From positions 248,001 through 312,000 of the forward strand of contig NZ_CP047593.1 of the NCBI RefSeq assembly GCF_009905215.1: a DNA stretch of 64,000 nt. Direction: 5' to 3'. The stretch is from Tichowtungia aerotolerans (GTDB taxonomy: Bacteria > Verrucomicrobiota > Kiritimatiellia > Kiritimatiellales > Tichowtungiaceae). The translations under genes were made by a program, and so were the position numbers. The notes below the pieces were generated by a model. It did not search any database. It saw only the letters and a list, made by a program, of their open reading frames with translations, and had not been told where the DNA came from. Positions within the stretch are counted from its first letter, which is position 1, and each line of letters opens with the position of its first letter. Below, piece by piece: positions 1-64,000 of the stretch.

Positions 1-37
1 CTTTTCCACATGCTAAAACAATTGCCCATACTGACAT
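1..37 (-). CDS. Partial nucleotidyltransferase, IspD-like (N-terminus only)
   Basis: Only the first 12 codons lie in the window; the gene runs off the left edge on the minus strand. The start ATG at 37-35 follows a strong AAGGAGG ribosome site. The visible peptide MSVWAIVLACGK matches the hydrophobic strand plus glycine loop that opens IspD-type cytidylyltransferases (usual form WAIVLAAGKG) and related MobA/GlmU nucleotidyltransferases. A Cys replaces the usual second Ala. IspD would make CDP-methylerythritol in the non-mevalonate isoprenoid pathway, but 12 residues cannot separate it from relatives. It lies downstream of ftsH in the same direction, after a spacer of about 98 nt. Confidence 0.45.
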   Translation of the reverse strand, partial: MSVWAIVLACGK

Positions 38-135
38 TGACTGCCTCCTTTCGGCAAACTGTCCGCAGGAAACATGTATAGACAACCTGCGGTATTGCAG
101 GAATTTAGCAACAAGCCACCGGCCTGTCAAAGAGT

Positions 136-2187
136 TCAGGTCTCAGAAGGGGTCTCTTTTCCGGCCGAAGCATCAGTGTCCTCTTCGGAAGCGGTCGCTT
201 CTTCTGGCTCCGGCGCGGAAGAACCGGCCTTTTCTTCATCTTTCGCAGGTGTTTCGGACTCCGGCAGCTTTCCGTTTTTAAGATCTTCGGGAATTTCTCC
301 GGTTTCGAGCATCTGCATGACCTGATCGCCGTCAATCGTCTCGTATTTGATGAGGACTTCAGAAATCAGCTCCAGCTTATCGCGATTATCTTCCAGAATT
401 TCCCGGGCGGTATCATGCGCCTCATTGAGAATTTTATTAATTTCCTCATCGATCAGCTCCGAGGTCTTCTCGCTGTGGCTTTCCGTCCGGTTGACTTCGC
501 GGCCCAGGAACATCAGCTCCTGATTGGAACCGAAATTACGCGGTCCCAGAGTGCTCATTCCAAACTCACAAACCATCGCCCGGGCGATATTGGTGGCCCG
601 TTCGATGTCGTTCTGAGCCCCGGTGGTTACATCATTAAAGATGATCTCTTCAGCGACACGCCCCCCCATCAGGCCGATCAGCATCCCCATCAGGCGGGTG
701 CGACCCTGTGTATAGCGGTCTTTTTCCGGCAGCTGCATAGTGGCGCCGAGCGCTCGGCCACGAGGAATCACAGTGACTTTATGCAAGGGTTCGGTCTGCT
801 CGGTTTTGGCGAGCACAATGGCGTGACCGGCTTCATGGTAGGCCGTCAGCTTTTTCTCTTCGACATCCAGCATATGGCTGCGACGTTCACGCCCCCAGGA
901 CACTTTATCGCGCGCCTCCTCGAAATCCTTCTGTTCAACAGACTCAGCACCACGACGGGCGGCCAGCAACGCGGCCTCATTGACCAGATTCATGATGTCA
1001 GCACCGGAGAAGCCGGGGGTTCCGCGCGCAACCTTCGTCAAATCGACGTTGTCGGCCAGCATAATGCGCTTTACGTGAATTTCCAGAATCTCTTCGCGGC
1101 CTTTCAGGTTCGGCAGGTCGATGAAGACCTGACGGTCAAAACGGCCGGGGCGCATCAGCGCCGGATCGAGCACGTCCGGACGGTTGGTTGCGGCAATAAT
1201 AATAATGCCTTCGGCCGTATCAAACCCGTCCATTTCCACCAGGAGAGCATTGAGTGTCTGCTCGCGCTCATCGTGCCCCCCACCGATTCCGGTAAAGCGG
1301 CTGCGGCCGACCGCATCAATCTCATCGACAAAAATAATGCACGGCGCATTTTTGCGACCCTGCTCGAACATATCGCGCACCCGACTGGCACCGACTCCGA
1401 CAAACATTTCGACGAAATCCGAACCACTGATCGTGAAAAACGGAACGTCGGCCTCACCCGCAACAGCTTTGGCAATCAACGTCTTTCCGGTTCCGGGAGA
1501 TCCGGCCAGCAGAACCCCTTTCGGCATTTTTCCGCCAAGACGCTGAAACTGTTTCGGGTTTTTAAGGAATTCGACCACTTCCTGCAGCTCTTCTTTGGCT
1601 TCTTCCACGCCGGCGACATTGGCGAAAGTGATCTTGTTTTCATCATCCTTCTTCATCAGCTTGGCGCGGCTTTTCCCGAAACTCATGGCCCGGCCGCCGG
1701 CGGTGCGCATCTGACGGAAAATGAAAAAGTAAATAATGATAAATCCGATAAAGAACGGAGCCACATTCCAGAAAACCGGCCAGAAGGTCGACGGCGGAGT
1801 CACTTTGAATTTAACCTCGTTGGCCTGAAGCATCTTAAACAGGTCCTCGGTGATGACCACGTCGACATAAAACGCCTTCGGCTTCCCGGTGGACGGATCA
1901 ATCTCGGTGAGCTCTCCGGTCACATGGTCATTGCCGCTCGCACCGCGGACAATCTCACACTGGATGATTTTACCGCTTTTTACGTACTGAAGAAATGTGG
2001 GGTTGTAATCGATTCTGCTGTCTTCAGTCTGCTGCTGCTGAAACATGTTCAAAACCACCATCACCACCGCCATCAGCAAAAACCATACGGCAAAACTGCG
2101 CATCGGCATCGGAGGCTTCACCTGCGGCATCTTTTTGCGATCATTCGGATTCTTCGGCGGCACGGGTTTCTTTGTCTTTGGTTCCAT
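136..2187 (-). CDS. ftsH: ATP-dependent zinc metalloprotease FtsH
   Basis: Membrane-anchored AAA+ protease that degrades unneeded membrane and short-lived cytosolic proteins as a hexamer. The 683-residue product has two N-terminal membrane segments (about 31-49 and 140-157) flanking a periplasmic domain. These are followed by Walker A GSPGTGKT (229-236), Walker B IIFVDEID (284-291), the second region of homology [20 protein letters not shown] (333-352) and the zinc-binding HEAGH (451-455). The C-terminal 60 residues are an acidic, Pro/Glu/Ser-rich tail longer than in E. coli. I chose the ATG at 2187 because AAGGAC lies just upstream; an in-frame upstream extension has no ribosome site and is poor in FtsH-like sequence. 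Divergent from the DUF1015 gene. Confidence 0.97.
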
Positions 2188-2336
2188 AAATCTGCGTCCT
2201 TCTTTTTCGGGCGAAGAGGAAGATAACCACGAAAACTGAGAAAAGGCACCAAAAAATAACCATTCATGCATCTTCACTCTATTCGCTTATGTTTCGGGTT
2301 TATTTTCTTTGGGTGTCCTGTAGACTGCGCCCCGTT

Positions 2337-3557
2337 ATGAGAATTAATCCTTTTAAAGCATGGCGGCCGGCTCCGGAAAAAGCCGGGGACGTGGCATCGG
2401 TACCCTACGATGTGGTGAATACGAAACAGGCAGCGGCACTTGCCGAAGGTAATCCAGACTCCTTTCTGCACGTGGTACGGGCCGAAATCGACCTGCCGGA
2501 CGGCACAGACCTCTACAGCAACGCGGTCTATGCCAAAGCCAACGAAAACCTGCAGCGCATGATGGCCGACGGCACACTCATCCGCGAAGAAGCCCCCAGC
2601 TTCTACCTCTACAGCCAGCAAATGGGCGATCACCTCCAATACGGAATCGTCGCTGGATGCCATATTGAGGATTACGAAAACGGCCTGATCAAAATTCATG
2701 AAAAAACCCGCAAGATCAAAGAACAGGACCGTACCCGCTACGTGGATGAGCTCAACGCCAACACCGGCCCGGTCTTTCTGACCTGCAAGGACAGCGACAT
2801 CGTCGGCAGCCTGATGGAACAAATCGCCGCCACCAAACCGCTCTATCAATTCACCGCGACGGACGGCATCACCCACACGGTTTGGAAAATTGAGGAAACC
2901 GGAGCCTTCGCCGCGGCCTTTGCCGAAGTGCCCGCTTTTTACGTCGCCGACGGCCATCACCGTTCTGCCAGCGCCGCAAAAGTCGGCGCCATGCGCCGCG
3001 CAGCCAACCCCGACCACAACGGTTCCGAACCCTACAACTGGTTCCTCGCCGTAATCTTTCCGGAAAGTCAGCTTAAGATTCTTCCTTATAACCGTGTTGT
3101 GCTCAGTCTCGGAGACCAGACCGCCGATGAATTTTTCCAGGGTTTGGAACAATCGTTCTCGGTTGAGGCCAACGGGCAAAAAGAGCCGTCCGCCCCCGGA
3201 TCGGTCTGCATGTACACTGATGGCAAATGGTTCGAACTGACCCCCAAAGAATCCATTCCAACGGATCCGGTCGGTTCGCTGGATGTCAGTATTCTGCAGG
3301 ACCGCGTTCTGGCCCCCCTGCTCGGCATTGATGATCCGCGCGAAAGCGATGACATCGACTTTGTCGGCGGCATTCACGGCACGGCCGAACTGGAACGCCG
3401 CGTGAACGAAGGCGAAGCGGTTGTCGCTTTTTCACTCTACCCCACCACGATCGCCCAGCTGATGGACGTGGCTGATGCCGGACTGCTGATGCCGCCGAAA
3501 AGCACCTGGTTCGAGCCGAAGCTCCGCTCCGGACTGCTGGTCAATACGCTGGACTAA
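2337..3557 (+). CDS. DUF1015 family protein
   Basis: Conserved protein of unknown function (406 residues) matching DUF1015: the N-terminus INPFKAWRP followed by VPYDVVNT is typical, and VADGHHR near residue 205 is the family hallmark. It is probably cytosolic because no signal or membrane segment is visible. Start placed at the ATG encoding MRINPFKAW, since the upstream in-frame extension does not resemble the family. The gene is divergent from ftsH and followed by a clear intrinsic terminator. Family members often sit near serine or central metabolism genes, but nothing in this neighbourhood supports a specific role. A copy of the dispersed TTCCA..TGGAA palindrome lies in the coding sequence at 3135-3149, read as FFQGLEQ. 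Confidence 0.85.
   Translation: MRINPFKAWRPAPEKAGDVASVPYDVVNTKQAAALAEGNPDSFLHVVRAEIDLPDGTDLYSNAVYAKANENLQRMMADGTLIREEAPSFYLYSQQMGDHLQYGIVAGCHIEDYENGLIKIHEKTRKIKEQDRTRYVDELNANTGPVFLTCKDSDIVGSLMEQIAATKPLYQFTATDGITHTVWKIEETGAFAAAFAEVPAFYVADGHHRSASAAKVGAMRRAANPDHNGSEPYNWFLAVIFPESQLKILPYNRVVLSLGDQTADEFFQGLEQSFSVEANGQKEPSAPGSVCMYTDGKWFELTPKESIPTDPVGSLDVSILQDRVLAPLLGIDDPRESDDIDFVGGIHGTAELERRVNEGEAVVAFSLYPTTIAQLMDVADAGLLMPPKSTWFEPKLRSGLLVNTLD
3135..3149. repeat. Dispersed palindrome copy (TTCCA GGGTT TGGAA), inside DUF1015 gene
   Basis: Arms TTCCA/TGGAA around five bases; lies in coding sequence and is read as Phe-Gln-Gly-Leu-Glu. Confidence 0.7.
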
Positions 3558-3584
3558 ACCGGATCAAACAATCATCGTTGACTG

Positions 3585-3611
3585 GCTCCCGACTCTGTCG
3601 GGAGCTTTTTT
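3585..3611 (+). terminator. Intrinsic terminator of the DUF1015 gene
   Basis: Perfect 9-bp stem GCTCCCGAC / GTCGGGAGC with a 3-nt loop, followed by six T. It lies 28 nt after the DUF1015 stop, and the T tract overlaps the stop codon of the convergent ABC exporter gene. Confidence 0.9.
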
Positions 3612-5427
3612 ATTGTCCCGCGACTTTATCGGAAAACTGAATATCATAGAGATATTTATATTTTCCGTCCTGCAGCAGGAGCTCATCATGCGAGCCCTGC
3701 TCCACAATTTTACCCTGATCCAGCACCACGATGCTGTCGGCATGGGCAATGGTGGAAAGGCGGTGGGCAATCACAAAGACCGTCCGATCCTTCATCAACT
3801 CGTCCAGCGCCTCCTGAACCAACCGCTCCGACTCGGTATCCAACGCACTCGTCGCTTCATCCAAAATGAGAATCGGCGGGTTCCGCAGCAACGCACGGGC
3901 AATCGCCACGCGCTGCGCCATTCCGCCGGAGAGCAGCGATCCCCGTTCGCCAATCACCGTATCGTAGCCATCCTCCAGCTTCATAATGAACCGATGGGCA
4001 TTGGCGCGCCGCGCAGCAGCCTCAATCTGCTCGCGAGAGGCATTGGGCGAGCCGTAGGCAATATTGTCGGCCACGCTACGATTAAACAACACCGTGCTTT
4101 GCGTCACCACGCCGATCTGCTCGCGCAGGGAATGAACCGTGTACTGGCGAATATCCTTCCCGTTCACGGAAACGGAACCGCCGGTTACATCGAAGAAGCG
4201 CGGAATCAGATTCACCAACGTGGTCTTGCCGGCACCGGAACTTCCGACAAACGCAATACACTGCCCCGCATGCACATCCAGACTGACCCCATCGAGGATC
4301 ATTTTTTCATCGTAGGCGAAGGATACATTCCGGAACGTGATATCTTGCACACTTCCGTTAAACGGAACCGCCTCCGGCATATCTGCGATGGCGTTCTCAA
4401 CATCCAGAATCTCGAATACGCGTTCCGCTCCGGGGGCGGCGCGCTGAATGCGCATATGGATCTGGCTCAGCTTCTTCGCGGGTTTGTACATTGACAACAT
4501 GGCTGCCGCGAATGACACCAGCAACGCCAGTGAGAGATCGTTCAGAAAGGCATACACGACCACCCCGGAAAGTCCGATCGACGAAAGAAAGGTAATGATC
4601 GGCTCGTTCAGAGAACGTGCGCGCGTCTGTTTCATCGCCATTTTAAACATGCGCATGTTCGACAGATTAAACCGGGTAGTTTCCTCTCCCTCCATCTGGA
4701 AAGCCTTCACCACCAAAGCGCCGTTAATGGATTCCTGCGCCGCCGAAAGCAGATCGCCGGAACTCTCCTGCCCGCTTTTCGAGGCCTTGCGAACTCGACG
4801 CCCCAGCAGCGCCACCGGCACAATACAGACGGGAAAAACCACCAGTGCCATAATCGACAGCTTCCAGTCGAGCACCACCATGGCGCCAATCAAACCAATC
4901 AGCGTGAAGGGTTCGCGGATGATATCGCCAATCACATTGGTCACCAACTGGGCCAGCAATCCCGTATCGCTCGTCACACGCGAAATCAGGTCGCCCGTCC
5001 GGCTCTTTCCAAAAAACTGGATCGGAAGCGAGTGGATATGCTCAAACAGCTTGCTGCGCAAATCGGTAATCACCCGATTGCCCACCCACTCGACCAGATA
5101 TTTACCGCCAAAAAAGACAATACCCTGGAAAAGAGTCACCGCCATCAGAAGCACGACGGTTAAAATAATGCGATCAAGGCCGATGTCGCCAGCCTGCCCC
5201 TCCATATCACCACCTGCCACCGAAGCGATGCCCGCCACGCTCATCTCTTCTCCGGAAATGCCGCCCAATGCCCACCGCATCACCACGATCATCGCGCCCA
5301 TCGCCCCGCCATGCAGCATGCCGCAGACAATGCCCACGGCCAGCCGCAGACAATAAGGGCGCACAAAAGGAAAGAAGCGTTTATAGATTTCGAATGACTC
5401 GACCGGCTTGTTGTCTCTGTTTTGCAT
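3610..5427 (-). CDS. ABC exporter, MsbA-like lipid flippase (fused TMD-NBD)
   Basis: Half-transporter of about 605 residues: an N-terminal six-helix exporter domain, then a nucleotide-binding domain with Walker A GSSGAGKTT, signature LLSGGMAQR, Walker B ILILDEATSALD and the switch IAHRLST. The architecture and length fit MsbA / lipid A-core flippases, which act as homodimers in the inner membrane. Its position next to a surface-glycan gene region and lpxK supports a lipid A or lipid-linked glycan substrate, but drug-exporter relatives cannot be excluded. Two starts compete: ATG 5436 lies almost on top of GGAG, ATG 5427 is ten bases beyond it; I prefer 5427. Divergent from the glycosyltransferase at 5545. 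Confidence 0.88.
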   Translation of the reverse strand: MQNRDNKPVESFEIYKRFFPFVRPYCLRLAVGIVCGMLHGGAMGAMIVVMRWALGGISGEEMSVAGIASVAGGDMEGQAGDIGLDRIILTVVLLMAVTLFQGIVFFGGKYLVEWVGNRVITDLRSKLFEHIHSLPIQFFGKSRTGDLISRVTSDTGLLAQLVTNVIGDIIREPFTLIGLIGAMVVLDWKLSIMALVVFPVCIVPVALLGRRVRKASKSGQESSGDLLSAAQESINGALVVKAFQMEGEETTRFNLSNMRMFKMAMKQTRARSLNEPIITFLSSIGLSGVVVYAFLNDLSLALLVSFAAAMLSMYKPAKKLSQIHMRIQRAAPGAERVFEILDVENAIADMPEAVPFNGSVQDITFRNVSFAYDEKMILDGVSLDVHAGQCIAFVGSSGAGKTTLVNLIPRFFDVTGGSVSVNGKDIRQYTVHSLREQIGVVTQSTVLFNRSVADNIAYGSPNASREQIEAAARRANAHRFIMKLEDGYDTVIGERGSLLSGGMAQRVAIARALLRNPPILILDEATSALDTESERLVQEALDELMKDRTVFVIAHRLSTIAHADSIVVLDQGKIVEQGSHDELLLQDGKYKYLYDIQFSDKVAGQ

Positions 5428-5544
5428 TCGCGACATACTCCACAAACCCACTCCAAACGCAACGCAAAAAGGCGTACACTCCAAACGCACAATCCGCTCG
5501 AAACAACTTCAAACCGTGCGTCATAAACTGCTAACCTCCCCCGC

Positions 5545-6651
5545 ATGCACATTATCCAAATTCTGCCGGAACTGAACCAGGGGGGCGTCGAGCGCGGCAC
5601 GGTTGAATTCAACCGCGAGCTCGTAAAACGCGGCCATCAATCCACCGTCATCTCAAACGGCGGCGAACTGATGCCGCGTATTGAAAAAGACGGCGGCCGG
5701 CATGTGTTGCTCGATGTCTCTTCCAAAAACCCCCTCACCTTTTTTTCCCGAGTCTTAAAACTTAAAACCGAACTCTTAAAGCTGGATGCAGATCTTCTGC
5801 ACGCCCGCAGCCGCGTTCCGGCATGGCTGTGCTGGTTTGCCAACAAAAAGCTCAGAATCCCATTCGTCACCACCGTCCATGGCTTCAACAGCGTCAGCAA
5901 ATACAGCGAAATCATGGTTCGCGGCGACCGGGTGATCTACGGAAGTTCAGCCATCAAAGACTACATCCTGAAAAACTACACAACAGATCCCGCCGTCCTG
6001 CGCTATGTACCGCGCGGAATCGATATGGATCATTTTGACCCGGCCCGGGCAAATCATGACTTCATGGCCGGATTCCGCAAACAGCACGATCTCGAAAACC
6101 GCTTTGTCATCACCATCGTCGGCCGCATTACCGAATGGAAGGGGCACGACTGCTTTATCCGCGCCCTGGCCGCAGTGCAGAAGAAACACCCGGAAGCGGT
6201 TGGCGTCGTGGCCGGCGGCATCTGGCACGGTAAAGAGGACTATTTCCAGTCCCTCCAGCAACTGGCTTCTGACCTTGGCGCCGATATTCGTTTTACCGGC
6301 TCACAATCCGAAGTACGCGAAATCTACGCACTCAGCAACCTAGTCGTCTCCGCGGCCTCAACCAAAGCGGAGACATTCGGCCGCACCGCGGCGGAAGCAC
6401 TCGCCATGAACACCCCGGTGGTCGCCAGCGCCCACGGAGGTTCGCTCGATATTCTGATCGACAGACAAAACGGACTGCTGTTCGAACCGGGCAACGACCG
6501 GGATCTGGCAGAAAAGATCGAACAGGCTCTGCAGATTCAGTTTAAAAACATGCGCGAGCATATCCTGGAAAACTTCAGCCTCGCCCGAATGACTGAAGAT
6601 GAACTGGCTGTTTATCATGAATTAATCGATACAGCCGGGCTCAATCAATAA
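5545..6651 (+). CDS. GT4 family glycosyltransferase (LPS core type)
   Basis: GT-B fold glycosyltransferase of 368 residues. The N-terminus has the acceptor-side motif LNQGGVERGTVEFNREL seen in LPS core transferases; the C-terminal donor domain has VGRITEWKGHDCFI and the E-x7-E type stretch KAETFGRTAAEALAMNTPVV. It would transfer a nucleotide-activated hexose or heptose to the growing LPS core at the cytosolic face; donor and acceptor cannot be read from sequence. No signal peptide. First gene of the glycan region, divergent from the MsbA-like exporter. Its 3' end overlaps the convergent glycosyltransferase by 11 bases (6641-6651), so the two transcripts share complementary 3' ends. Confidence 0.9.
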   Translation: MHIIQILPELNQGGVERGTVEFNRELVKRGHQSTVISNGGELMPRIEKDGGRHVLLDVSSKNPLTFFSRVLKLKTELLKLDADLLHARSRVPAWLCWFANKKLRIPFVTTVHGFNSVSKYSEIMVRGDRVIYGSSAIKDYILKNYTTDPAVLRYVPRGIDMDHFDPARANHDFMAGFRKQHDLENRFVITIVGRITEWKGHDCFIRALAAVQKKHPEAVGVVAGGIWHGKEDYFQSLQQLASDLGADIRFTGSQSEVREIYALSNLVVSAASTKAETFGRTAAEALAMNTPVVASAHGGSLDILIDRQNGLLFEPGNDRDLAEKIEQALQIQFKNMREHILENFSLARMTEDELAVYHELIDTAGLNQ

Positions 6652-7693
6652 CACTCAGCGCCTTCATCAAAGCATCCGCCACCTTGTCATTCGCATAAAA
6701 CCTGTTATACAAGGCGCGAGCGGACTGCCCTCTCTCCTCAAGCATTTCAGGATGCTTCGCCCACTGACGAACCGCATTTGCCAGCGCCTCCGGGCTGGCG
6801 GCAGGAATCCAGGCAACACCGCTCCTGCCTGCCTCGCGCACATCCTGTGAATAAACCGGCGAATCCATTGTGATAATCGGCCGCGCACACGCAATTGCCT
6901 GATACAATTTATTCGGGATAACCCGGGAGGCCTTGGGAGTATCTCCGAAAATTCCGAGTAAGATATCGGCCTTTCCAATCCGCTCCGCAAGCTGGGAGCA
7001 TGGGACCCAGTCTTCAAAAGAAACGTTCGCAAGATCGACCGAAGCGCGCTCGCAGTTTTCACGCAATTTCCCCTGACCCACGAAAGTCCAATTCACCTCT
7101 GGGACAAGGCGTGCAGCCTCCACAATAAACCGAACTCCCTGCAACGGAACAAAACTTCCATAAAACAAAACCTCGACCGGGCCGGCGGGCGCACGACCCG
7201 GCTGCGGAACAAACAGCTTTTCCTCCGCCCCGACCGGAACGATAAAAATGCGAGCCGGATCAGCGCCCAGTTCTTCCGAGAAAAACCGGGCATGTTCCTG
7301 AGTATCGGCAAGAACAATCCTTGAAGAACGAAACATACCGCCTTCCCAACGGCGCAACCGTTCTGCTCGAAAACTTCCCTCCGCCAGCTTCCGGTTTTCA
7401 AAAACCCGTTTGTCGTAACTGCTGATCAGGGGGTCGAACAGAATCGGAACGTTCAGCCGGCGGGCATACCGTTTGGCTGCATAAAAATCGCGTTGCCGGA
7501 AATTAGGAACCCAGATCAGGTCGGGCCGGGGCATACGCTTCAGCAAGGCCTGCAGATCGCCCACCGAAGACCAAGAGGGATGAAAATCCACAACTTCCCA
7601 GCCGTTATCATGCAGCAAATCTCTCAAAATGCGATTGCGAGAATACCCGGGATTAAACCGCCCCCACCATAATACTGTTTTTATCTTATCCAT
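6641..7693 (-). CDS. Glycosyltransferase, GT4-like
   Basis: Predicted GT-B glycosyltransferase of 350 residues. The N-terminal half opens VLWWGRFNPGYSRNRILRDL. The C-terminal half has a GT4-like donor-site segment IPNKLYQAIACARPIITMD (about 265-285), preceded by VLFYGSFVPLQGV. The usual E-x7-E pair is weak here, so the family call is tentative. Likely adds one sugar in the surface polysaccharide. Start ATG 7693 has only a poor upstream ribosome site. Convergent with and overlapping the preceding gene by 11 bases; divergent from the next GT4 gene across a short A+T-rich spacer that must carry both promoters. Confidence 0.78.
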   Translation of the reverse strand: MDKIKTVLWWGRFNPGYSRNRILRDLLHDNGWEVVDFHPSWSSVGDLQALLKRMPRPDLIWVPNFRQRDFYAAKRYARRLNVPILFDPLISSYDKRVFENRKLAEGSFRAERLRRWEGGMFRSSRIVLADTQEHARFFSEELGADPARIFIVPVGAEEKLFVPQPGRAPAGPVEVLFYGSFVPLQGVRFIVEAARLVPEVNWTFVGQGKLRENCERASVDLANVSFEDWVPCSQLAERIGKADILLGIFGDTPKASRVIPNKLYQAIACARPIITMDSPVYSQDVREAGRSGVAWIPAASPEALANAVRQWAKHPEMLEERGQSARALYNRFYANDKVADALMKALSVID

Positions 7694-7875
7694 AAAATCA
7701 ACTCTTCACGCAAGACAACGGCTCTTCGCCATTAAAAACATACTACTAATTAAAACTATCCTCTTGCACTGCACTCCAGCAAACAGGATCATGCGGACCC
7801 CATATTTTCAACGTAAAAATCATGACGACAAAATCAATTGAATATTTTTTTGTTTAACACACAGGATTAAACAAC

Positions 7876-9012
7876 ATGAAAGTAATGGTAGTAAAAGACA
7901 GAAACGTACTGAACACAAAGTTTCTGGCCCAGTTCGTCAACAGTTTATCCAGCATCGGCCACGAAGTTCATGTCGTCTGCGACAGCTACCGGAAACCCGG
8001 ACAGGGCGTTGTTCTTGATGAAAATGTGACGTTCACAAACCTGAGTGCCCGAACAGACAACGCGCTTAAGAATTTTTATATCCAGCTGCGCAAACACCTG
8101 ACCATTCCGTCCTTCCGGTTCCAAAAACTCATTCAGGCCGAAAGACCGGACGTGATCATCTGCTATTTTCTGGTCGATCTGTTTAACGTCTGCTTTCTGC
8201 AGAAGCATAGCGTGCCGGTCATCATGATGAATCACAACTACCCGCCGGTTGTGTTCGACCGCCTCAAAAAGAAATCCAAATTACGGCAGCGCATATACAA
8301 AGAACTGATCGAAGAAGCCGATGTGCTGCAAGTGCTCAATAAAAGCTTTGAGAGCACCATTTCGCCTTACTATGACGTCAAAAAAATTGTCACTATCGGC
8401 AATGCAGTTGTCCAAATTCCACCCAAAAAAAGGGCCCAGCTTGATCAGCCGAAAAATAAAATCATTTACGTAGGGCGAATCGCAAAGAAAGGCAAACGTC
8501 AGCACCTTATGATCGAAGCTTTTGCAAAAGTAGCCGACAAGTTTCCAGACTGGACCGTAGAGTTTTGGGGGCTCGAAAAATACGGTTCCTACAAACAGGA
8601 ACTACTCGACCTAATCACAAAATACGGTCTGGAAAAAAATGTATTCATTAAAGGCTACAGCCAGAATATCGAAAACGAATACCGCAATGCAGACATCAAT
8701 GCCTTCCCAAGCCTGCATGAAGGGTTCGGGCTCGGTCTGGCTGACGGAATGGCCATGGGGCTGCCCAGCATCGGATTTAACTATACGCCGTCGGTTAACG
8801 AGCTGATCCGTGATGGCGAAAACGGCTATCTGGTCAGCGACGCCGATGAATTTTCAGAGAAACTGGAACTGCTTATGAGCGATAAAGAACTGCGCAAAAA
8901 ACTGGGAGCACAAGCTGCCGAAGATATGAAAAAGTTTGCTCCTGAAAAAATCATAGCTCAGTGGGATCAGCTGATTTCTGATACCACTCGCGCATTCCGC
9001 ACGGATTTCTGA
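7876..9012 (+). CDS. GT4 family glycosyltransferase
   Basis: 378-residue GT-B enzyme. The donor-binding region is clear: KIIYVGRIAKKGKRQHLMIEAFAKV, then FPSLHEGFGLGLADGMAMGLP containing the conserved Glu pair, then GENGYLVSDADEFSEKL. It resembles transferases that add hexose or HexNAc residues to O-antigen or capsule repeat units. No membrane segment or signal. Preceded by an A+T-rich spacer with AGGA about 10 nt before the ATG. The base composition of this gene and its neighbours to about 16 kb looks more A+T rich than the flanking housekeeping genes, consistent with lateral exchange of glycan genes. Confidence 0.9.
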   Translation: MKVMVVKDRNVLNTKFLAQFVNSLSSIGHEVHVVCDSYRKPGQGVVLDENVTFTNLSARTDNALKNFYIQLRKHLTIPSFRFQKLIQAERPDVIICYFLVDLFNVCFLQKHSVPVIMMNHNYPPVVFDRLKKKSKLRQRIYKELIEEADVLQVLNKSFESTISPYYDVKKIVTIGNAVVQIPPKKRAQLDQPKNKIIYVGRIAKKGKRQHLMIEAFAKVADKFPDWTVEFWGLEKYGSYKQELLDLITKYGLEKNVFIKGYSQNIENEYRNADINAFPSLHEGFGLGLADGMAMGLPSIGFNYTPSVNELIRDGENGYLVSDADEFSEKLELLMSDKELRKKLGAQAAEDMKKFAPEKIIAQWDQLISDTTRAFRTDF

Positions 9013-9029
9013 AAACAACAACCGGTCTA

Positions 9030-9980
9030 CTATTTAGGCGCATCTTCCGATACCGCAGACTTCAACCCCAATAACAGCAAAAGACGCGTTATAAATTTCC
9101 CCAAATGCTCCGTTCGGCTCAGAACAACAGCCCGATAGAGCATTGTTTTCGCTGTGAATAAAATCCTGTTCCAATCGTGCTCAGAATAAAGTTCGGGTGA
9201 TTTCTTTTTCAAGTACAGCACATCCCGGACCAGCACCGCTTTTGCAAACAGCGATCGCTGGGCAAAGATTGGCCGGTCAACCCCAGCGCAAATATTCGAT
9301 CCATGTACCCGATAATACACCATTCCACTGGATACAGCCCCCACCCCCATTCCGCTGATAAGCGCGCGATAGCCCAAAATGATATCTTCAACCATTACTC
9401 CTTCAGGAATCGGCGGAAAATCAGTAAACAGTTTCTTATTCCACATCGCAGTGCAACCAGGCCCGACAACAAATCGCCCTTTCTTTGAACGCCGAATCCA
9501 TTGATTCGGCCCTCCTGCCACTACATGATCTTCTTTAAATGTTCGTGGCTTCCAGTTTCCTGAATCCTGGAATGTGCCGGAAAATTCATGATACATCCCA
9601 AAGACTCCGCCCAGCTCGCCATTTCTGAAAATGATCTCCATGGATCTATTCACGCGCTCCGGAACTGAAACATCATCCCCGCCGGCCAAAACCAGATAAT
9701 CACCCTTCGCCATGGCCGCCACACGGTCCACATGCGCGCCGAGTCCCAAATTCTTTTGGTTTCTGTTTAAAATAATTTTATGAGGACCTTTATACCCCTC
9801 GACCACGTCGCACATCATCGCAAATGTCTTATCGGCAGAGCAATCATCAGAAAGAATAATCTCCAGCGGCTGATACGTCTGCGCCAATGCAGCCTCAACC
9901 GCCTCCTTCACAAATCGCTCTTGATTGTAAGCAAGCACAACAAATGAAACCAACGGTCGCTCTATATTAAAATTGTCCAT
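9030..9980 (-). CDS. GT2 family glycosyltransferase
   Basis: Inverting GT-A type glycosyltransferase of about 316 residues. The N-terminus PLVSFVVLAYNQERFVKEAV and the following LEIILSDDCSADKTF are the classic GT2 nucleotide-sugar binding strands; LVLAGGDDV supplies the metal-binding acidic pair and MVEDIILGYRA the catalytic acidic region. I place the start at ATG 9980 (MDNFNIERP) with GAGAG upstream instead of the longer in-frame extension. No C-terminal membrane segments, so it is likely a soluble or peripheral enzyme adding one sugar to the surface glycan. Its stop is 17 nt from the convergent upstream gene. Confidence 0.88.
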   Translation of the reverse strand: MDNFNIERPLVSFVVLAYNQERFVKEAVEAALAQTYQPLEIILSDDCSADKTFAMMCDVVEGYKGPHKIILNRNQKNLGLGAHVDRVAAMAKGDYLVLAGGDDVSVPERVNRSMEIIFRNGELGGVFGMYHEFSGTFQDSGNWKPRTFKEDHVVAGGPNQWIRRSKKGRFVVGPGCTAMWNKKLFTDFPPIPEGVMVEDIILGYRALISGMGVGAVSSGMVYYRVHGSNICAGVDRPIFAQRSLFAKAVLVRDVLYLKKKSPELYSEHDWNRILFTAKTMLYRAVVLSRTEHLGKFITRLLLLLGLKSAVSEDAPK

Positions 9981-10168
9981 TGAACATCTCTCGATTACCT
10001 TACCCACACTTACTTTGAATATATACAATCTTTTAGTTTTAAAGAAAAACATTCACCTATAAAATGATATTGTATCCCCCGATCGGAAAGCTTAAAAATC
10101 ATCTCCCACACGCAATGTCACCGAACCTTCCTTACCTGAAGAGGAAAACATACAAATGGGAATCGATA

Positions 10169-11077
10169 ATGCAACACAAACTCTCAGACATACAAAGCAA
10201 TAACGTGGGAATGCACACAAACATCTGGCAATATTGCGTTGTCTTGCCTGGCGCGGTTATTGGAGACAACTGCAACATTTGCTCCCACTGCTTTATTGAA
10301 AATGACGTCATTATTGGGAACCGCGTCACAATCAAGTGTGGCGTTCATCTTTGGGACGGCATTACGATTGAAGATGATGCCTTTGTTGGCCCGAATGTCG
10401 CATTCACGAATGACAAATACCCTAAATCTAAACAGCATCTGAGCTCATTCCCCGCAACCATAGTCAAAAAAGGAGCTTCTATTGGAGCAAATGCCACAAT
10501 TCTTCCCGGCATAAGCATTGGCACAAATGCTATGATTGGAGCTGGTGCTGTTGTTACAAAAGATGTCCCCCCCTATGCAATTGTTAAGGGAAATCCATCC
10601 AAAATCACCGGATATACAAACACACAACTGAATGAAAGCGAACAACCTGCCGTCTCCCCTCATGATTTTGACAATGATTCAGTTCTATTCCAATTAACTA
10701 CAGCCAGTGATATCCGGGGAGACCTCATCGCTGGAGAATTTCCGAAGCACCTTCCTTTTGAGCCTAAACGAATATTTCTGGTGCATGGCGTACCCACAGG
10801 AAAAGTTCGCGGAGAGCACGCCCACAAAGATTGCCATCAATTCCTGATTGCAACACATGGGACGCTGAATGTCATCCTCGATGATGGAACATCACGCATG
10901 GAATACACACTCTCCTCACCAAATATGGGCCTCTATATCAAGCCGGGCGTATGGGGCATTCAATACAAATACTCTGCAGACGCCGTCTTATTAGTACTGG
11001 CATCGCACACATACGACCCCAGTGACTATATACGGAACTATGATGCCTTTCTCAAGTGGAAGCAGGAAAACTCATGA
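10169..11077 (+). CDS. Bifunctional dTDP-4-keto-6-deoxyhexose 3,4-ketoisomerase / N-acetyltransferase (FdtD/WxcM type)
   Basis: 302 residues with two catalytic halves. Residues about 1-140 are a left-handed beta-helix acetyltransferase with hexapeptide repeats ([39 protein letters not shown]). Residues about 165-300 are a cupin-fold 3,4-ketoisomerase with the family signature [25 protein letters not shown] and [16 protein letters not shown]. Such fusions (for example Shewanella FdtD, Xanthomonas WxcM) work in dTDP-3-acetamido-3,6-dideoxyhexose synthesis, performing the isomerase and final acetylation steps around an aminotransferase. That aminotransferase is the next gene, overlapping by ATGA. 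Start chosen at ATG 10169 (MQHKLSDIQ), just before the first repeat. RmlA/RmlB for the dTDP precursor are not in the window. Confidence 0.88.
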
Positions 11078-12171
11078 CAATTCCCTTTCTAGATTATAAA
11101 GCGGTTAACCAGCCTTACTTTGAAAAAATTGAGGAAGCAGTCAAACGCGTCCTTAGATCAGGATGGTACGTTCTGGGAAAAGAAGTGAGTGCATTCGAAA
11201 AAGATTATGCCTCGTACTGCGGAACTAAGCATTGTATTGGCATCAGTAGTGGACTGGATGCGCTCGTACTCGTTCTCGAAGCCTGGAAAGAAATGGGCAA
11301 GGTAAAGGCCGAGGACCAGGTAATTGTCCCCGCAAACACCTACATTGCATCTATTTTAGCAATATCGAAGGCGGGACTGGACCCCGTTCTCGCAGAACCA
11401 GACATATACTGCAACATTAACCCCTCCGAAATTGAAAAACTGATCACCCCGAAAACCAAAGTTATTATGGCCGTGCACCTTTACGGACAGTGCGCCGACA
11501 TGGATGCGATTAACGAAATTGCAAAAAAACACGACTTGCTAGTCATGGAAGACTCAGCCCAGTCTCAGGGCGCAACCTATAAAGGAAAAAAAGCTGGCGG
11601 ACTCTCAAACGCAGCCGCGCACAGCTTCTATCCCGGAAAAAATCTCGGGGCAATCGGAGAAGGCGGAGCAGTCACAACCGATGATCAAGAATTGGCAACA
11701 ACCATTTCGCTTCTTAGAAACTATGGATCTGAGGTTAAATACCACAACCAACTAAAGGGCCTAAACAATAGACTGGACGAACTTCAAGCAGCCATTCTTC
11801 GTGTTAAGCTGCCCTACCTTGACCAAGACAATGCAAAACGAAAACTGATTGCAGACACCTACCTTAAAAAAATACAAAACCCAAAAGTCTCACTGCCTAT
11901 AATTGCCGAACACGGGACACCAAACTGGCATTTATTTGTCGTAATGACCAAAGACAGAGAAAGCTTTATCCAGCACTTAAAAGCAAACGGAATCCAGACA
12001 GCCATTCATTACCCAATCCCTCCTCACAAGCAACCCGCCTATTCAGAATGGAACGATCGCAGCTACCCCGAAACAGAACGAATCCATAAAGAATGTGTCA
12101 GCCTGCCGATTAGCCCTGCCCACACACTCAAAGAAGCTGTATTTATTGCAAACATAATCAATAACTTCTAA
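11074..12171 (+). CDS. dTDP-3-oxo-sugar aminotransferase, DegT/DnrJ/EryC1 family (FdtB/QdtB-like)
   Basis: PLP-dependent sugar aminotransferase of 365 residues. Opens [17 protein letters not shown], has [13 protein letters not shown] near residue 55, the cofactor aspartate stretch [14 protein letters not shown], and [17 protein letters not shown] containing the Schiff-base lysine. Its partner immediately upstream is a ketoisomerase/acetyltransferase fusion, which argues for amination at C3 of a dTDP-3-keto-6-deoxyhexose, giving a Fuc3N or Qui3N derivative. The ATG overlaps the upstream stop (ATGA) with AGGA upstream, so translation is probably coupled. The exact epimer cannot be told from sequence. 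Confidence 0.9.
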
Positions 12172-12773
12172 TGAACGTCATCAAAAAAATGATTCAGAAA
12201 CTGGCCGACAAATCGGCCAAACTGAAATGGTCGAAATATCATCTGTGCGCATGCCTCACAGCATGGCTACACGATGGACAATTCCTAATGGGAAAAGAGT
12301 GCCGACTTCAAGTTCCCCTGAAAGTGAACGGAAAAGGCCGCACTAAGATCGAAAATCAAGTTCGCCTTGGTTATCACCTCGCCCCCAAAACAGGCCGCGG
12401 TGAAATTCTTATTCAGGCCAGAACGCCCGAAAGCGAAATCATCATCGGAAAAGGAACTGCTCTCAGCAACAATATTGCACTGATTTCCTGCTCAAAAATA
12501 TCAATTGGTACAAACTGTAACATAGGCGACCAGGTTTCCATATACGACACAGACTTCCACGAAATCTCTCCAGAAACACGCAACAACTCTGCCGGAGAAA
12601 CCCTCCCTATAAAAATTGGCATGAATGTATGGATTGGAAGCCGAGTTATTATCCTAAAAGGTGTAGATATCGGCGACCACTGCGTAATAGCGGCAGGCTC
12701 CATCGTCACCAAGTCGATCCCGGATCGTTCATTGGCGGCAGGAATCCCTGCCAAAATCATTCGAACCATTTAA
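12171..12773 (+). CDS. Hexapeptide-repeat acyltransferase (LbH, WbbJ/CatB type)
   Basis: 200-residue left-handed beta-helix acyltransferase. After a positively charged N-terminus it shows hexapeptide turns such as IGKGTALSNNIALISCSKIS and IGTNCNIGDQVSIYDTDFHE, where the His is the likely catalytic base, then MNVWIGSRVIILKGVDIG and SLAAGIPAKII. These enzymes O- or N-acetylate sugars in surface polysaccharides. The start codon shares one base with the stop of the aminotransferase (TAATG), so it belongs to the same operon. It may acetylate a second position or another sugar, since the upstream fusion already carries an acetyltransferase. Confidence 0.87.
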   Translation: MNVIKKMIQKLADKSAKLKWSKYHLCACLTAWLHDGQFLMGKECRLQVPLKVNGKGRTKIENQVRLGYHLAPKTGRGEILIQARTPESEIIIGKGTALSNNIALISCSKISIGTNCNIGDQVSIYDTDFHEISPETRNNSAGETLPIKIGMNVWIGSRVIILKGVDIGDHCVIAAGSIVTKSIPDRSLAAGIPAKIIRTI

Positions 12774-12784
12774 AGAAACCACTC

Positions 12785-13762
12785 ATGCACCACGCCTTAC
12801 TCATTGCAAAAAAGCAGATCGGAAAGCTACGGCTAAGACTATCAAAAGAAACCACACCGACAGCAATCATTATGGTCGATGGCGGTTTTTGCTCTGTTCT
12901 TTTGAAATATCTGATTGGACGCTACATCGAATGCACATACGGAATTCAGGTTCTATACGACCTAACCTGGTTCCAAAAAAATGGCCTGGACTGTGACGGA
13001 AAATTCACTCGCAAATTTCAGCTCACGCAAGTATTACCAGATCTAAAATTTCCTATAGCCACAGAACAAAAGATCCATTTCTTCAAGCGTTTCTTTTACA
13101 AACGCAACGCTGCTCCGTTCGTATTTAACGAAAATCTAGGCGAACCGCATGCCTACTGGGACGGATACTTTGCCAACTGGAAATATTTTGAGGCGATAAA
13201 AGACACAGCCCTCAAGGAACTGGATGTCGAAAAAATCCAGCTAAACACGGTCAATCGAAGAGCTCTCGACCAAATTAAAAGCAAAAAAATATCTGTGGCC
13301 GTTCATGTCCGGCGCGGAGACTTCATTAACTCCGGACTTTGTATTTTAACGGCGGACTACTACTTGGCAGCAATCCAACACATCCGCGAAAGATTTGCCC
13401 CCTGCGACATACATTTATTTGTCTTTTCTAATGGAATGGAGTGGACCAAAGAACACATTCTGGAGCGGATGCCACAAGCCGTTTCGTATACAACGGTAGA
13501 AATCAACGACAATGATCACGGCTACTTTGACTTAAGGCTGATCGCAGAATGCGATCATCAAATCTCATCAAACTCCAGCTTTGGCTATTGGGGGGGATTG
13601 CTCAACAAAAACCCGGATAAAATAGTGATCGTCCCCGACAAATGGATGCCCGACACATACACATCCGGAAACAAAAAAGCTCTCATCAACTCCGAGCATG
13701 CGCACCGGGTGCCAGGCTGGACTGTATTTTCGACTGAGACATATAACCCACTGGGTGGCTAG
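12785..13762 (+). CDS. GT11 alpha-1,2-fucosyltransferase-like glycosyltransferase
   Basis: 325-residue protein with the three GT11 hallmarks: AVHVRRGDFI (donor-binding HxRRGD), LFVFSNGMEWTKEHI and HQISSNSSFGYWGGLLNKNP near the C-terminus. GT11 enzymes transfer fucose from GDP-fucose, usually to galactose. The N-terminal motif is VDGGFCSVLLKYLIGR where the family usually has GGLGNQMFQYA, so it is a divergent member. No GDP-fucose synthesis genes are in the window. Start chosen at ATG 12785, 11 nt after the acyltransferase stop. Last gene of the sugar mini-operon that begins at 10169. Confidence 0.82.
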   Translation: MHHALLIAKKQIGKLRLRLSKETTPTAIIMVDGGFCSVLLKYLIGRYIECTYGIQVLYDLTWFQKNGLDCDGKFTRKFQLTQVLPDLKFPIATEQKIHFFKRFFYKRNAAPFVFNENLGEPHAYWDGYFANWKYFEAIKDTALKELDVEKIQLNTVNRRALDQIKSKKISVAVHVRRGDFINSGLCILTADYYLAAIQHIRERFAPCDIHLFVFSNGMEWTKEHILERMPQAVSYTTVEINDNDHGYFDLRLIAECDHQISSNSSFGYWGGLLNKNPDKIVIVPDKWMPDTYTSGNKKALINSEHAHRVPGWTVFSTETYNPLGG

Positions 13763-13784
13763 CCAGCAAAACACAGTCCAAATA

Positions 13785-14480
13785 TTAATGATGCCACGAC
13801 TTCTTTTTACGTATTTTTTTCTGAAAATAGAGATACCTGTTTTTTAATTGCCTTCTACGGGAGTAAAAGTTCTGAACATATTCACCTACCCAGTTCTGGA
13901 CAGATTTATTCTTCTGTATAAATTTGCGGCAAACATTTTGCCCAGGATCTGAATCAACCTGTATTACAGTCACGCGATCCAACTTACAAATACACGGATC
14001 TATCCTTTCGTCACGGACAGCAACAACCAACAAGTCTACCTTAGCGTTGGAGAGTTTGGTTACGACGCGGAAGAAACGATCGATCTCCTCCTTGAGCCGA
14101 TCAGCGTCTGTTAGCACATAATGTATAAAAAGGATTCGGTCAGCTTCCCCTAACCACTCGTAAATACGCTGGATTCTTCGCTCATATTTGGCCCGAACAA
14201 CAGGAAGAACCTGTTCAATTGAAACATGTTCTGGGAAATCATGGTAAAAATCAAAATAATAGTTTTTATGTGCCACAACATGCGGCATCCCCTCTTTCCG
14301 ACGTAATGCATCCGGACAAAAAAGCCTGTCAAACTGTCTTTCAAGCAATCGGCTCACACTGTCCAAATCCGTCATAACCCAGTCAAACGGTAACGATCCG
14401 TCACGCAGCCCACGTCGCTCCAGTTCTTTTGCAACACTGCAAAATCCGCCGATCGGAATGATTCTACTTTTATTTCCCAT
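13785..14480 (-). CDS. DUF1796 family putative cysteine peptidase
   Basis: 231-residue protein beginning RIIPIGGFCSVAKELERRGL and DGSLPFDWVMTDLDSV, the defining start of DUF1796 (putative papain-like peptidases often found in capsule and LPS loci). The Cys of GGFCSV is the predicted nucleophile, and the His in FIHYVLTDADRL could be a partner. No signal peptide. Start at ATG 14480 with GAGGG upstream. The function in glycan clusters is unknown. Convergent with the GT11 gene. The C-terminus is Lys/Arg-rich. Confidence 0.78.
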   Translation of the reverse strand: MGNKSRIIPIGGFCSVAKELERRGLRDGSLPFDWVMTDLDSVSRLLERQFDRLFCPDALRRKEGMPHVVAHKNYYFDFYHDFPEHVSIEQVLPVVRAKYERRIQRIYEWLGEADRILFIHYVLTDADRLKEEIDRFFRVVTKLSNAKVDLLVVAVRDERIDPCICKLDRVTVIQVDSDPGQNVCRKFIQKNKSVQNWVGEYVQNFYSRRRQLKNRYLYFQKKIRKKKSWHH

Positions 14481-14754
14481 CTCAAACAGCCCTCTTAAGT
14501 CAGCCTCTTATCTTATCCGTAGTTGTTTTGCCCCGACAAGCCCTGCCTCCCATAAAACCCAAGGCATGTAAAAAACCGGACCGCCACGGCCTTCACCGGC
14601 TATTAGAATGAACTACTCCCGTCTCAAAACACCTGTTATTCCTTTAAACATGCGTGCTATCTTACAAGCCCGATGTTAATACATCTTGACGTTACGATCC
14701 GTCATGGGACATGACGTAAAAGCACTAGCTTGAATTTCGCGACAAAGGTGATCG
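14481..14754. other. Divergent intergenic spacer
   Basis: A 274-nt gap between the divergent DUF1796 gene and the Caps_synth gene. I see no open frame of note and no RNA gene. Short complementary tracts (for example CATGGGACATG around 14703-14713) are present but not clearly functional. It must hold both promoters. Confidence 0.4.
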
Positions 14755-15699
14755 ATGAGTTTTGATTCTTTAATAAAATTTGGATACAATCTGCTTTACA
14801 GGATGAAATTCTATGAGGCCAGACTGATATGGTATCAGTTTTTCAACACCATCTCTCCCCTGAAATCGGAAGAAATCCGGCGCAAGATCGACAGCGCAGT
14901 TCACGAAAAGCGCTGCTCGACTGTCGCCGAGAAATATCTGGAACGCCTTGAAAAGGATGAACATTTTGAGCATTTCAAATCTCCCCCAGCGGGAGAGAAA
15001 ATAATCTGGCAGTGTTGGTTTCAGGGGGAAGAAAATGCGCCGGAGGTCATCAAGAAGTGTTTTGAAACAGTCAAAAAATTCTGTGGAGATTATAAGAGGA
15101 TTGTTTTGTCCGAAAAAAACATTCATGAGTATGTTGAGTTTCCCGACTTCATACTCAAGAAATATGAAAAAGGAATCATCTGCAAAGCTCATTTCTCAGA
15201 TCTGCTGAGGGTATACCTTCTCTCCGAATATGGAGGTGTTTGGCTTGATGCGTCCGTATACCTCATCCGCCCCATCCCGGAAGATATCTTAGATGCCGAT
15301 TTTTTTGTTTTCAAAAGACCGAAGACCAAACCGAACTCCAGAATAATAGGAAATTGGTTCATTGTCTCAAAACCTCACAGCATTCTGATCGAAATGATCA
15401 AGGAAAGCCTGACTCTTTTTTGGAAGGATGAGCACGACGAAATCGATTACTTTATTATGCATTATCTATTCTCGGTTGCTGTCAGGAAAAACAGCCTGTT
15501 TCAGAATGAGTTTGAAAAAATCCCGTTTTACTCCAACCGCAAGCCGCACCGGTTCGACCGGCTGCTTCACAGCAAAACGGGCTATTCCGACTCTCGGTTA
15601 CGCAAATATCACAACGCTTTTTTTTGCCAGAAGCTGTTTCATCGACATCCTCTGGCTGGAGAACTGCTTAACCGAATCAACAAACTCAATTTGAACTGA
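14755..15699 (+). CDS. Capsular polysaccharide synthesis glycosyltransferase (Caps_synth / GT32-like)
   Basis: 314 residues. Contains IIWQCWFQGEENAPEVIKKC, then KAHFSDLLRVYLLSEYGGVW followed by LDASVYLIRPIP; this is the Caps_synth / GT32 donor site, with the DxD-like acid in YGGVWLDAS. FVFKRPKTKPNSRIIGNWF and the later Cys/Arg-rich tail are also typical. Predicted soluble retaining glycosyltransferase in capsule or O-antigen assembly. GGTGATCG lies just before the ATG. Clearly A+T-rich codon use compared with the lpxK end of the cluster. Substrate unknown. Confidence 0.85.
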   Translation: MSFDSLIKFGYNLLYRMKFYEARLIWYQFFNTISPLKSEEIRRKIDSAVHEKRCSTVAEKYLERLEKDEHFEHFKSPPAGEKIIWQCWFQGEENAPEVIKKCFETVKKFCGDYKRIVLSEKNIHEYVEFPDFILKKYEKGIICKAHFSDLLRVYLLSEYGGVWLDASVYLIRPIPEDILDADFFVFKRPKTKPNSRIIGNWFIVSKPHSILIEMIKESLTLFWKDEHDEIDYFIMHYLFSVAVRKNSLFQNEFEKIPFYSNRKPHRFDRLLHSKTGYSDSRLRKYHNAFFCQKLFHRHPLAGELLNRINKLNLN

Positions 15700-15736
15700 G
15701 GAGTGCGTTGCGTACAGACTGAACAGCAGCAGAAAG

Positions 15737-16357
15737 TCATGAGCTTATCGAATCAAAGCCATAGCGCTCTTTGAACCGCTGAATTTTCCGTTCAACTTTC
15801 TTTATTCCGAACCATTTTATCCAATTCGAGAGAGGAATCACTTCCGAAGAACCGAATCCGTCAATCATAACAACCACAAGCCCCGCCCCCTGGTCGCGAA
15901 CAATGATGTTATGATCCAAGATATCGCGTGTAATCACAACTTCGCTCCGGAGCAAAAAGAAAAATGTCTCCAATGCCGCAAACAGCTCGGTGGTTTTCCC
16001 ATTTTCCGCCACATACTGCTGCACTGTCAAAGGCACACTGCCGTCCGCGTTTCGAACTAAATCGGTAACAATTCCCGGCCCGCAGTTGGTTCCAGAAATG
16101 CCATAACAGCGCGGAAAATGATTCCAAACAGAATCCGTATGTTTCTCAAGCACCTTAAAGGATTTGAGCTCGCGCAGATTGTCATCAAACATCGAGAGTG
16201 GGCGCAAGCGCTTATACCAGGGGGTCGCTTCCCGGCGTTTTACCGGATCCCCGTTCGGCCCCAGAACCTTTATACATTTAGAAGCATCATCCGGATGCAC
16301 ATAGCAAACGCGCCGACCGCCGCGCGCAAAAACCAAACCATCATTCAGCACTATCAT
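15737..16357 (-). CDS. YrbL-family protein (PhoP regulatory network, kinase-like fold)
   Basis: 206-residue protein resembling YrbL: VYCYVHP-like opening (RRVCYVHPDDASKCIKVL), LRELKSFKVLEKH, then ITRDILDHNIIVRDQ, which parallels the kinase catalytic loop, and VVVMIDGFGSSEVIPL, which parallels the metal-binding DFG region. YrbL proteins are common in LPS core clusters and are suspected sugar or lipid kinases (compare WaaP/WaaY), but activity is unproven. No membrane segment. Sits on the minus strand, convergent with the Caps_synth gene. Confidence 0.75.
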   Translation of the reverse strand: MIVLNDGLVFARGGRRVCYVHPDDASKCIKVLGPNGDPVKRREATPWYKRLRPLSMFDDNLRELKSFKVLEKHTDSVWNHFPRCYGISGTNCGPGIVTDLVRNADGSVPLTVQQYVAENGKTTELFAALETFFFLLRSEVVITRDILDHNIIVRDQGAGLVVVMIDGFGSSEVIPLSNWIKWFGIKKVERKIQRFKERYGFDSISS

Positions 16358-16588
16358 GATACGCAGGAATAAACGTTAAAGTGAGAAGTCGAACCAACCG
16401 TCTTCTGTGACTGATATTTTCACCGTTTCGAATCCCTTTCCACATAAAAAGGGAGGGGGTATTGTTAGCGTAAATCATTAGATTTGCACGAAAAAAGAAG
16501 GATATCCTCATGCGGACAATCAGAAAATCGGCCCCCTCCGGCACCCGGCCTTTTTGAAAGACACTTCCCTGCCGAAGGCGCGAAGCTG

Positions 16589-17236
16589 TCAGCTCGCCTC
16601 ATCCAATGCTGCATGCCGATACTCCAACGAAGAAACAAGTATCAGAAAATAGCCCATCAGCTCTACGCCTTCTTCAACAATCGTCTTGATGACACGATAA
16701 TGGTCATCTTCGATCAGTTCCTTCCAAAATCCGCCATATCCGAACAAGCGGGAAAAAACAATCAGAACGAGAAGTCCGCTCATAAAAACCCCGAATGCGG
16801 GCTGCTGCATAAACTCTGCAACCGACTCAAAGACCCGGCGCATATTGCGAATCAAATAAACCGTAAAAACCGCCAGGAGAAGCAGTACCAGCATCTTCCA
16901 CGCATGCCTGCAGACCAAAACATCGAGAAAATAATCAGATTCCCGCACGGCAACACAAAAAAGAAAACCAGACAGCATGACAGCGCATGGAGCACACCGC
17001 TCATTGCTCCGCCCGACCCACAGCAAAACCAGCGCCGTACTCATGGCAAAAACCGTCTCCAGTGTTTCCACCGGCCCGATTTCGTCATAAAACACCGGTC
17101 CGTATTCAACGGCTCCCCACAGCATTCCAGCAGCAATCACCCCGAGCAGAACCGCATACACAAATATCCGCCCGATCAGACCGAACACTGCCCGATAAGT
17201 CGGACGGCTGATATAATCCATTTTCATAGAAATCAT
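16589..17236 (-). CDS. Integral membrane protein of unknown function
   Basis: 215 residues with about five or six hydrophobic helices, for example VYAVLLGVIAAGMLWGAV, VFAMSTALVLLWVG, AVMLSGFLFCVAV, MLVLLLLAVFTVYLI and FMSGLLVLIVFSRLF. Conserved-looking acidic residues lie between helices (GPVETLETVF, VRESDYFLD, KTIVEEGVELMGYF). I do not recognise a named family. Its place between LPS genes and lpxK suggests an envelope role, but this is only context. Start ATG 17236 has GGAAATAGA upstream. Confidence 0.65.
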   Translation of the reverse strand: MISMKMDYISRPTYRAVFGLIGRIFVYAVLLGVIAAGMLWGAVEYGPVFYDEIGPVETLETVFAMSTALVLLWVGRSNERCAPCAVMLSGFLFCVAVRESDYFLDVLVCRHAWKMLVLLLLAVFTVYLIRNMRRVFESVAEFMQQPAFGVFMSGLLVLIVFSRLFGYGGFWKELIEDDHYRVIKTIVEEGVELMGYFLILVSSLEYRHAALDEAS

Positions 17237-17326
17237 TCTATTTCCCAGACCTCACCAAACAAGCAAATTGCAAAGTGTGCATTACAACGACAAATTATTT
17301 TCTTCCAACTACCGGTCAGCCCATTT

Positions 17327-18475
17327 CTACCTAAAACAAATCCGATCAATCCAGTCGTTAAAGGCATCGGAACCGGAAAGCATTTCAATTTCCACACGCA
17401 AATAGATCACCGGCAGATCACACCGCTCAATGCGGGGAAAACGCACGGCATCCTTCTCCGTCGTCAGGATCATTTCCGCCCCGGACTCAGCAGCCTGATT
17501 AATGGTTTCAATAATCTCCTGCTGGCTGTAGCGATGATGGTCCGCATACTGGGCGCTGTGTACGATCTCCGCACCCAGCCGGCGCAATCCGTTTTCAAAA
17601 CTTTCCGGAACAGCAATCCCGGAAACAGCAGATACTTTACGACCGTTCAGCGCCTCAAGCGGAAGCTGCTCCCGGGTGTACACATTCTGCAGATATTTAG
17701 ATGTATGCCGACACTCAGAAATCTCCGCATGAGGATTCATCTCACGAAGCTTTGCTTTCAGCTCCGGAGCGCCTTCCGGAGGACACTTCGTAATGAAAAT
17801 AAACCCGGCGCGCTTAATATTGCGAGCCGGCTCGCGCAGCAGCCCGCGCGGCAGAACATTGCCGTATCCAAACGGATTGGTGTAATCCACCAGAACAATA
17901 TCCAAACGGTTCTGGAGCTTCAGATACTGAAACCCGTCGTCCAGCACCAGAGTATCACAGCCCAGTTTGCGAATCGCATACTTACCGGCTTTTACCCGGT
18001 CTTTATCCACCACAACCGCAACTTCGGGCAGATTGGACGCCAGCATATACGGCTCATCCCCCGCCAGTTCCGAATTGAGCAGCAGGCGCTCCCCATCCGA
18101 CACCACACGCGGCAGGCGCTCATTTTTTTTCAGCACTTTATCCCAAAACGGCGTTTTGCGACTTTTATAACCCCGACTGAGAATCGCGACTTTACGCCCC
18201 TTCTGCTGCAAAGACCGGGAAAACGTCTCCACAATCGGGGTTTTTCCCGTTCCACCCACCGTCACATTACCCACGCTAATGACCTGACAGCCAAGCGTTT
18301 TCGCGCGAATGATCCGATGCTTATGCAGCCACAGACGCAACTGCACCAGAACATAAAAAATGCAGGACAATCCGCGCAGAAACCCGCGCAGACAGGACAC
18401 GCGCTTTCCCCGCACCTCCTTTGAAATCACCTTTAACAGCCGCTGTTCCAGCCGTTCGTTGGGTTTTTCAGTCAT
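17327..18475 (-). CDS. lpxK: Tetraacyldisaccharide 4'-kinase LpxK
   Basis: Inner-membrane lipid A kinase that phosphorylates the 4' position of the tetraacyldisaccharide 1-phosphate, giving lipid IVA. The 382-residue product has an N-terminal membrane-associating helix (about 33-50) and the diagnostic P-loop [19 protein letters not shown] (about 66-84), then [15 protein letters not shown] and [12 protein letters not shown]. It is somewhat longer than E. coli LpxK because of an N-terminal basic extension. The start overlaps the upstream metallo-hydrolase stop by 8 bases, indicating one transcript. Its presence shows that the organism makes lipid A, consistent with the LPS-type genes around it. 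Confidence 0.95.
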
Positions 18476-19262
18476 CCTTCAATTCCAGTAATTCGCTAAT
18501 CTGATGCGCTCCGGTCAGGCACACGGTCACATGATCGTGTCCAGCCTCAGCAAGAACCGTCTCAAACACCCGGCGCGCAAGAGACGGACTGTTGCAGTCT
18601 GAGCTCAAGTGCGCAAGAAAAAGATGTTTAAGCCTTTCTCCTGCAATCTGCGCAATCAGCTCAGCCGACGCCCGGTTGGAAAGATGCCCCTGATTGCTCA
18701 AAATCCGCTGTTTCAAACTCCATGGGCGCGGAGCCTCGTGCACCATCGACTCTTCGTGATTCGCTTCTATCACCACCACATCACAAGCGCGAAGCTTCTG
18801 CCGCAGCAAATTGGTCGCAATGCCGATATCCGTAGCAACGCCGATGCTTCCGACCCCGTTGCGAACCACAAACCCTACCGGCTCATACGCATCGTGCGGA
18901 ATCGAAAACGGCTCCAGGCACAAATCGCCGATTTCAAAAGAGGAACCGGTGGTAAACTGGCAGCAGATCAACTCGTGCGTTCCTTTATGTGCCGCCCGGA
19001 TCCCATCGAGCGTGCCGCCGTTGGCATACACCGGAATTCCGTGCTTCCGCTGAAGCACCCGAATGCCGGCAATATGGTCGCTGTGTTCATGGGTCACACA
19101 GATCGCATCCAGATTCTCCGGGTTTTCGCCGATTTCCGCCAGCCGTTCCGTGACTTTCTTTGCCGACAGTCCCGCATCAATTAAGATCCGGGTGCTCTCC
19201 GTTCCGATAAATATGCTGTTTCCGCTGCTTCCGCTCGCGAGTACACAAAGTTTAATGCTCAT
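18468..19262 (-). CDS. MBL-fold metallo-hydrolase (YycJ/WalJ-like)
   Basis: 264-residue metallo-beta-lactamase fold protein. Starts IKLCVLASGSSGNSIFIGT, a signature of the YycJ group, with the metal motif VTHEHSDHIAGI (about 59-70), later VIEANHEES and a C-terminal LFLAHLSSDCN. YycJ-like proteins are thought to be nucleases or general hydrolases; Bacillus YycJ affects DNA repair and cell wall homeostasis. Cytosolic. Transcribed upstream of lpxK with an 8-base overlap. The specific substrate is unknown. Confidence 0.85.
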   Translation of the reverse strand: MSIKLCVLASGSSGNSIFIGTESTRILIDAGLSAKKVTERLAEIGENPENLDAICVTHEHSDHIAGIRVLQRKHGIPVYANGGTLDGIRAAHKGTHELICCQFTTGSSFEIGDLCLEPFSIPHDAYEPVGFVVRNGVGSIGVATDIGIATNLLRQKLRACDVVVIEANHEESMVHEAPRPWSLKQRILSNQGHLSNRASAELIAQIAGERLKHLFLAHLSSDCNSPSLARRVFETVLAEAGHDHVTVCLTGAHQISELLELKDD

Positions 19263-19344
19263 GAGTGTTCAATTGATCATTCAAAGGTTTCCTGTTATGC
19301 ATAGGTCGTAATTGTCAGATAGTCACACTAATTTGTAAATCGAA

Positions 19345-20757
19345 ATGCCAGCACAGTCTTTAGGTTTAGTACAGCAGCAGCGGATGGAGCAGTCGCTCAC
19401 GCCGCAGATGCTGCAGTCGTTAAAAATTCTCCAGGCCCCGATCCTCGACCTTCAGCTGATGGTCCGGACGGAAATGGACCAGAACCCCACTTTGGAACGG
19501 GAAGCGCCGGAAGTCGAGGAAAGCGTCGACTTTGATGAAGCCGCCCGAGAAGAACTCCGCGAAGAACGCGAACTCGGCGAACTCACCGAACTTGCCGAGT
19601 GGGACCGGGAATTCCGCAACAACCGCGAAGTACGCTCCAGCAACGACGAGGAACGCCATCAGTTTATGATGGACTCCATCTCCGGCTCGGCCTCCCTGCA
19701 GGAACATCTGCTTGAACAGCTTTCTCTGGCCGGGCTCAGCGACCGCGAGCGCGGCATCGCCGAAGTCCTGATTGGGTCCATCGACGACGACGGCTACCTC
19801 CAGCTCGACCTCGATGGGATCATCGGTGTCACTCCGGAATTCCCGGAGGAACTCTTTGAGCGGATCATTGCCATCATTCAGGGATTCGATCCGATCGGCG
19901 TCGGTGCCCGATCACTCAAAGAATGTCTGCTGATACAGCTGCGCCATGAGGGTCGTAGCGACTCGCAGGAGGCCTCGTTGGTGGAAAACCACCTCGACAA
20001 ACTCGGCGCCCATCAGTATGAGCAGATTGCCTCGGCCATGCGTCTGCCTCTTGAAAAAATCAACGAACTGGCACGTTCTATTGCAAAACTGGATCCCAAA
20101 CCCGGCCGCAACTTCACCGCGGAGCAGACCGAATACGTCATTCCCGAAATCTCTGTAGAGAAACAGAACGGGAAATGGATCGTCATCCAGAACAAGTCCC
20201 CGTATCCGAGACTGTTCATCAGCCCGCGCTACCTGCAGTTGCTCAAAGACAAGACCACCGCGACAGAAACCCGCAAATACATCCGCGAAAAAATCGCCAA
20301 AAGCAAATTTTTCATCCGCAGTATCGACCAGCGACAGGACACCATCTACCGTATCGCCTGCGAAATCGTCAATGTTCAGGAAGAGTTTCTCGAAAAAGGA
20401 ATCAGCGGGCTCAAACCGCTCACCATGAAGCAGGTGGCCGAGATTCTGGAGGTGCACGAAACAACCATCAGCCGAGCCTGCAACGGAAAATATATGTCCA
20501 CCCCGCGCGGCGTTTTCGAATTTAAATATTTCTTCACTACCGGTGTAGCCCAGGCCGACGGAACCATCATCTCCAACGCTGCCATCAAAAGTGCTCTGGC
20601 CGACATCGTCCGCAACGAAAACAAAAAGAAACCGCTGTCCGACCAGAAAATCGGTGACGCACTCGCCGAACAGGGTATCCATATCGCCCGGCGCACCGTC
20701 GCCAAGTATCGCGAACAACTCAAAATCCTCCCGGCGCGCCTGCGCCGCCAGACCTGA
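19345..20757 (+). CDS. rpoN: RNA polymerase sigma-54 factor
   Basis: 470-residue sigma-54. The Gln/Leu-rich activator-interacting region I is clear (LVQQQRMEQSLTPQMLQSLK and LQLMVRTEMDQNP), followed by an acidic linker, the core-binding domain (ERGIAEVLIGSIDDDGYLQL, FDPIGVGARSLKECLLIQL), the helix-turn-helix KQVAEILEVHETTISRACNG and the C-terminal RpoN box ARRTVAKYREQLKI. It directs RNA polymerase to -24/-12 promoters that need AAA+ activators. Short spacer to the exonuclease gene (3 nt), so they are probably co-transcribed. No convincing sigma-54 promoter was found in the window. Confidence 0.97.
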   Translation: MPAQSLGLVQQQRMEQSLTPQMLQSLKILQAPILDLQLMVRTEMDQNPTLEREAPEVEESVDFDEAAREELREERELGELTELAEWDREFRNNREVRSSNDEERHQFMMDSISGSASLQEHLLEQLSLAGLSDRERGIAEVLIGSIDDDGYLQLDLDGIIGVTPEFPEELFERIIAIIQGFDPIGVGARSLKECLLIQLRHEGRSDSQEASLVENHLDKLGAHQYEQIASAMRLPLEKINELARSIAKLDPKPGRNFTAEQTEYVIPEISVEKQNGKWIVIQNKSPYPRLFISPRYLQLLKDKTTATETRKYIREKIAKSKFFIRSIDQRQDTIYRIACEIVNVQEEFLEKGISGLKPLTMKQVAEILEVHETTISRACNGKYMSTPRGVFEFKYFFTTGVAQADGTIISNAAIKSALADIVRNENKKKPLSDQKIGDALAEQGIHIARRTVAKYREQLKILPARLRRQT

Positions 20758-20760
20758 TTT

Positions 20761-21378
20761 ATGACAACGCCTCTGAAAAAACTCCACATCACCAAAAGTG
20801 AAATCAACGGCCTCCCGATGCGCCAATACCAGGGACCGATTGACCTTATTTCCACAGCAGAAGATACAAAACGGGCTGCAGAAGAACTGCAAAAAGAAAC
20901 ACTGCTTGGTTTCGACACCGAAACCCGCCCGGCCTTTCGGCGAGGAGAAAGCTATCAACCCTCTCTCCTGCAACTGGCCACGGCCGAAAAGGCCTACCTC
21001 TTCCAGCTCCAACAAACCGGTTTGACCGCCGAAATCCGGTCCATTCTGTCAAACGAACGCATTGTCAAAGCCGGCGTCTCCATCCGTGACGACCTTAAAG
21101 AACTGAGAAAACTCTCAGAATTTGCCCCGGCCAGCTTTATCGAACTGGCTCACTCCGCAAAAAAAGCCGGAATTAAAAACCTCGGCCTGCGCGGCATGGG
21201 CGCTTTGCTGCTCGGCTTTCGCATCTCAAAAAAGGAGCAGGTCTCCAACTGGGCCCGGCGGGAACTGAGCCCTTCGCAAATCACCTATGCCGCCACCGAC
21301 GCGTGGCTCGGACGCGAAATCTACCTGCACCTCGACCGCCACGGCCTCATCCTCCAACCCTGCGAAGAGCCATTTTAG
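20761..21378 (+). CDS. 3'-5' exonuclease, RNase D / DEDDy type
   Basis: 205-residue single-domain DEDD exonuclease: LLGFDTETRP (ExoI, Asp-x-Glu), VKAGVSIRDDLKEL (ExoII with Asp) and ITYAATDAWLGREI (ExoIII, Tyr-x3-Asp, making it DEDDy). It lacks the HRDC domain of full RNase D and is closer to the short exonucleases of the RNase D / WRN-exo group. Likely acts on small RNA or DNA ends. Follows rpoN after 3 nt in the same operon. Confidence 0.88.
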   Translation: MTTPLKKLHITKSEINGLPMRQYQGPIDLISTAEDTKRAAEELQKETLLGFDTETRPAFRRGESYQPSLLQLATAEKAYLFQLQQTGLTAEIRSILSNERIVKAGVSIRDDLKELRKLSEFAPASFIELAHSAKKAGIKNLGLRGMGALLLGFRISKKEQVSNWARRELSPSQITYAATDAWLGREIYLHLDRHGLILQPCEEPF

Positions 21379-21502
21379 GCGCAACACATAACGGCATCGT
21401 TCTATCTTCACGGGAAGGGACGAACAAATGCCGCCATACTAACGAGAGTGGCCTCATCAAATTAGAACGCAAGATTGTCGCTGTAAATCAGGCTGCCGCA
21501 GG

Positions 21503-21664
21503 ATGACTAAACCAGTGATATATGCGTCGAACGGTTTATACGGATCTCCATTTGACTCGCAAAGTCCTGATAAAAAACCAAAGCATCATTTTGAATGTAT
21601 GGGAAATACACGCAAAATCATCAACGCACACGGCGCCGATTACAAACAGGCGTTAAACCTGTAA
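21503..21664 (+). CDS. Small protein of unknown function (53 aa), coupled to next gene
   Basis: A 54-codon frame from ATG 21503 to TAA 21664. The peptide starts MTKPVIYASNGLYGSPFDSQ and ends with GADYKQALNL. Composition looks protein-like (balanced charged residues, no low complexity). Its stop shares one base with a downstream ATG (TAATG at 21662-21666), a typical coupling arrangement. I do not recognise a family. The ribosome site is weak (CAGG directly before the ATG). It could also be the N-terminal part of a gene broken at the TAATG junction. Confidence 0.35.
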   Translation: MTKPVIYASNGLYGSPFDSQSPDKKPKHHFECMGNTRKIINAHGADYKQALNL

Positions 21665-22089
21665 TGGATCTACTCAGCAAAAAAGGTATTCTGAGCCCAT
21701 CTGTTACAGAACAGATTGCTCACAACATTTTTGGCATGGCAAAGACTCTAAAAATTATTCTGATCATGATCGGCCTGCTGACGGTATCCCTGCCGGCCAA
21801 TGCATCCGAAAATGAATCATCTTCTTTTATGCCGGCTCCGACCTGCGAAACTTCCTCTCAGGATGATCATTCTGAAATTATGGTTAAAATAACCGGACTG
21901 CTGATTCTGATCGGCATCCCGGCAATTCTGTTCTGCTCAGGAATTCCAAAAAGAAACGGCCGAGTCAAATCCGGAGGACACTCTTACGGCGGCTATGGAT
22001 CCTGTGGAGGGTTCGGCACAGGCGGCAGCGGCGGCGGAGGGTTTGGAGGCGGCTGTTCCGGAGGCGGAGGATCCAGTGGCGGTTGGTAG
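21664..22089 (+). CDS. Secreted/membrane protein with YgcG-like glycine-rich tail but no TPM domain
   Basis: If started at ATG 21664 the product has 141 residues; the later ATG 21736 gives MAKTLKIILIMIGLLTVSLP, a classic signal peptide ending at ANA, and may be the real start. After a short Ser/Thr/Glu region comes one hydrophobic helix (about 20 residues, ITGLLILIGIPAILFCSG). The Gly-rich tail ends CSGGGGSSGGW, nearly identical to that of the TPM protein encoded 40 nt downstream. It thus looks like a TPM/YgcG-type protein that lost the TPM domain and kept signal, membrane helix and tail. Function unknown; probably anchored in the inner membrane with the LemA/TPM system. Confidence 0.6.
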   Translation: MDLLSKKGILSPSVTEQIAHNIFGMAKTLKIILIMIGLLTVSLPANASENESSSFMPAPTCETSSQDDHSEIMVKITGLLILIGIPAILFCSGIPKRNGRVKSGGHSYGGYGSCGGFGTGGSGGGGFGGGCSGGGGSSGGW

Positions 22090-22129
22090 TTGCGATCCGG
22101 CCGAGTTACACGTAGCATTCTTTTTTCTT

Positions 22130-22876
22130 ATGAAAAAACTCAAATTAATTTTTACCGTTCTGACTTTTGCGGCGGCTGCTCTGTCTGCCAATGCATCCGA
22201 CCAACTGCTGAATTCTCTGCAGCCTCGCGGGCTGGTGAATGACTATGCCAATATCATTTCGGCATCTGAAGAACGACAGCTTCTATCCATGCTGACCGAA
22301 GTCCGGCAGAAAACCGGTGCGGAGCTGACGGTTGTCACCCTGCCGTCACTCGATGGCGGAGAAATTGATGACTTCACCAATCGGCTGTTTGAACGCTGGG
22401 GTGTCGGGCAAAAAGGCAAAGACAACGGCCTGATGTTTCTGGCGGCCATGCAGGACCGCAAAATGCGCATTGAAGTCGGTTACGGCCTCGAAGGCGCCAT
22501 TCCCGATGCAACCGCGGGACGCATCCGCACAGAGATTATCACTCCGCACTTCAAAGCGGGCAACCCGGGAGCCGGCATCCTGCGGGGAATGGCCGCGCTG
22601 TCGCAGCGAGTCGCCGCCGAATACGGTGTATCACTGACCGGGGCCGCGCCGGTTCAATATCAGCGAACCTCCAATCGACGCGGCAATCCGCTGTTCATGA
22701 TTATCTTCCTGATTTTCTTTATCCCGTTCGCAATTCGCCATCCGTTTCTGGCCATGATGCTGCTCAGCGGCGGCCGGGGCGGCGGTTACCGCTCGGGCGG
22801 TGGAGGCGGCTTCGGTGGAGGCGGCGGATTTGGCGGAGGCATGTCCGGCGGCGGCGGCTCCAGCGGCGGATGGTAA
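22130..22876 (+). CDS. TPM domain protein (YgcG family)
   Basis: 248 residues. Signal peptide MKKLKLIFTVLTFAAAALSA, then the TPM (TLP18.3/Psb32/MOLO-1) domain: GLVNDYANIISASEERQLLS, GAELTVVTLPSLDGGEIDDF, MRIEVGYGLEGAIPDATAGR. After it a membrane helix (LFMIIFLIFFIPFAI) and a Gly-rich tail ending SGGGGSSGGW. YgcG-type proteins are usually encoded with LemA, as here, and are proposed to act in membrane stress or quality control; TPM domains in some proteins have phosphatase activity. Start chosen at ATG 22130; the long in-frame upstream extension overlaps the preceding gene. Confidence 0.9.
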   Translation: MKKLKLIFTVLTFAAAALSANASDQLLNSLQPRGLVNDYANIISASEERQLLSMLTEVRQKTGAELTVVTLPSLDGGEIDDFTNRLFERWGVGQKGKDNGLMFLAAMQDRKMRIEVGYGLEGAIPDATAGRIRTEIITPHFKAGNPGAGILRGMAALSQRVAAEYGVSLTGAAPVQYQRTSNRRGNPLFMIIFLIFFIPFAIRHPFLAMMLLSGGRGGGYRSGGGGGFGGGGGFGGGMSGGGGSSGGW

Positions 22877-22908
22877 ATCAAATTTTGGAGTAAAGGAGTA
22901 TCGGAGTA

Positions 22909-23631
22909 ATGGAAATGAAACCTGAAAAACTGACTCAGGAACTGGAAAAGGCCTGCGGAACAAAACTGAAATCGGTGATTCTATACGGTTCAGCTGCTGC
23001 GGGCGATCACGCCGGAAAGAAATCGGACTACAACGTCCTCGTCGTTGTCGACGAGCTCGGCATTGACACCCTCAATGCACTGGCAAAACCTGCGTCCGCC
23101 TGGGCTCAGGCCGGGAACCCGGCGCCCCTGCTCTTCACCGAAGACCGGCTGACAAAAGCAACCGACGTCTTCCCGATCGAGCTGCTCGACATCACCGAAT
23201 GCCACAAAGTACTTTTCGGAAGCGATGCCGTCCAGGGATTGGAAATCAGCACAGAAAACCTGCGCCTGCAGATCGAACACGAGCTGCGCGGCGCACTGAT
23301 CCGCCTTCGTCAAAGCTATCTGCTGACACAGGGCAAAACCAAAGCAGTCGCTGAGCTGATGACTGGATCACTCTCAACCTTCCTCGTACTCTTCCGCGCC
23401 GCGCTTCGACTCTTCGAAGAAACCGTGCCGCAGAAAAAGTTCCAGGCATTGGAAAAACTGGCAGGGCACCTGACCTTTGATGCATCCGTTTTCCAGACCG
23501 TACAGGCGCTCAAAGAAGGATCAAGAAAGGCAAAAGATGTCGATGTGCCTGAGCTGTTTAACAATTATTTAAAAACCGTCGAGTGCGTCATTGACGCCGT
23601 TGACGCACACATCCAGAAGGAGAATGCATAA
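22909..23631 (+). CDS. Nucleotidyltransferase domain protein
   Basis: 240-residue protein with an N-terminal minimal nucleotidyltransferase motif: SVILYGSAAAGDHAGKKSDY, which gives Gly-Ser and a downstream Asp-x-Asn in place of the usual Asp-x-Asp (SDYNVLVVV). The missing second Asp may weaken catalysis. The C-terminal half is helical (HEPN-like length, LRLQIEHELRGALIRLRQSY). The gene lies between the TPM gene and lemA, with a stop/start overlap (TAATG) into lemA. Two copies of the dispersed palindrome lie in its coding sequence (23230-23244 and 23440-23454). Confidence 0.75.
   Translation: MEMKPEKLTQELEKACGTKLKSVILYGSAAAGDHAGKKSDYNVLVVVDELGIDTLNALAKPASAWAQAGNPAPLLFTEDRLTKATDVFPIELLDITECHKVLFGSDAVQGLEISTENLRLQIEHELRGALIRLRQSYLLTQGKTKAVAELMTGSLSTFLVLFRAALRLFEETVPQKKFQALEKLAGHLTFDASVFQTVQALKEGSRKAKDVDVPELFNNYLKTVECVIDAVDAHIQKENA
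23230..23244. repeat. Dispersed palindrome variant (GTCCA GGGAT TGGAA), in coding
   Basis: One mismatch in the left arm; read as Val-Gln-Gly-Leu-Glu inside the nucleotidyltransferase gene. Confidence 0.5.
23440..23454. repeat. Dispersed palindrome copy (TTCCA GGCAT TGGAA), in coding
   Basis: Full arms; read as Phe-Gln-Ala-Leu-Glu inside the nucleotidyltransferase gene. Confidence 0.7.
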
Positions 23632-24200
23632 TGAAAAAAACACTGCTTATCGTTGGAATTATCGTCCTGATTCTAGTGGTCATCCCGCTGATGATGGTCA
23701 AAGGAAACTACAACCGGTTCGTCGGCCTTCAGGAAGGGGTGGATGCTCAGTGGGCCAATGTGGAAACCGTTCTTCAGCGCCGCTTCGACCTGATCCCGAA
23801 CCTGGTCAATACCGTTAAAGGCTTTGCCGCACAGGAAAAAGAGGTTTTCACCAAAGTCACCGAACTGCGCAGCCAGTGGGCAGCAGCCGGCACCCCGAAC
23901 GAAAAGGTTGAAGTCGCCAACCAGATGCAGGGCGCTCTCGGCCGCCTGATGCTGGTGGCGGAAAACTATCCGGAGCTGAAATCCAACCAGAACTTCCTCG
24001 CCCTCCAGGAAGAACTGGCCGGAACCGAAAACCGGATCTCCGTTGAACGCCGCCGCTACAACGACAGCGTCCGCAGCTACAACACCGCCATCCGCAAGTT
24101 TCCGGGCGTGATTATCGCCAATATGTTCGGCTTCGACAAACGCACCCCGTTTGAAGCCTCACCGGAAGCAGTCAATACCGTCCCCGCTGTTTCATTCTGA
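23631..24200 (+). CDS. LemA family protein
   Basis: 189 residues with a single N-terminal membrane anchor (LLIVGIIVLILVVIPLMMV) and the LemA core: YNRFVGLQEGVDAQWANVET, LQRRFDLIPNLVNTVKGF, NRISVERRRYNDSVRSYN, and AIRKFPGVIIANMFGF. The protein should sit in the inner membrane with a helical domain outside. LemA and TPM/YgcG genes are commonly paired; the exact role is unknown. Start overlaps the upstream stop by one base. A strong terminator carrying the dispersed palindrome follows. Confidence 0.95.
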   Translation: MKKTLLIVGIIVLILVVIPLMMVKGNYNRFVGLQEGVDAQWANVETVLQRRFDLIPNLVNTVKGFAAQEKEVFTKVTELRSQWAAAGTPNEKVEVANQMQGALGRLMLVAENYPELKSNQNFLALQEELAGTENRISVERRRYNDSVRSYNTAIRKFPGVIIANMFGFDKRTPFEASPEAVNTVPAVSF

Positions 24201-24217
24201 GTCCATCGCACAGACGA

Positions 24218-24261
24218 AAAAGCCGGGTTTTCCAAGGATTGGAAAATCCGGCTTTGTTTTT
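24218..24261 (+). terminator. Intrinsic terminator of the TPM-lemA operon, built on the dispersed palindrome
   Basis: Long hairpin AAAGCCGG / CCGGCTTT whose inner stem is TTTTCCAA GGA TTGGAAAA, followed by GTTTTTCC. The palindrome core is 24230-24244. It lies 18 nt after the lemA stop. Confidence 0.88.
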
Positions 24262-24288
24262 CCGGACTATGGAAGCATGAGCACTGCC

Positions 24289-25077
24289 TCATTCTGCCAA
24301 ACAAGCTCGATCATGCTGAACTACATTCAAAAAATACAGCGTGTAGAAAACAGTAAAAAACGCATAAAGCACCGCCATCAATGGATGAAACAAATAAAGC
24401 ATCCAGGGAGAACCGAACCACTCAACGGCCATTTCCCTCCCAACAGCCACAACCATCAGGATCGTCAAGGGAAGGCCCACGGGAGCTTTAAACAGCAACT
24501 GGATGCCAAACAACTTCCACCAGGATCCTCTAACCACTTGGAAGCTGCAAATGAATACCGAAAAGGCGCGCTTCTGCTTCAGAATCAAAGCCTGATAAAC
24601 AAATATAAAATAGACCCCTAAAACGGTTTCGATCACAAGTACCGCGAAACGAAAAATCAACACACCAATTTCAGGGCATTCAACGAATGCTAGAAATTTG
24701 ACCAGCCCGCTGGAAATTATTCCTCCCGCTAAAAACATCAAACGAATAACAAAAGCTGACAGGCAAATATTTCCAACACACTGAAAAACCTTTTTTAACT
24801 GAACCTGCTCCGTCCTTACCGACTGTGCTGTAAGAAAAATCACAAAAAGCATCCCGAGAAATCCAAACAGACTTGATGCCCTGAACTCCCAAACAAACCA
24901 ATGATGGTTTAGCTCCCCGAACAAGTTCCCTGTAAATGTACTATCAACGCCTATCAGCAAAACCTGCCAACAAAACAAAACACCGAAAATAATCCCAAAT
25001 CGGCGGCAATAGATCTTCCAACTGGCATAAAACAGCTCTTTCAGCGTCAGTTTTCTGTCATCTGGATTTGGAATCAT
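24289..25077 (-). CDS. Multi-pass membrane protein of unknown function
   Basis: About 262 residues from ATG 25077 (MIPNPDDRKL). There are around six hydrophobic segments (for example IIFGVLFCWQVLLIGV, SLFGFLGMLFVIFLTA, CLSAFVIRLMFLAGGII, FRFAVLVIETVLGVYFIFVY, VGLPLTILMVVAVG, PLMAVLYAFFTVFYTLYFL). Layout recalls the DUF975 / glycerophosphodiester phosphodiesterase membrane-domain type proteins, but I see no diagnostic motif. The ATG has only GTCGGGAA directly before it; a TTG at 25113 in the same frame is an alternative start. Downstream of glgB on the same strand. Confidence 0.6.
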   Translation of the reverse strand: MIPNPDDRKLTLKELFYASWKIYCRRFGIIFGVLFCWQVLLIGVDSTFTGNLFGELNHHWFVWEFRASSLFGFLGMLFVIFLTAQSVRTEQVQLKKVFQCVGNICLSAFVIRLMFLAGGIISSGLVKFLAFVECPEIGVLIFRFAVLVIETVLGVYFIFVYQALILKQKRAFSVFICSFQVVRGSWWKLFGIQLLFKAPVGLPLTILMVVAVGREMAVEWFGSPWMLYLFHPLMAVLYAFFTVFYTLYFLNVVQHDRACLAE

Positions 25078-25116
25078 TTCCCGACTTTGTCCATAAAGTT
25101 GAACCCTCGACAAAAA

Positions 25117-27027
25117 TCAGGAATTTTTGAGCTTCAGCACCAACGCTCCGAGCGGCGGAAGATCGAACTGAAGAGAAAACTCCTTGCCGTGCCACGGAAG
25201 ATGATGAGCGTCATACACGGATCCTTCTTCCGGCCCGGCATCGGAGCCGCCGCACTCGTAGGAGTCGGTGTTGAGGATCAGTTCCCAGTTCCCGGCAACG
25301 GGAAGACCGATCCGGTAGCCGGGGCGCGGCGTCGGCGTCAGATTCAGCACAACGGCCATCACATCCTCCGGGTTCTCACCTTTGCGCAGATAAGAGACGA
25401 CCGAACTTTCCGCATCCTGGAAGTCGATCCAGTCGAATCCTTCCCAGGAGGATTCAATACCGTAAAGCGCAGGCTCCGATATGTAGAGCCGGTTCAGGAT
25501 CTTAAGGAGGCGCTGCAGCTTCTGATGCGGCTCGTACTCGAGCAGATTCCAGTCGAGGCTGTTTTCGCTGTCCCACTCTTTCCACTGCCCGATTTCACAG
25601 CCCATGAAGAGCAATTTTTTACCGGGATGCGTGAACATGTAGGTGTAAAGCAGTCGCATGTTGGCGAACTTCTGCCACATATCACCGGGCATTTTGTCGA
25701 GCATGGAAGCTTTTCCATGAACCACCTCATCGTGCGAAAACGGCAGAATAAAGTTCTCGGTGAACGCATAGATCATCGAGAAGGTCAGATCGCCCTGATG
25801 GTATTTACGGTGGATTGGGTCCTTGCTGAAATAGGTGAGTGTATCGTTCATCCAGCCCATGTTCCACTTAAAGTCAAAGCCGAGCCCGCCCTGATCCAGC
25901 GGATGCGACACCTGAGGAAATGCGGTGGATTCTTCCGCAAACGTCAGAAAGCCGGGATACTGGCTATGGATAAGACTGTTAAAATGCTTCAGGAACTCAA
26001 TGGCTTCGAGGTTTTCACGCCCGCCATATCTATTGGGAATCCACTGGCCTTCATTTCGTGAGTAGTCGAGATAAAGCATGCTGGCAACGGCATCAACACG
26101 CAGGCCGTCCAGATGATATTCCTCCGCCCAGAATACTGCGGACGAAAGCAGAAACCCGCTGACCTCGTGGCGGCCGTAGTTGGGAATCAGCGTTCCCCAG
26201 TCCATGTGCTCGCCCTGACGCGGATCGGAGTGCTCATACAGATGCGTGCCGTCGAAGTAGCCGAGGCCGTGGGCATCTTTCGGGAAATGGGCGGGAACCC
26301 AGTCGAGAATCACGCCGAGTCCAACCTGATGGCAGCAATCGACAAAATACCGGAAATCGGCGGGAAAACCGAAGCGGGAGGTGGGTGCGTAATAACCGGT
26401 GGCCTGATACCCCCACGATCCGTCATAGGGATGCTCTGTGATCGGCAGCAGCTCAATGTGCGTGTGCCCCATCTCTTTTACATACGGAACCAGCTGATCA
26501 GCCAGCTCACGATAGGTGAGCCAGCGATTGCCTTCTTCCGGCATCCGTTTCCATGAACCCGGGTGCAGTTCATAAATGCTGACCGGACTCTTATGCCAAT
26601 TGGTCTGCGCCCGTTTTTCCAGCCACGCACCGTCATTCCACTCATAGCCGGACAGATCGCAGACAACGGATGCCGTGCGCGGACGCAGCTCTGTTTCAAA
26701 CGCATACGGATCGGCTTTCTGCGCCCAGAAGCCGTTTGGACCCTTGATCTCAAATTTATACTGGTCACCCACTTTAGCGCCGGGAATAAAACGCTCCCAG
26801 ACACCGGAGTTTTCAATGCGCTTCATCTCATGAATCCACGCCTCCCAGTTGTTAAACGAGCCGATGACGCTGACGTTCTCGGCGTTCGGCGCCCAGACCG
26901 AAAAATAGACCCCGTGCTCGCCGTTTTCCTCCAGAGGATGCGCCCCGAGTTTTTCGTAGGCGCGGTAGTGAGTTCCCTGTCCATGCAGAAACAGGTCGAA
27001 ATCGGTGAGCTTAGGTCTTTTTTCCAT
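25117..27027 (-). CDS. glgB: 1,4-alpha-glucan branching enzyme
   Basis: GH13 branching enzyme of 636 residues that introduces alpha-1,6 branches in glycogen. It has an N-terminal CBM48 domain ([20 protein letters not shown]) and the GH13 barrel with [17 protein letters not shown] (nucleophile Asp), [11 protein letters not shown] (acid/base Glu) and [11 protein letters not shown] (transition-state Asp), plus a C-terminal beta domain ending [10 protein letters not shown]. Start is ATG 27027; the ribosome site GGAAG upstream is the right arm of a degenerate palindrome copy at 27034-27048. Other glycogen genes are not nearby; it follows purF in the same direction. Confidence 0.96.
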
Positions 27028-27033
27028 AGATGC

Positions 27034-27048
27034 TTCCAAACGTTGAAA
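27034..27048. repeat. Degenerate dispersed palindrome (TTCCAA ACG TTGAAA) over the glgB ribosome site
   Basis: In the minus-strand glgB leader its TTTGGAAGC supplies the GGAAG that sits six bases before the ATG at 27027. Confidence 0.5.
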
Positions 27049-27064
27049 CTTTTTACCCGATTTT

Positions 27065-27079
27065 TTCCAACCATTGAAA
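27065..27079. repeat. Degenerate dispersed palindrome (TTCCAA CCA TTGAAA), purF-glgB spacer
   Basis: Second of three copies in the 98-nt spacer; one mismatch in the right arm. Confidence 0.5.
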
Positions 27080-27106
27080 GTCTATTGCGTCGGCAATTGG
27101 CTGGTT

Positions 27107-27121
27107 TTCCAGGGTTTGGAA
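27107..27121. repeat. Dispersed palindrome copy (TTCCA GGGTT TGGAA), just after purF stop
   Basis: Extended arms TTTTCCA / TGGAAAA. It starts 5 nt beyond the purF stop on the minus strand, but no T tract follows, so it is not a standard intrinsic terminator. Confidence 0.7.
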
Positions 27122-27125
27122 AAAA

Positions 27126-29021
27126 TCAGTAGGCCCGGGCGTCGTTGTCTTCCATAAAATTGATGAAAGAACGGTTCGCCACGCGGTTTCCGCCCGGAGT
27201 GGGATAGTTACCGGTAAAGTACCAGTCGCCTTTATGATTCGGGCAGGCAGCATGCAGACCTTCAATGCTCTGGTAGATCACCTCAAACTCTGCATTCAGG
27301 TCCGGCGGGCGCAGAATCTCAGCAATTTTCGCTTCCACTTCACGCGGCTTAAACAGCTTGAACAAAACCTTCACTTCATTCACAACCTCTTCGCGCGGCA
27401 GCTCCATAGAGGCTTTACATTTCTCGTAAATTTCCGTCAGAAGCGCTTCCCGGCCGGTTTCTTTAACCAAAGCAATCGCTGCCTGGAATGCCACAAAGTC
27501 CTTCAGTTTGGACATATCAATCCCGTAGCAATCAGGATAACGAATTTCCGGAGCGGACGAAACAATCACGATTTTTCTGGGCCGCAGACGGTCCAGAATG
27601 CGCAGGATGCTTTCGCGCAGGGTGGTGCCGCGGACAATGGAGTCGTCGAGCGCCACCAACGTATCTTCAGGCCGAACAATCCCATAGGTGGTGTCGTACA
27701 CCATCGAAACCAGCTCGGTGCGATCCGCATCCGCGGTAATGAACGTGCGAAGCTTCGCATCCTTGGTCATGATTTTTTCCATGCGCGGCTGATAGTTGAC
27801 CAACTCGGCAATCCGTTCCGGCGAAAGATCCCGCTTGGCCAGAATATGGTGCTGGGCACGCTCGGCCACATAGGTCTTGGTTCCTTCAATCAGTCCGTAG
27901 AACGCGGCATCAGCCGTGTTGGGAATGTATGAAAAGACCGTGTGGTCCAAATCGTAGTCGACCGCTTTGAGCACGCGCTCGGTCAGCTGGCGCCCGAGCT
28001 GCTTGCGCTCGTTGTAGATATCGCGATCGGTTCCGCGCGAGAAATAAATACGCTCAAACGAACACGGAGCCACGGTCTTGACTTCAGAAATCTGCTCATG
28101 CAGGACTTCGCCGGTTTTGCGGATAATCAGTGCATGACCGGGCTTGATTTCCTCCACTGCATCAATCGGAACATTAAACGCTGTCTGGATCGCCGGACGT
28201 TCGGAGGCTACGACGACAAACTCGTCATCGCGATAGAAGAATCCGGGACGAATTCCACAGGCATCGCGCATCACGAACATATCGCCGTTGCCGATCATGC
28301 CCGCCATTGTGTAACCACCATCAAAATTTTTGACCGAACGTTTCAGAATGCTCAGCAAATCAAGATTTTCGGCGATTTTCTGCGTGATCTCCATCCGGGA
28401 GATCCCTTCCTTGCGGAACTGGCGGAACAGCCGATCGTTTTCTTCATCGAGAAAATGGCCGATTTTCTCCAGCACCATCACCGTATCTTTTTCACTGCGC
28501 GGATGCTGTCCCAGTTCCACCAGCGTTTCGAAAAGCTGATCGTTGTTGGTCAGGTTAAAGTTCCCGGCCAGTACCAGATTGCGGCTGAGCCAGTTGCTCT
28601 GGCGGAGAAACGGATGGCAATAGTTGAGCCCGCCCTGCCCGCGGGTTCCGTAGCGCAGATGGCCGAGCAGCAGTTCCCCGGCAAACTTGGCGTGCTTTTT
28701 GATCCACGCCGGATCATTGATTCCGTCCGGGTTTTCGTCAAAAGCTTCCGCAAGCGATCCGAGCATGTGCTGATGCACCTGCTGAATCGGGTTTTTATCT
28801 GCCGAACGCGCACGGAAAATAATCGGCCGGCCCGGTTCCACATCGGTTTTAATGACCGCTGCGCCGCAGCCGTCCTGCCCCCGGTTATGCTGCTTTTCCA
28901 TCAGCAGGTAGAGGCGATTAATTGCAAAATACGGCGATCCGTATTTTTCGATATAATACTCAAACGGCTTCAAAAGCCGGATTGCGGCAATGCCGCATTC
29001 ATGGCCGATCCAGTCACTCAT
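27126..29021 (-). CDS. purF: Amidophosphoribosyltransferase (long, Bacteroidota-type PurF)
   Basis: First committed enzyme of purine synthesis: PRPP plus glutamine to phosphoribosylamine. 631 residues, much longer than the roughly 470-500 of E. coli or Bacillus PurF, and close in layout to the long form of Bacteroidota. The N-terminus MSDWIGHECGIAAI has a short propeptide before the catalytic Cys9, followed by YLLMEKQHNRGQDGCGAAV. The PRPP loop is LVALDDSIVRGTTLRES (about 503-519), in a phosphoribosyltransferase domain. Start ATG 29021 is chosen because it puts Cys at the expected place. Upstream of glgB; divergent from the MFS gene. Confidence 0.93.
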   Translation of the reverse strand: MSDWIGHECGIAAIRLLKPFEYYIEKYGSPYFAINRLYLLMEKQHNRGQDGCGAAVIKTDVEPGRPIIFRARSADKNPIQQVHQHMLGSLAEAFDENPDGINDPAWIKKHAKFAGELLLGHLRYGTRGQGGLNYCHPFLRQSNWLSRNLVLAGNFNLTNNDQLFETLVELGQHPRSEKDTVMVLEKIGHFLDEENDRLFRQFRKEGISRMEITQKIAENLDLLSILKRSVKNFDGGYTMAGMIGNGDMFVMRDACGIRPGFFYRDDEFVVVASERPAIQTAFNVPIDAVEEIKPGHALIIRKTGEVLHEQISEVKTVAPCSFERIYFSRGTDRDIYNERKQLGRQLTERVLKAVDYDLDHTVFSYIPNTADAAFYGLIEGTKTYVAERAQHHILAKRDLSPERIAELVNYQPRMEKIMTKDAKLRTFITADADRTELVSMVYDTTYGIVRPEDTLVALDDSIVRGTTLRESILRILDRLRPRKIVIVSSAPEIRYPDCYGIDMSKLKDFVAFQAAIALVKETGREALLTEIYEKCKASMELPREEVVNEVKVLFKLFKPREVEAKIAEILRPPDLNAEFEVIYQSIEGLHAACPNHKGDWYFTGNYPTPGGNRVANRSFINFMEDNDARAY

Positions 29022-29095
29022 ATCCCATACACTCCTGTCGGTTCCGGATACAAAACCGAATCCTTGCATCCCCCTCTCCTCCGGTCAACCGGTTT

Positions 29096-29110
29096 TTCCA
29101 ATCTTTGGAA
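29096..29110. repeat. Dispersed palindrome copy (TTCCAA TCT TTGGAA) in divergent purF/MFS promoter region
   Basis: Embedded in a longer inverted repeat (CCGGTTTTTCCA / TGGAAAAGTCGG). It sits between two divergent starts, so it cannot be a 3' terminator of either gene. A 12-bp CCGGTCAACCGG palindrome lies next to it at 29081-29092. Confidence 0.7.
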
Positions 29111-29201
29111 AAGTCGGGTCGCCGTTGAAACTGAAAAATCTTTCTGGAAGCAATCCGGCTTTTGAATACGATCTGTTTAACAGCAAAGAGGTTGCCAAAT
29201 A

Positions 29202-30530
29202 ATGAAAAACGACAAACGGGACGCATTCATTGAAACCTTATACAACCGTGTGACCGGCGAGGAAGACACCCGCGTATGTAAAGATATTCCGGAATCCGCC
29301 TGCAAAGACCAGCCACACAACTTTTTTGCTTATCTCGGATCCAACCTCCTCGGGAAAGTGGCCGACGAGATCGCCAGCGCCAAACTGATTATTCCGTGGC
29401 TGTTCGGCATGCTCGGCGTTCCGGCCATCTTCACCGGATTTCTGGTTCCCATCCGTGAAGGCGGCGTTCTGCTTCCTCAGCTGCTCGTCGCCGCCGCGGT
29501 CCGGAAAATGGCGATTCGGAAAAAGGTGTGGATTGTCGGAGCGCTGTTGTCGGCCATCAGCCTGTTCGGAATGGCCGCCGCGGCACTGAGTGCGAAAGGC
29601 GCCTCCGCGGGTGGAGCCATTCTGCTGATGCTGATTCTCTTCAGCCTGTCGCGCGGGCTCTGCTCAGTTTCCGCCAAAGATGTTCTCGGCAAAACTGTTT
29701 CCAAAAGCCGGCGCGGTGCACTGATGGGATGGAGTTCCGGTCTCTCCGGCATTGCCGTCCTGCTGATCGGGCTGTGGCTGGGAACCGTTGATTTAGAGAC
29801 TGCCGGACCGCACGTCTTCTTCGGCCTGCTTATCACCAGCGGCATCCTGTGGATTATTGCCAGCCTGATTTTTTCCGCCATCACTGAACAGCCGGGTGCA
29901 ACTGAAGGCGGAGGCAATGCTCTGAAAGTTGCAATGCAGCAGCTGAAACTCCTAAAAACCGACGCACCGTTCCGCCGTTTCGTCACTGCCCGCGGGCTGC
30001 TTTTATCCGTCGCTCTCGCACCGCCGTTTTATGTTTTAATCGCGCAGTCGCAAACCGAAGGCGGACTGCTTGGTCTTGGATCACTCATCATCGCCAACGG
30101 ACTGGCCGCCAGCCTCTCCGCTCCGTTCTGGGGCTACATGGGCGACCGATCCAGCAAGCAGGTCATGGCGATTGCCGCGACCGGCTCCGGACTGCTCGGC
30201 ATCTTCACATTCATTGCCGTAATGAATCATTGGCAATGGGCTATCAACGCATACGGCATGGCTGTTATTTTCCTGATTCTCAACGTCATGCACGGCGGCG
30301 TGCGCCTCGGACGCAAAGTGTATCTGGTGGATATGGCAACCGGAGACAACCGCGCCGCCTATGTCGCCATCTCCAACACCGTCATCGGCGTACTGATGCT
30401 TTTCGGCGGCCTGATCGGCTTGATCGGAGACTGGCTGGGCCCGGCCGCGACGGTTCTGGTGCTGGGCGCCCTGTCCATCTTATCCGTCTTTTACATCAAA
30501 CATCTGCCCGACGTCAGCGAACCTTCATAG
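29202..30530 (+). CDS. MFS transporter
   Basis: 442-residue membrane protein with about 12 hydrophobic segments in two halves. After a hydrophilic N-terminus (about 45 residues) come LIIPWLFGMLGVPAIFTGF, VWIVGALLSAISLFGMAAA, the loop SKSRRGALMGWSSGLSG (MFS loop-like), and in the second half FWGYMGDRSSKQVMAIAAT, which is the equivalent of motif A. Substrate unknown; its position before the mechanosensitive channel and sucrose genes allows a sugar or osmolyte role, but this is context only. Start has AGAGG upstream. Convergent with the MscS gene. Confidence 0.85.
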   Translation: MKNDKRDAFIETLYNRVTGEEDTRVCKDIPESACKDQPHNFFAYLGSNLLGKVADEIASAKLIIPWLFGMLGVPAIFTGFLVPIREGGVLLPQLLVAAAVRKMAIRKKVWIVGALLSAISLFGMAAAALSAKGASAGGAILLMLILFSLSRGLCSVSAKDVLGKTVSKSRRGALMGWSSGLSGIAVLLIGLWLGTVDLETAGPHVFFGLLITSGILWIIASLIFSAITEQPGATEGGGNALKVAMQQLKLLKTDAPFRRFVTARGLLLSVALAPPFYVLIAQSQTEGGLLGLGSLIIANGLAASLSAPFWGYMGDRSSKQVMAIAATGSGLLGIFTFIAVMNHWQWAINAYGMAVIFLILNVMHGGVRLGRKVYLVDMATGDNRAAYVAISNTVIGVLMLFGGLIGLIGDWLGPAATVLVLGALSILSVFYIKHLPDVSEPS

Positions 30531-30545
30531 CACGGAAAAGAAGGT

Positions 30546-31640
30546 CTAGTCGGGCAAAACGTCCGATTCATTGCGATCCATGTAAAGCGTTTGGGTCGGA
30601 TACGCAAATTCAATGCCTTCTTTCTCAAACTCTTCGTAAAGACCGAGGTTGATGGCCTGCTGAATGTCCATGTAACGGTTGTAATCCGCGCTATGAACAT
30701 AATAGACAAACTCAAAGTCGAGCGAATACGCCCCGTAGGCTTTAAAGTGGGCACGATCGAAATGGACATCATCCAACTGGTCGAGTTGTTCTTTGAAAAT
30801 GTCCGGAATTTTCCGAAGTTTGGACGGCGGGGTCTGATAGGTGACACCAACCCCAAAAACAACCCGGCGCTGCTCCATTCGTTTATAATTCCGAATGCGG
30901 CTTTTCAGCAGGTCGTTATTGGAAAAAATCAGCTGCTCGCCTCCAAGGCTTCGAATGCGGGTTGTTTTCAACCCGATGTGATCCACCGTGCCGAGAAAGT
31001 TGTCGACGATAATAAAATCGCCGATTGAGAATGGACGATCGAGTGATATGGAGAGCGAAGCAAACAGATCGCTCAAAATGTTCTGCAACGCCAGCGCAAC
31101 CGCGATCCCTCCAATCCCCAATCCGGTGATCAGCGTGGTCACATCGACTCCGGGAATATTGTCAAGGACGGCCAGCACCACCAGAACGACAATGAAAATC
31201 CGGCCCATAAAAACGAGAGCCCTTGCTGTCGTCACCTTGCCGGCGTTCTGTTCGAGATGCTGCCGTTCATAACGGCGAACCGCCGCCGTCAGAAACGCGT
31301 TCACCCAAACACCGCACTGAATAATCAGCAGCATAACCATTGCCGACCGTCGCCATAATGATGCCGTGTCAGAAAGCTCAAGGACACGGCTGCCAACAAA
31401 GGCTGAAACGGCCGCGATAAACGGGTAGGAAATACTGCCGGCCGTCGTTGTGAGCGCATGGACTGTTTTCTGAACAAACCGCCGCCGGAGTTCGCGCCGG
31501 GCCCAACGACGCCCAACCACCCGGATCAGCCAAAGTGCCAGAGCAATCATCACGGCAACCGCACAGGCAGTTGCCCATCGATCCAGCGCATTGCCAAGGA
31601 AGGTCGTATTTTCCAAATTTCCGAAAAAATCTGTCGTCAT
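30546..31640 (-). CDS. Small-conductance mechanosensitive channel (MscS family)
   Basis: 364 residues with about four or five N-terminal membrane helices followed by the MscS core: TTLITGLGIGGIAVALALQN (pore-lining helix), ILSDLFASLSISLDRPFSIG and DFIIVDNFLGTVDHIGLKTT (beta domain), and a C-terminal domain ending in FAYPTQTLYMDRNESDV. It opens under membrane tension to release solutes during hypo-osmotic shock, which fits beside genes for compatible-solute synthesis. Start ATG 31640 has GGTGAAG upstream. Convergent with the MFS gene and divergent from the sucrose operon. Confidence 0.93.
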   Translation of the reverse strand: MTTDFFGNLENTTFLGNALDRWATACAVAVMIALALWLIRVVGRRWARRELRRRFVQKTVHALTTTAGSISYPFIAAVSAFVGSRVLELSDTASLWRRSAMVMLLIIQCGVWVNAFLTAAVRRYERQHLEQNAGKVTTARALVFMGRIFIVVLVVLAVLDNIPGVDVTTLITGLGIGGIAVALALQNILSDLFASLSISLDRPFSIGDFIIVDNFLGTVDHIGLKTTRIRSLGGEQLIFSNNDLLKSRIRNYKRMEQRRVVFGVGVTYQTPPSKLRKIPDIFKEQLDQLDDVHFDRAHFKAYGAYSLDFEFVYYVHSADYNRYMDIQQAINLGLYEEFEKEGIEFAYPTQTLYMDRNESDVLPD

Positions 31641-31794
31641 ATCTTCACCCTGTGTTTCCTGCTGTACGACTCCATAAAACAAATGATCGGCAGGCGTTCC
31701 CAGAAAATATTACAAAAACCCTTCACATTCAATCTGAGTCCGCTTCAATAGAACGCAGGTTTCCGAAGAACAACTGAAGAACCGCATCAGAAGA

Positions 31795-32667
31795 ATGATT
31801 TTAGTATTGGGGGAAATCCTGTTTGACGAACTGCCGCAAGGCAGGCGACCGGGCGGCGCTCCGTTTAATTTCGCGCAGCACCTGCACCGGATGGGCCACG
31901 ATGTGCGTTTTGTTTCGTGCATCGGACGAGACAAATACGGAGTGGAACTGCTGAAACTGGTTCTGGAAACCGGTCTGGATTCCAACTGGCTCCAACGGCA
32001 TGACGAGGCCCTCACCGGACGTGTCGCCATTACACTCGATCCCGGCGGCGTTCCAACCTACGACATCGTGATCAATGCGGCATATGACTTTATTGATTTC
32101 GACGCCCTGCCGCCAATGTCTCCGGAAATGGTTTCCTTCGGCTCGCTCATCCAGCGCACCAAAGCCGGCCGCAAAGGGCTGCAGAATTATCTGCGGTCTC
32201 TGCCAAAGTCCACTCAGCGGTTTTACGACGTCAATTTCCGCGACGGCTGCACCTCCGGCGAGATCCTGATCCCATCCCTGCAGCAGGCCGACATCCTGAA
32301 GCTCAACGACGATGAACTTCCAATGGTTGGAAAACTGACCGGATCGGATCTCTCCGGCGACGTGCTCGTCGAATGGCTGATGCAGACATACGCCATCGAA
32401 CAGGTCGCGCTGACCCGCGGATCGAACGGCTGCGCGCTCTACCGCGAAGGCACAAAAACCGAAATGCCGTCCGGCCCGTTAACCAAAGAAGACATTGTGG
32501 ATACGGTCGGCGCCGGTGATGCTTTTGCGGCCATGCTGGCTCACTGCCTCGTCAACAACGCCGATTCCCACACCACACTGCAACAGTGCACTCGGCTGGC
32601 GGAATTTGTCTGCACCGTTCCCGGCGCCGTGCCGGACGACGATTCCATTTACAAAACACTGACTTAA
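31795..32667 (+). CDS. PfkB-family carbohydrate kinase, probable fructokinase
   Basis: 290-residue ribokinase/PfkB kinase: early glycine motif RRPGGAPFNFAQHL (about 17-30), LKLNDDELPMVGKL and the C-terminal anion-hole motif VDTVGAGDAFAAML with the catalytic Asp. Being first in an operon with sucrose-phosphate synthase and sucrose phosphorylase, it most likely phosphorylates fructose, returning fructose from sucrose phosphorolysis to the fructose 6-phosphate pool used by SPS. A perfect dispersed palindrome copy lies in the coding sequence (32318-32332, read LPMVGK). Confidence 0.88.
   Translation: MILVLGEILFDELPQGRRPGGAPFNFAQHLHRMGHDVRFVSCIGRDKYGVELLKLVLETGLDSNWLQRHDEALTGRVAITLDPGGVPTYDIVINAAYDFIDFDALPPMSPEMVSFGSLIQRTKAGRKGLQNYLRSLPKSTQRFYDVNFRDGCTSGEILIPSLQQADILKLNDDELPMVGKLTGSDLSGDVLVEWLMQTYAIEQVALTRGSNGCALYREGTKTEMPSGPLTKEDIVDTVGAGDAFAAMLAHCLVNNADSHTTLQQCTRLAEFVCTVPGAVPDDDSIYKTLT
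32318..32332. repeat. Dispersed palindrome copy (TTCCAA TGG TTGGAA), in coding
   Basis: Perfect arms; read in the frame Leu-Pro-Met-Val-Gly-Lys, a different frame from the FQxLE copies. Confidence 0.75.
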
Positions 32668-32675
32668 ATAATATC

Positions 32676-34865
32676 ATGAAAAACGACGACCTCACCATTC
32701 ACATGTTCAGCCTGCACGGACTGATTCGCGGCAGCAACCTGGAAATGGGCCGCGACGCCGACACCGGCGGACAGATTAAATATGTTCTTGAAGAAGGGCT
32801 GGAACTGTCGCGGCAGCCGGGTGTCGGCCGCGTAGACCTTTTTACCCGGCGGATCGACGACCCGACGGTTTCGGACGACTACAGCGTAGCCGTCGAACAG
32901 ATCACCGACAAATTCCGGATCATCCGCATTCCGTGCGGCGGCCGCAAATACATGCGCAAAGAACTGCTCTGGCGGCATCTGGATGAATATATCGACAAAT
33001 CGATCAAATTCATCAAAAGCGAAGGTCGACTGCCCGATCTCGTACACGGCCACTATGCCGATGCCGGATACGTCGCCATGTGGCTCGGCCGCCTCTTTGG
33101 AGTTCCGTTTATTTTCACCGGTCACTCGCTGGGACGCTCCAAAAAACGCAAACTTCTCAGCGACGGAATGACTGAAGACAAAATCGACCGCAGATACATG
33201 ATTGAGCAGCGGATCGAAACAGAAGAGGAAATTCTTCAGTCCGCTGACATGATCATCACCAGCACGCGACAGGAAGTCGACCAGCAGTACGGCGAATATC
33301 TGAGTCACCAGTTCCCGACCTTCCGCGTCATCCCGCCGGGACTCGATCTCGATAAATTCTATCCCTACTACCACAGCCAGCTCTCCGAGAAAGAACCGGA
33401 CGAAGAACTGCTGCACGCACACGCATCGATTCTGCGCGAGCTGGAGCGCTTCTTTAAAAATAAAGAAAAACCGCTCATCCTCGCACTCTGCCGGCCCGAC
33501 AAACGCAAAAACATCAACGGCCTCATCAAAGCCTATGGCAAAAGCCGAGACCTGCAGGCCATGGCCAATCTCGCCATCTACGCCGGAATCCGCAAAGACA
33601 TCACGCAGATGGAAGACAACGAACAGGGCGTCCTGACCGACATGCTTCTGCTGATGGACAAGTATGACCTCTACGGAAAAATGGCAATTCCGAAGAAACA
33701 CGATTTCCAGCTCGAAGTGCCGGAGCTCTATCGGATCGCTGCCGAAAGCCGAGGGGTGTTTGTAAACGCCGCGCTCACCGAACCGTTCGGACTGACCCTT
33801 CTCGAAGCCGCAGCAACCGGCCTGCCGCTGGTCGCCACCGATGACGGAGGTCCGCGCGACATTCTGGCAAACTGCAAAAACGGCGAGCTGGTTGAGCCGT
33901 CCGACACAGAAGCCATTGCAACCGCCATCAAAAAAATCGTCGCAGACCCCGATCTCTGGGACGAATACTCAAAGAACGGCCTGCTCAATGTGCGCGAACA
34001 CTACACCTGGGAAACACACGCCACCAACTACCTCAAAGAGATCCGCACGGTCATCAACGATAATCCGCCGGACAAAGCGGATGCATCCAAAACCCCGACG
34101 GCCATCGGCCGCCGCTTTGCCAAACTCAACCATTTCTTCATCACCGATATCGACAACACGCTCATCGGTGATGACAACAGTCGACTGGATGAATTAAAAG
34201 CCTTCCTCGAAACGCATCATAATCAACTCGGTTTCGGGATCGCCACAGGACGGACGATTGATTCCGCACTGCAGATTCTTGCCGAATACGACCTGCCGAA
34301 ACCGGACGTCATGATCACCTCCGTCGGCGCCGAAATCTATTACGGCGGTCAGCACCACCCCGACCGCGGATGGGCGGCGCATCTTTCCAACCATTGGAAC
34401 CGCGAAAAAATCCGCAGCCTGCTCGAAGACTTCGACTTCCTCGAGTATCAGGAGGAAGACACCCAGCGGCCGTTCAAGGTCAGCTACAACATGGACCCGG
34501 CAAAAGACCGTCTGACGCAGGTCCATGAACTTCTGCAGAAAAACCGATGCCGCTATACAATGATCTACTCACACGAGCAGTTCCTCGACATTCTTCCGCA
34601 CCGCGCATCCAAAGGAAAGGCCATCCGCTACATCAGCTACAAATGGAACATTCCGCTCAGCAGCATTATTGTCTCCGGCGACTCCGGCAACGACGCCGAA
34701 ATGCTGCGCGGTGACCTCAACGGAATCGTGGTCGGAAACTACAGCCATGAGCTCGACCGCTTCCGCGGCCAGCGCAAAGTGTACTTTGCCGACGCCGAAT
34801 GCGCCGGCGGAATCCTCGAAGGACTCGCACACTACAACGTCAAAGCGAAACTGGAAAACTCATGA
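32676..34865 (+). CDS. Sucrose-phosphate synthase with fused sucrose-phosphatase domain
   Basis: 729-residue two-domain enzyme. The N-terminal GT-B domain (about 1-480) has HMFSLHGLIRGSNLEMGRDA and DTGGQIKYVLE of sucrose synthases and SPS, FIFTGHSLGRSKKRKLL, and the donor site TEPFGLTLLEAAATGLPLVA. The C-terminal HAD domain (about 485-729) has FFITDIDNTLIGDD and VSGDSGNDAEMLRGD, as in sucrose-6F-phosphate phosphatase. Together it makes sucrose from UDP- or ADP-glucose and fructose 6-phosphate, typically as a compatible solute. Start 8 nt after the kinase gene; stop overlaps the next start by ATGA. Contains one palindrome copy (34386-34400). Confidence 0.94.
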   Translation: MKNDDLTIHMFSLHGLIRGSNLEMGRDADTGGQIKYVLEEGLELSRQPGVGRVDLFTRRIDDPTVSDDYSVAVEQITDKFRIIRIPCGGRKYMRKELLWRHLDEYIDKSIKFIKSEGRLPDLVHGHYADAGYVAMWLGRLFGVPFIFTGHSLGRSKKRKLLSDGMTEDKIDRRYMIEQRIETEEEILQSADMIITSTRQEVDQQYGEYLSHQFPTFRVIPPGLDLDKFYPYYHSQLSEKEPDEELLHAHASILRELERFFKNKEKPLILALCRPDKRKNINGLIKAYGKSRDLQAMANLAIYAGIRKDITQMEDNEQGVLTDMLLLMDKYDLYGKMAIPKKHDFQLEVPELYRIAAESRGVFVNAALTEPFGLTLLEAAATGLPLVATDDGGPRDILANCKNGELVEPSDTEAIATAIKKIVADPDLWDEYSKNGLLNVREHYTWETHATNYLKEIRTVINDNPPDKADASKTPTAIGRRFAKLNHFFITDIDNTLIGDDNSRLDELKAFLETHHNQLGFGIATGRTIDSALQILAEYDLPKPDVMITSVGAEIYYGGQHHPDRGWAAHLSNHWNREKIRSLLEDFDFLEYQEEDTQRPFKVSYNMDPAKDRLTQVHELLQKNRCRYTMIYSHEQFLDILPHRASKGKAIRYISYKWNIPLSSIIVSGDSGNDAEMLRGDLNGIVVGNYSHELDRFRGQRKVYFADAECAGGILEGLAHYNVKAKLENS
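34386..34400. repeat. Dispersed palindrome copy (TTCCAA CCA TTGGAA), in coding
   Basis: Perfect arms; read as Leu-Ser-Asn-His-Trp-Asn inside the HAD domain of the sucrose-phosphate synthase, a third reading frame. Confidence 0.75.
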
Positions 34866-36304
34866 ACATTCAGAACAAAGTCCAGCTCATCACCTACCCG
34901 GACAGTCTTGGCGGGAACCTGCTGACCCTTCACTACTGCCTGCGCAAGCACCTCAGCACCGCCATCGGAGGGGTGCATCTGCTTCCGTTCTATCCATCGT
35001 CCGCCGACCGCGGCTTCGCGCCCATCACCTACGCGGAAGTTGATTCCCAGTTCGGAACGTGGACCGACGTTGAAAAAATCGCAGCCGACTTCGACCTCAC
35101 CGTTGACTTTATGGTCAACCACATTTCACGCCAGTCGCCGTTCTTCCAGAACTACCTCGAACTGGGAGACGATTCCGAGTTCGCCGACATGTTTCTCAGC
35201 TTCAATAAATTCGGTCCCAACGGCATCAGCGATGAAGACCTCGCCAAGGTCTACACCCGCAAGCCGCGCCCGCCCTACCTCGAAATCCAGCGTCCCGATG
35301 GAAGTATTGAACGCATCTGGTGCACCTTCGACTACGAACAGATCGATCTCGACTGGAACTCGCCGCTCACCCGCTCCTACATGCGTAATGAACTCATTCG
35401 CCTCGCACGCAGTTCCGCCAAAATGATCCGGCTCGATGCCTTTGCCTACACCACTGTCGACATCGGAACCGACTGCTACTTCCGCGAGCCCGCCGTCTGG
35501 GAACTGCTCGACTGGCTCAAAGACTGCGTCGCGCCGTTCGATGCCGACGTCCTCCCCGAGGTCCACGAACACCACCGCTATCAGCAAAAGCTCGCCGACC
35601 ACGACTTCTGGTGCTACGACTTCGCCCTGCCCATGCTCGTCCTCCACAGCCTCTATCATCACACCGGAGAAAAACTCAAACACTGGCTGAACATCTGCCC
35701 GCGCAAACAGATGACCACCCTCGACACACACGATGGCATCGGCATCGTCGACGTCGAGGACCTGCTCACCCAGGAAGAAATCGACAGCACCGTCAAAGGG
35801 CTCTACGAAAAAGGCTCCAACGCCAAAAAGATCTACTCCGGCCCGGAATACCAGAATCTGGACATTTATCAGATCAACTGCACCTACTACTCCGCGCTCA
35901 ACTGCGACGACAACTCCTACATCGCCGCCCGCGCCATCCAGTTCTTCGCCCCCGGCATCCCGCAGATCTACTATGTCGGCCTGCTCGCCGGCGAAAACGA
36001 CACCGATCTCGTCGAACTCACCCGCAACGGTCGCGACATCAACCGCCACAACTACGGCATTGAAGAAGTGAATCAGGACATTCAGAAACCCGTCGTTCAG
36101 CGCCTCCTGCGCCTCATGGAATTCCGCAGCACTCACCGTGCGTTCGACGGCGACCTCACCATCGGCGACACCCCGGACAACCAGCTCCACCTCACCCGCA
36201 CTAACGGGCAGCACCGCGCCTCCGTTCACATCCACCTGAAAACCTACGAATGCTCCCTCACCTATACCGACGACGAAGGCGGCGAACAAACCATCGTTCT
36301 TTAA
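34862..36304 (+). CDS. Sucrose phosphorylase (GH13 subfamily 18)
   Basis: 480-residue GH13_18 enzyme that splits sucrose with phosphate into glucose 1-phosphate and fructose. Strong resemblance to streptococcal GtfA: GGVHLLPFYPSSADRGFAPI, VDFMVNHISRQSPFFQNY, nucleophile in KMIRLDAFAY, acid/base in VLPEVHEH, TS stabiliser in TTLDTHDGIGIVDV, and GIPQIYYVGLLAGENDTDLV. Relatives in this subfamily also act on sucrose 6'-phosphate, glucosylglycerol or glucosylglycerate, so specificity should be taken as likely, not certain. ATGA overlap with the SPS gene means coupled translation; having synthesis and phosphorolysis in one operon suggests a tunable sucrose pool. Confidence 0.92.
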   Translation: MNIQNKVQLITYPDSLGGNLLTLHYCLRKHLSTAIGGVHLLPFYPSSADRGFAPITYAEVDSQFGTWTDVEKIAADFDLTVDFMVNHISRQSPFFQNYLELGDDSEFADMFLSFNKFGPNGISDEDLAKVYTRKPRPPYLEIQRPDGSIERIWCTFDYEQIDLDWNSPLTRSYMRNELIRLARSSAKMIRLDAFAYTTVDIGTDCYFREPAVWELLDWLKDCVAPFDADVLPEVHEHHRYQQKLADHDFWCYDFALPMLVLHSLYHHTGEKLKHWLNICPRKQMTTLDTHDGIGIVDVEDLLTQEEIDSTVKGLYEKGSNAKKIYSGPEYQNLDIYQINCTYYSALNCDDNSYIAARAIQFFAPGIPQIYYVGLLAGENDTDLVELTRNGRDINRHNYGIEEVNQDIQKPVVQRLLRLMEFRSTHRAFDGDLTIGDTPDNQLHLTRTNGQHRASVHIHLKTYECSLTYTDDEGGEQTIVL

Positions 36305-36358
36305 TCACCGCGCATTCTTTTTCAAGGCTTGTCAGATCTGTCTCGGCCACGCTGTTCT

Positions 36359-36584
36359 GTGACAACGAAACGACTTCTTCTAATCATCATCGCCGGGCGT
36401 TTTGTTTTCGGCTCGCTCCTTTCGCGACAGTAAATCTCTGGAAGCCGCCTACAAAAACCATCAAAGCAATGTTCAGGTATAGAGCAGCGGCACGACAATT
36501 AAAACTCTTCCAGATGATGAGGCACAGATCGATGCGCTCGAAAAAGACCGGCGCCTCATCCGCCCGGACCGGGCACCCCACTGA
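36359..36584 (+). pseudogene. Decayed small secreted protein or lipoprotein gene
   Basis: Three consecutive open pieces in different frames read like one protein. From GTG 36359: VTTKRLLLIIIAGRFVFGSL, a signal or lipoprotein leader, ending in a stop at about 36431. An overlapping frame then reads DSKSLEAAYKNHQSNVQV to a stop near 36481. A third reads IKTLPDDEAQIDALEKDRRL and ends at TGA 36582-36584. At least two frameshifts separate them. The pieces have protein-like composition and lie in the 370-nt gap after sucrose phosphorylase that otherwise has no gene. I do not recognise the family. Could be chance, but three ordered pieces argue for a degraded gene. Confidence 0.4.
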
Positions 36585-36608
36585 GACGATATTTAATCCC
36601 CACAACAT

Positions 36609-36642
36609 TTCCAAGGATTGGAACTTTTTCCAATCCCTGAAA
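36609..36642. repeat. Two adjacent palindrome copies in the leader of the GLQVG-repeat gene
   Basis: 36609-36623 is a perfect TTCCAA GGA TTGGAA; 36628-36642 is a degenerate TTCCAA TCC CTGAAA. They sit 33-66 nt upstream of the start codon at 36675. The right arm of the first can also pair with the left arm of the second, allowing alternative RNA folds in the 5' leader. Confidence 0.65.
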
Positions 36643-36674
36643 ATATCTATCGTTCAATAAATAGGAGACCCACC

Positions 36675-37232
36675 ATGAAGAAAATCGTAATTGGCGCAGC
36701 AGCACTCGTAACCGCATTCGGAGCGGCGGCACAAACGGAGCCGTTCAACCTGAGCCTTACACCGGACGTGGCTGTGCATGACCGCATTACAGAGATCCGC
36801 GGAATCACGCTGAGCCTCTGGGGCGAAAACCCGCAGCACTCCTTCGCTTTGGGGCTGGTTAACGGAACCACCGGCAACAGCGCCGGACTCAGTGTTGGAA
36901 TCCTGAACTATGCAGACGGATACAAAGGGTTGCAATGGGGAGTGGTCAACCATACGGAAGGTGACTTCACCGGATGGCAGGGAGGTCCGTTTGCCGGATT
37001 GCTGGGCAGCGCGGTCAACTATGCCGGCGGAACCATGAAAGGCCTGCAGGTTGGCGGAGTCAACATGACCGGAAACCTCACCGGTCTTCAGGTTGGACTG
37101 GTCAATTACACCAAAGGTTCTGGCCCTGGCATCCAGATCGGACTCGTCAACATGATGCCCGAAAACATCTGGTTCGATAATCTGCCCGAAGAACTGGCAC
37201 CGGCCATGATTCTCGTCAACTGGCGCTTCTAG
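36675..37232 (+). CDS. Secreted surface protein with GLQVG-type beta repeats
   Basis: 185 residues. Signal peptide MKKIVIGAAALVTAFGAAAQ, then an array of roughly 20-residue units built around G-x-N/V motifs: LALGLVNGTTGNSAGLSVG, LNYADGYKGLQWGVVNHT, VNYAGGTMKGLQVGGVNMT, NLTGLQVGLVNYTKG, GIQIGLVNMMPE. Such strands look like the LA_2272-type surface repeats seen in Leptospira and PVC bacteria; it is probably an outer-membrane or surface beta protein. AGGAG lies 8 nt before ATG 36675. Its mRNA leader holds two palindrome copies and its 3' end a terminator formed by two more, making it the gene most surrounded by this element. Confidence 0.7.
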   Translation: MKKIVIGAAALVTAFGAAAQTEPFNLSLTPDVAVHDRITEIRGITLSLWGENPQHSFALGLVNGTTGNSAGLSVGILNYADGYKGLQWGVVNHTEGDFTGWQGGPFAGLLGSAVNYAGGTMKGLQVGGVNMTGNLTGLQVGLVNYTKGSGPGIQIGLVNMMPENIWFDNLPEELAPAMILVNWRF

Positions 37233-37268
37233 CCCTCTAACCGCTTAACGAGGCCGGCATGCCCGACG

Positions 37269-37324
37269 TCCAACCCTCGGAAAAATTTTCAGGTGCAACC
37301 TGTTTCCAAGGGTTGGATTTTTTT
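37269..37324 (+). terminator. Intrinsic terminator formed by two half-diverged palindrome copies
   Basis: Left arm TCCAACCCTCGGAAA (37269-37283) pairs with TTTCCAAGGGTTGGA (37303-37317), one mismatch in 15 bp, loop 19 nt, followed directly by seven T. The right arm together with its own halves is also a TTCCAA GGG TTGGA palindrome copy. It lies 37 nt after the surface-protein stop. Confidence 0.85.
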
Positions 37325-37514
37325 ACATCCAAGGGGACAGTCCTGAATGGCGCTAAGTTAAGGTCTGTTTGCACTGTATTTGCTCTGATGCAGTCAAAAA
37401 GGTCAGTCCCGTAATCAAGTAATCCAAGGCCTGCTCCCGTCTCGTCACCCATCAAATTTCAAAATATATTGTTCAGCTTACGTTTTTTTAGACAGCAAAT
37501 GAGGAATTGTTTAA

Positions 37515-37655
37515 GAAAATCATCCAATAAAAAGCTGGTATGATTTTGACACGAACAACAAAAAGAAAGCCCCGGGCTTTAGACGATGGCTTTTATTCGG
37601 ACTGACCAAATCAGTGATTAGCCTTGCCGTGAAGTGGCTGAAAGATGAGGGATGA
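37515..37655 (+). pseudogene. Open 46-codon tail, possible gene remnant
   Basis: Open from a stop at 37512-37514 to TGA 37653-37655 with no in-frame ATG. The peptide includes SWYDFDTNNKKKAPGFRRW and then LLFGLTKSVISLAVKWLKDE. The amphipathic, basic-to-hydrophobic character and the ordinary codon mix look like a real protein C-terminus and not random sequence. No family recognised. Alternatives: a small gene with a non-standard start, or chance. Confidence 0.3.
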
Positions 37656-37723
37656 ACTATGACAGAAGAATCATAGAAATTTCAAATCGATCCTGCGGCG
37701 GCGTGTGACACGCCTCCCTGCTT

Positions 37724-37790
37724 GCCTTTTCCGTACAATCCGTGTGTTCCGTGGTTAAATTCTCCGTGCCTCTGAGTTCTCTGTCCGGAC
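37724..37790. repeat. Quasi-periodic CACGGA / CCGTG tract
   Basis: Plus strand carries TCCGTA, TCCGTG, TTCCGTGG, CTCCGTGCC, CTCTGAG and CTCTGTCC at 8-13-nt spacing; on the minus strand it reads as ACCACGGAACACACGGA-like sequence. Tracts of this flavour recur in intergenic DNA of unrelated bacteria to my recollection; no function is known to me. Confidence 0.45.
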
Positions 37791-37914
37791 CTCGACTGTG
37801 AACATGATCCTGTGAATTCAGTTGATCCCGTCAGAAGCCCGAATGCTCCAGCCCAAACCCAATCTTTCCCGGTGAAAGGTTGAAACCTGAGATGAGACCG
37901 GTAGGGTAAAGTAT

Positions 37915-38745
37915 ATGCACGACACGATTGAGAAACTCGGAAATTCACAGATTCAGCACGGACCGGACAACAACCGCATCTATCTGATGAAACTCGACCC
38001 TGCCGATATGCCCGGCATTATCGGCCAGCTCAACGAACTGGCCGCCGAGAAGGGCTACACTAAAATCTTCGCAAAAGTGCCCGGCCCCAGCGCGTCGGCC
38101 TTTGTCCGCGAAGGCTACTGCCGCGAAGGAATGATTCCTCATTTCTACAGCGGGAAAACCACGGCAACGTTTCTAGGAAAATTCATCGATCCCATGCGGG
38201 AAGCCACCCGGCAGCGCAATAAAATTGAAAACATCATTATCCTCGCGCAGTCCAAAAACGGAACACAGCCCAAACCGCTTCCAGAGGGATATACGATGCG
38301 TCCGGCTGTCGAAGCTGACGCAGAAGAACTGGCCGCAGTCTACAAACAGGTCTTTGAGTCCTACCCCTTCCCGATTCACGACCCGGATTATTTAATCAAA
38401 ACCATGCGAAGCCACGTCTGCTACTTCGTCGCGGAAAAAGACGGAAAAATCGCGGCGGCCGCTTCGGGCGAAATGGATAAAGAAAACCGCAACGCAGAAA
38501 TGACCGACTTCGCCACCCTGCCCGAACACCTCGGCAACGGTCTGGCCGTTCATCTGCTGAAGTTCATGGAACCGGAAATGCAGAAGCGCGGCATCGCCAC
38601 GCTCTACACCATCGCCCGCGCCATCTCTCCCGGCATGAACATCACCTTTTCAAAATGCGGCTACACGTTCGGCGGCACGCTGATCAACAACACCCAGATC
38701 TCCGGTTCCATCGAAAGCATGAATCTCTGGCACAAAAGCTTCTGA
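37915..38745 (+). CDS. ablB: Putative beta-lysine N-acetyltransferase
   Basis: 276-residue protein matching AblB. The N-terminal part has KIFAKVPGPSASAFVREGYC and IPHFYSGKTTATFLGKFIDP, diagnostic of the family; the C-terminal part is a GNAT domain (YTMRPAVEADAEELAAVYKQ, MTDFATLPEHLGNGLAVHLL). AblB acetylates beta-lysine to N-epsilon-acetyl-beta-lysine, an osmolyte known from methanogens and some bacteria. The usual partner AblA, lysine 2,3-aminomutase, is not adjacent or elsewhere in the window. Weak ribosome site before the ATG. Convergent with the secreted protein gene; a palindrome copy lies in the 3' spacer. Confidence 0.88.
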   Translation: MHDTIEKLGNSQIQHGPDNNRIYLMKLDPADMPGIIGQLNELAAEKGYTKIFAKVPGPSASAFVREGYCREGMIPHFYSGKTTATFLGKFIDPMREATRQRNKIENIIILAQSKNGTQPKPLPEGYTMRPAVEADAEELAAVYKQVFESYPFPIHDPDYLIKTMRSHVCYFVAEKDGKIAAAASGEMDKENRNAEMTDFATLPEHLGNGLAVHLLKFMEPEMQKRGIATLYTIARAISPGMNITFSKCGYTFGGTLINNTQISGSIESMNLWHKSF

Positions 38746-38753
38746 TATCCGAA

Positions 38754-38768
38754 TTCCAATGTTTGGAA
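38754..38768. repeat. Dispersed palindrome copy (TTCCAA TGT TTGGAA) between convergent genes
   Basis: Perfect arms, 9 nt after the ablB stop and 27 nt from the stop of the opposing gene. No T tract follows, so any 3'-end function would not be standard termination. Confidence 0.75.
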
Positions 38769-38794
38769 GCCAAATTGGCCGACGGAACTTCCGG

Positions 38795-39769
38795 CTATTC
38801 GCCGGGGGCGCTGCGCACGCGCAGGAACTGTTTTTCTCCTCCGACCGGAAGCGTCCATTCAACAACATCGCCGGCGTTGGTCCATGTGACGAGGTCTTCA
38901 GATTTTTCAACCTGTAACCGCAGGCGGGCGGTAGTTCCTTCGATGCCCAACGCAACCTGCCCAACGGCTACGTCAAGCACGGCGTTGGAGCTGTAAAGGC
39001 CATAGGTATCCGGATTATCCCGAATGTAAGAAATAAACGGCGCACTGTCACGGGTCGGCGAAAGACCGTTGTTGAACTCGAACAGGTCATCATAATCGTC
39101 CCCATCCGTATTAGCCATCCACGGATTGGCGCCAACGGCCCATTCGTTGGTGTTTTTGAGGCCGTCGCCATCCGGATCGTCGGAGAAGGATGCCAAAAGG
39201 TTGGTGGGTGCGGTTGCCGTAAAATAGAGGTTGGTTGCTGACGGACCGGTGGTCGTTCCACCGCTCCAGCCGGTAAAGAGCCAGCCATAATCCGGAACCG
39301 CGCGAAGATGGTTCGTTCCGCCATCCGGGAACCAGGCTCCATTGCCCGAATAAGCCATATCGATCGGCTGTACAGCGCCTAGACCTGACACACCCCATGT
39401 CACCCAATAGGATGTATCCCACTCCCATGTAAGCGAGGACACCACATTGGTCAGTTTAACCGTGGTCGAATCACCGCTGCCCGATGCCGGAGCAATCCCT
39501 ATTCCCGAAAAACCGGCGCAGTTAAGCAGAATAGTTCCGTCCTGTTCAAAAACAGGATTTTCGTAAAACGTGCTGTAAACGGATTGATGCCATGAATTGG
39601 TTGTGACACCTGCTGTCGCTGAAGGAAACAACTCTCCGTGAGGCGTTGATATGGTCAGGACATAATCCCGGGAATCGACCGTCGCGCTCACCGAGTTGGT
39701 GGAGCGCACCGCCAATGCACTGATTGAAATTCCGAGAACCGTAAACAAGATTATTTTTAAATATTTCAT
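38795..39769 (-). CDS. Secreted protein with InlB-like, calcium-binding and C-terminal beta domains
   Basis: 324 residues from ATG 39769 (an adjacent ATG at 39772 is equally possible; AGGAGAG upstream). Signal peptide MKYLKIILFTVLGISISALA. The middle has a GWLFTGWSGG unit resembling divergent InlB B-repeats, followed by DDPDGDGLKNTNEWAVGANP and TDGDDYDDLFEFNNGLSP, thrombospondin-3-like Asp loops that likely bind calcium. The C-terminus (LRLQVEKSEDLVTWTNAGDV) resembles beta domains that end many secreted PVC proteins. Starts 12 nt after the stop of the 1711-residue protein and so is its operon partner. Function unknown; probably surface or extracellular. Confidence 0.72.
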   Translation of the reverse strand: MKYLKIILFTVLGISISALAVRSTNSVSATVDSRDYVLTISTPHGELFPSATAGVTTNSWHQSVYSTFYENPVFEQDGTILLNCAGFSGIGIAPASGSGDSTTVKLTNVVSSLTWEWDTSYWVTWGVSGLGAVQPIDMAYSGNGAWFPDGGTNHLRAVPDYGWLFTGWSGGTTTGPSATNLYFTATAPTNLLASFSDDPDGDGLKNTNEWAVGANPWMANTDGDDYDDLFEFNNGLSPTRDSAPFISYIRDNPDTYGLYSSNAVLDVAVGQVALGIEGTTARLRLQVEKSEDLVTWTNAGDVVEWTLPVGGEKQFLRVRSAPGE

Positions 39770-39783
39770 CATTCTCTCCTGAA

Positions 39784-42700
39784 TTATTCTCCGCCGCGCA
39801 CCGGCCAGACATTGACCGTGGATGTTTTTGATCCGTCCTGAATGGCGCCATTGTAGAAGCTGATGGCCAAGGCCCTCCCCGAATCCGGATGGTATGTTGT
39901 CGAGGTCCAGAAATAACTGCTGCCGCTGATGGTGGCATTGGAGAACGGGTGGCTTTGCGGCAGCACCGTTTGATCCCCACGCTGACTGTAATCCACGAGG
40001 CTTTCCATTTCGCGCACATTGGGCAGGCGCCAGTCGGCGTAGCCACAGAAGTTGAGGTTTTCGCAATACGCCACGGCTTCTGCCCAGGTCATGGCACCGC
40101 AGGCGCGCATGGAGCCGAGCCACATCAGGCCGGTTCGGTTGTCATTAACCGTGCCGTTTCCGTTGTCCGAGAACCGCGCACCGGTTTCTTGCGCACCGCT
40201 TTGCACGGCACCATCATCCGCCATATGATAGCTGTTGGTCTGGCCGGTGACAGCGACCTGAAGCGGCGCACTCTCATACACATTGGTGCTGACAACAAGA
40301 TAGTATGCATACTCCGTCTTTGAAGCTTCGAGGGTCTTCCCGGATTCCAGATCAACCTGCCAACCGGTACTGCCGCCTGTGAATCCTCCCGCGCTGGTAC
40401 TGGTCCAGAGCTTTGCACTGCTTTGAATTCCTGTAAAGGGATGACCCTCCGGCAGGGCGGTGCCCGACTGCCCATAGTCGATCAAGCTAAGCACTTCCCT
40501 CACATTGGGCAGTCTCCAGTTATTCTGATTCGCAGCGGTGGCGGCATCTGACCATTGCATCGGGCCCAGGCCGACGGCCCACCATGTAAAACCGGTCAGC
40601 TCGTCATAGACAAAATCACCTCCCCCCGTAAACCGTGGAGCAGTAGATTCGACACCGATCCGGCTTGCGCCGTCATCGCCTGACACATAGCTGTTGGTCT
40701 GCCCGCTCTGAGCCAGCGCAACCTGAGCCGCCGCCGCGGATGGCACGGACTCCAGAGTGGCCACTCCTCCTCGACAGGTCAGGTAATAAGCGGATTGGGC
40801 AAGCTCAACCTCTCCGTCATAGAAGCTCACCGCAAACCCATAGTTGGAATCTTTCGAATATAGAGTGCTGGTCCAGTACCGCGCCGAGGATGACGTCTGC
40901 ATTCCAACAAACGGATGCCCAGCCGGCATATAGGCGGTCGTATCATAATTGTACAGCGATTCCAGTTCGTTCACGCTGGGGATTCGCCAATCATCATATC
41001 CCGCCAGCGCGGAATTCTCAGCCGTCTGCAGCGCAAACCCACGCATCACAGTGCCTCCCGAAGATTGGCGGGACCACATCAGGCCGGTCAGGTGATCGGT
41101 CACCGTACCATCGCCATGATCGGTAAAGCGGGGCGACGGCCATGCAGCACCGGCTTGCAGGTCCCCGTCTTCGCCGGCATATGTGGTTCCCTGAGTCTGC
41201 CCTGTTCGGGGAACGTCTGCCAAACCCTTCATCGCCGTACGGACCGGAAGGTAATAGTTGCTGTAATAGGTTCCATAATTATAGGTCAGATGCGCATAGG
41301 TTGTTCCGGCCGCAAGACTAACCGCATATTTAAAGCTGTAGTTCGGGAGCGTGGTGCTCGTCCAGTACCAGTCATTATAAGGCAGACTGGAAAAAACACT
41401 GGACTCAATGGCCGGGTCATGGAGCCCATAGTTACAAAGGCTTCGCATCTCACGAACATTTGGCAGGCGCCAGTCGTCATGTCCGGCCAGCGTCAAACCG
41501 TCGCAGTTTTGAAGTGCCGTGTGCCAGTACGCCGACGAAGCGGATTTTGCCCACATCAGACCGGTCAAATTGTCCGTAATCGTCTCGTCCCCATTGTCGG
41601 TAAAACGCGGAGATGGCCAGGTTAGTCCGGGTCGCACGTTCCCGTCCTCTTCATCATACATCCCCTGCGTCTGTCCGGTCTGGGGAATGTTAACGATGCC
41701 ACCTTCATAAGGCGTATATGAGGGCAACCCATTGTCTAGCAGCAAACGGAAGGTCAGCTCATCCACATTCAGGTTCCAGTCCGCACCCGCATCCCAGACA
41801 ATCGTCTGGTTGGTTCCGCCTTGAACCATTCCCGCACCGGAAAATGCGTCCGCATTCAGGTTGGTTCCGTTGTGGAACACCTCCACCATCGCCATCAGGC
41901 TTTCATCTGCCGGTGTTTCAAAGGAAATGGCTACGGTTCTCGTTCCTTCAACCTGCGCCACGGTCATATTCGTAATGGTCGGCAGCAGGCTGACAAAGCG
42001 GGCTGTTATGCTTTTGGGTTCACTCATCGTAACAACGGCATCACCGATGCCGATTGCGTCGCCGTCCCAGCCAATAAACTCCCATCCGGCCGCCGGTGTT
42101 GCCACGAGGGTTTGAACCGAGTCCGCTGCATAGAAATCGCTGCTCAGGTTGATAGCTCCACCGCCGTCAACCGTCAGCTCAAGGTAGTGATCCACCTCTG
42201 CCCAGGTCCACCCCAACGTTGAATCCTCTTCCAGAGTCACCAGCACCTCATTGGTCGTTCCGGATGCAGGAACCGATCCGCTTCCGCTCCAGCCCGAACA
42301 AATGTAATGCGTCTGCCCGTCAAAATATGCACTGTCAACCGTGCAGGTAATGATGGTTCCGGAATCATAGACCTCATAACCGGCAGCAGGCGATGGCGTT
42401 CCCAGCGCACTTCCAATGGTCAAAGCCGCACGACTGGAATCCGTCCCTTGAGAAACAGTGAATGAATCGAACTGTTTCGTCCCGCCAGTAGTGTCACCAG
42501 CCGAGCCACCTTTCAGAAGCACATGGGTGGTGTTCGCCGGCATTTCATCGGCTGTAGCAATGGATACCGGTGTTCCCCCATTGATGGAGTACGTTCCCTC
42601 CCCGGTCATCGGATCATAGGTGATGGTTTCATCGAACCACTCCCCCCAAACTGCAGGAGCCAATGATGCGCCGTATCCGAACCCGGCACTTGTATACATC

Positions 42701-44919
42701 CAGTAGAGCAGCGTATCTCCGCTCTCTGTGCTCAGCACCTCCAGCATGGTCGGAGCACCAGAGGCGGAGACTTTGGTTCGACGCTCAATCGTAATAATTC
42801 CCCGGTCACTAACCGGCAGGCGGGTCATATAGGCACCGCCGTCGTTCAACACATCATAACTGATGTTCAGCGTCCCGCCCGATTCCGTCAGAGACGATCC
42901 GGCAGAATTGGTACTAAACCCGCCAGAAGACGCCTTGATCGCCGTCCATGCCGACGTATCCAAGCTTTCATCGTTAAAATCGTCATCCAGCAGAACATCA
43001 TTCCGGAAGGTCGCAGCAACCGTTTTGGGCGCATCCATCGTCAGCGTAACGTTTTCTGTACCGGTGGCATCGCCGCCCCATCCGGCAAACCAGCTGCCGG
43101 CATCAGGAGTCGCAATCAAGGTTTGCTCAGAGTCCGGCGCATAAAAACCACTGGAAAGATTCACCGATCCGTTCCCAATTTCAGTGATGTCCAGCCACTG
43201 GCCGATGATCTCCCAGTTCCACGTAATCGACGACTCCTGCGTGATCACCACATCGACCGTATTGGTCGTCCCCGAAGATGGAACAGATCCCGTTCCCGTC
43301 CATCCGGTGCATTGATAAAGCGTCCCGTTGTTGGTCATCTGATGCCCCACCGAAAGGGTCAGCGATGCGTCTTGCTCATGAACAAAGCTGCCGACGGCCG
43401 GATCGGGAGTTCCCTGCTCAGACGCAACACTCAGCAGGAAAAGACTAACCGGATCATCCTGCAATACTTTAAACGAATCAAACTGCTTGGTGTGCCCATA
43501 ATATGCACCCGAAGCACCGCCCCGCAGATATACATTGCTCGTCCCCGCAGACATCGCCGCTCCCGAGACCAGCACCGGATCACTTCCATTCAACGAGTAG
43601 GTTCCGTATCCGGTCGACGGGTCATAGGTAATCACCTCATCAAACCACTCATCCCATACGCCGGTTGCCCGCGCATCATTAAATCCGCCGAACCCAAACC
43701 GTGAAACCCCGAATGCATCATAGTTGTAATAGCCCCACGTCAGCAGCGTCTCACCGCTTTCGCTCATCAGGTTCTCAGTCATGTAAGCCATCGCATACTT
43801 GGCATGCACCTGTGTACGGCGCTCAAGAACAATCTGCCCCTGATCATCCACCGAAAGGTTCGCACTGCGATAAGCCCCGCCGTTGTCGATGGCGCTGGAA
43901 TAAAGCCGCATCGCCCCGTTCGTTTCACTCACCGTCAATCCGGCCAAAGATTCATTAAATTCTGTATAGGACGTGGTTTTAATTGCCGTCCATTTGGAAG
44001 CATCCAGAGTTCCATCCTCAAAATCATCATCCAGCAGAACGTTCCAGTGCCACGTGATGGACGAATCCTCGGACAGCGTAAAAACCACCTCGTTGGTGGT
44101 TCCGGAGGCCGGAACCGATCCCGTGCCCGTCCAGCCGAGACATTTCTCCCCATCGGCCGTGACGCTCTCCACCGAGCAGGTCACAACCGTTCCCACATCA
44201 TACGCACTGTTTCCAATGCCTGGAACCGGCGAGCCGTAGGCCGAGCTGACCGTCAGCAGTTTGCGGTCGGTTTGCGTAACAGTGAAATCATTAATTGCTT
44301 TATAGTCAGTACTGCTCCCTTCAGCGTATGCGCTTCCTCGCAAATATAAATTGGTTGTTCCGGAGGGAAGCGGAATACCCGTAACCGTTGCAGTCCCTTT
44401 TGCATTTGAATAAGAGCCCTGTCCGGTGACCGGGTCATAGGTTATAATCTCATTAACCCAAGTGGTATCCCATGTTACAGCCACCAAAGACGGATCATCA
44501 AAACCGCCGAATCCATCACGAACAGTGTTGCCATCGTTGTAGTCATGGTAGCCCCAGCGTAACAAAACGGTTCCATCCTCTGCGACAATTTCATCTGGCC
44601 TCGAAACCAAAGAGCCACTGCCTCTGGAAATATAGATACTGCGCGTGACAACAATTTCACCTTTACCATCAACCGGAAGCAGTTTGGATTTATAGGCCCC
44701 CGCCGCGTTTTGGATAAACAGATACCCTGCGGTCTCAGTCACGGTTCCTCCCGCTGAGGAGTCATCAAAACTTGTGTGTCCTGTGCCTGTGATCAGCGTC
44801 CACTTCGACGAGTCAATCGAAGCATCTTCAAAATCATCGGTTAACAGTACGGTATCCGCCTGTGCAATCCATACAACTAAACAAAACAGTCCAATCCATG
44901 CCTGCAACAATCGTCTCAT
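39784..44919 (-). CDS. Giant secreted multimodular protein: three N-terminal modules, InlB-like repeats, four DUF1566 domains
   Basis: 1711 residues. Signal peptide MRRLLQAWIGLFCLVVWIAQ. Three similar lectin-like modules begin with DDFEDxxxDxSxW (near residues 24, 294 and 642), each with FGGFxD, ITYDPxTGxGxYS and an NLYLRG-type strand. Between them are GWTGTGSVPASGTTN strands and divergent InlB B-repeat units (ATPAAGWEFIGWDGDA). A fibronectin-like segment (about 985-1075) leads to four tandem DUF1566/Lcl C-terminal domains (starts near 1076, 1236, 1403 and 1556) with GQTQ/GQTN, RFTDxGDGTVTDxLTGLMW and WRLPNVREMxSL. AGGAGGG precedes ATG 44919. Likely exported to the surface for glycan or matrix binding; the ligand is unknown. 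Confidence 0.85.
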   Translation of the reverse strand: MRRLLQAWIGLFCLVVWIAQADTVLLTDDFEDASIDSSKWTLITGTGHTSFDDSSAGGTVTETAGYLFIQNAAGAYKSKLLPVDGKGEIVVTRSIYISRGSGSLVSRPDEIVAEDGTVLLRWGYHDYNDGNTVRDGFGGFDDPSLVAVTWDTTWVNEIITYDPVTGQGSYSNAKGTATVTGIPLPSGTTNLYLRGSAYAEGSSTDYKAINDFTVTQTDRKLLTVSSAYGSPVPGIGNSAYDVGTVVTCSVESVTADGEKCLGWTGTGSVPASGTTNEVVFTLSEDSSITWHWNVLLDDDFEDGTLDASKWTAIKTTSYTEFNESLAGLTVSETNGAMRLYSSAIDNGGAYRSANLSVDDQGQIVLERRTQVHAKYAMAYMTENLMSESGETLLTWGYYNYDAFGVSRFGFGGFNDARATGVWDEWFDEVITYDPSTGYGTYSLNGSDPVLVSGAAMSAGTSNVYLRGGASGAYYGHTKQFDSFKVLQDDPVSLFLLSVASEQGTPDPAVGSFVHEQDASLTLSVGHQMTNNGTLYQCTGWTGTGSVPSSGTTNTVDVVITQESSITWNWEIIGQWLDITEIGNGSVNLSSGFYAPDSEQTLIATPDAGSWFAGWGGDATGTENVTLTMDAPKTVAATFRNDVLLDDDFNDESLDTSAWTAIKASSGGFSTNSAGSSLTESGGTLNISYDVLNDGGAYMTRLPVSDRGIITIERRTKVSASGAPTMLEVLSTESGDTLLYWMYTSAGFGYGASLAPAVWGEWFDETITYDPMTGEGTYSINGGTPVSIATADEMPANTTHVLLKGGSAGDTTGGTKQFDSFTVSQGTDSSRAALTIGSALGTPSPAAGYEVYDSGTIITCTVDSAYFDGQTHYICSGWSGSGSVPASGTTNEVLVTLEEDSTLGWTWAEVDHYLELTVDGGGAINLSSDFYAADSVQTLVATPAAGWEFIGWDGDAIGIGDAVVTMSEPKSITARFVSLLPTITNMTVAQVEGTRTVAISFETPADESLMAMVEVFHNGTNLNADAFSGAGMVQGGTNQTIVWDAGADWNLNVDELTFRLLLDNGLPSYTPYEGGIVNIPQTGQTQGMYDEEDGNVRPGLTWPSPRFTDNGDETITDNLTGLMWAKSASSAYWHTALQNCDGLTLAGHDDWRLPNVREMRSLCNYGLHDPAIESSVFSSLPYNDWYWTSTTLPNYSFKYAVSLAAGTTYAHLTYNYGTYYSNYYLPVRTAMKGLADVPRTGQTQGTTYAGEDGDLQAGAAWPSPRFTDHGDGTVTDHLTGLMWSRQSSGGTVMRGFALQTAENSALAGYDDWRIPSVNELESLYNYDTTAYMPAGHPFVGMQTSSSARYWTSTLYSKDSNYGFAVSFYDGEVELAQSAYYLTCRGGVATLESVPSAAAAQVALAQSGQTNSYVSGDDGASRIGVESTAPRFTGGGDFVYDELTGFTWWAVGLGPMQWSDAATAANQNNWRLPNVREVLSLIDYGQSGTALPEGHPFTGIQSSAKLWTSTSAGGFTGGSTGWQVDLESGKTLEASKTEYAYYLVVSTNVYESAPLQVAVTGQTNSYHMADDGAVQSGAQETGARFSDNGNGTVNDNRTGLMWLGSMRACGAMTWAEAVAYCENLNFCGYADWRLPNVREMESLVDYSQRGDQTVLPQSHPFSNATISGSSYFWTSTTYHPDSGRALAISFYNGAIQDGSKTSTVNVWPVRGGE

Positions 44920-44980
44920 AAGCCCTCCTGTTAAAAAGCGGTTAATTTTGCACAACAATTATAACCCGAGCAACATTTTT

Positions 44981-44998
44981 AATCATATTTATATGATT
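44981..44998. promoter_or_regulatory. AT-rich operator-like palindrome upstream of the giant secreted gene
   Basis: AATCATAT TT ATATGATT: 8-bp perfect arms, 62 nt upstream of the start codon at 44919 (minus strand). Position and symmetry fit a repressor or activator dimer site; the regulator is unknown. Confidence 0.45.
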
Positions 44999-45145
44999 AC
45001 CAAGGGTTAACAACGCTCACCCATTATAAAACCTGCAGCAAACATAAATGACAGACAACTCTACCAAACGGGATTATTGACTGTATTTTCTCAAAAATGT
45101 AAAAAATAATTATGATAGAGACGGAGCGCAGGACGGTCAAAATCG
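44999..45145. other. A+T-rich promoter region
   Basis: No coding potential. Contains TTGACT (45076-45081) and TATGAT (about 45110-45115), but with 28 nt between them, too far for one sigma-70 promoter; they may belong to different promoters. Confidence 0.3.
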
Positions 45146-45325
45146 ATGAAAATCGACTTGCGCAATGTATCCCGTCTGCCGAGCGATATCGCACGGTTCA
45201 ACAGTTCTCTCGGCAGACAACGCAGCCTTTTTCTAAAAGGACTTTCTAAACGGGCGGCAACCGACTTCCCTGCTTTGGGGAGACATCCATTAATGAAAGA
45301 TCGCCTGGCTCCAATTCTTTCGTGA
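45146..45325 (+). CDS. Possible small basic protein (59 aa)
   Basis: A 60-codon frame from ATG 45146 to TGA 45325 reading MKIDLRNVSRLPSDIARFNS, then SLGRQRSLFLKGLSKRAATD and ending APILS. It is basic and of ordinary composition. The ribosome site is poor. A 10-bp inverted repeat (45174-45183 with 45209-45218) lies inside the frame, which could instead mean the region is a structured RNA. The opposite strand has a longer open frame with no ribosome site or recognisable motif; neither is certain. Confidence 0.28.
   Translation: MKIDLRNVSRLPSDIARFNSSLGRQRSLFLKGLSKRAATDFPALGRHPLMKDRLAPILS
45174..45218. repeat. Inverted repeat GTCTGCCGAG ... CTCGGCAGAC
   Basis: Perfect 10-bp arms separated by 25 nt; the loop contains the self-complementary CGATATCG. 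No T tract follows, so it is not a terminator. Confidence 0.6.
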
Positions 45326-45378
45326 TAAATCAACCAACATCCTGAGAATCTGCGTAGCCTTTGAACAAAGGAGAAGAC

Positions 45379-46226
45379 ATGAGACAGCATAAGACCTCCG
45401 ACCAGGAAGGCGGAACGGCAGGCCCCGAACATGGAAAACCAATTAATGAATCGCTGTTAAGAAATCAGTTGATAAAAAAACAATGTGCGTCACTGCCGTA
45501 GCCAGTCTGCTCGCACTCGTTACCGCACAGATAAGAGCGTTTCAAATCGGCTGGCATTCCCGCGACCTGATGCAGGTGGCAGCGGTTGGTCTGATTGTTC
45601 TCCTTGCGTTAAACCGCAGGATCGACATCCAGCATAAAGTTCCGTTTCTCATCGCGGCCTTTTCGGTCGCCGGAATCGGCGGAATCGGCACCCTCGGGAT
45701 GTTTGCCGGAATGGTATTTATTTTCCCAATTTCCGCCGTGATCATGTCGATCTTTTATCCCCTGAAAATCGCTGTGACATTTATTCTCAGCACCCTGCTG
45801 TTTTATGGAACCATAGCAACCGGCTTCTGCTCCGGAGCATTGAACCTGCCTCCGGATTGTCTGATGATTAATCCACGGCACTGGGGTGTTTATATCGCCA
45901 GCATGATTTTCTTTTTCGTAATTGCCTGTGTTGTCATCTACAGCTACCGGAAAATCATGCAACAGCTGATTAATCAAATCAGCGATCAGCGCGATGAATT
46001 AACCGAAGCATTAAAGCAGGTGCGAACACTAACCGGCCTGCTTCCGATCTGCGCCTCATGCAAGAAAGTCCGCAATGACAGCGGCTACTGGGACCAGCTT
46101 GAGGATTATATCCAAAACCACTCAGATGCCAAATTCAGCCACGCCATCTGCCCGGACTGTCTGAACAAACTCTATCCGGAGCTTGCAAACGAAGTAAATG
46201 TTCTGATGCAGGCGGAACGGCATTGA
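45379..46226 (+). CDS. Membrane protein with Cys-rich C-terminal sensor-type motif, split by an A7 frameshift
   Basis: The frame with the good ribosome site (AAAGGAGAAGAC before ATG 45379) reads MRQHKTSDQEGGTAGPEHGK and runs to a stop near 45520. The main frame opens at 45483 with no ribosome site. They join by a -1 shift at the seven-A run 45474-45480, giving about 281 residues. After the join come about five or six membrane helices (for example VASLLALVTAQIRAF, VPFLIAAFSVAGIGGIG, YIASMIFFFVIACVVIYSY), a short coiled coil (QQLINQISDQRDELTEALKQ) and LPICASCKKVRNDSGYW with ICPDCLNKLYPEL, a CxxC/CxxC motif common at the end of signalling proteins. No kinase or cyclase domain. Mutation, programmed slippage or sequencing error are all possible. 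Confidence 0.6.
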
Positions 46227-46275
46227 ACAGATAGACCTCAGGAATAAACTCCGGCAACTCAAGCCGTGAAAAAAA

Positions 46276-46303
46276 CGGGAGTTCCGGCAGCCCAGAACCT
46301 CCC
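46276..46303 (-). terminator. Second hairpin downstream of argG
   Basis: On the minus strand GGGAGGTTC / GGAACTCCC (imperfect, one bulge) is followed by a T run. It lies beyond the main argG terminator and could act as a backup. Confidence 0.5.
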
Positions 46304-46312
46304 AAAGAACAA

Positions 46313-46353
46313 AAAATAAAAAGGGATTTTTCCAAGCCCTGGAAAAATCCCTT
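46313..46353 (-). terminator. Intrinsic terminator of argG, built on the dispersed palindrome
   Basis: Stem AAGGGATTTTTCC / GGAAAAATCCCTT (13 bp, perfect) with a 7-nt loop; on the minus strand it is followed by TTTTTATTTTTTG. The palindrome core TTCCAA GCC CTGGAA is at 46330-46344. It lies 22 nt after the argG stop. Confidence 0.9.
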
Positions 46354-46374
46354 CTGAACATCGAAAATCCGATG

Positions 46375-47574
46375 TTATTTGTTCTGCATCGCTGCGCGGA
46401 CGCGCAGGCGCAGGGCATTGAGCTTGATGAAGCCGGTAGCATCAGTCTGGTCGTAACCACCCTCTTCATCAAAGCTGACAAGCTCCGGATTGTAGAGGGA
46501 GAGGTCTGACTTGCGACCGACCGTGTGCACCGCGCCCTTGAAGAGCTTGAGACGGACATCCCCGGTAACGGTTTCCTGACTCTTCTCGACAGCGGCCTGC
46601 AGCATTTCGCGCTCCGGCGCAAACCAGAAACCGTTGTAGACCAGCGTGGCGTATTTCGGAATCAGGCTGTCGCGCAGGTGCATCACTTCGCGATCCATGC
46701 AGATGGATTCCATCGCGCGGTGCGCGGCCTGCAGGATGGTGCCGCCGGGGGTTTCATAGATCCCGCGATCCTTCATGCCGGTAAAGCGGTTCTCGACAAT
46801 GTCGATGCGGCCGATGGCGTGTTCGCAGCCAAGCTCGTTGAGCTTGCGCATCAGCGCGGCCGGCGAAAGTGCTTCGCCGTTGACGGCAACCGGCACTCCT
46901 TTTTCGAAGCTGATTTCGATGTATTCTGCTTCGTCTTTGGCCTGCGACAGCGGCTTGGTCATCACCCACATGCTTTCATCGGCTTCGTTCCACGGATCTT
47001 CCAGAATGCCGCCTTCGAAGCTGATGTGCAGCAGGTTGCGGTCGGTGCTGTAGGGTTTCTTCGCAGACACCTGACAGGGAATGCCTCTTTTTTCGAGGTA
47101 ATTGATCATGTCGGTACGGCCCTTGAACGGGAAGTCTTCCGGCATGCGCCACGGGGCAATAATTTTGATGTCCGGCTTGATGGCGTAGGCAGTCAGCTCA
47201 AAGCGTACCTGATCGTTGCCTTTACCGGTCGCGCCGTGGCAAATGGCTTCCGCCCCCTCTTCGAGCACGATATCCATCATGCGCTTGGCAATCAGCGGAC
47301 GGGCAATCGATGTGCCAAGCAGATAGGTGCCTTCATAGATCGCGTTGGCCTGCATCATCGGGAAGATGTAGTCCTTCGCGAACTCTTCTTCGATATTGTC
47401 GACAATGCACTTCACTGCGCCGTGCTTGAGTGCCTTTTCCTCAAGACCGTCAAGTTCTTCTTCCTGCCCGACATTCGCGCAGTAGCAGATCACTTCGGCG
47501 TTATATTTTTCCTGCAGCCATGTCAGCAGGACCGTGGTGTCCAAACCACCTGAGTAAGCCAATACAACTTTCAT
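46375..47574 (-). CDS. argG: Argininosuccinate synthase
   Basis: 399 residues. Ligates citrulline and aspartate using ATP in arginine synthesis. The ATP pyrophosphatase P-loop [15 protein letters not shown] is at residues 5-19; other family blocks are [32 protein letters not shown] and [20 protein letters not shown]. Full length for the family. TAAGGAGATTG lies upstream of ATG 47574. The 100-nt leader upstream contains an unusual cluster of AAGTC/AAGGTC hexamers (47601-47672). No other arginine genes are in the window. Confidence 0.97.
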
Positions 47575-47600
47575 TTTTTCAATCTCCTTACAGTCGATTT

Positions 47601-47672
47601 AAGTCAAAGGTCTTAAAGTCACAGGTCCAAGGTCATTGACTTTCGACCTTAGATATTCTGACTTTTTGACTC
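47601..47672. repeat. Cluster of AAGTC / AAGGTC hexamers upstream of argG
   Basis: Plus strand has AAGTCA, AAGGTC, AAAGTC, CAGGTC and AAGGTC in direct orientation, then GACTTT, GACCTT, GACTTT and GACTC in inverted orientation, in 72 nt. The two groups can fold on each other. It lies between the DUF3127 stop and the argG leader (both minus strand), so it may be a 3' hairpin structure or a protein-binding array. Confidence 0.5.
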
Positions 47673-47674
47673 TA

Positions 47675-48040
47675 TTAGAACGGGATATCGTCATCGAATT
47701 CGCCGGGGGCTTCCGAGTCATCCGGAATCGGCGGGCGGTCATCGGCGGCAGCGGCAGGAGCCGGAGCAGCAGCATCGTCGCCTTCAATTTTCCAACCGAC
47801 CAGATTGTTGAAATAGCGACCGTTGTATTCACGTCCGCGAATGTCGAAAGACACTTTGATTTCCTGTCCTTCAGACACATTGTCGAGCAGGCTCACCTTG
47901 TCCTGCAGAAACTCGAGATTGATATCCTGCGGGTATTTCCCATCTTCAACAGTCACCACCACTTCGCGCTTGGTAAATCCGCTGGCGAAGGTTTGTGAGT
48001 CCTGCACCAGTTTCACTTTTCCGGTCAATTCGTATGCCAT
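47675..48040 (-). CDS. DUF3127 single-strand-binding-like protein with SSB C-terminal tip
   Basis: 121 residues. The N-terminal about 85 residues match DUF3127, a small OB-fold domain: [60 protein letters not shown]. An Ala/Pro-rich linker leads to the C-terminus GEFDDDIPF, whose last six residues are the same as the E. coli SSB tip that recruits DNA repair and replication partners. This suggests a single-strand DNA-binding role. AGGAGAAAAGC precedes ATG 48040. Upstream of argG in the same direction. Confidence 0.85.
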
Positions 48041-48204
48041 GCTTTTCTCCTTAAAATTCCAAAGCCCGGAACTATCGGACATGACGCGCCAAATTACAAA
48101 CCTTCTTGCAATAAACCCGGAATCAGGCGCGTTATCTCAACCTCTGTCCGCAATCACCGTTTCGGAACGACAGATGGCACACAAAAACCCAGAAAGGATA
48201 CGCC

Positions 48205-48600
48205 ATGAGAAAACAGACGATAATGAAATGGATTGCCGCGATCAGCCTGGCTTTCGGACTGACTGCGACTGCAACTGAAGAAATTAAAGGCAAAGATGTC
48301 GTATCCAGAGGAAACATTCAGACGATAATCGGAACCCTGCAGTCCGAAGACGGGACTGAGTTTACACTGGTCACGTCAAAAACAAGTTATGAACTCCACC
48401 TCGGGCCGGAAAAGTACCGGAATTCCATGCCGGTCAAACTGAAACCAGGCCAAGACGCAGAAGTTCGCGGATTCGTTTATAAAGAGCACATATCCCCAAT
48501 CACCATCAAAACAGACGGCTCAACAATCATCCTGCGCGACAAAGAGGGTAAAGCCGTGTGGGCAGGAACTGAATACAGCAGAAAAAACAGACAGAAATAA
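48205..48600 (+). CDS. Small secreted protein of unknown function
   Basis: 131 residues. Signal peptide (MRKQTIMKWIAAISLAFGLT, cleavage likely near TATA) followed by a compact beta-rich domain: IQTIIGTLQSEDGTEFTLVT, SYELHLGPEKYRNSMPVKL, GQDAEVRGFVYKEHISPITI, DGSTIILRDKEGKAVWAG. The strand pattern resembles small periplasmic OB-fold proteins such as BOF/YgiW-type, but no diagnostic motif was found. AAAGGATACGCC precedes the ATG. Followed by a bidirectional terminator shared with hflX. Confidence 0.65.
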   Translation: MRKQTIMKWIAAISLAFGLTATATEEIKGKDVVSRGNIQTIIGTLQSEDGTEFTLVTSKTSYELHLGPEKYRNSMPVKLKPGQDAEVRGFVYKEHISPITIKTDGSTIILRDKEGKAVWAGTEYSRKNRQK

Positions 48601-48607
48601 ACCGAAG

Positions 48608-48639
48608 AAAACCGGAACAGGACACCCCGTTCCGGTTTT
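48608..48639. terminator. Bidirectional terminator between the small secreted gene and hflX
   Basis: Perfect 11-bp stem AAAACCGGAAC / GTTCCGGTTTT with a 10-nt loop; A and T flanks serve both strands. Confidence 0.85.
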
Positions 48640-48648
48640 GCGCACCGC

Positions 48649-49935
48649 TTACGTCGAAGCGATGCGATAAGGCTCACAGCGCGGAACAAGCGGAAGCGGA
48701 ACGCGCACGAGCAATTCAGCATTGGGGCCTTCGTACTTTTCCTCCAGCACAGTGGCAGAGTTTTTCAGCAAAGCCAGCAAACGGCCTTCAGAAAGCGGAA
48801 CCTCCAGTTTCATCAATTCCTTGTCGCCCTTCAGACAATCGGACAGTTCATCGAGCAGTCCCTCGATGTTTTCGCCGGTCACAGCCGAAACCGCCACCGA
48901 ACGGCCCAGCGTTCGGGCAAGGCGCTTTGCGGCGCCGGCGCCCTCGTCGGTATCGATCTTGTTCAGCACACAAAGTACCGGCTTTTCTTCTGCACCAATT
49001 TCCTGAAGCACCACATTCACCGCATCAATCTGCTGTTCGACCTGCGGATGGGAGCAGTCGATCACATGCAGAACCAGATCGGCCTCGGCCACCTCTTCGA
49101 GCGTAGCCTTAAACGACTCAACCAGATTATGCGGCAGTTTTCGGATAAACCCGACCGTGTCGGTAATCAGGCAGGGCTCACGGTTTGGAAGCTCGACCTG
49201 ACGGGTCGTCGGGTCAAGCGTGGCAAACAGCTGATCTTTGGCATAAATATCAGCTCCGGCCAACCGGTTGAGCAAGGTCGACTTCCCGGCGTTGGTGTAG
49301 CCGACGAGCGAAACAAGCGCCCATCCGTGGCGGCGGCGTCCGCGGCGCTGCTCGGCACGACGTGTCCGCACCTGCGTCAGCTCTTTATTGAGTGTACGGA
49401 TTAAATCCTGAATGCGGCGACGGTCCATTTCGAGCTGGGTTTCTCCCGGCCCTTTCAGTCCGATACCACCTTTCTGGCGCTCCAGATGCGTCCACATGCG
49501 GCGGAGGCGTGGAAGCAGATACAAATGCTGGGCCAGCTCAATCTGCAGGCAACCTTCGCGCGTCTGCGCGCGCTGGGCAAAAATATCGAGAATCAGCTGC
49601 GTGCGGTCGATCACGCGCACGCCGAGCACACTTTCCAGGTTACGGCCCTGGGCAGGCGTAAGGTCTTCATCAAACACCACCAGATTGGCATCTTCCTCGA
49701 GCACTTTCTGCGAAATCTCTTCGGCTTTGCCTTGACCGATAAAATGCCCGGCATGGATTTTCGACTGTTTGCAGAGAATCTGCGAAAGCACCTCGGCGCC
49801 CGCGCCAGCGGTCAGCTGCGCGAGTTCGTCGAGCGTATCGCGAACTTCCCACTCTTCGTTCTGCCCGCGCACCCACACACCGACCAGAATGGCCCGTTCA
49901 ATCTCTTTATTATCTGTTTCAAAGGTTTCACTCAT
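48649..49935 (-). CDS. hflX: GTPase HflX
   Basis: 428-residue ribosome-associated GTPase that can split stalled ribosomes. The N-terminal HflX domain has KQSKIHAGHFIGQGKAEEIS and LTPAQGRNLESVLGVRVIDR, then RLRRMWTHLERQKGGIGLKG and GPGETQLEMDRRRI. The G domain has G1 GYTNAGKSTLLNRL, G3 DTVGFIRKLP and G4 LNKIDTD. A short C-terminal extension ends in LVPRCEPYRIAST. ATG 49935. Convergent with the small secreted gene. Confidence 0.96.
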   Translation of the reverse strand: MSETFETDNKEIERAILVGVWVRGQNEEWEVRDTLDELAQLTAGAGAEVLSQILCKQSKIHAGHFIGQGKAEEISQKVLEEDANLVVFDEDLTPAQGRNLESVLGVRVIDRTQLILDIFAQRAQTREGCLQIELAQHLYLLPRLRRMWTHLERQKGGIGLKGPGETQLEMDRRRIQDLIRTLNKELTQVRTRRAEQRRGRRRHGWALVSLVGYTNAGKSTLLNRLAGADIYAKDQLFATLDPTTRQVELPNREPCLITDTVGFIRKLPHNLVESFKATLEEVAEADLVLHVIDCSHPQVEQQIDAVNVVLQEIGAEEKPVLCVLNKIDTDEGAGAAKRLARTLGRSVAVSAVTGENIEGLLDELSDCLKGDKELMKLEVPLSEGRLLALLKNSATVLEEKYEGPNAELLVRVPLPLVPRCEPYRIAST

Positions 49936-49983
49936 AAGAAGCGGTGATGAAACGTCAGTTCCTGCAACAGTGCAATCCCAATT

Positions 49984-50751
49984 TCACTTCAGATAAACAG
50001 TTCGGAAACTGAGGTGACCGTCCCGATACTCATAAATTCGAAATGAACCCTGGCGACCAAACCGTCCGGAAAGCGGCGGTGCTACAAACAGCGGCACCTC
50101 GCCAAGCCGATGAAATTCATCGCGGTGGAAATGCCCGGCAAGCACCGCCTTCACATCATATCGATTCAGCAGATCCACCCATTGGGGGCCAACGTCCCTG
50201 CGGCCCCAGCCCGCATGAGCCTTTCCGTTATAAAAGCTGTCCACCGACGGGGTGTGATGAAACACCAGCGTTTCCTGCTCCTCCAGCAAAAGTTCCAGCT
50301 CAACCAGAGGATCATACTCCGGAATCACGACCTCTCCGGTCAGCGGCTCCGTATATACAAAAATGCAGCGAATCCCGTTGTATTCTGCTGACGTAATCAG
50401 CGGACCGAAAGCATTCGTGTACGCCGCCGTCGTTTCAGCGATGTTCTCCTCCAGAATATCGTGATTACCCGGCAGGAAATGTACCGGGACCTTCAGCGGC
50501 TCAAGGGTTTGGAAAACACGCTCCACCGTTTTGGAATCCGTGATGCAGTCATTCACGATATCGCCGGTCAGAACAACAAACGCGATATCCATCGGCAGTG
50601 CGGTGATCTGCTCTACGGCCGCGCGCCCGCGCTCAAAATGGTCATCCTGCCCGAAATGTGTATCCGTGAGCTGCACAAAGAAGAACGGCTCGCCGGCGAA
50701 CACCCCAAGCGCCGCGAACAGAACAAACAGTATAGCTCCTGCCCTTTTCAT
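49984..50751 (-). CDS. Secreted metallophosphoesterase
   Basis: 255 residues. Signal peptide MKRAGAILFVLFAALGVFAG, then the calcineurin-like motifs QLTDTHFG, VVLTGDIVND, FLPGNHDIL, VFHHTPSVD and VLAGHFHRDEFH, giving a complete dimetal site. Substrate unknown; such exported enzymes act on nucleotides or phosphodiesters. Start ATG 50751 begins 8 nt after the miaA stop, so it is the last gene of the DksA-like / lspA / miaA operon. A degenerate palindrome half-copy (50500-50514) is in the coding region (VFQTLEP). Confidence 0.88.
   Translation of the reverse strand: MKRAGAILFVLFAALGVFAGEPFFFVQLTDTHFGQDDHFERGRAAVEQITALPMDIAFVVLTGDIVNDCITDSKTVERVFQTLEPLKVPVHFLPGNHDILEENIAETTAAYTNAFGPLITSAEYNGIRCIFVYTEPLTGEVVIPEYDPLVELELLLEEQETLVFHHTPSVDSFYNGKAHAGWGRRDVGPQWVDLLNRYDVKAVLAGHFHRDEFHRLGEVPLFVAPPLSGRFGRQGSFRIYEYRDGHLSFRTVYLK
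50500..50514. repeat. Degenerate palindrome half-copy (CTCAAGGGTTTGGAA), in phosphoesterase gene
   Basis: Right arm intact, left arm CTCAA; read on the minus strand as Phe-Gln-Thr-Leu-Glu. Confidence 0.45.
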
Positions 50752-50758
50752 GCTTTGG

Positions 50759-51688
50759 TTATACGCCCAGCAACGGCACCGCTCCATCTTTTTCCCAAAC
50801 CCTGAAAACTTCCTCCGCCAGTTTTTCCAGAGTTTGGAATGTTCGGGTTTCAACCCACTCAACATTGAGCTGGTGGCGGAACCAGGTCATCTGGCGCTTG
50901 GCGAGCTGGCGGGTTCGAATGATGGTCTTCTCTCTGGCCTGTGCTTCGGTCATTTCGTTTCTCAAAACGGCAAAAGCTTCTGCATAGCCGATGGCGTGCT
51001 GCGCCGTAGAGGAAAGTTCAAGGGGAATCAGGCCCCGCGCCTCTTCGATGAGGCCTTCGGCGTACATTTGATCGACCCGCTCTGCGATTCGTTTGTGCAA
51101 TACGTCACGCTCGACATGCAGCCCGACGACGGCAGGAAGCTCTTTTGTCCAGCAGGCTGAGTCTGCACCCTTCTTTTTTCCAAGGGTTGGAACTGTTTCG
51201 AGCAAACGAACCAAACGTCTTGGATTCTCTTTATCCGAAAGGGCCTGATAGGCCTCGGGCGCAGCGTTCTGCGCTTCGGCCTGAAGTTCGGCAAGGCTCA
51301 TTTTTTCGGCGCGCGCCCGGAGTTTTTCGTCGGCGGCGGGCAGATCGTCGAGGCCTGCGAGCAGGCATTTTACATAGAGCCCCGTCCCTCCTGCCACCAT
51401 CGCAGGTTTTTCCAAACATTGGGAAAACGCCGGTTTGACGGCATTGAGCCAGTCGCCAACACTGAAAGATTCGGTGGGATCAGCGAGATCAATTCCATAA
51501 TACGGAACCACGCCGCGCTCGGCGGCGGGCGGCTTGGCGGTTCCGATGTCCATACCGCGATAGATGTTCATGGAATCCGCAGAAACGAGGGCTGCATCGG
51601 TCTGTTCGGCCAGGCGCTGCGCCACAGAGCTTTTGCCGGAAGCGGTCGGACCGACAAGTACGAACGCGCTGGGACGATCAGCTGTCAT
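50759..51688 (-). CDS. miaA: tRNA dimethylallyltransferase
   Basis: 309 residues; adds the isopentenyl group to adenosine 37 of tRNAs reading UNN codons. P-loop FVLVGPTASGKSSVAQRLAE (about 9-28), SADSMNIYRGMDIGTAKP, ATG-rich MVAGGTGLYVKCLLAGL, and RTRQLAKRQMTWFRH. Overlaps lspA by 11 bases (51678-51688). Unusual in carrying three dispersed-palindrome copies within one gene (50825-50839, 51178-51192, 51410-51425) plus a further degenerate one near 50790-50808. The reads are TFQTLEKL, VPTLGKK and FSQCLEKP. Confidence 0.95.
   Translation of the reverse strand: MTADRPSAFVLVGPTASGKSSVAQRLAEQTDAALVSADSMNIYRGMDIGTAKPPAAERGVVPYYGIDLADPTESFSVGDWLNAVKPAFSQCLEKPAMVAGGTGLYVKCLLAGLDDLPAADEKLRARAEKMSLAELQAEAQNAAPEAYQALSDKENPRRLVRLLETVPTLGKKKGADSACWTKELPAVVGLHVERDVLHKRIAERVDQMYAEGLIEEARGLIPLELSSTAQHAIGYAEAFAVLRNEMTEAQAREKTIIRTRQLAKRQMTWFRHQLNVEWVETRTFQTLEKLAEEVFRVWEKDGAVPLLGV
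50825..50839. repeat. Dispersed palindrome copy (TTCCA GAGTT TGGAA), in miaA
   Basis: Read on the minus strand as Phe-Gln-Thr-Leu-Glu. Confidence 0.7.
51178..51192. repeat. Dispersed palindrome copy (TTCCAA GGG TTGGAA), in miaA
   Basis: Perfect arms; read in another frame as Val-Pro-Thr-Leu-Gly. Confidence 0.75.
51410..51425. repeat. Dispersed palindrome variant with 1-base insertion, in miaA
   Basis: TTCCAAACATTGGGAA; read as Ser-Gln-Cys-Leu-Glu-Lys. Confidence 0.55.
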
Positions 51689-52148
51689 TTTTCAACGGAT
51701 GACTTTTGTGCCAGAGGGAAGAAAGCAGGTACAGGCCGACTGCAACGCAGATCGCGGAGTCGGCGACGTTGAAGGACGGCCAATGATGTGTGCCGATATG
51801 GAAATCGAGGAAATCCGTGACCCAACCGAGCTTGATGCGGTCGATAAGGTTTCCGAGGATGCCGCCGAGCATCAGACCAAGCGCGATGCGGTGGTCGAGC
51901 GTCGGATTGAGCACCCGGCGATGGAACACCGCCAGCAGAATCAGAACAACGGCTGAGAGCAGAATCAGGATCGCCTGCTGCCCGCCGAGCATTCCCCACG
52001 CCGCGCCGGGGTTCCGGACGTAGACGAGATTGAAAAAGCCGGGGATCATCTCCTGCGGCGGAGCGCCGCAGACGAAGGTGGAGCGGACCCATACTTTCGA
52101 GAACTGATCAATCAAAACGATTATCAGGCACAAAAGAATGGGGAGCAT
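51678..52148 (-). CDS. lspA: Lipoprotein signal peptidase (signal peptidase II)
   Basis: 156 residues, four membrane helices (MLPILLCLIIVLIDQFSKVW, ILILLSAVVLILLAVFH, ALGLMLGGILGNLIDR, VGLYLLSSL). The two catalytic Asp are in GNLIDRIKLG and SFNVADSAIC, and NPGAAWGML is the expected conserved loop. Cleaves prolipoproteins after lipidation, implying a lipoprotein pathway. Starts 18 nt after the DksA-like gene and overlaps miaA by 11 bases. Confidence 0.95.
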   Translation of the reverse strand: MLPILLCLIIVLIDQFSKVWVRSTFVCGAPPQEMIPGFFNLVYVRNPGAAWGMLGGQQAILILLSAVVLILLAVFHRRVLNPTLDHRIALGLMLGGILGNLIDRIKLGWVTDFLDFHIGTHHWPSFNVADSAICVAVGLYLLSSLWHKSHPLKNDS

Positions 52149-52166
52149 GAAACGATCCTTTCGGGA

Positions 52167-52700
52167 TTAACCGTGCATGGTTCCGCCAAACGGGCGGAAA
52201 CGGGCGCGGCCCTGCTCGAGCTGAGACTGGGCCTCAACCGTGTAGCGCACGTACGGCAGCGCTTCCAGACGGGCTCTCGGAATCTCTTCCTCAGTCAATT
52301 CACAGATTCCGAAGGTTCCCTTTTCAATGCGGCGCAGGGCGGCATCGATTTCGAACAGAACTTCCTGCTCTGATCCCATCATGTTGAGTTCCATCTCGCG
52401 GTCAAAAGTGTCCGTTCCCTGGTCAGAGAGCGACGGATCGCGCTGGTTGGCCGCCATGTTGTCGCGAGACAAAGAGCTGTATTCGCCGGAAACCCGCTCA
52501 CGCAGGGTCAGCAGAAGATCTTTAAATTCCGCGAGCTCTTTGGCCTTAAAAATCTTGCGCGGCGTAACCTCTTTGGCCTCAATGGCATCAATCGGAATAC
52601 GCTTTACCTTCTTCACGGGAGCCGCCTTGCTCGCCGGAGCCTTTGAGGAGACCGTCTTCTTCGCAGCCGTTTTTTTCTTTGAAACTTTTTTCTCAGCCAT
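52167..52700 (-). CDS. DksA/TraR family protein with degenerate zinc finger
   Basis: 177 residues. A Lys/Ala-rich N-terminal stretch (KKVSKKKTAAKKTVSSKAPA), then the coiled-coil region (AKELAEFKDLLLTLRERVSG) with SLSDQGTDTFDREMELNMMG, then ALRRIEKGTFGICELTEEEI and PRARLEALPYVRYTVEAQ. The C-terminal finger keeps only the first of the four Cys (CELT instead of CxxC, RYTV instead of CxxC), so zinc binding is probably lost. It should still be able to bind RNA polymerase. Start ATG 52700 has AGGA upstream. First gene of an operon with lspA, miaA and a phosphoesterase. Confidence 0.88.
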   Translation of the reverse strand: MAEKKVSKKKTAAKKTVSSKAPASKAAPVKKVKRIPIDAIEAKEVTPRKIFKAKELAEFKDLLLTLRERVSGEYSSLSRDNMAANQRDPSLSDQGTDTFDREMELNMMGSEQEVLFEIDAALRRIEKGTFGICELTEEEIPRARLEALPYVRYTVEAQSQLEQGRARFRPFGGTMHG

Positions 52701-52922
52701 TCTGAAAATCCTTTTATCTGAGCGGGTTCGCCAAGCGGAATCTAAAAAATGAGGGGAGCTTTTATCACTTCGGTGCCGGCATGTCAACCGGCTTCCCGCT
52801 TATTATCCGGAGTTGGATTTGTCACAAAATTTCGGCTGGATGCCGCCAGACAGTCTGGTAAATTCTCAAAAGGAGTAAAGCACCCCGCTTTACAAAAACC
52901 CTGTTAGCGTGAGCCTCATTCA

Positions 52923-53897
52923 ATGATCTGGATAACTTTTGCAGCCATTGCCGCCATAATTATTTTTGCGGGCACCCGGCTTTCCAGGCTGGCTGAAGAA
53001 CTGGCCGAGGCTTTTCATATCTCCAGCTCCACCGTCGGACTATTGCTGGTCAGTGTGATTACCAGCCTTCCGGAACTGTCGACATCGCTGGGAGCAGTTC
53101 TCAAAGTCGGGCGGCCGGACCTGGCGGTCGGAAACACTCTGGGAAGCGACCTGTTCAATCTGATGATTATTGCCCTCTGTGACCTGCTGTTCCGTAAAAA
53201 AGGCATTCTCCGGCAGACAACCCATCATCTGAAGACCCTTCTGTATTATTTCATCATGATCAGCGCGGTTCTGCTGACTCTGACTCTGCCGAACAGCATC
53301 CATATTCTGGGAATGCATTTCAATCTCGGCAGCCTGCTGATTGTTGCGCTGTATCTGTTCCTGTTTGTGCGCACGCACCGCGGGGAACAGAACCGATTCG
53401 CGGAAACCGCCCCAGAACCGGTTCACTCTGATGCCGGAAAAATCATTCTGCAGTTTGCGGTCATGTCGGTCATCATTGTTCTGGCCGGAACCACGCTGGC
53501 CAAACTGGGCGATCGGATTGCTGAGCAGACCGGACTGGAGCAGAGCTTTGTGGGATCGCTGTTCCTGGCGCTGGCGACCTCGCTGCCGGAACTGACCGTC
53601 AGCATTTCTGCCGTGCGCATGGGAGCGTATGACCTGATGGTAGGAAACATTATCGGCTCAAACATGTTCAACGTCTTTGTCTGCGCAATCTCCGATCTGG
53701 CATACAGCAAAGAGGCGTTTCACATTCCGAGCAATCTGAACCCAAACCTTCTTTTTCTCGGAGCATGCATTCTGGCCACCGTGTGCACGGCTGCCATCAG
53801 CTCGCGCCTGCATAAGAAAGCAAAAAAAGTTGCGTGGGAATCCGTCCTGACCCTGCTTCTTTACATCATCGGGCTGTACGCACTCTACCGCGGATAA
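52923..53897 (+). CDS. Calcium/sodium:cation antiporter (CaCA family)
   Basis: 324 residues with about ten helices and two alpha-repeats: VGLLLVSVITSLPELSTSLG with GNTLGSDLFNLMII, and VGSLFLALATSLPELTVSIS with GNIIGSNMFNVFVC. The paired Ser-Leu-Pro-Glu and Gly-Ser-Asp/Asn motifs form the ion site. Family members exchange Na+ or H+ for Ca2+; substrate not certain. Follows a promoter region of about 130 nt; its end is 3 nt from the convergent histidine kinase. Confidence 0.9.
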   Translation: MIWITFAAIAAIIIFAGTRLSRLAEELAEAFHISSSTVGLLLVSVITSLPELSTSLGAVLKVGRPDLAVGNTLGSDLFNLMIIALCDLLFRKKGILRQTTHHLKTLLYYFIMISAVLLTLTLPNSIHILGMHFNLGSLLIVALYLFLFVRTHRGEQNRFAETAPEPVHSDAGKIILQFAVMSVIIVLAGTTLAKLGDRIAEQTGLEQSFVGSLFLALATSLPELTVSISAVRMGAYDLMVGNIIGSNMFNVFVCAISDLAYSKEAFHIPSNLNPNLLFLGACILATVCTAAISSRLHKKAKKVAWESVLTLLLYIIGLYALYRG

Positions 53898-53899
53898 TC

Positions 53900-55819
53900 T
53901 CAGCCGAGCACCTGATGCAGCACCTTGGCCATCATCTCTTTTTTGATCGGCTTGGTGACGTATTCATTCATTCCGGCAGCAATGCATTTTTCACGATCAC
54001 CGGCCATTGCGTGCGCAGTCATGGCAATAATTGGAAGCGTTGCCGCCCGGTTATTCATCTTTCGGATCTCCGCGGCCGCAGTATACCCGTCCATAACCGG
54101 CATCTGGCAGTCCAGCAGAATCACATCGAACTCCGGATCCTCCTGCAGTTTTTCCAGCGTCTGCTGTCCATCCGAAACCACCTCCACCGTGGCACCGAAT
54201 GACGTCAGCATTTTTTTCGCCACCAACTGATTCACATAGTTGTCCTCGGCCAAAAGAATACGCGCGGAAATGTCCAGAGGAATGGATTCCACACGATTTT
54301 CTTCCGGAAGATCCTGATTATAAAGCTTCAGATCCACCACAAAATAGAATGTCGTTCCCTGACCGGGCTCACTGTTCAGACCAATCCGCCCGCCCATCAT
54401 TTCGATCAGCTGTTTTGAAATCGACAGGCCCAGGCCGGTTCCGCCGTATTTGCGTGTGGTTGACAAGTCCGCCTGAGTAAACTTATTGAAAATCAGCTGC
54501 TGCTGTTCTTCAGAGATTCCGACCCCCGTATCCCGCACGCTGACTCGAATTTTAACGGAATCGGCCGACTGTTCTGCTTTTTTAACATCCACAAACACGC
54601 CGCCGTCATTCGTAAATTTAATGGAATTGCCAACCAGATTGGTCAACACCTGCCGGATACGGACTTCATCCCCAACGAGGTATGACGGCAGATCCTCCGG
54701 ATAGCAGCACTCCAGCTTCAATCCCTTGGCCACAGCATCGGGAAGAAACATTTCCCGAACGGTTTCAACAACCTTCTTCAGATGGAACGGCCGCTGCTCA
54801 ATCTTCAGATGCCCGGCCTCAATTTTTGAAAAATCGAGAATATCGTTAATAATCGTCAACAAAGACTGTGCCGAATGCTGAATCGTCTCGGCCGATCGCC
54901 GCTGTTCGTTGTTCAAATCGGTTTCAACCAGAATATCCGTCATTCCGATCACACCGTTCATCGGCGTGCGCAGCTCATGGCTCATATTGGCCAGAAATTC
55001 ACTCTTTGCACGGTTGGCGACTTCAGCAGCTTCTTTGGCCTTCAGAAGATCCCGCGTGCGCTCTTCAACCCGCTGCTCCAGCCGGGATTTGGAACGATCC
55101 AGATCATCAATCAGTTTTTTGATCGAGCAGCGCATCGAGTCCATCTGCTGCGCCAGCCTTCCGATCTCATTCAGCCGGCTGATCGGCACATTCTCATCCA
55201 ACTTTCCCTGAGCAATCTCTCCAGCCGATTTTGAAAGTGCGGCAACCGGGCAGGCAATCAACCGATGCGTCAGCATGAACGTGGCGACCGATAAACTAAC
55301 GACCACAATCACGGTGATAACAATAATTGTAAACACCTGCTGACCAAGTTCTTCCCAGACATTTCGATTGGATGCAACCAACCGGATCTCGGCCAGACTC
55401 TCCTCGCCCAGCGGCATCACGCGGATACCCTCCAGAAAATGGCTTTCGGCAACCTCCTGGCGATGAACCACCCAGCCGAACCCGTGAAGCACCTCATTAT
55501 ACTCAAACTCAGGGTTCGCGGGATCTCCAATTGAAATTCCCGCAAAAACAATATCGCGAACATCCAGCAGGAAGCGCAGGAAATGCCGAACTGTCGTCTC
55601 GTCCCGATTGACCACAGACTGCTCCAAAGCGAGCTCCGTCAGCGAAAGCATTTCTTCCATATTGCTGCGGATTTCATGCTCAACGACCGTCTTTTCGCGG
55701 GCAATCAGTGCACCAGCCACAAAGAAAAGAACGGCACTGACCACAACAGTCAGTGTGGCAGGAAGCACAAACGCCAGACTTCTGAAAAATGACGCTGTGG
55801 ACTTTTCGAGGTTGCTCAT
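53900..55819 (-). CDS. Hybrid sensor histidine kinase / response regulator
   Basis: 639 residues. One N-terminal helix, a periplasmic sensor region (about 35-165), a second helix ([20 protein letters not shown]), a HAMP-like segment, a coiled coil, DHp domain with [18 protein letters not shown] (His phosphoacceptor), ATPase with [18 protein letters not shown] and [14 protein letters not shown], and a receiver domain with [17 protein letters not shown] and [17 protein letters not shown]. No Hpt domain, so the phosphate must pass to a separate protein. ATG 55819 has no obvious ribosome site, and a GTG at 55843 in frame is an alternative. Confidence 0.93.
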
Positions 55820-55978
55820 AGGGGATAAAGGATAAAGACGCACCTGAAAAAAAACAATCGGCTTCCCCCGTTTTTATCCGCTCTCCTGCTCGTCCCGGAA
55901 GAAACGACTTTCTTTTTCTATTGTCCGTTAAGCCGACCATGATAGATTCCTGCCTTTCACACTTTCGGAGAAATACAG

Positions 55979-57010
55979 ATGGCAAAGAAAAAAAGCGCAT
56001 ATGCACAGGCCGGCGTCGACATTGACGTCATGATGGATTCACTTAAACGGATCAAAAAGAACGTTAAATCCACCAACACCAAAGGTGTCGTCAGCGAAAT
56101 CGGTTCGTTTGGCGGACTCTTTCAGTCGCCCGGCAAAGAATCCCTGCTCGTTGCCAGCGCCGATGGTGTCGGCACCAAGCTGAAAGTCGCTCACATGGCC
56201 GGCAAGCACAACACCGTCGGCCAGTGCCTCATCAACCACTGTACCAACGACATCCTCGTACAGGGCGCCATCCCGCTCTTCTTCCTCGACTACCTCGGAG
56301 CCGCTGCGCTCGAACCGAAAGTCTTCGAAGCCGTCGTTGCCGGACTCTCCAAAGCCTGCCGCGAAAACAGCTGCGCCCTGCTCGGCGGCGAAACCGCCGA
56401 AATGCCCGGCCTCTACCCGAAAGGCGAATACGACCTCGTCGGCACCATCGTCGGACAGGTTGAGAAGAAAAAAGTCATCACCGGTGCCAGCATCCGCAAA
56501 GGCGACGTACTGATCGGCCTGCCCTCCACCGGACTGCACACCAACGGCTATTCGCTCGCCCGCAAAGTCATCTTCCAGAAAGCAAAGAAAAAGCTCTCCG
56601 ACCTCGTGCCGGGAACCAAAACCACCTTTGAAAAAGCCCTGCTCGCCGTCCACAAAAGCTATCTCAAGCCGGTTGTCGCTCTGATGAGCAAGATCAAGGT
56701 GCACGGCATGGCGCACATCACCGGCGGAGGCCTCGTGGACAACGTTCCGCGCATCCTGCCGGACAACGTCGACGCCGTCTTCGACCGCTCCACCTGGAAA
56801 ACACCCGCCCTCTTCGAATTCATTGAAGAAGCCGGCAAAGTGGATCACGAAGAAATGTACCGCGTCTTCAACATGGGAATCGGCTACGTCATCTTCGTCC
56901 GCGCCAAAGACGCCGACGCCGCCATGGAAATCCTCAAGAAGGAAAAAGCCCGTCCGAAAATCATCGGACGCGTTGAAGCCGGCGAAGGCAAATCCCGCCT
57001 GATCAACTAA
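55979..57010 (+). CDS. purM: Phosphoribosylformylglycinamidine cyclo-ligase
   Basis: 343 residues; makes aminoimidazole ribotide in purine synthesis. Typical blocks: AYAQAGVDIDVMMDSLKRIK, SADGVGTKLKVAHMAGKHNT, CTNDILVQGAIPLFFLDYLG, LLGGETAEMPGLYPKGEYDL, IGLPSTGLHTNGYSLARKVI and HITGGGLVDNVPRIL. Full length. GGAG lies 9 nt before the ATG. Its 3' end overlaps the convergent deaminase gene by 8 bases. Confidence 0.97.
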   Translation: MAKKKSAYAQAGVDIDVMMDSLKRIKKNVKSTNTKGVVSEIGSFGGLFQSPGKESLLVASADGVGTKLKVAHMAGKHNTVGQCLINHCTNDILVQGAIPLFFLDYLGAAALEPKVFEAVVAGLSKACRENSCALLGGETAEMPGLYPKGEYDLVGTIVGQVEKKKVITGASIRKGDVLIGLPSTGLHTNGYSLARKVIFQKAKKKLSDLVPGTKTTFEKALLAVHKSYLKPVVALMSKIKVHGMAHITGGGLVDNVPRILPDNVDAVFDRSTWKTPALFEFIEEAGKVDHEEMYRVFNMGIGYVIFVRAKDADAAMEILKKEKARPKIIGRVEAGEGKSRLIN

Positions 57011-58016
57011 AGTACGGCGCAAACTCCGGCGGCAGATCCCGCCCGCAAACTCCCGTGATTTCATCCGAGAAATCGCGGGAGTTTAAAGTATTCCAGTAAA
57101 GTACCGTTTGGCCGTCCAGCATTCCTGCGCGCAGATCGTGCAGCAGCGCCGCCGCCGTCTTGCCGGTGTAGGTGTTTTCCAAAACAACATTTTCCAGGTT
57201 TTGGAAAACGTCCACAGCCCCACGGCCTTCCGGCGTCGCAATGCCATATCCGTCGCCGAAAAACTCATCACGGATTGTAATGTCCTCCAAAGCAACCCGC
57301 TCCTGAATCTCCAGCTTTTCGCACAGTTCATCGCACAACGCTTTGATATGTGATTCGTCGCGAAACGCTCGTTCCACCACACGAATCGCTTCAATGCGCG
57401 GCTTGAAATCTGTCAGAAGAAACCCGACCTGCAGTCCGGCCACCGTGCCGCCGGTCCCCATTGGAACATAAATGACATCCGGCTGCATTTGCGCCGCCAG
57501 TTCCAGCGCCGCATTCACAAACCCAAGCGCACCAACCGCATTGGTTCCACCGGCCGGAATAATGGTCGGCTCAACTCCGTCGCGCTCTTTGCAGCGCTCA
57601 ACAATTTGGCGCGTCGCCTCCGGGAACTCGTTAAAATCAGAACAGAGATGCAGTTCGGCACCGACCGCCTGCCCCATGCGCAGGTTTTTGCGGACATGAT
57701 CCGTCGGCTCCTGCGGAGCAAGAATGGAGATGGCATTCAGCCCGAGCTGCCGGCAACAGATCGCCGTCGCCAGCGCGTGGTTCGACCCCGCCGCTCCATA
57801 CGTGATGACTGTCTTGCGCCCCTGATCCAGCGCTTCTCCCAGCAAAAACTCCAGCTTGCGAACCTTGTTGCCGCCATAAACCGGACCGCTGAGATCATCG
57901 CGTTTCATAAACAACCGATCATGCCCAACCGTTTTTTCAATGACTGGAAGTTCCACCACCGGCGTCGGCAGCTCCGCCAGTGCCGCTCTCGAAAACCGGC
58001 TGAAGAGATCATTCAT
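57003..58016 (-). CDS. 1-aminocyclopropane-1-carboxylate deaminase / D-cysteine desulfhydrase family
   Basis: 337-residue fold-type II PLP enzyme. PVYGGNKVRKLEFLLGEALD contains the PLP lysine (about residue 53); TYGAAGSNHALATAICCRQL follows, and PMGTGGTVAGLQVGFLL is the phosphate-binding Gly loop. Length fits. Members degrade ACC, D-cysteine or related amino acids, and the substrate cannot be read from sequence. The C-terminal end overlaps the purM stop by 8 bases and holds a strong hairpin (57048-57083). One palindrome copy (57192-57206) is in the coding region (VFQNLENV). Confidence 0.85.
   Translation of the reverse strand: MNDLFSRFSRAALAELPTPVVELPVIEKTVGHDRLFMKRDDLSGPVYGGNKVRKLEFLLGEALDQGRKTVITYGAAGSNHALATAICCRQLGLNAISILAPQEPTDHVRKNLRMGQAVGAELHLCSDFNEFPEATRQIVERCKERDGVEPTIIPAGGTNAVGALGFVNAALELAAQMQPDVIYVPMGTGGTVAGLQVGFLLTDFKPRIEAIRVVERAFRDESHIKALCDELCEKLEIQERVALEDITIRDEFFGDGYGIATPEGRGAVDVFQNLENVVLENTYTGKTAAALLHDLRAGMLDGQTVLYWNTLNSRDFSDEITGVCGRDLPPEFAPYFS
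57048..57083 (+). terminator. Hairpin downstream of purM, inside the convergent gene
   Basis: 15-bp arms AACTCCCGTGATTTC / GAAATCGCGGGAGTT with one G-T wobble and a 6-nt loop, 38 nt beyond the purM stop, within the last codons of the deaminase. A weak TTTAAAG follows on the plus strand. It may terminate purM, but it is coding on the other strand. Confidence 0.5.
57192..57206. repeat. Dispersed palindrome copy (TTCCA GGTTT TGGAA), in deaminase gene
   Basis: Read on the minus strand as Phe-Gln-Asn-Leu-Glu. Confidence 0.7.
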
Positions 58017-58058
58017 CTGTTCGTTTTATCAAACATCCGCCGGTAACAACAGTGCCAT

Positions 58059-58074
58059 TTCCAATGGTCTGGAA
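58059..58074. repeat. Degenerate dispersed palindrome (TTCCAATGGTCTGGAA), divergent deaminase/corA region
   Basis: One extra base in the centre; lies between the divergent starts at 58016 and 58143. Confidence 0.5.
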
Positions 58075-58142
58075 AACAATTGCGTTGATACACAGCCCCA
58101 GTCTATCATCCCGCAACAATCCGGAGTTTGAGGTCTACCGTT

Positions 58143-59228
58143 ATGAGCAAAAAAAACCGATTACCCCATCCGAAGCGGAAGCCCGGCCTGGCTCCGGGCT
58201 CTCTGGTGATTGATCCGTCATGGCCGAAACCGGCCATTCGCGTGATTGCCTACGGGCCGGACAAAGTGGAAGAGAAACCAATTGGGAATCTAACCGAGCT
58301 AAATGAGTATCTCGGAAAATGGCCGGTTACATGGATTAATGTGAACGGACTGGGTGATGAATCGATCCTGCGACAGCTCGGCAGCATGTTCGACCTGCAT
58401 CTGCTGGCCCTTGAAGATGTTGTAAACCTGAGACAGCGGTCCAAGGTGGATGATTATGAAACCACGCTTTATACAGCCATGCGCATGCTTTCTCTGAATG
58501 AAGAGCGTCTGTCCGGAGAGCAGGTCAGCTTCTTTCTGGGGAAAAATTTTGTCCTGACATTTCAGGAGGTTGAAGGCGACTGCCTCGATCCGGTACGCGA
58601 TCGGATTCGCAATCATGCGGGACGCATCCGCGGTGCGGGCCCGGACTATCTGCTGTATGCGCTGATTGATGCCATTGTGGATGCTTATTTCCCGGTGCTT
58701 GAAGCCTACGATCTTCGCCTCGAAGAACTGGAAGATGACGTACTCGGCAAGCCGGACAACTCCACCCGGAACCGATTGTTTAATATTAAACACGACCTCA
58801 CCCGCCTGAGGCGCACGCTCTGGCCTGTGCGGGAAATGACCGGAGCGCTGGCTCATTCGGAATCACGGCTGATTACAGAGTCGACGCTGCCTTACCTGCG
58901 GGACTGCCAGGACCACGCGGTCCAGCTGCTGGAGCTGGCGGAGTCCTACCGTGAAACCGGATCGAGTCTGATGGATTTTTACCTGTCGAGCATCAGCAAC
59001 CGCATGAATGAAATCATGAAAGTGCTGACGATCATCGCCACCATCTTTATTCCGCTGACCTTTATTGCCGGAATCTACGGAATGAACTTTGAAAACATGC
59101 CGGAACTGCACGTCCACAACGGTTATTTTATTGCGCTTGGCGTGATGACGGTTCTCGGACTCGCCATGTTTGCCTGGTTTGTACACAAAGGCTGGCTGTC
59201 ATCGCCCCGACGGCGTAAGGATCCGTAG
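58143..59228 (+). CDS. corA: Magnesium/cobalt transporter CorA
   Basis: 361 residues. Large N-terminal cytosolic domain (VTWINVNGLGDESILRQLGS, LEDVVNLRQRSKVDDYETTL) followed by a long helix and two C-terminal membrane helices (VLTIIATIFIPLTFIAGI and FIALGVMTVLGLAMFAWF) with the GMNFENMPEL loop, the GMN signature of CorA. Pentameric Mg2+ channel. Start ATG 58143, with TGAGG upstream; an in-frame TTG lies earlier. Followed by a strong bidirectional terminator shared with fabF. Confidence 0.96.
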   Translation: MSKKNRLPHPKRKPGLAPGSLVIDPSWPKPAIRVIAYGPDKVEEKPIGNLTELNEYLGKWPVTWINVNGLGDESILRQLGSMFDLHLLALEDVVNLRQRSKVDDYETTLYTAMRMLSLNEERLSGEQVSFFLGKNFVLTFQEVEGDCLDPVRDRIRNHAGRIRGAGPDYLLYALIDAIVDAYFPVLEAYDLRLEELEDDVLGKPDNSTRNRLFNIKHDLTRLRRTLWPVREMTGALAHSESRLITESTLPYLRDCQDHAVQLLELAESYRETGSSLMDFYLSSISNRMNEIMKVLTIIATIFIPLTFIAGIYGMNFENMPELHVHNGYFIALGVMTVLGLAMFAWFVHKGWLSSPRRRKDP

Positions 59229-59253
59229 AGTTCCAAACCGAGGAAAAAGAAAA

Positions 59254-59277
59254 AGGCCGTCCGATTACGGACGGCCT
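59254..59277. terminator. Bidirectional terminator between corA and fabF
   Basis: Perfect 10-bp stem AGGCCGTCCG / CGGACGGCCT with a 4-nt loop, followed by CTGTTTTT on the plus strand and TTTTCTTTTTCC on the minus strand. A palindrome copy (59284-59298) follows. Confidence 0.92.
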
Positions 59278-59283
59278 CTGTTT

Positions 59284-59298
59284 TTCCAAACATTGGCA
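59284..59298. repeat. Dispersed palindrome variant (TTCCAA ACA TTGGCA) beside the corA/fabF terminator
   Basis: Last two bases of the right arm changed. Lies between convergent genes, next to a separate terminator. Confidence 0.6.
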
Positions 59299-59317
59299 GG
59301 CAACTGCGTTGCGGCAC

Positions 59318-60562
59318 CTATGCTTTCTTGAAGCAGAGCGTAGCGTTGTGTCCACCAAAGCCCAGCGAGTTGGACAGTGCAACGTTGATATCCACTTTCC
59401 GCGCTTCATTGGGGACGTAGTCGAGATCGCAGTCCGGGTCGGGCGTGGTGTAGTTGATGGTCGGCGGAATGATTCCGTCGCGAATGGCCAGTGCACAGAT
59501 AGCGGTTTCCACGCCGCCGGCGGCGCCGAGCATATGGCCGGTCATCCCTTTGGTTGAGCTGACAGCCACTTTGTAAGCCAGTTCTTCGCCAAGCGCTTTT
59601 TTGATAGCGAGCGTTTCGCCTTTGTCATTGAGCGGGGTGCTGGTTCCGTGAGCGTTGATGTAGTCGATGTCTGCAGCGGTGAGGCCGGCGTCTTCGTAGG
59701 CAAGGCGCATGCCGCGGGCGGCCTGATCGGCTGCGGCGTCGGGAGCGGTGATGTGGTAGGCATCGCCGGTGCGGCCGTATCCAGCCAGTTCACAGTAAAT
59801 TTTTGCACCGCGCTTGATGGCGTGTTCTTTTTCTTCAAGGACAACAATTCCGGAGCCTTCGGACATCACAAAGCCGTCGCGGTCCAGATCAAACGGACGG
59901 GAGGCGCCTTTCGGGTCGTCGTTGCGGCGGCTGGTGGCGCGCAGGGCGGCAAATCCGCCGACTCCGAGCATGGCAACGGATGCTTCCGCGCCACCGGCGA
60001 CCATAACATCGGCATCGCCGTACTGGATGATACGCATGGCTTCGCCAATAGAGTGGGTTCCGGAAGCACAGGCGCTGGTTACACAGAAATTGGGGCCTTT
60101 AAAGCCGTATTTGATCGACACATATCCGGAAAGGATGTTGGTGATCATCTGCGGGATGAGCTGGGGAGAGATGCGGCGAGGTCCACCTTCAATGGCACGG
60201 ATACATTGGTTCTGCATAAACTGCATGCCGCCGATCCCGGAACTGGCAATCACGCCGACGCGCTCAAGATCCGTTTCTTCCGGATTCAGTCCGGAATCTT
60301 CGACGGCCATAATCGAGGCGGCCAGTCCGTAGACGGAAAAGGGATCCATTTTCCGGAGTTCTTTTTTATCAATGAATTGTTCCGTGTCTAAATCGCGGAT
60401 TTCCCCAGCGATTTGAACAGGATACTGGTCGATATCAGGCATGGACTGAACCCGGTCAATTCCGGACACTCCGTTTTTAATGCCGTCCCAAAACTTGTCG
60501 ATTCCACTCGCAACCGGCGAGACCACTCCCAGTCCGGTTATAACAACAGTACGACCACTCAT
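59318..60562 (-). CDS. fabF: Beta-ketoacyl-ACP synthase II
   Basis: 414 residues; condenses malonyl-ACP with acyl-ACP in fatty-acid elongation. Catalytic Cys in [20 protein letters not shown], His in [18 protein letters not shown], Lys/His in [20 protein letters not shown], and the family C-terminus [20 protein letters not shown] 60562 with GGAGG upstream. Third gene of the fabG-acpP-fabF operon. Confidence 0.97.
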
Positions 60563-60592
60563 AATTCACCTCCGAAAACTGATATAAAAAAG

Positions 60593-60617
60593 CCGGGAAC
60601 CCGATGAAAGGTTCCCG
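60593..60617 (-). terminator. Terminator or attenuator between acpP and fabF
   Basis: Minus strand: CCGGGAACC / GGTTCCCGG stem with a 7-nt loop, then CTTTTTTATATC. It stands between acpP and fabF, so it likely trims or partly stops acpP transcripts, allowing more acpP than fabF mRNA. Confidence 0.8.
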
Positions 60618-60640
60618 GGCAGTCGGTCCATGACCGGTCT

Positions 60641-60880
60641 TTACTCGCCAAGACCTTTGGACTTCAGGTAGTCGATAACAGCTCCGACGGAAGTCAGCTT
60701 TTCAGCGTCTTCATCCGGGATTTCTGCTCCGAACTCTTCTTCGAAAGCCATAACCAGTTCGACGGTATCGAGCGAATCAGCGCCGAGGTCTTCGATAAAT
60801 GAAGCTTCGGGATTAACCTGATCAGCGTTTACGCCGAGCTGTTCTACGATGATATCTTTTACTTTATCTTCAAGTGCCAT
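60641..60880 (-). CDS. acpP: Acyl carrier protein
   Basis: 79 residues, acidic, with the phosphopantetheine site [18 protein letters not shown] (Ser near 36). The sequence [11 protein letters not shown] before it is typical. Carries acyl chains for fatty acid and lipid A synthesis (lpxK, above). AAGGAGAAATGCA precedes ATG 60880. Sits between fabG and fabF, as in E. coli and many bacteria. Confidence 0.98.
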
Positions 60881-60925
60881 TGCATTTCTCCTTATTTCGG
60901 CTCCTGTTGAGAGACTGTGTTTACC

Positions 60926-61669
60926 TTACATAACCATGCCGCCGCAAGTCGAAATCACCTGTCCGGTGACATAACCTGAGGCGTCCCCTGCCAGAAAAGC
61001 CACTACATTGGCCACATCTTCAGGGGTTCCAAACTTGTTCAGCGGGATATTTCCGAGCATTTTTTCCTGAACGTCTGCAGGAAGCGCATCCGTCATTGCG
61101 GTGCGGATAAAGCCCGGAGCCACTGCATTACAGCGCACATTGCGGCTGGCGAGTTCACGGGCAACCGTTTTGCTGAAAGCGATCACTCCGCCCTTGGACG
61201 CGGCGTAGTTGGCCTGGCCGGCGTTGCCGATCAGCCCGATAATGGAGGCGATATTGACGATGCTTCCGGTGCGTTTTTTCATCATTCCGCGCATGGCGGC
61301 TTTGGTGAACAGGAAGACCCCCTTGAGGTTCACATTGAGAACGGCATCCCAATCGTCTTCGCTCATACGCATCAGCAGGCCGTCTTTGGTGATTCCGGCG
61401 TTATTGACCAGCACGTCGATCTGTCTGAAATCTTTTTCGACCGCTTTGACGGTTTCGTTGACGGCTTCGCCGTTGCTCACATCCACGCTGTAGCATTCAA
61501 CCCGGCGACCGAGTTCTTTTACTTTGCCGGCGGTCTCTTCGAGCCATTCTGCTTTCAGGTCGCACAGGGCAAGATCTGCCCCTTCTCCGGCAAGTTTCAG
61601 TGCAATGGCCTGGCCGATACCGCGCGCGGCTCCAGTTACCAAAGCGATTTTTCCGTCAAACTGTCCCAT
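60926..61669 (-). CDS. fabG: 3-oxoacyl-ACP reductase
   Basis: 247 residues, short-chain dehydrogenase fold. Cofactor motif [20 protein letters not shown] in [14 protein letters not shown], catalytic Ser in [14 protein letters not shown] and Tyr/Lys in [14 protein letters not shown]. Reduces 3-oxoacyl-ACP with NADPH. GGGAGAATCCCC precedes ATG 61669. First gene of the fab operon; divergent from the tolC-like gene. Confidence 0.96.
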
Positions 61670-61759
61670 GGGGATTCTCCCTTTAATAGTTTTGTGTTAA
61701 TCGGTTCGAGGCGAAAAGGCGACTTATACTAAAGATCCCCGCCTTCTTGTCAATATCGG

Positions 61760-61819
61760 GATTCCGGGAATCAGAGTCTCAAATTCCCCTCAAATTCCGG
61801 CCGGATTTCAGAACCGGAA
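61760..61819. promoter_or_regulatory. Inverted repeats in the fabG / tolC-like divergent promoter region
   Basis: A 13-bp palindrome GATTCCGGGAATC (61760-61772) and a spaced ATTCCGG / CCGGAAT pair (61794-61800 with 61813-61819) share the ATTCCGG half-site, giving several copies of one motif in 60 nt. This suggests a dimeric regulator of one or both genes, but no regulator is identified. Confidence 0.45.
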
Positions 61820-61933
61820 TCGCCCTCATAATCCATTCGATTTTTATATGTTTAAGTTGCGGAATCGTCCCGCTAAAATTACAATCTTCTTTTTTAATAT
61901 CTGTCCATTTCGGGCAGTAATACAAGGACCTCA

Positions 61934-63448
61934 ATGAAACGATTCTGGATCTGTATTCTGGTGTCTCTGACGGCTGTCTGTGCTATCGCAGAGAAAAAAG
62001 GCACCCCAGATAAAGATCCACTGGTTTTCAACCGTCCGGAGGTGGCAAACAACGCGCTGAAAACCCTTCTGCAACCGCAAATCAACAAGCAAATCGGCAG
62101 GAAGCCGATCATGACGTTTGAAGACGCCCTGGACGAAGCGATTGAAAAAAGCACTTCCCTGAAAACCGCCCGTCTGGAATTGAAAAGCATGATTGAAAAC
62201 GTCAATCGCGCCCAATATCAGTACATTCCCGCGTTTTCCATCGAAGTCGATCCGGCCTATACAGAGCGCACCTACGAAACCACCTCTACCAGGGAGAAAA
62301 ACGGACTGGAATGGAAAGGTAATGCCACTTTAAAACAGCACCTTCCCTCCAATATTGATATTACCGGCAGAGTTCAGAAAAGTTATAATGACAACGGATA
62401 TGAGGTGGAAACCCTGAGTCTGGTCATTGAAAAAGAAATGCTCCGTCCGGATCCGATCAGCCGTACACAGAGCCTTGCGCGACTTCAGCTGGATCTTGAA
62501 CACATCTCTGAAGAGCAAACCCGTCGCAATTTTATCTATGAGTTCAAATCCGCCTACTACGCCTATCTGAGGGAATGGCTGGTCTACCTGAATACCCGTC
62601 TCAAATTTCAGGACAACCGCCGCCTGAACGATGAAAGTCAGCGAAAATACGATGCGGGGATTATTGCCCAGTATCAGCTGCTCGACTACGACCGCGACTT
62701 CACCGAGTCCGAACTGGCTCTGGCCTCCGATGAACGCAGCTGGAAAACCGCCCGCAACCGCCTTCTCACCCTGCTGCATCGCCCTCTGAATGATTCGATT
62801 CAGTTTCGACCGTTGGAAGATGCGCCCACCGGCATGGAATGGGATGCGGCGGCCATGCTTGATGTCGCCATGCACAGCTCGCTGGATGTGGCACGCTTCA
62901 ACACAGCGCTTTTAAGCAGCGAAATCAACGCCGACTACTACCGGCGCCATCTGCGCCCGTCTGTTTCCGTATTCGCAAGCGGAAGCCGGGAAAACTCTGA
63001 TCTGGCGAGCACGACAGACCGGGAAGAAACCATGTGGTCAACCGGCCTGAAAGTGATCATGCCGCTGTTCCAGTCCCGCTTTATCGACCGCTCCCAGGTC
63101 CGCACCCAGCAGAACAACATCGACATCAACACCCTCGAACTGGAAGAACGCTTCCGCTATTACCAGCGACAGGTGGCGGATGACCTGCTGCAGCTGCGCG
63201 ACCTTCACCAGCGCTACGAACTCTCTAAAAAGCAGTTCCGCATCGCTTTCGCCGATTATGAGCTCGGAAAGCTGCGGTTTGAAAACGGAACCATCGGCTC
63301 ATGGGATATGATCCGCAACAAAAATAATTTCTTCCGCGCCAACGAAACCTGTATCCAGCTGCAATACCAGCTGCTGCTTCAAATCGCCAAACTGGAGCGT
63401 GACTATCCAACCAAACCAGCCGAACCGGGAGATTCAGAAAATGAGTGA
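61934..63448 (+). CDS. TolC-family outer membrane efflux protein
   Basis: 504 residues. Signal peptide MKRFWICILVSLTAVCAIA. A TolC-type fold: long helical stretches with LDEAIEKSTSLKTARLELKS, VNRAQYQYIPAFSIEVDPAY, then a second half with LLSSEINADYYRRHLRPSVS and QSRFIDRSQVRTQQNNIDIN. Trimeric outer-membrane channel for a tripartite exporter. AAGGACCTC precedes the ATG. Overlaps the next ABC ATPase gene by 8 bases, so it is in an operon with a MacB/LolD-type pump. Confidence 0.85.
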   Translation: MKRFWICILVSLTAVCAIAEKKGTPDKDPLVFNRPEVANNALKTLLQPQINKQIGRKPIMTFEDALDEAIEKSTSLKTARLELKSMIENVNRAQYQYIPAFSIEVDPAYTERTYETTSTREKNGLEWKGNATLKQHLPSNIDITGRVQKSYNDNGYEVETLSLVIEKEMLRPDPISRTQSLARLQLDLEHISEEQTRRNFIYEFKSAYYAYLREWLVYLNTRLKFQDNRRLNDESQRKYDAGIIAQYQLLDYDRDFTESELALASDERSWKTARNRLLTLLHRPLNDSIQFRPLEDAPTGMEWDAAAMLDVAMHSSLDVARFNTALLSSEINADYYRRHLRPSVSVFASGSRENSDLASTTDREETMWSTGLKVIMPLFQSRFIDRSQVRTQQNNIDINTLELEERFRYYQRQVADDLLQLRDLHQRYELSKKQFRIAFADYELGKLRFENGTIGSWDMIRNKNNFFRANETCIQLQYQLLLQIAKLERDYPTKPAEPGDSENE

Positions 63449-64000
63449 TTCTCTGGTTCAGGTGATTGATCTCGAAAAAGCCTATTATCTGGGCGACGAG
63501 GAAATTCTGGTGCTCAAAAAGGTGAACCTGGATGTCATGCGCGGCGATTTCATGTCGATCATGGGCACATCGGGATCGGGCAAATCGACACTCATGAATA
63601 TTATCGGATTTCTCGACCGCCCGACCCGCGGAACCTACCTGCTGAAAGGGCGGGACGTCACCGACCTGACGGACGACGAGGAGGCTCACATCCGTAACCG
63701 CGAAATCGGCTTTGTCTATCAGAACTTCAATCTGCTGCCGCGCTGCAGTGCCTATGAAAATGTGGCTCTGCCCCTCTTTTACCGCGAAAAATCATCGGAT
63801 GAGCATGATCAGGTGATGCACGCACTCGAGATTGTCGGACTGGCCGACCGCGCCCGCCACAAGCCGAACGAAATGTCCGGAGGGCAGCGCCAGCGGGTGG
63901 CGATCGCCCGTGCACTGGTCACCAGACCGGCGATCCTCCTGGCGGACGAACCGACCGGCGCACTCGACACACGCACCAGCGCCGAAATCATGGAGCTGTT
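63441..64000 (+). CDS. ABC transporter ATP-binding protein, MacB/LolD type (partial, runs off the right edge)
   Basis: About 186 codons visible from ATG 63441. Walker A GTSGSGKSTLMNIIG (about 41-55), Q-loop FVYQNFNLLPR, signature MSGGQRQRVAIARALV and Walker B ILLADEPTGALDTRTS. The VYQNFNLLP and DEPTGALD motifs are typical of the MacB/LolD/FtsE group, which drive mechanotransmission pumps. The start lies inside the end of the TolC-like gene (8-base overlap). The C-terminus lies beyond the window. Confidence 0.92.
   Translation, partial: MSDSLVQVIDLEKAYYLGDEEILVLKKVNLDVMRGDFMSIMGTSGSGKSTLMNIIGFLDRPTRGTYLLKGRDVTDLTDDEEAHIRNREIGFVYQNFNLLPRCSAYENVALPLFYREKSSDEHDQVMHALEIVGLADRARHKPNEMSGGQRQRVAIARALVTRPAILLADEPTGALDTRTSAEIMEL

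Follow-up and report, generated by a model that had tools for sequence, protein, structure and literature searches.

Rickettsia palindromic elements are inserted segments, and the uptake sequences of Neisseria and Haemophilus are short words, single and directional, which occur by the hundreds in and between genes and are scarce in foreign DNA; we know of no helical phasing between such words. Bacterial nucleoid proteins are for the most part regarded as binding DNA that is only loosely defined and, to our knowledge, sequence data rarely give direct evidence of in-phase looping or wrapping along a chromosome. HIP1 of cyanobacteria (GCGATCGC) is one short palindrome with a very high genome copy number that varies between relatives; a methyltransferase/mismatch-repair model has been proposed for it, its function is debated, and the text of the source mentions neither spacing nor periodicity (PMC4390886). 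Lrp/AsnC proteins bind 15-bp palindromes lying on one helix face at two or three turns, with the DNA wrapped around octamers (PMC2995911, PMC10201364), while NrdR boxes are paired palindromes requiring a whole number of helical turns (PMC12051234).

The palindrome considered here, TTCCAA-N3-TTGGAA (TTCCAANNNTTGGAA), was analyzed in a 64-kb window (bases 248001–312000) of the single-contig, 3.88 Mb genome of Tichowtungia aerotolerans (class Kiritimatiellia; G000 below). The window contained seven exact copies versus 0.02 expected, and 30 matches with no more than two mismatches versus 4.2 expected. The whole genome carried 567 exact copies, while the reversed control pattern was absent; the palindrome total, genes included, is about a thousand. 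A sample of 1.64 Mb, about 42% of the genome, consisting of 79 evenly placed 20-kb stretches and the window, contained 227 exact and 296 one-mismatch copies, compared with 0 and 4, respectively, in a second-order Markov simulation. The center was 3 bp long in these 227 copies, and every other gap length from 0 to 15 gave three copies at most. The middle base was C or G in 94–98% of the exact copies. The core is bordered by runs of T and A, the best form being TTCCAANSNTTGGAA. Most of the tolerated mismatches replaced A by G at positions 6 and 5 or C by T at position 3. An outer stem of at least 6 bp was present at just 7 of 521 sites, and terminators were thus rejected as the general identity of the sites. 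No description of the exact motif was found in the literature searched. Two other repeats were observed: GCAACTGCGTTGCGGCAC, also short, directly adjoins palindrome copies at two widely separated genome positions, one of them in the window (59284–59318), and the sampled 42% of G000 contains at least five copies of an IS3-type insertion sequence that look identical.

The gene miaA (IPP transferase, PF01715; 50759–51688, minus strand) carries four copies of the palindrome. One is exact (TTCCAAGGGTTGGAA, 51178–51192, read as VPTLGK), two have one mismatch (TTCCAGAGTTTGGAA, 50825–50839, read as FQTLE, and TTCCAAACATTGGGA, 51410–51424, read as SQCLE), and the fourth, 32 bp from the FQTLE copy, is decayed, with three mismatches (about 50793–50807); several relatives have an exact palindrome at this last position. 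The closest named relatives of this gene come from metagenome-assembled genomes of Kiritimatiellales and Pontiellaceae; identity was 66–74% for the best nine. Other coding copies in the window were found in a DUF1015 gene (3135–3149, one mismatch, FQGLE), a putative nucleotidyltransferase gene without a Pfam match (23440–23454, one mismatch, FQALE), a PfkB gene (32318–32332, exact, LPMVGK), a sucrose-phosphate synthase gene (34385–34399, exact, LSNHWN), a large minus-strand ORF (44211–44225, one mismatch, VPGIGN), and the gene of a PLP-dependent enzyme (57192–57206, one mismatch, FQNLE). The sequence-only reading of this DNA had described a palindrome used inside genes in all three frames, with three clear copies and a degenerate fourth in miaA, and both statements were borne out. 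Its list of FQxLE genes held for DUF1015, the nucleotidyltransferase, miaA, and the PLP-dependent enzyme; the phosphoesterase FQTLE that it also named (about 50503–50517, located by eye) is a degenerate copy with more than two mismatches, outside the two-mismatch limit.

Exact copies were also present between genes at 29096–29110, at 38754–38768 (called intergenic), and at 24230–24244, where the palindrome forms the tip of a longer terminator-like hairpin. One-mismatch copies lay at 37304–37318 (called intergenic), at 59284–59298 (intergenic), and at 46330–46344, in a convergent gap, the last with a terminator-like outer stem of 9 bp. Three one-mismatch copies starting at 27034, 27065, and 27107 make up an intergenic phased array (27034–27121) with steps of 31 and 42 bp. 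At 36609–36642, an exact intergenic copy is followed 19 bp further by a two-mismatch copy, a rare out-of-phase neighbor.

Neighboring sites are phased with the helical repeat, a feature that takes computation to detect and that the sequence-only reading had not described. The distances between sites were 22, 31, 42, 52–53, 63, 73, 84, 94–95, 105, and 115 bp and onward, and the best period was 10.45–10.5 bp, with R = 0.85 for 137 pairs and R = 0.90 for the 54 pairs within genes; background three-mismatch words, used as the control, gave R = 0.11. Because pairs within arrays are partly dependent, a test with one pair per gene was used; 40 of 41 such pairs lay within 2 bp of whole turns, versus 42% by chance. 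Pair distances in genes were not tied to codon phase. The phasing weakens with distance, is still visible at 400–600 bp (R = 0.44, p = 2e-4), and persists to about 600 bp before fading. Arrays of two to seven sites occur in other genera of the class, mostly with steps of 31/32 bp, that is, three turns; the spacers of these arrays are unrelated, except in genome G057. Phased arrays of G057 have common spacers and are often situated at contig ends, as if whole arrays had been duplicated. A five-site phased array was also observed just upstream of mnmG (G000:C1:1364038-1364250), close to a switch in GC skew, the probable site of the replication origin.

It is difficult to account for such phasing unless a protein reads the double-stranded DNA and makes contact with its neighbors on the same face. 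Owing to this phasing, the best explanation would be a cooperative, sequence-specific, chromosome-organizing protein acting on one face of the helix, and the palindromes are probably its docking sites. Each palindrome would be bound by a symmetric, probably dimeric, protein, which would occupy the double helix at hundreds of places. Bound units would contact neighbors on the same face, with close packing at two, three, or four turns; over longer distances, up to roughly half a kilobase, contact would involve small loops or wrapping. The main role of such a protein would be to organize the chromosome, in the manner of nucleoid proteins, rather than to regulate particular promoters. We infer the binding, its symmetry and cooperativity, and the architectural role from the sequence patterns described here.

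The location of the sites relative to genes bears on this role. Counting sites with up to one mismatch, short convergent gaps were the densest (4.4 per kb), followed by short co-directional gaps at 2.2 per kb; short divergent gaps, with a single site, had the lowest density of all gaps (0.6 per kb). The density in genes was close to one site per 4 kb (347 sites across about 1.42 Mb), and the coding copies were spread evenly over gene length. The chromosome carries many sites throughout its length with no preference for divergent promoter gaps, a pattern in keeping with nucleoid-associated protein sites. No trend of site density from origin to terminus was apparent by eye in G000. Arrays of genome G104 often fill gaps within gene runs (for example, hypD-hypE, rfb genes, and the end of trpF).

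The alternative that survives best is a large transcription-factor regulon, Lrp/AsnC- or NrdR-like, which the sites would serve as ordinary operators, with the coding copies as spill-over. Its appeal lies in geometry: 15-bp palindromes at two or three turns, as found here, are typical of Lrp/AsnC, whose arrays are the best architectural match, and paired palindromes at whole-turn spacing are typical of NrdR. In addition, the lrp gene of G000 has an exact site 54 bp upstream, and exact or degraded sites occur near this place in several congeners; in the genomes with the highest counts, no site was found in the region upstream of lrp. However, the sites reside in gene bodies and in the gaps of gene runs rather than at promoters, and their stringent copies number in the hundreds. 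NrdR acts at a few ribonucleotide reductase promoters. The DNA-binding parts of both proteins are nearly alike in genomes with 3 and 1177 sites. A promoter regulon is therefore not favored, given the even spread over genes and the low density in divergent gaps, and we regard it as unlikely; the placement would rather suit an architectural role.

We failed to find a protein that tracks site number among the candidate recognizers: Lrp, NrdR, MraZ, AbrB-type proteins, and one XRE protein. Lrp is encoded by a near-universal single gene, with a very similar DNA-binding helix in G015 (3 sites) and G018 (1177 sites). The zinc ribbon of NrdR is identical in G014, G015, and G018 (334, 3, and 1177 sites, respectively). 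MraZ was found in high- and low-count genomes alike, AbrB-fold proteins were missing from high-count genomes, including G000 and G010, and a coiled-coil XRE protein adjoining a site pair was absent from the complete high-count genomes G003 and G010.

The distribution of the palindrome is class-restricted and patchy. Counts in 58 relatives ranged from 0 to 1339, with more than tenfold variation inside one genus, and none of the 241 genomes of the phylum exceeded four copies outside the class. In the low-count genomes G015 and G016, neither a substitute palindrome "dialect" nor decayed copies above background were found. Three genomes with near-zero counts (G050, G054, G056) have phased pairs beside restriction-modification or nucleotidyltransferase genes of the defense type; the phased pairs of low-count distant genomes may be recent imports, as if from high-count relatives. 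Among the matches listed for viral contigs, almost all were single. Another member of the class, G053, shows an excess of palindromes of its own, CGCACC-N5-GGTGCG and TGGGGT-N4-ACCCCA, perhaps a distinct repeat. Within G000, a stretch of 126 kb (G000:C1:94645-220624) contained no exact sites (P about 1e-8); sulfatase genes and genes of large exported proteins were sampled there, so this stretch looks like accessory DNA.

This region lacking exact sites, together with the hundreds of copies in genes and gaps and the few copies that are part of terminator-like stems, would be expected if the palindrome were a DNA uptake signal marking self DNA and spread by recombination. However, an uptake signal has no need for the helical phase seen between the G000 copies, and the unit here is a complete palindrome with a fixed center, not a directional word; this explanation is improbable.

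The preference for short non-promoter gaps and the common spacers of some G057 arrays, as if these had been copied whole, could also indicate a mobile palindromic repeat of the Rickettsia-element or REP/BIME type, inserted in genes and gaps. Copies within conserved proteins argue otherwise. In seven such proteins, compared with solved homologues, the sites brought no extra residues, save for a 3-residue gap beside one site of HemL, whose other site was ungapped. The fumarase/aspartase-type lyase (two sites 32 bp apart inside one aligned block), RsmD, RsmA, CysS, thymidine phosphorylase, and MiaA (at VPTLGK) were all ungapped at their sites. Relatives of MiaA retain the C-terminal site pair; its first site encodes FQxLE in some of them and, shifted by 1 nt, FPxLGK in others, while the protein alignment stays free of gaps. 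The flanks of the G000 copies are largely unrelated, with 66 mostly short matches among 520 sites. One MiaA loop is rich in indels among close relatives, as a mobile repeat would predict, so indels may contribute locally. The alignments indicate that the coding copies arose by substitution, not by insertion, and an insertion element as the source of these copies is already largely refuted by the flanks and the homologues; a mobile repeat is accordingly very improbable. The sequence-only reading had proposed aligning the proteins with homologues and had left a choice between insertion into ORFs and selection for the site; selection stands and insertion does not, and its analogy with Rickettsia elements, which likewise place a palindrome inside reading frames, fails.

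As in HIP1, over-representation in G000 is very strong genome-wide, in coding and non-coding DNA alike. Extreme iteration and strong variation between relatives would also suit a palindrome with no function of its own, generated by a DNA methyltransferase together with biased mismatch repair, and part of the core, CCA-N5-TGG, belongs to a known type of restriction site. However, mutation bias acts site by site and cannot phase distant pairs. The present palindrome differs from HIP1 in its 15 bp, 3-bp center, strict 10.5-bp phasing, and tight arrays. We see only a slender chance for this explanation.

Regarding the coding copies, the DNA, not the peptide, is under selection, as the sequence-only reading had supposed. 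In the 1.64 Mb sample, 148 of the 227 exact copies lay wholly within genes, predicted by a simple home-made method, and shuffling synonymous codons within genes left a mean of 3.85. The exact copies were distributed among the reading frames as 63, 52, and 33, the FQxLE frame being the commonest, as had been noted from the window; good tolerance of FQxLE in helices may be the source of this bias. FQxLE was raised more than 20-fold: it occurred 155 times in the sampled proteome, versus 0 to 6 times for each of 23 other orders of the same residues. It was encoded exactly by TTC CAA NNN TTG GAA in 63 of 155 cases, while codon usage predicts 0.56%; therefore, the DNA motif drives the peptide. Conservation of FQxLE in distant homologues whose DNA lacks the palindrome had been named as grounds for a protein constraint, and distant MiaA genes have neither the sites nor FQxLE. 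Selection for a conserved FQxLE peptide, for which the prevalence of its frame could be cited, deserves almost no credence, with three frames in use, such specific codons, and the codon-shuffling result ruling out a protein constraint.

We return to the chromosome-organizing protein as the preferred explanation. The sites would originate by point mutation and be retained through joint action with in-phase neighbors, so that coding sequences would have accepted FQxLE-, xPxxGK-, and SNxWN-type peptides. Three points weigh against it: the more than tenfold variation within a genus is odd for an essential chromosome organizer, sites could be dense in short convergent and co-directional gaps simply because they are tolerated there, and none of the candidate recognizers considered above tracks site number.

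The sequence of T. aerotolerans records the 10.5-bp helical repeat across hundreds of base pairs, including within genes, and the same holds in many species. The phased sites offer a route to a new architectural protein and a natural measure of looping. They also show clearly that selection acting on DNA can rewrite protein sequences, and FQxLE-type motifs in Kiritimatiellia should be annotated with caution, as they are DNA-driven. We tentatively suggest, as a quite conceivable outcome, that members of this class may have sequence-coded chromatin, in which a protein would wrap or loop the DNA every few kilobases, at phased sites of 15 bp, with the amino-acid sequences of core enzymes reshaped in the process.
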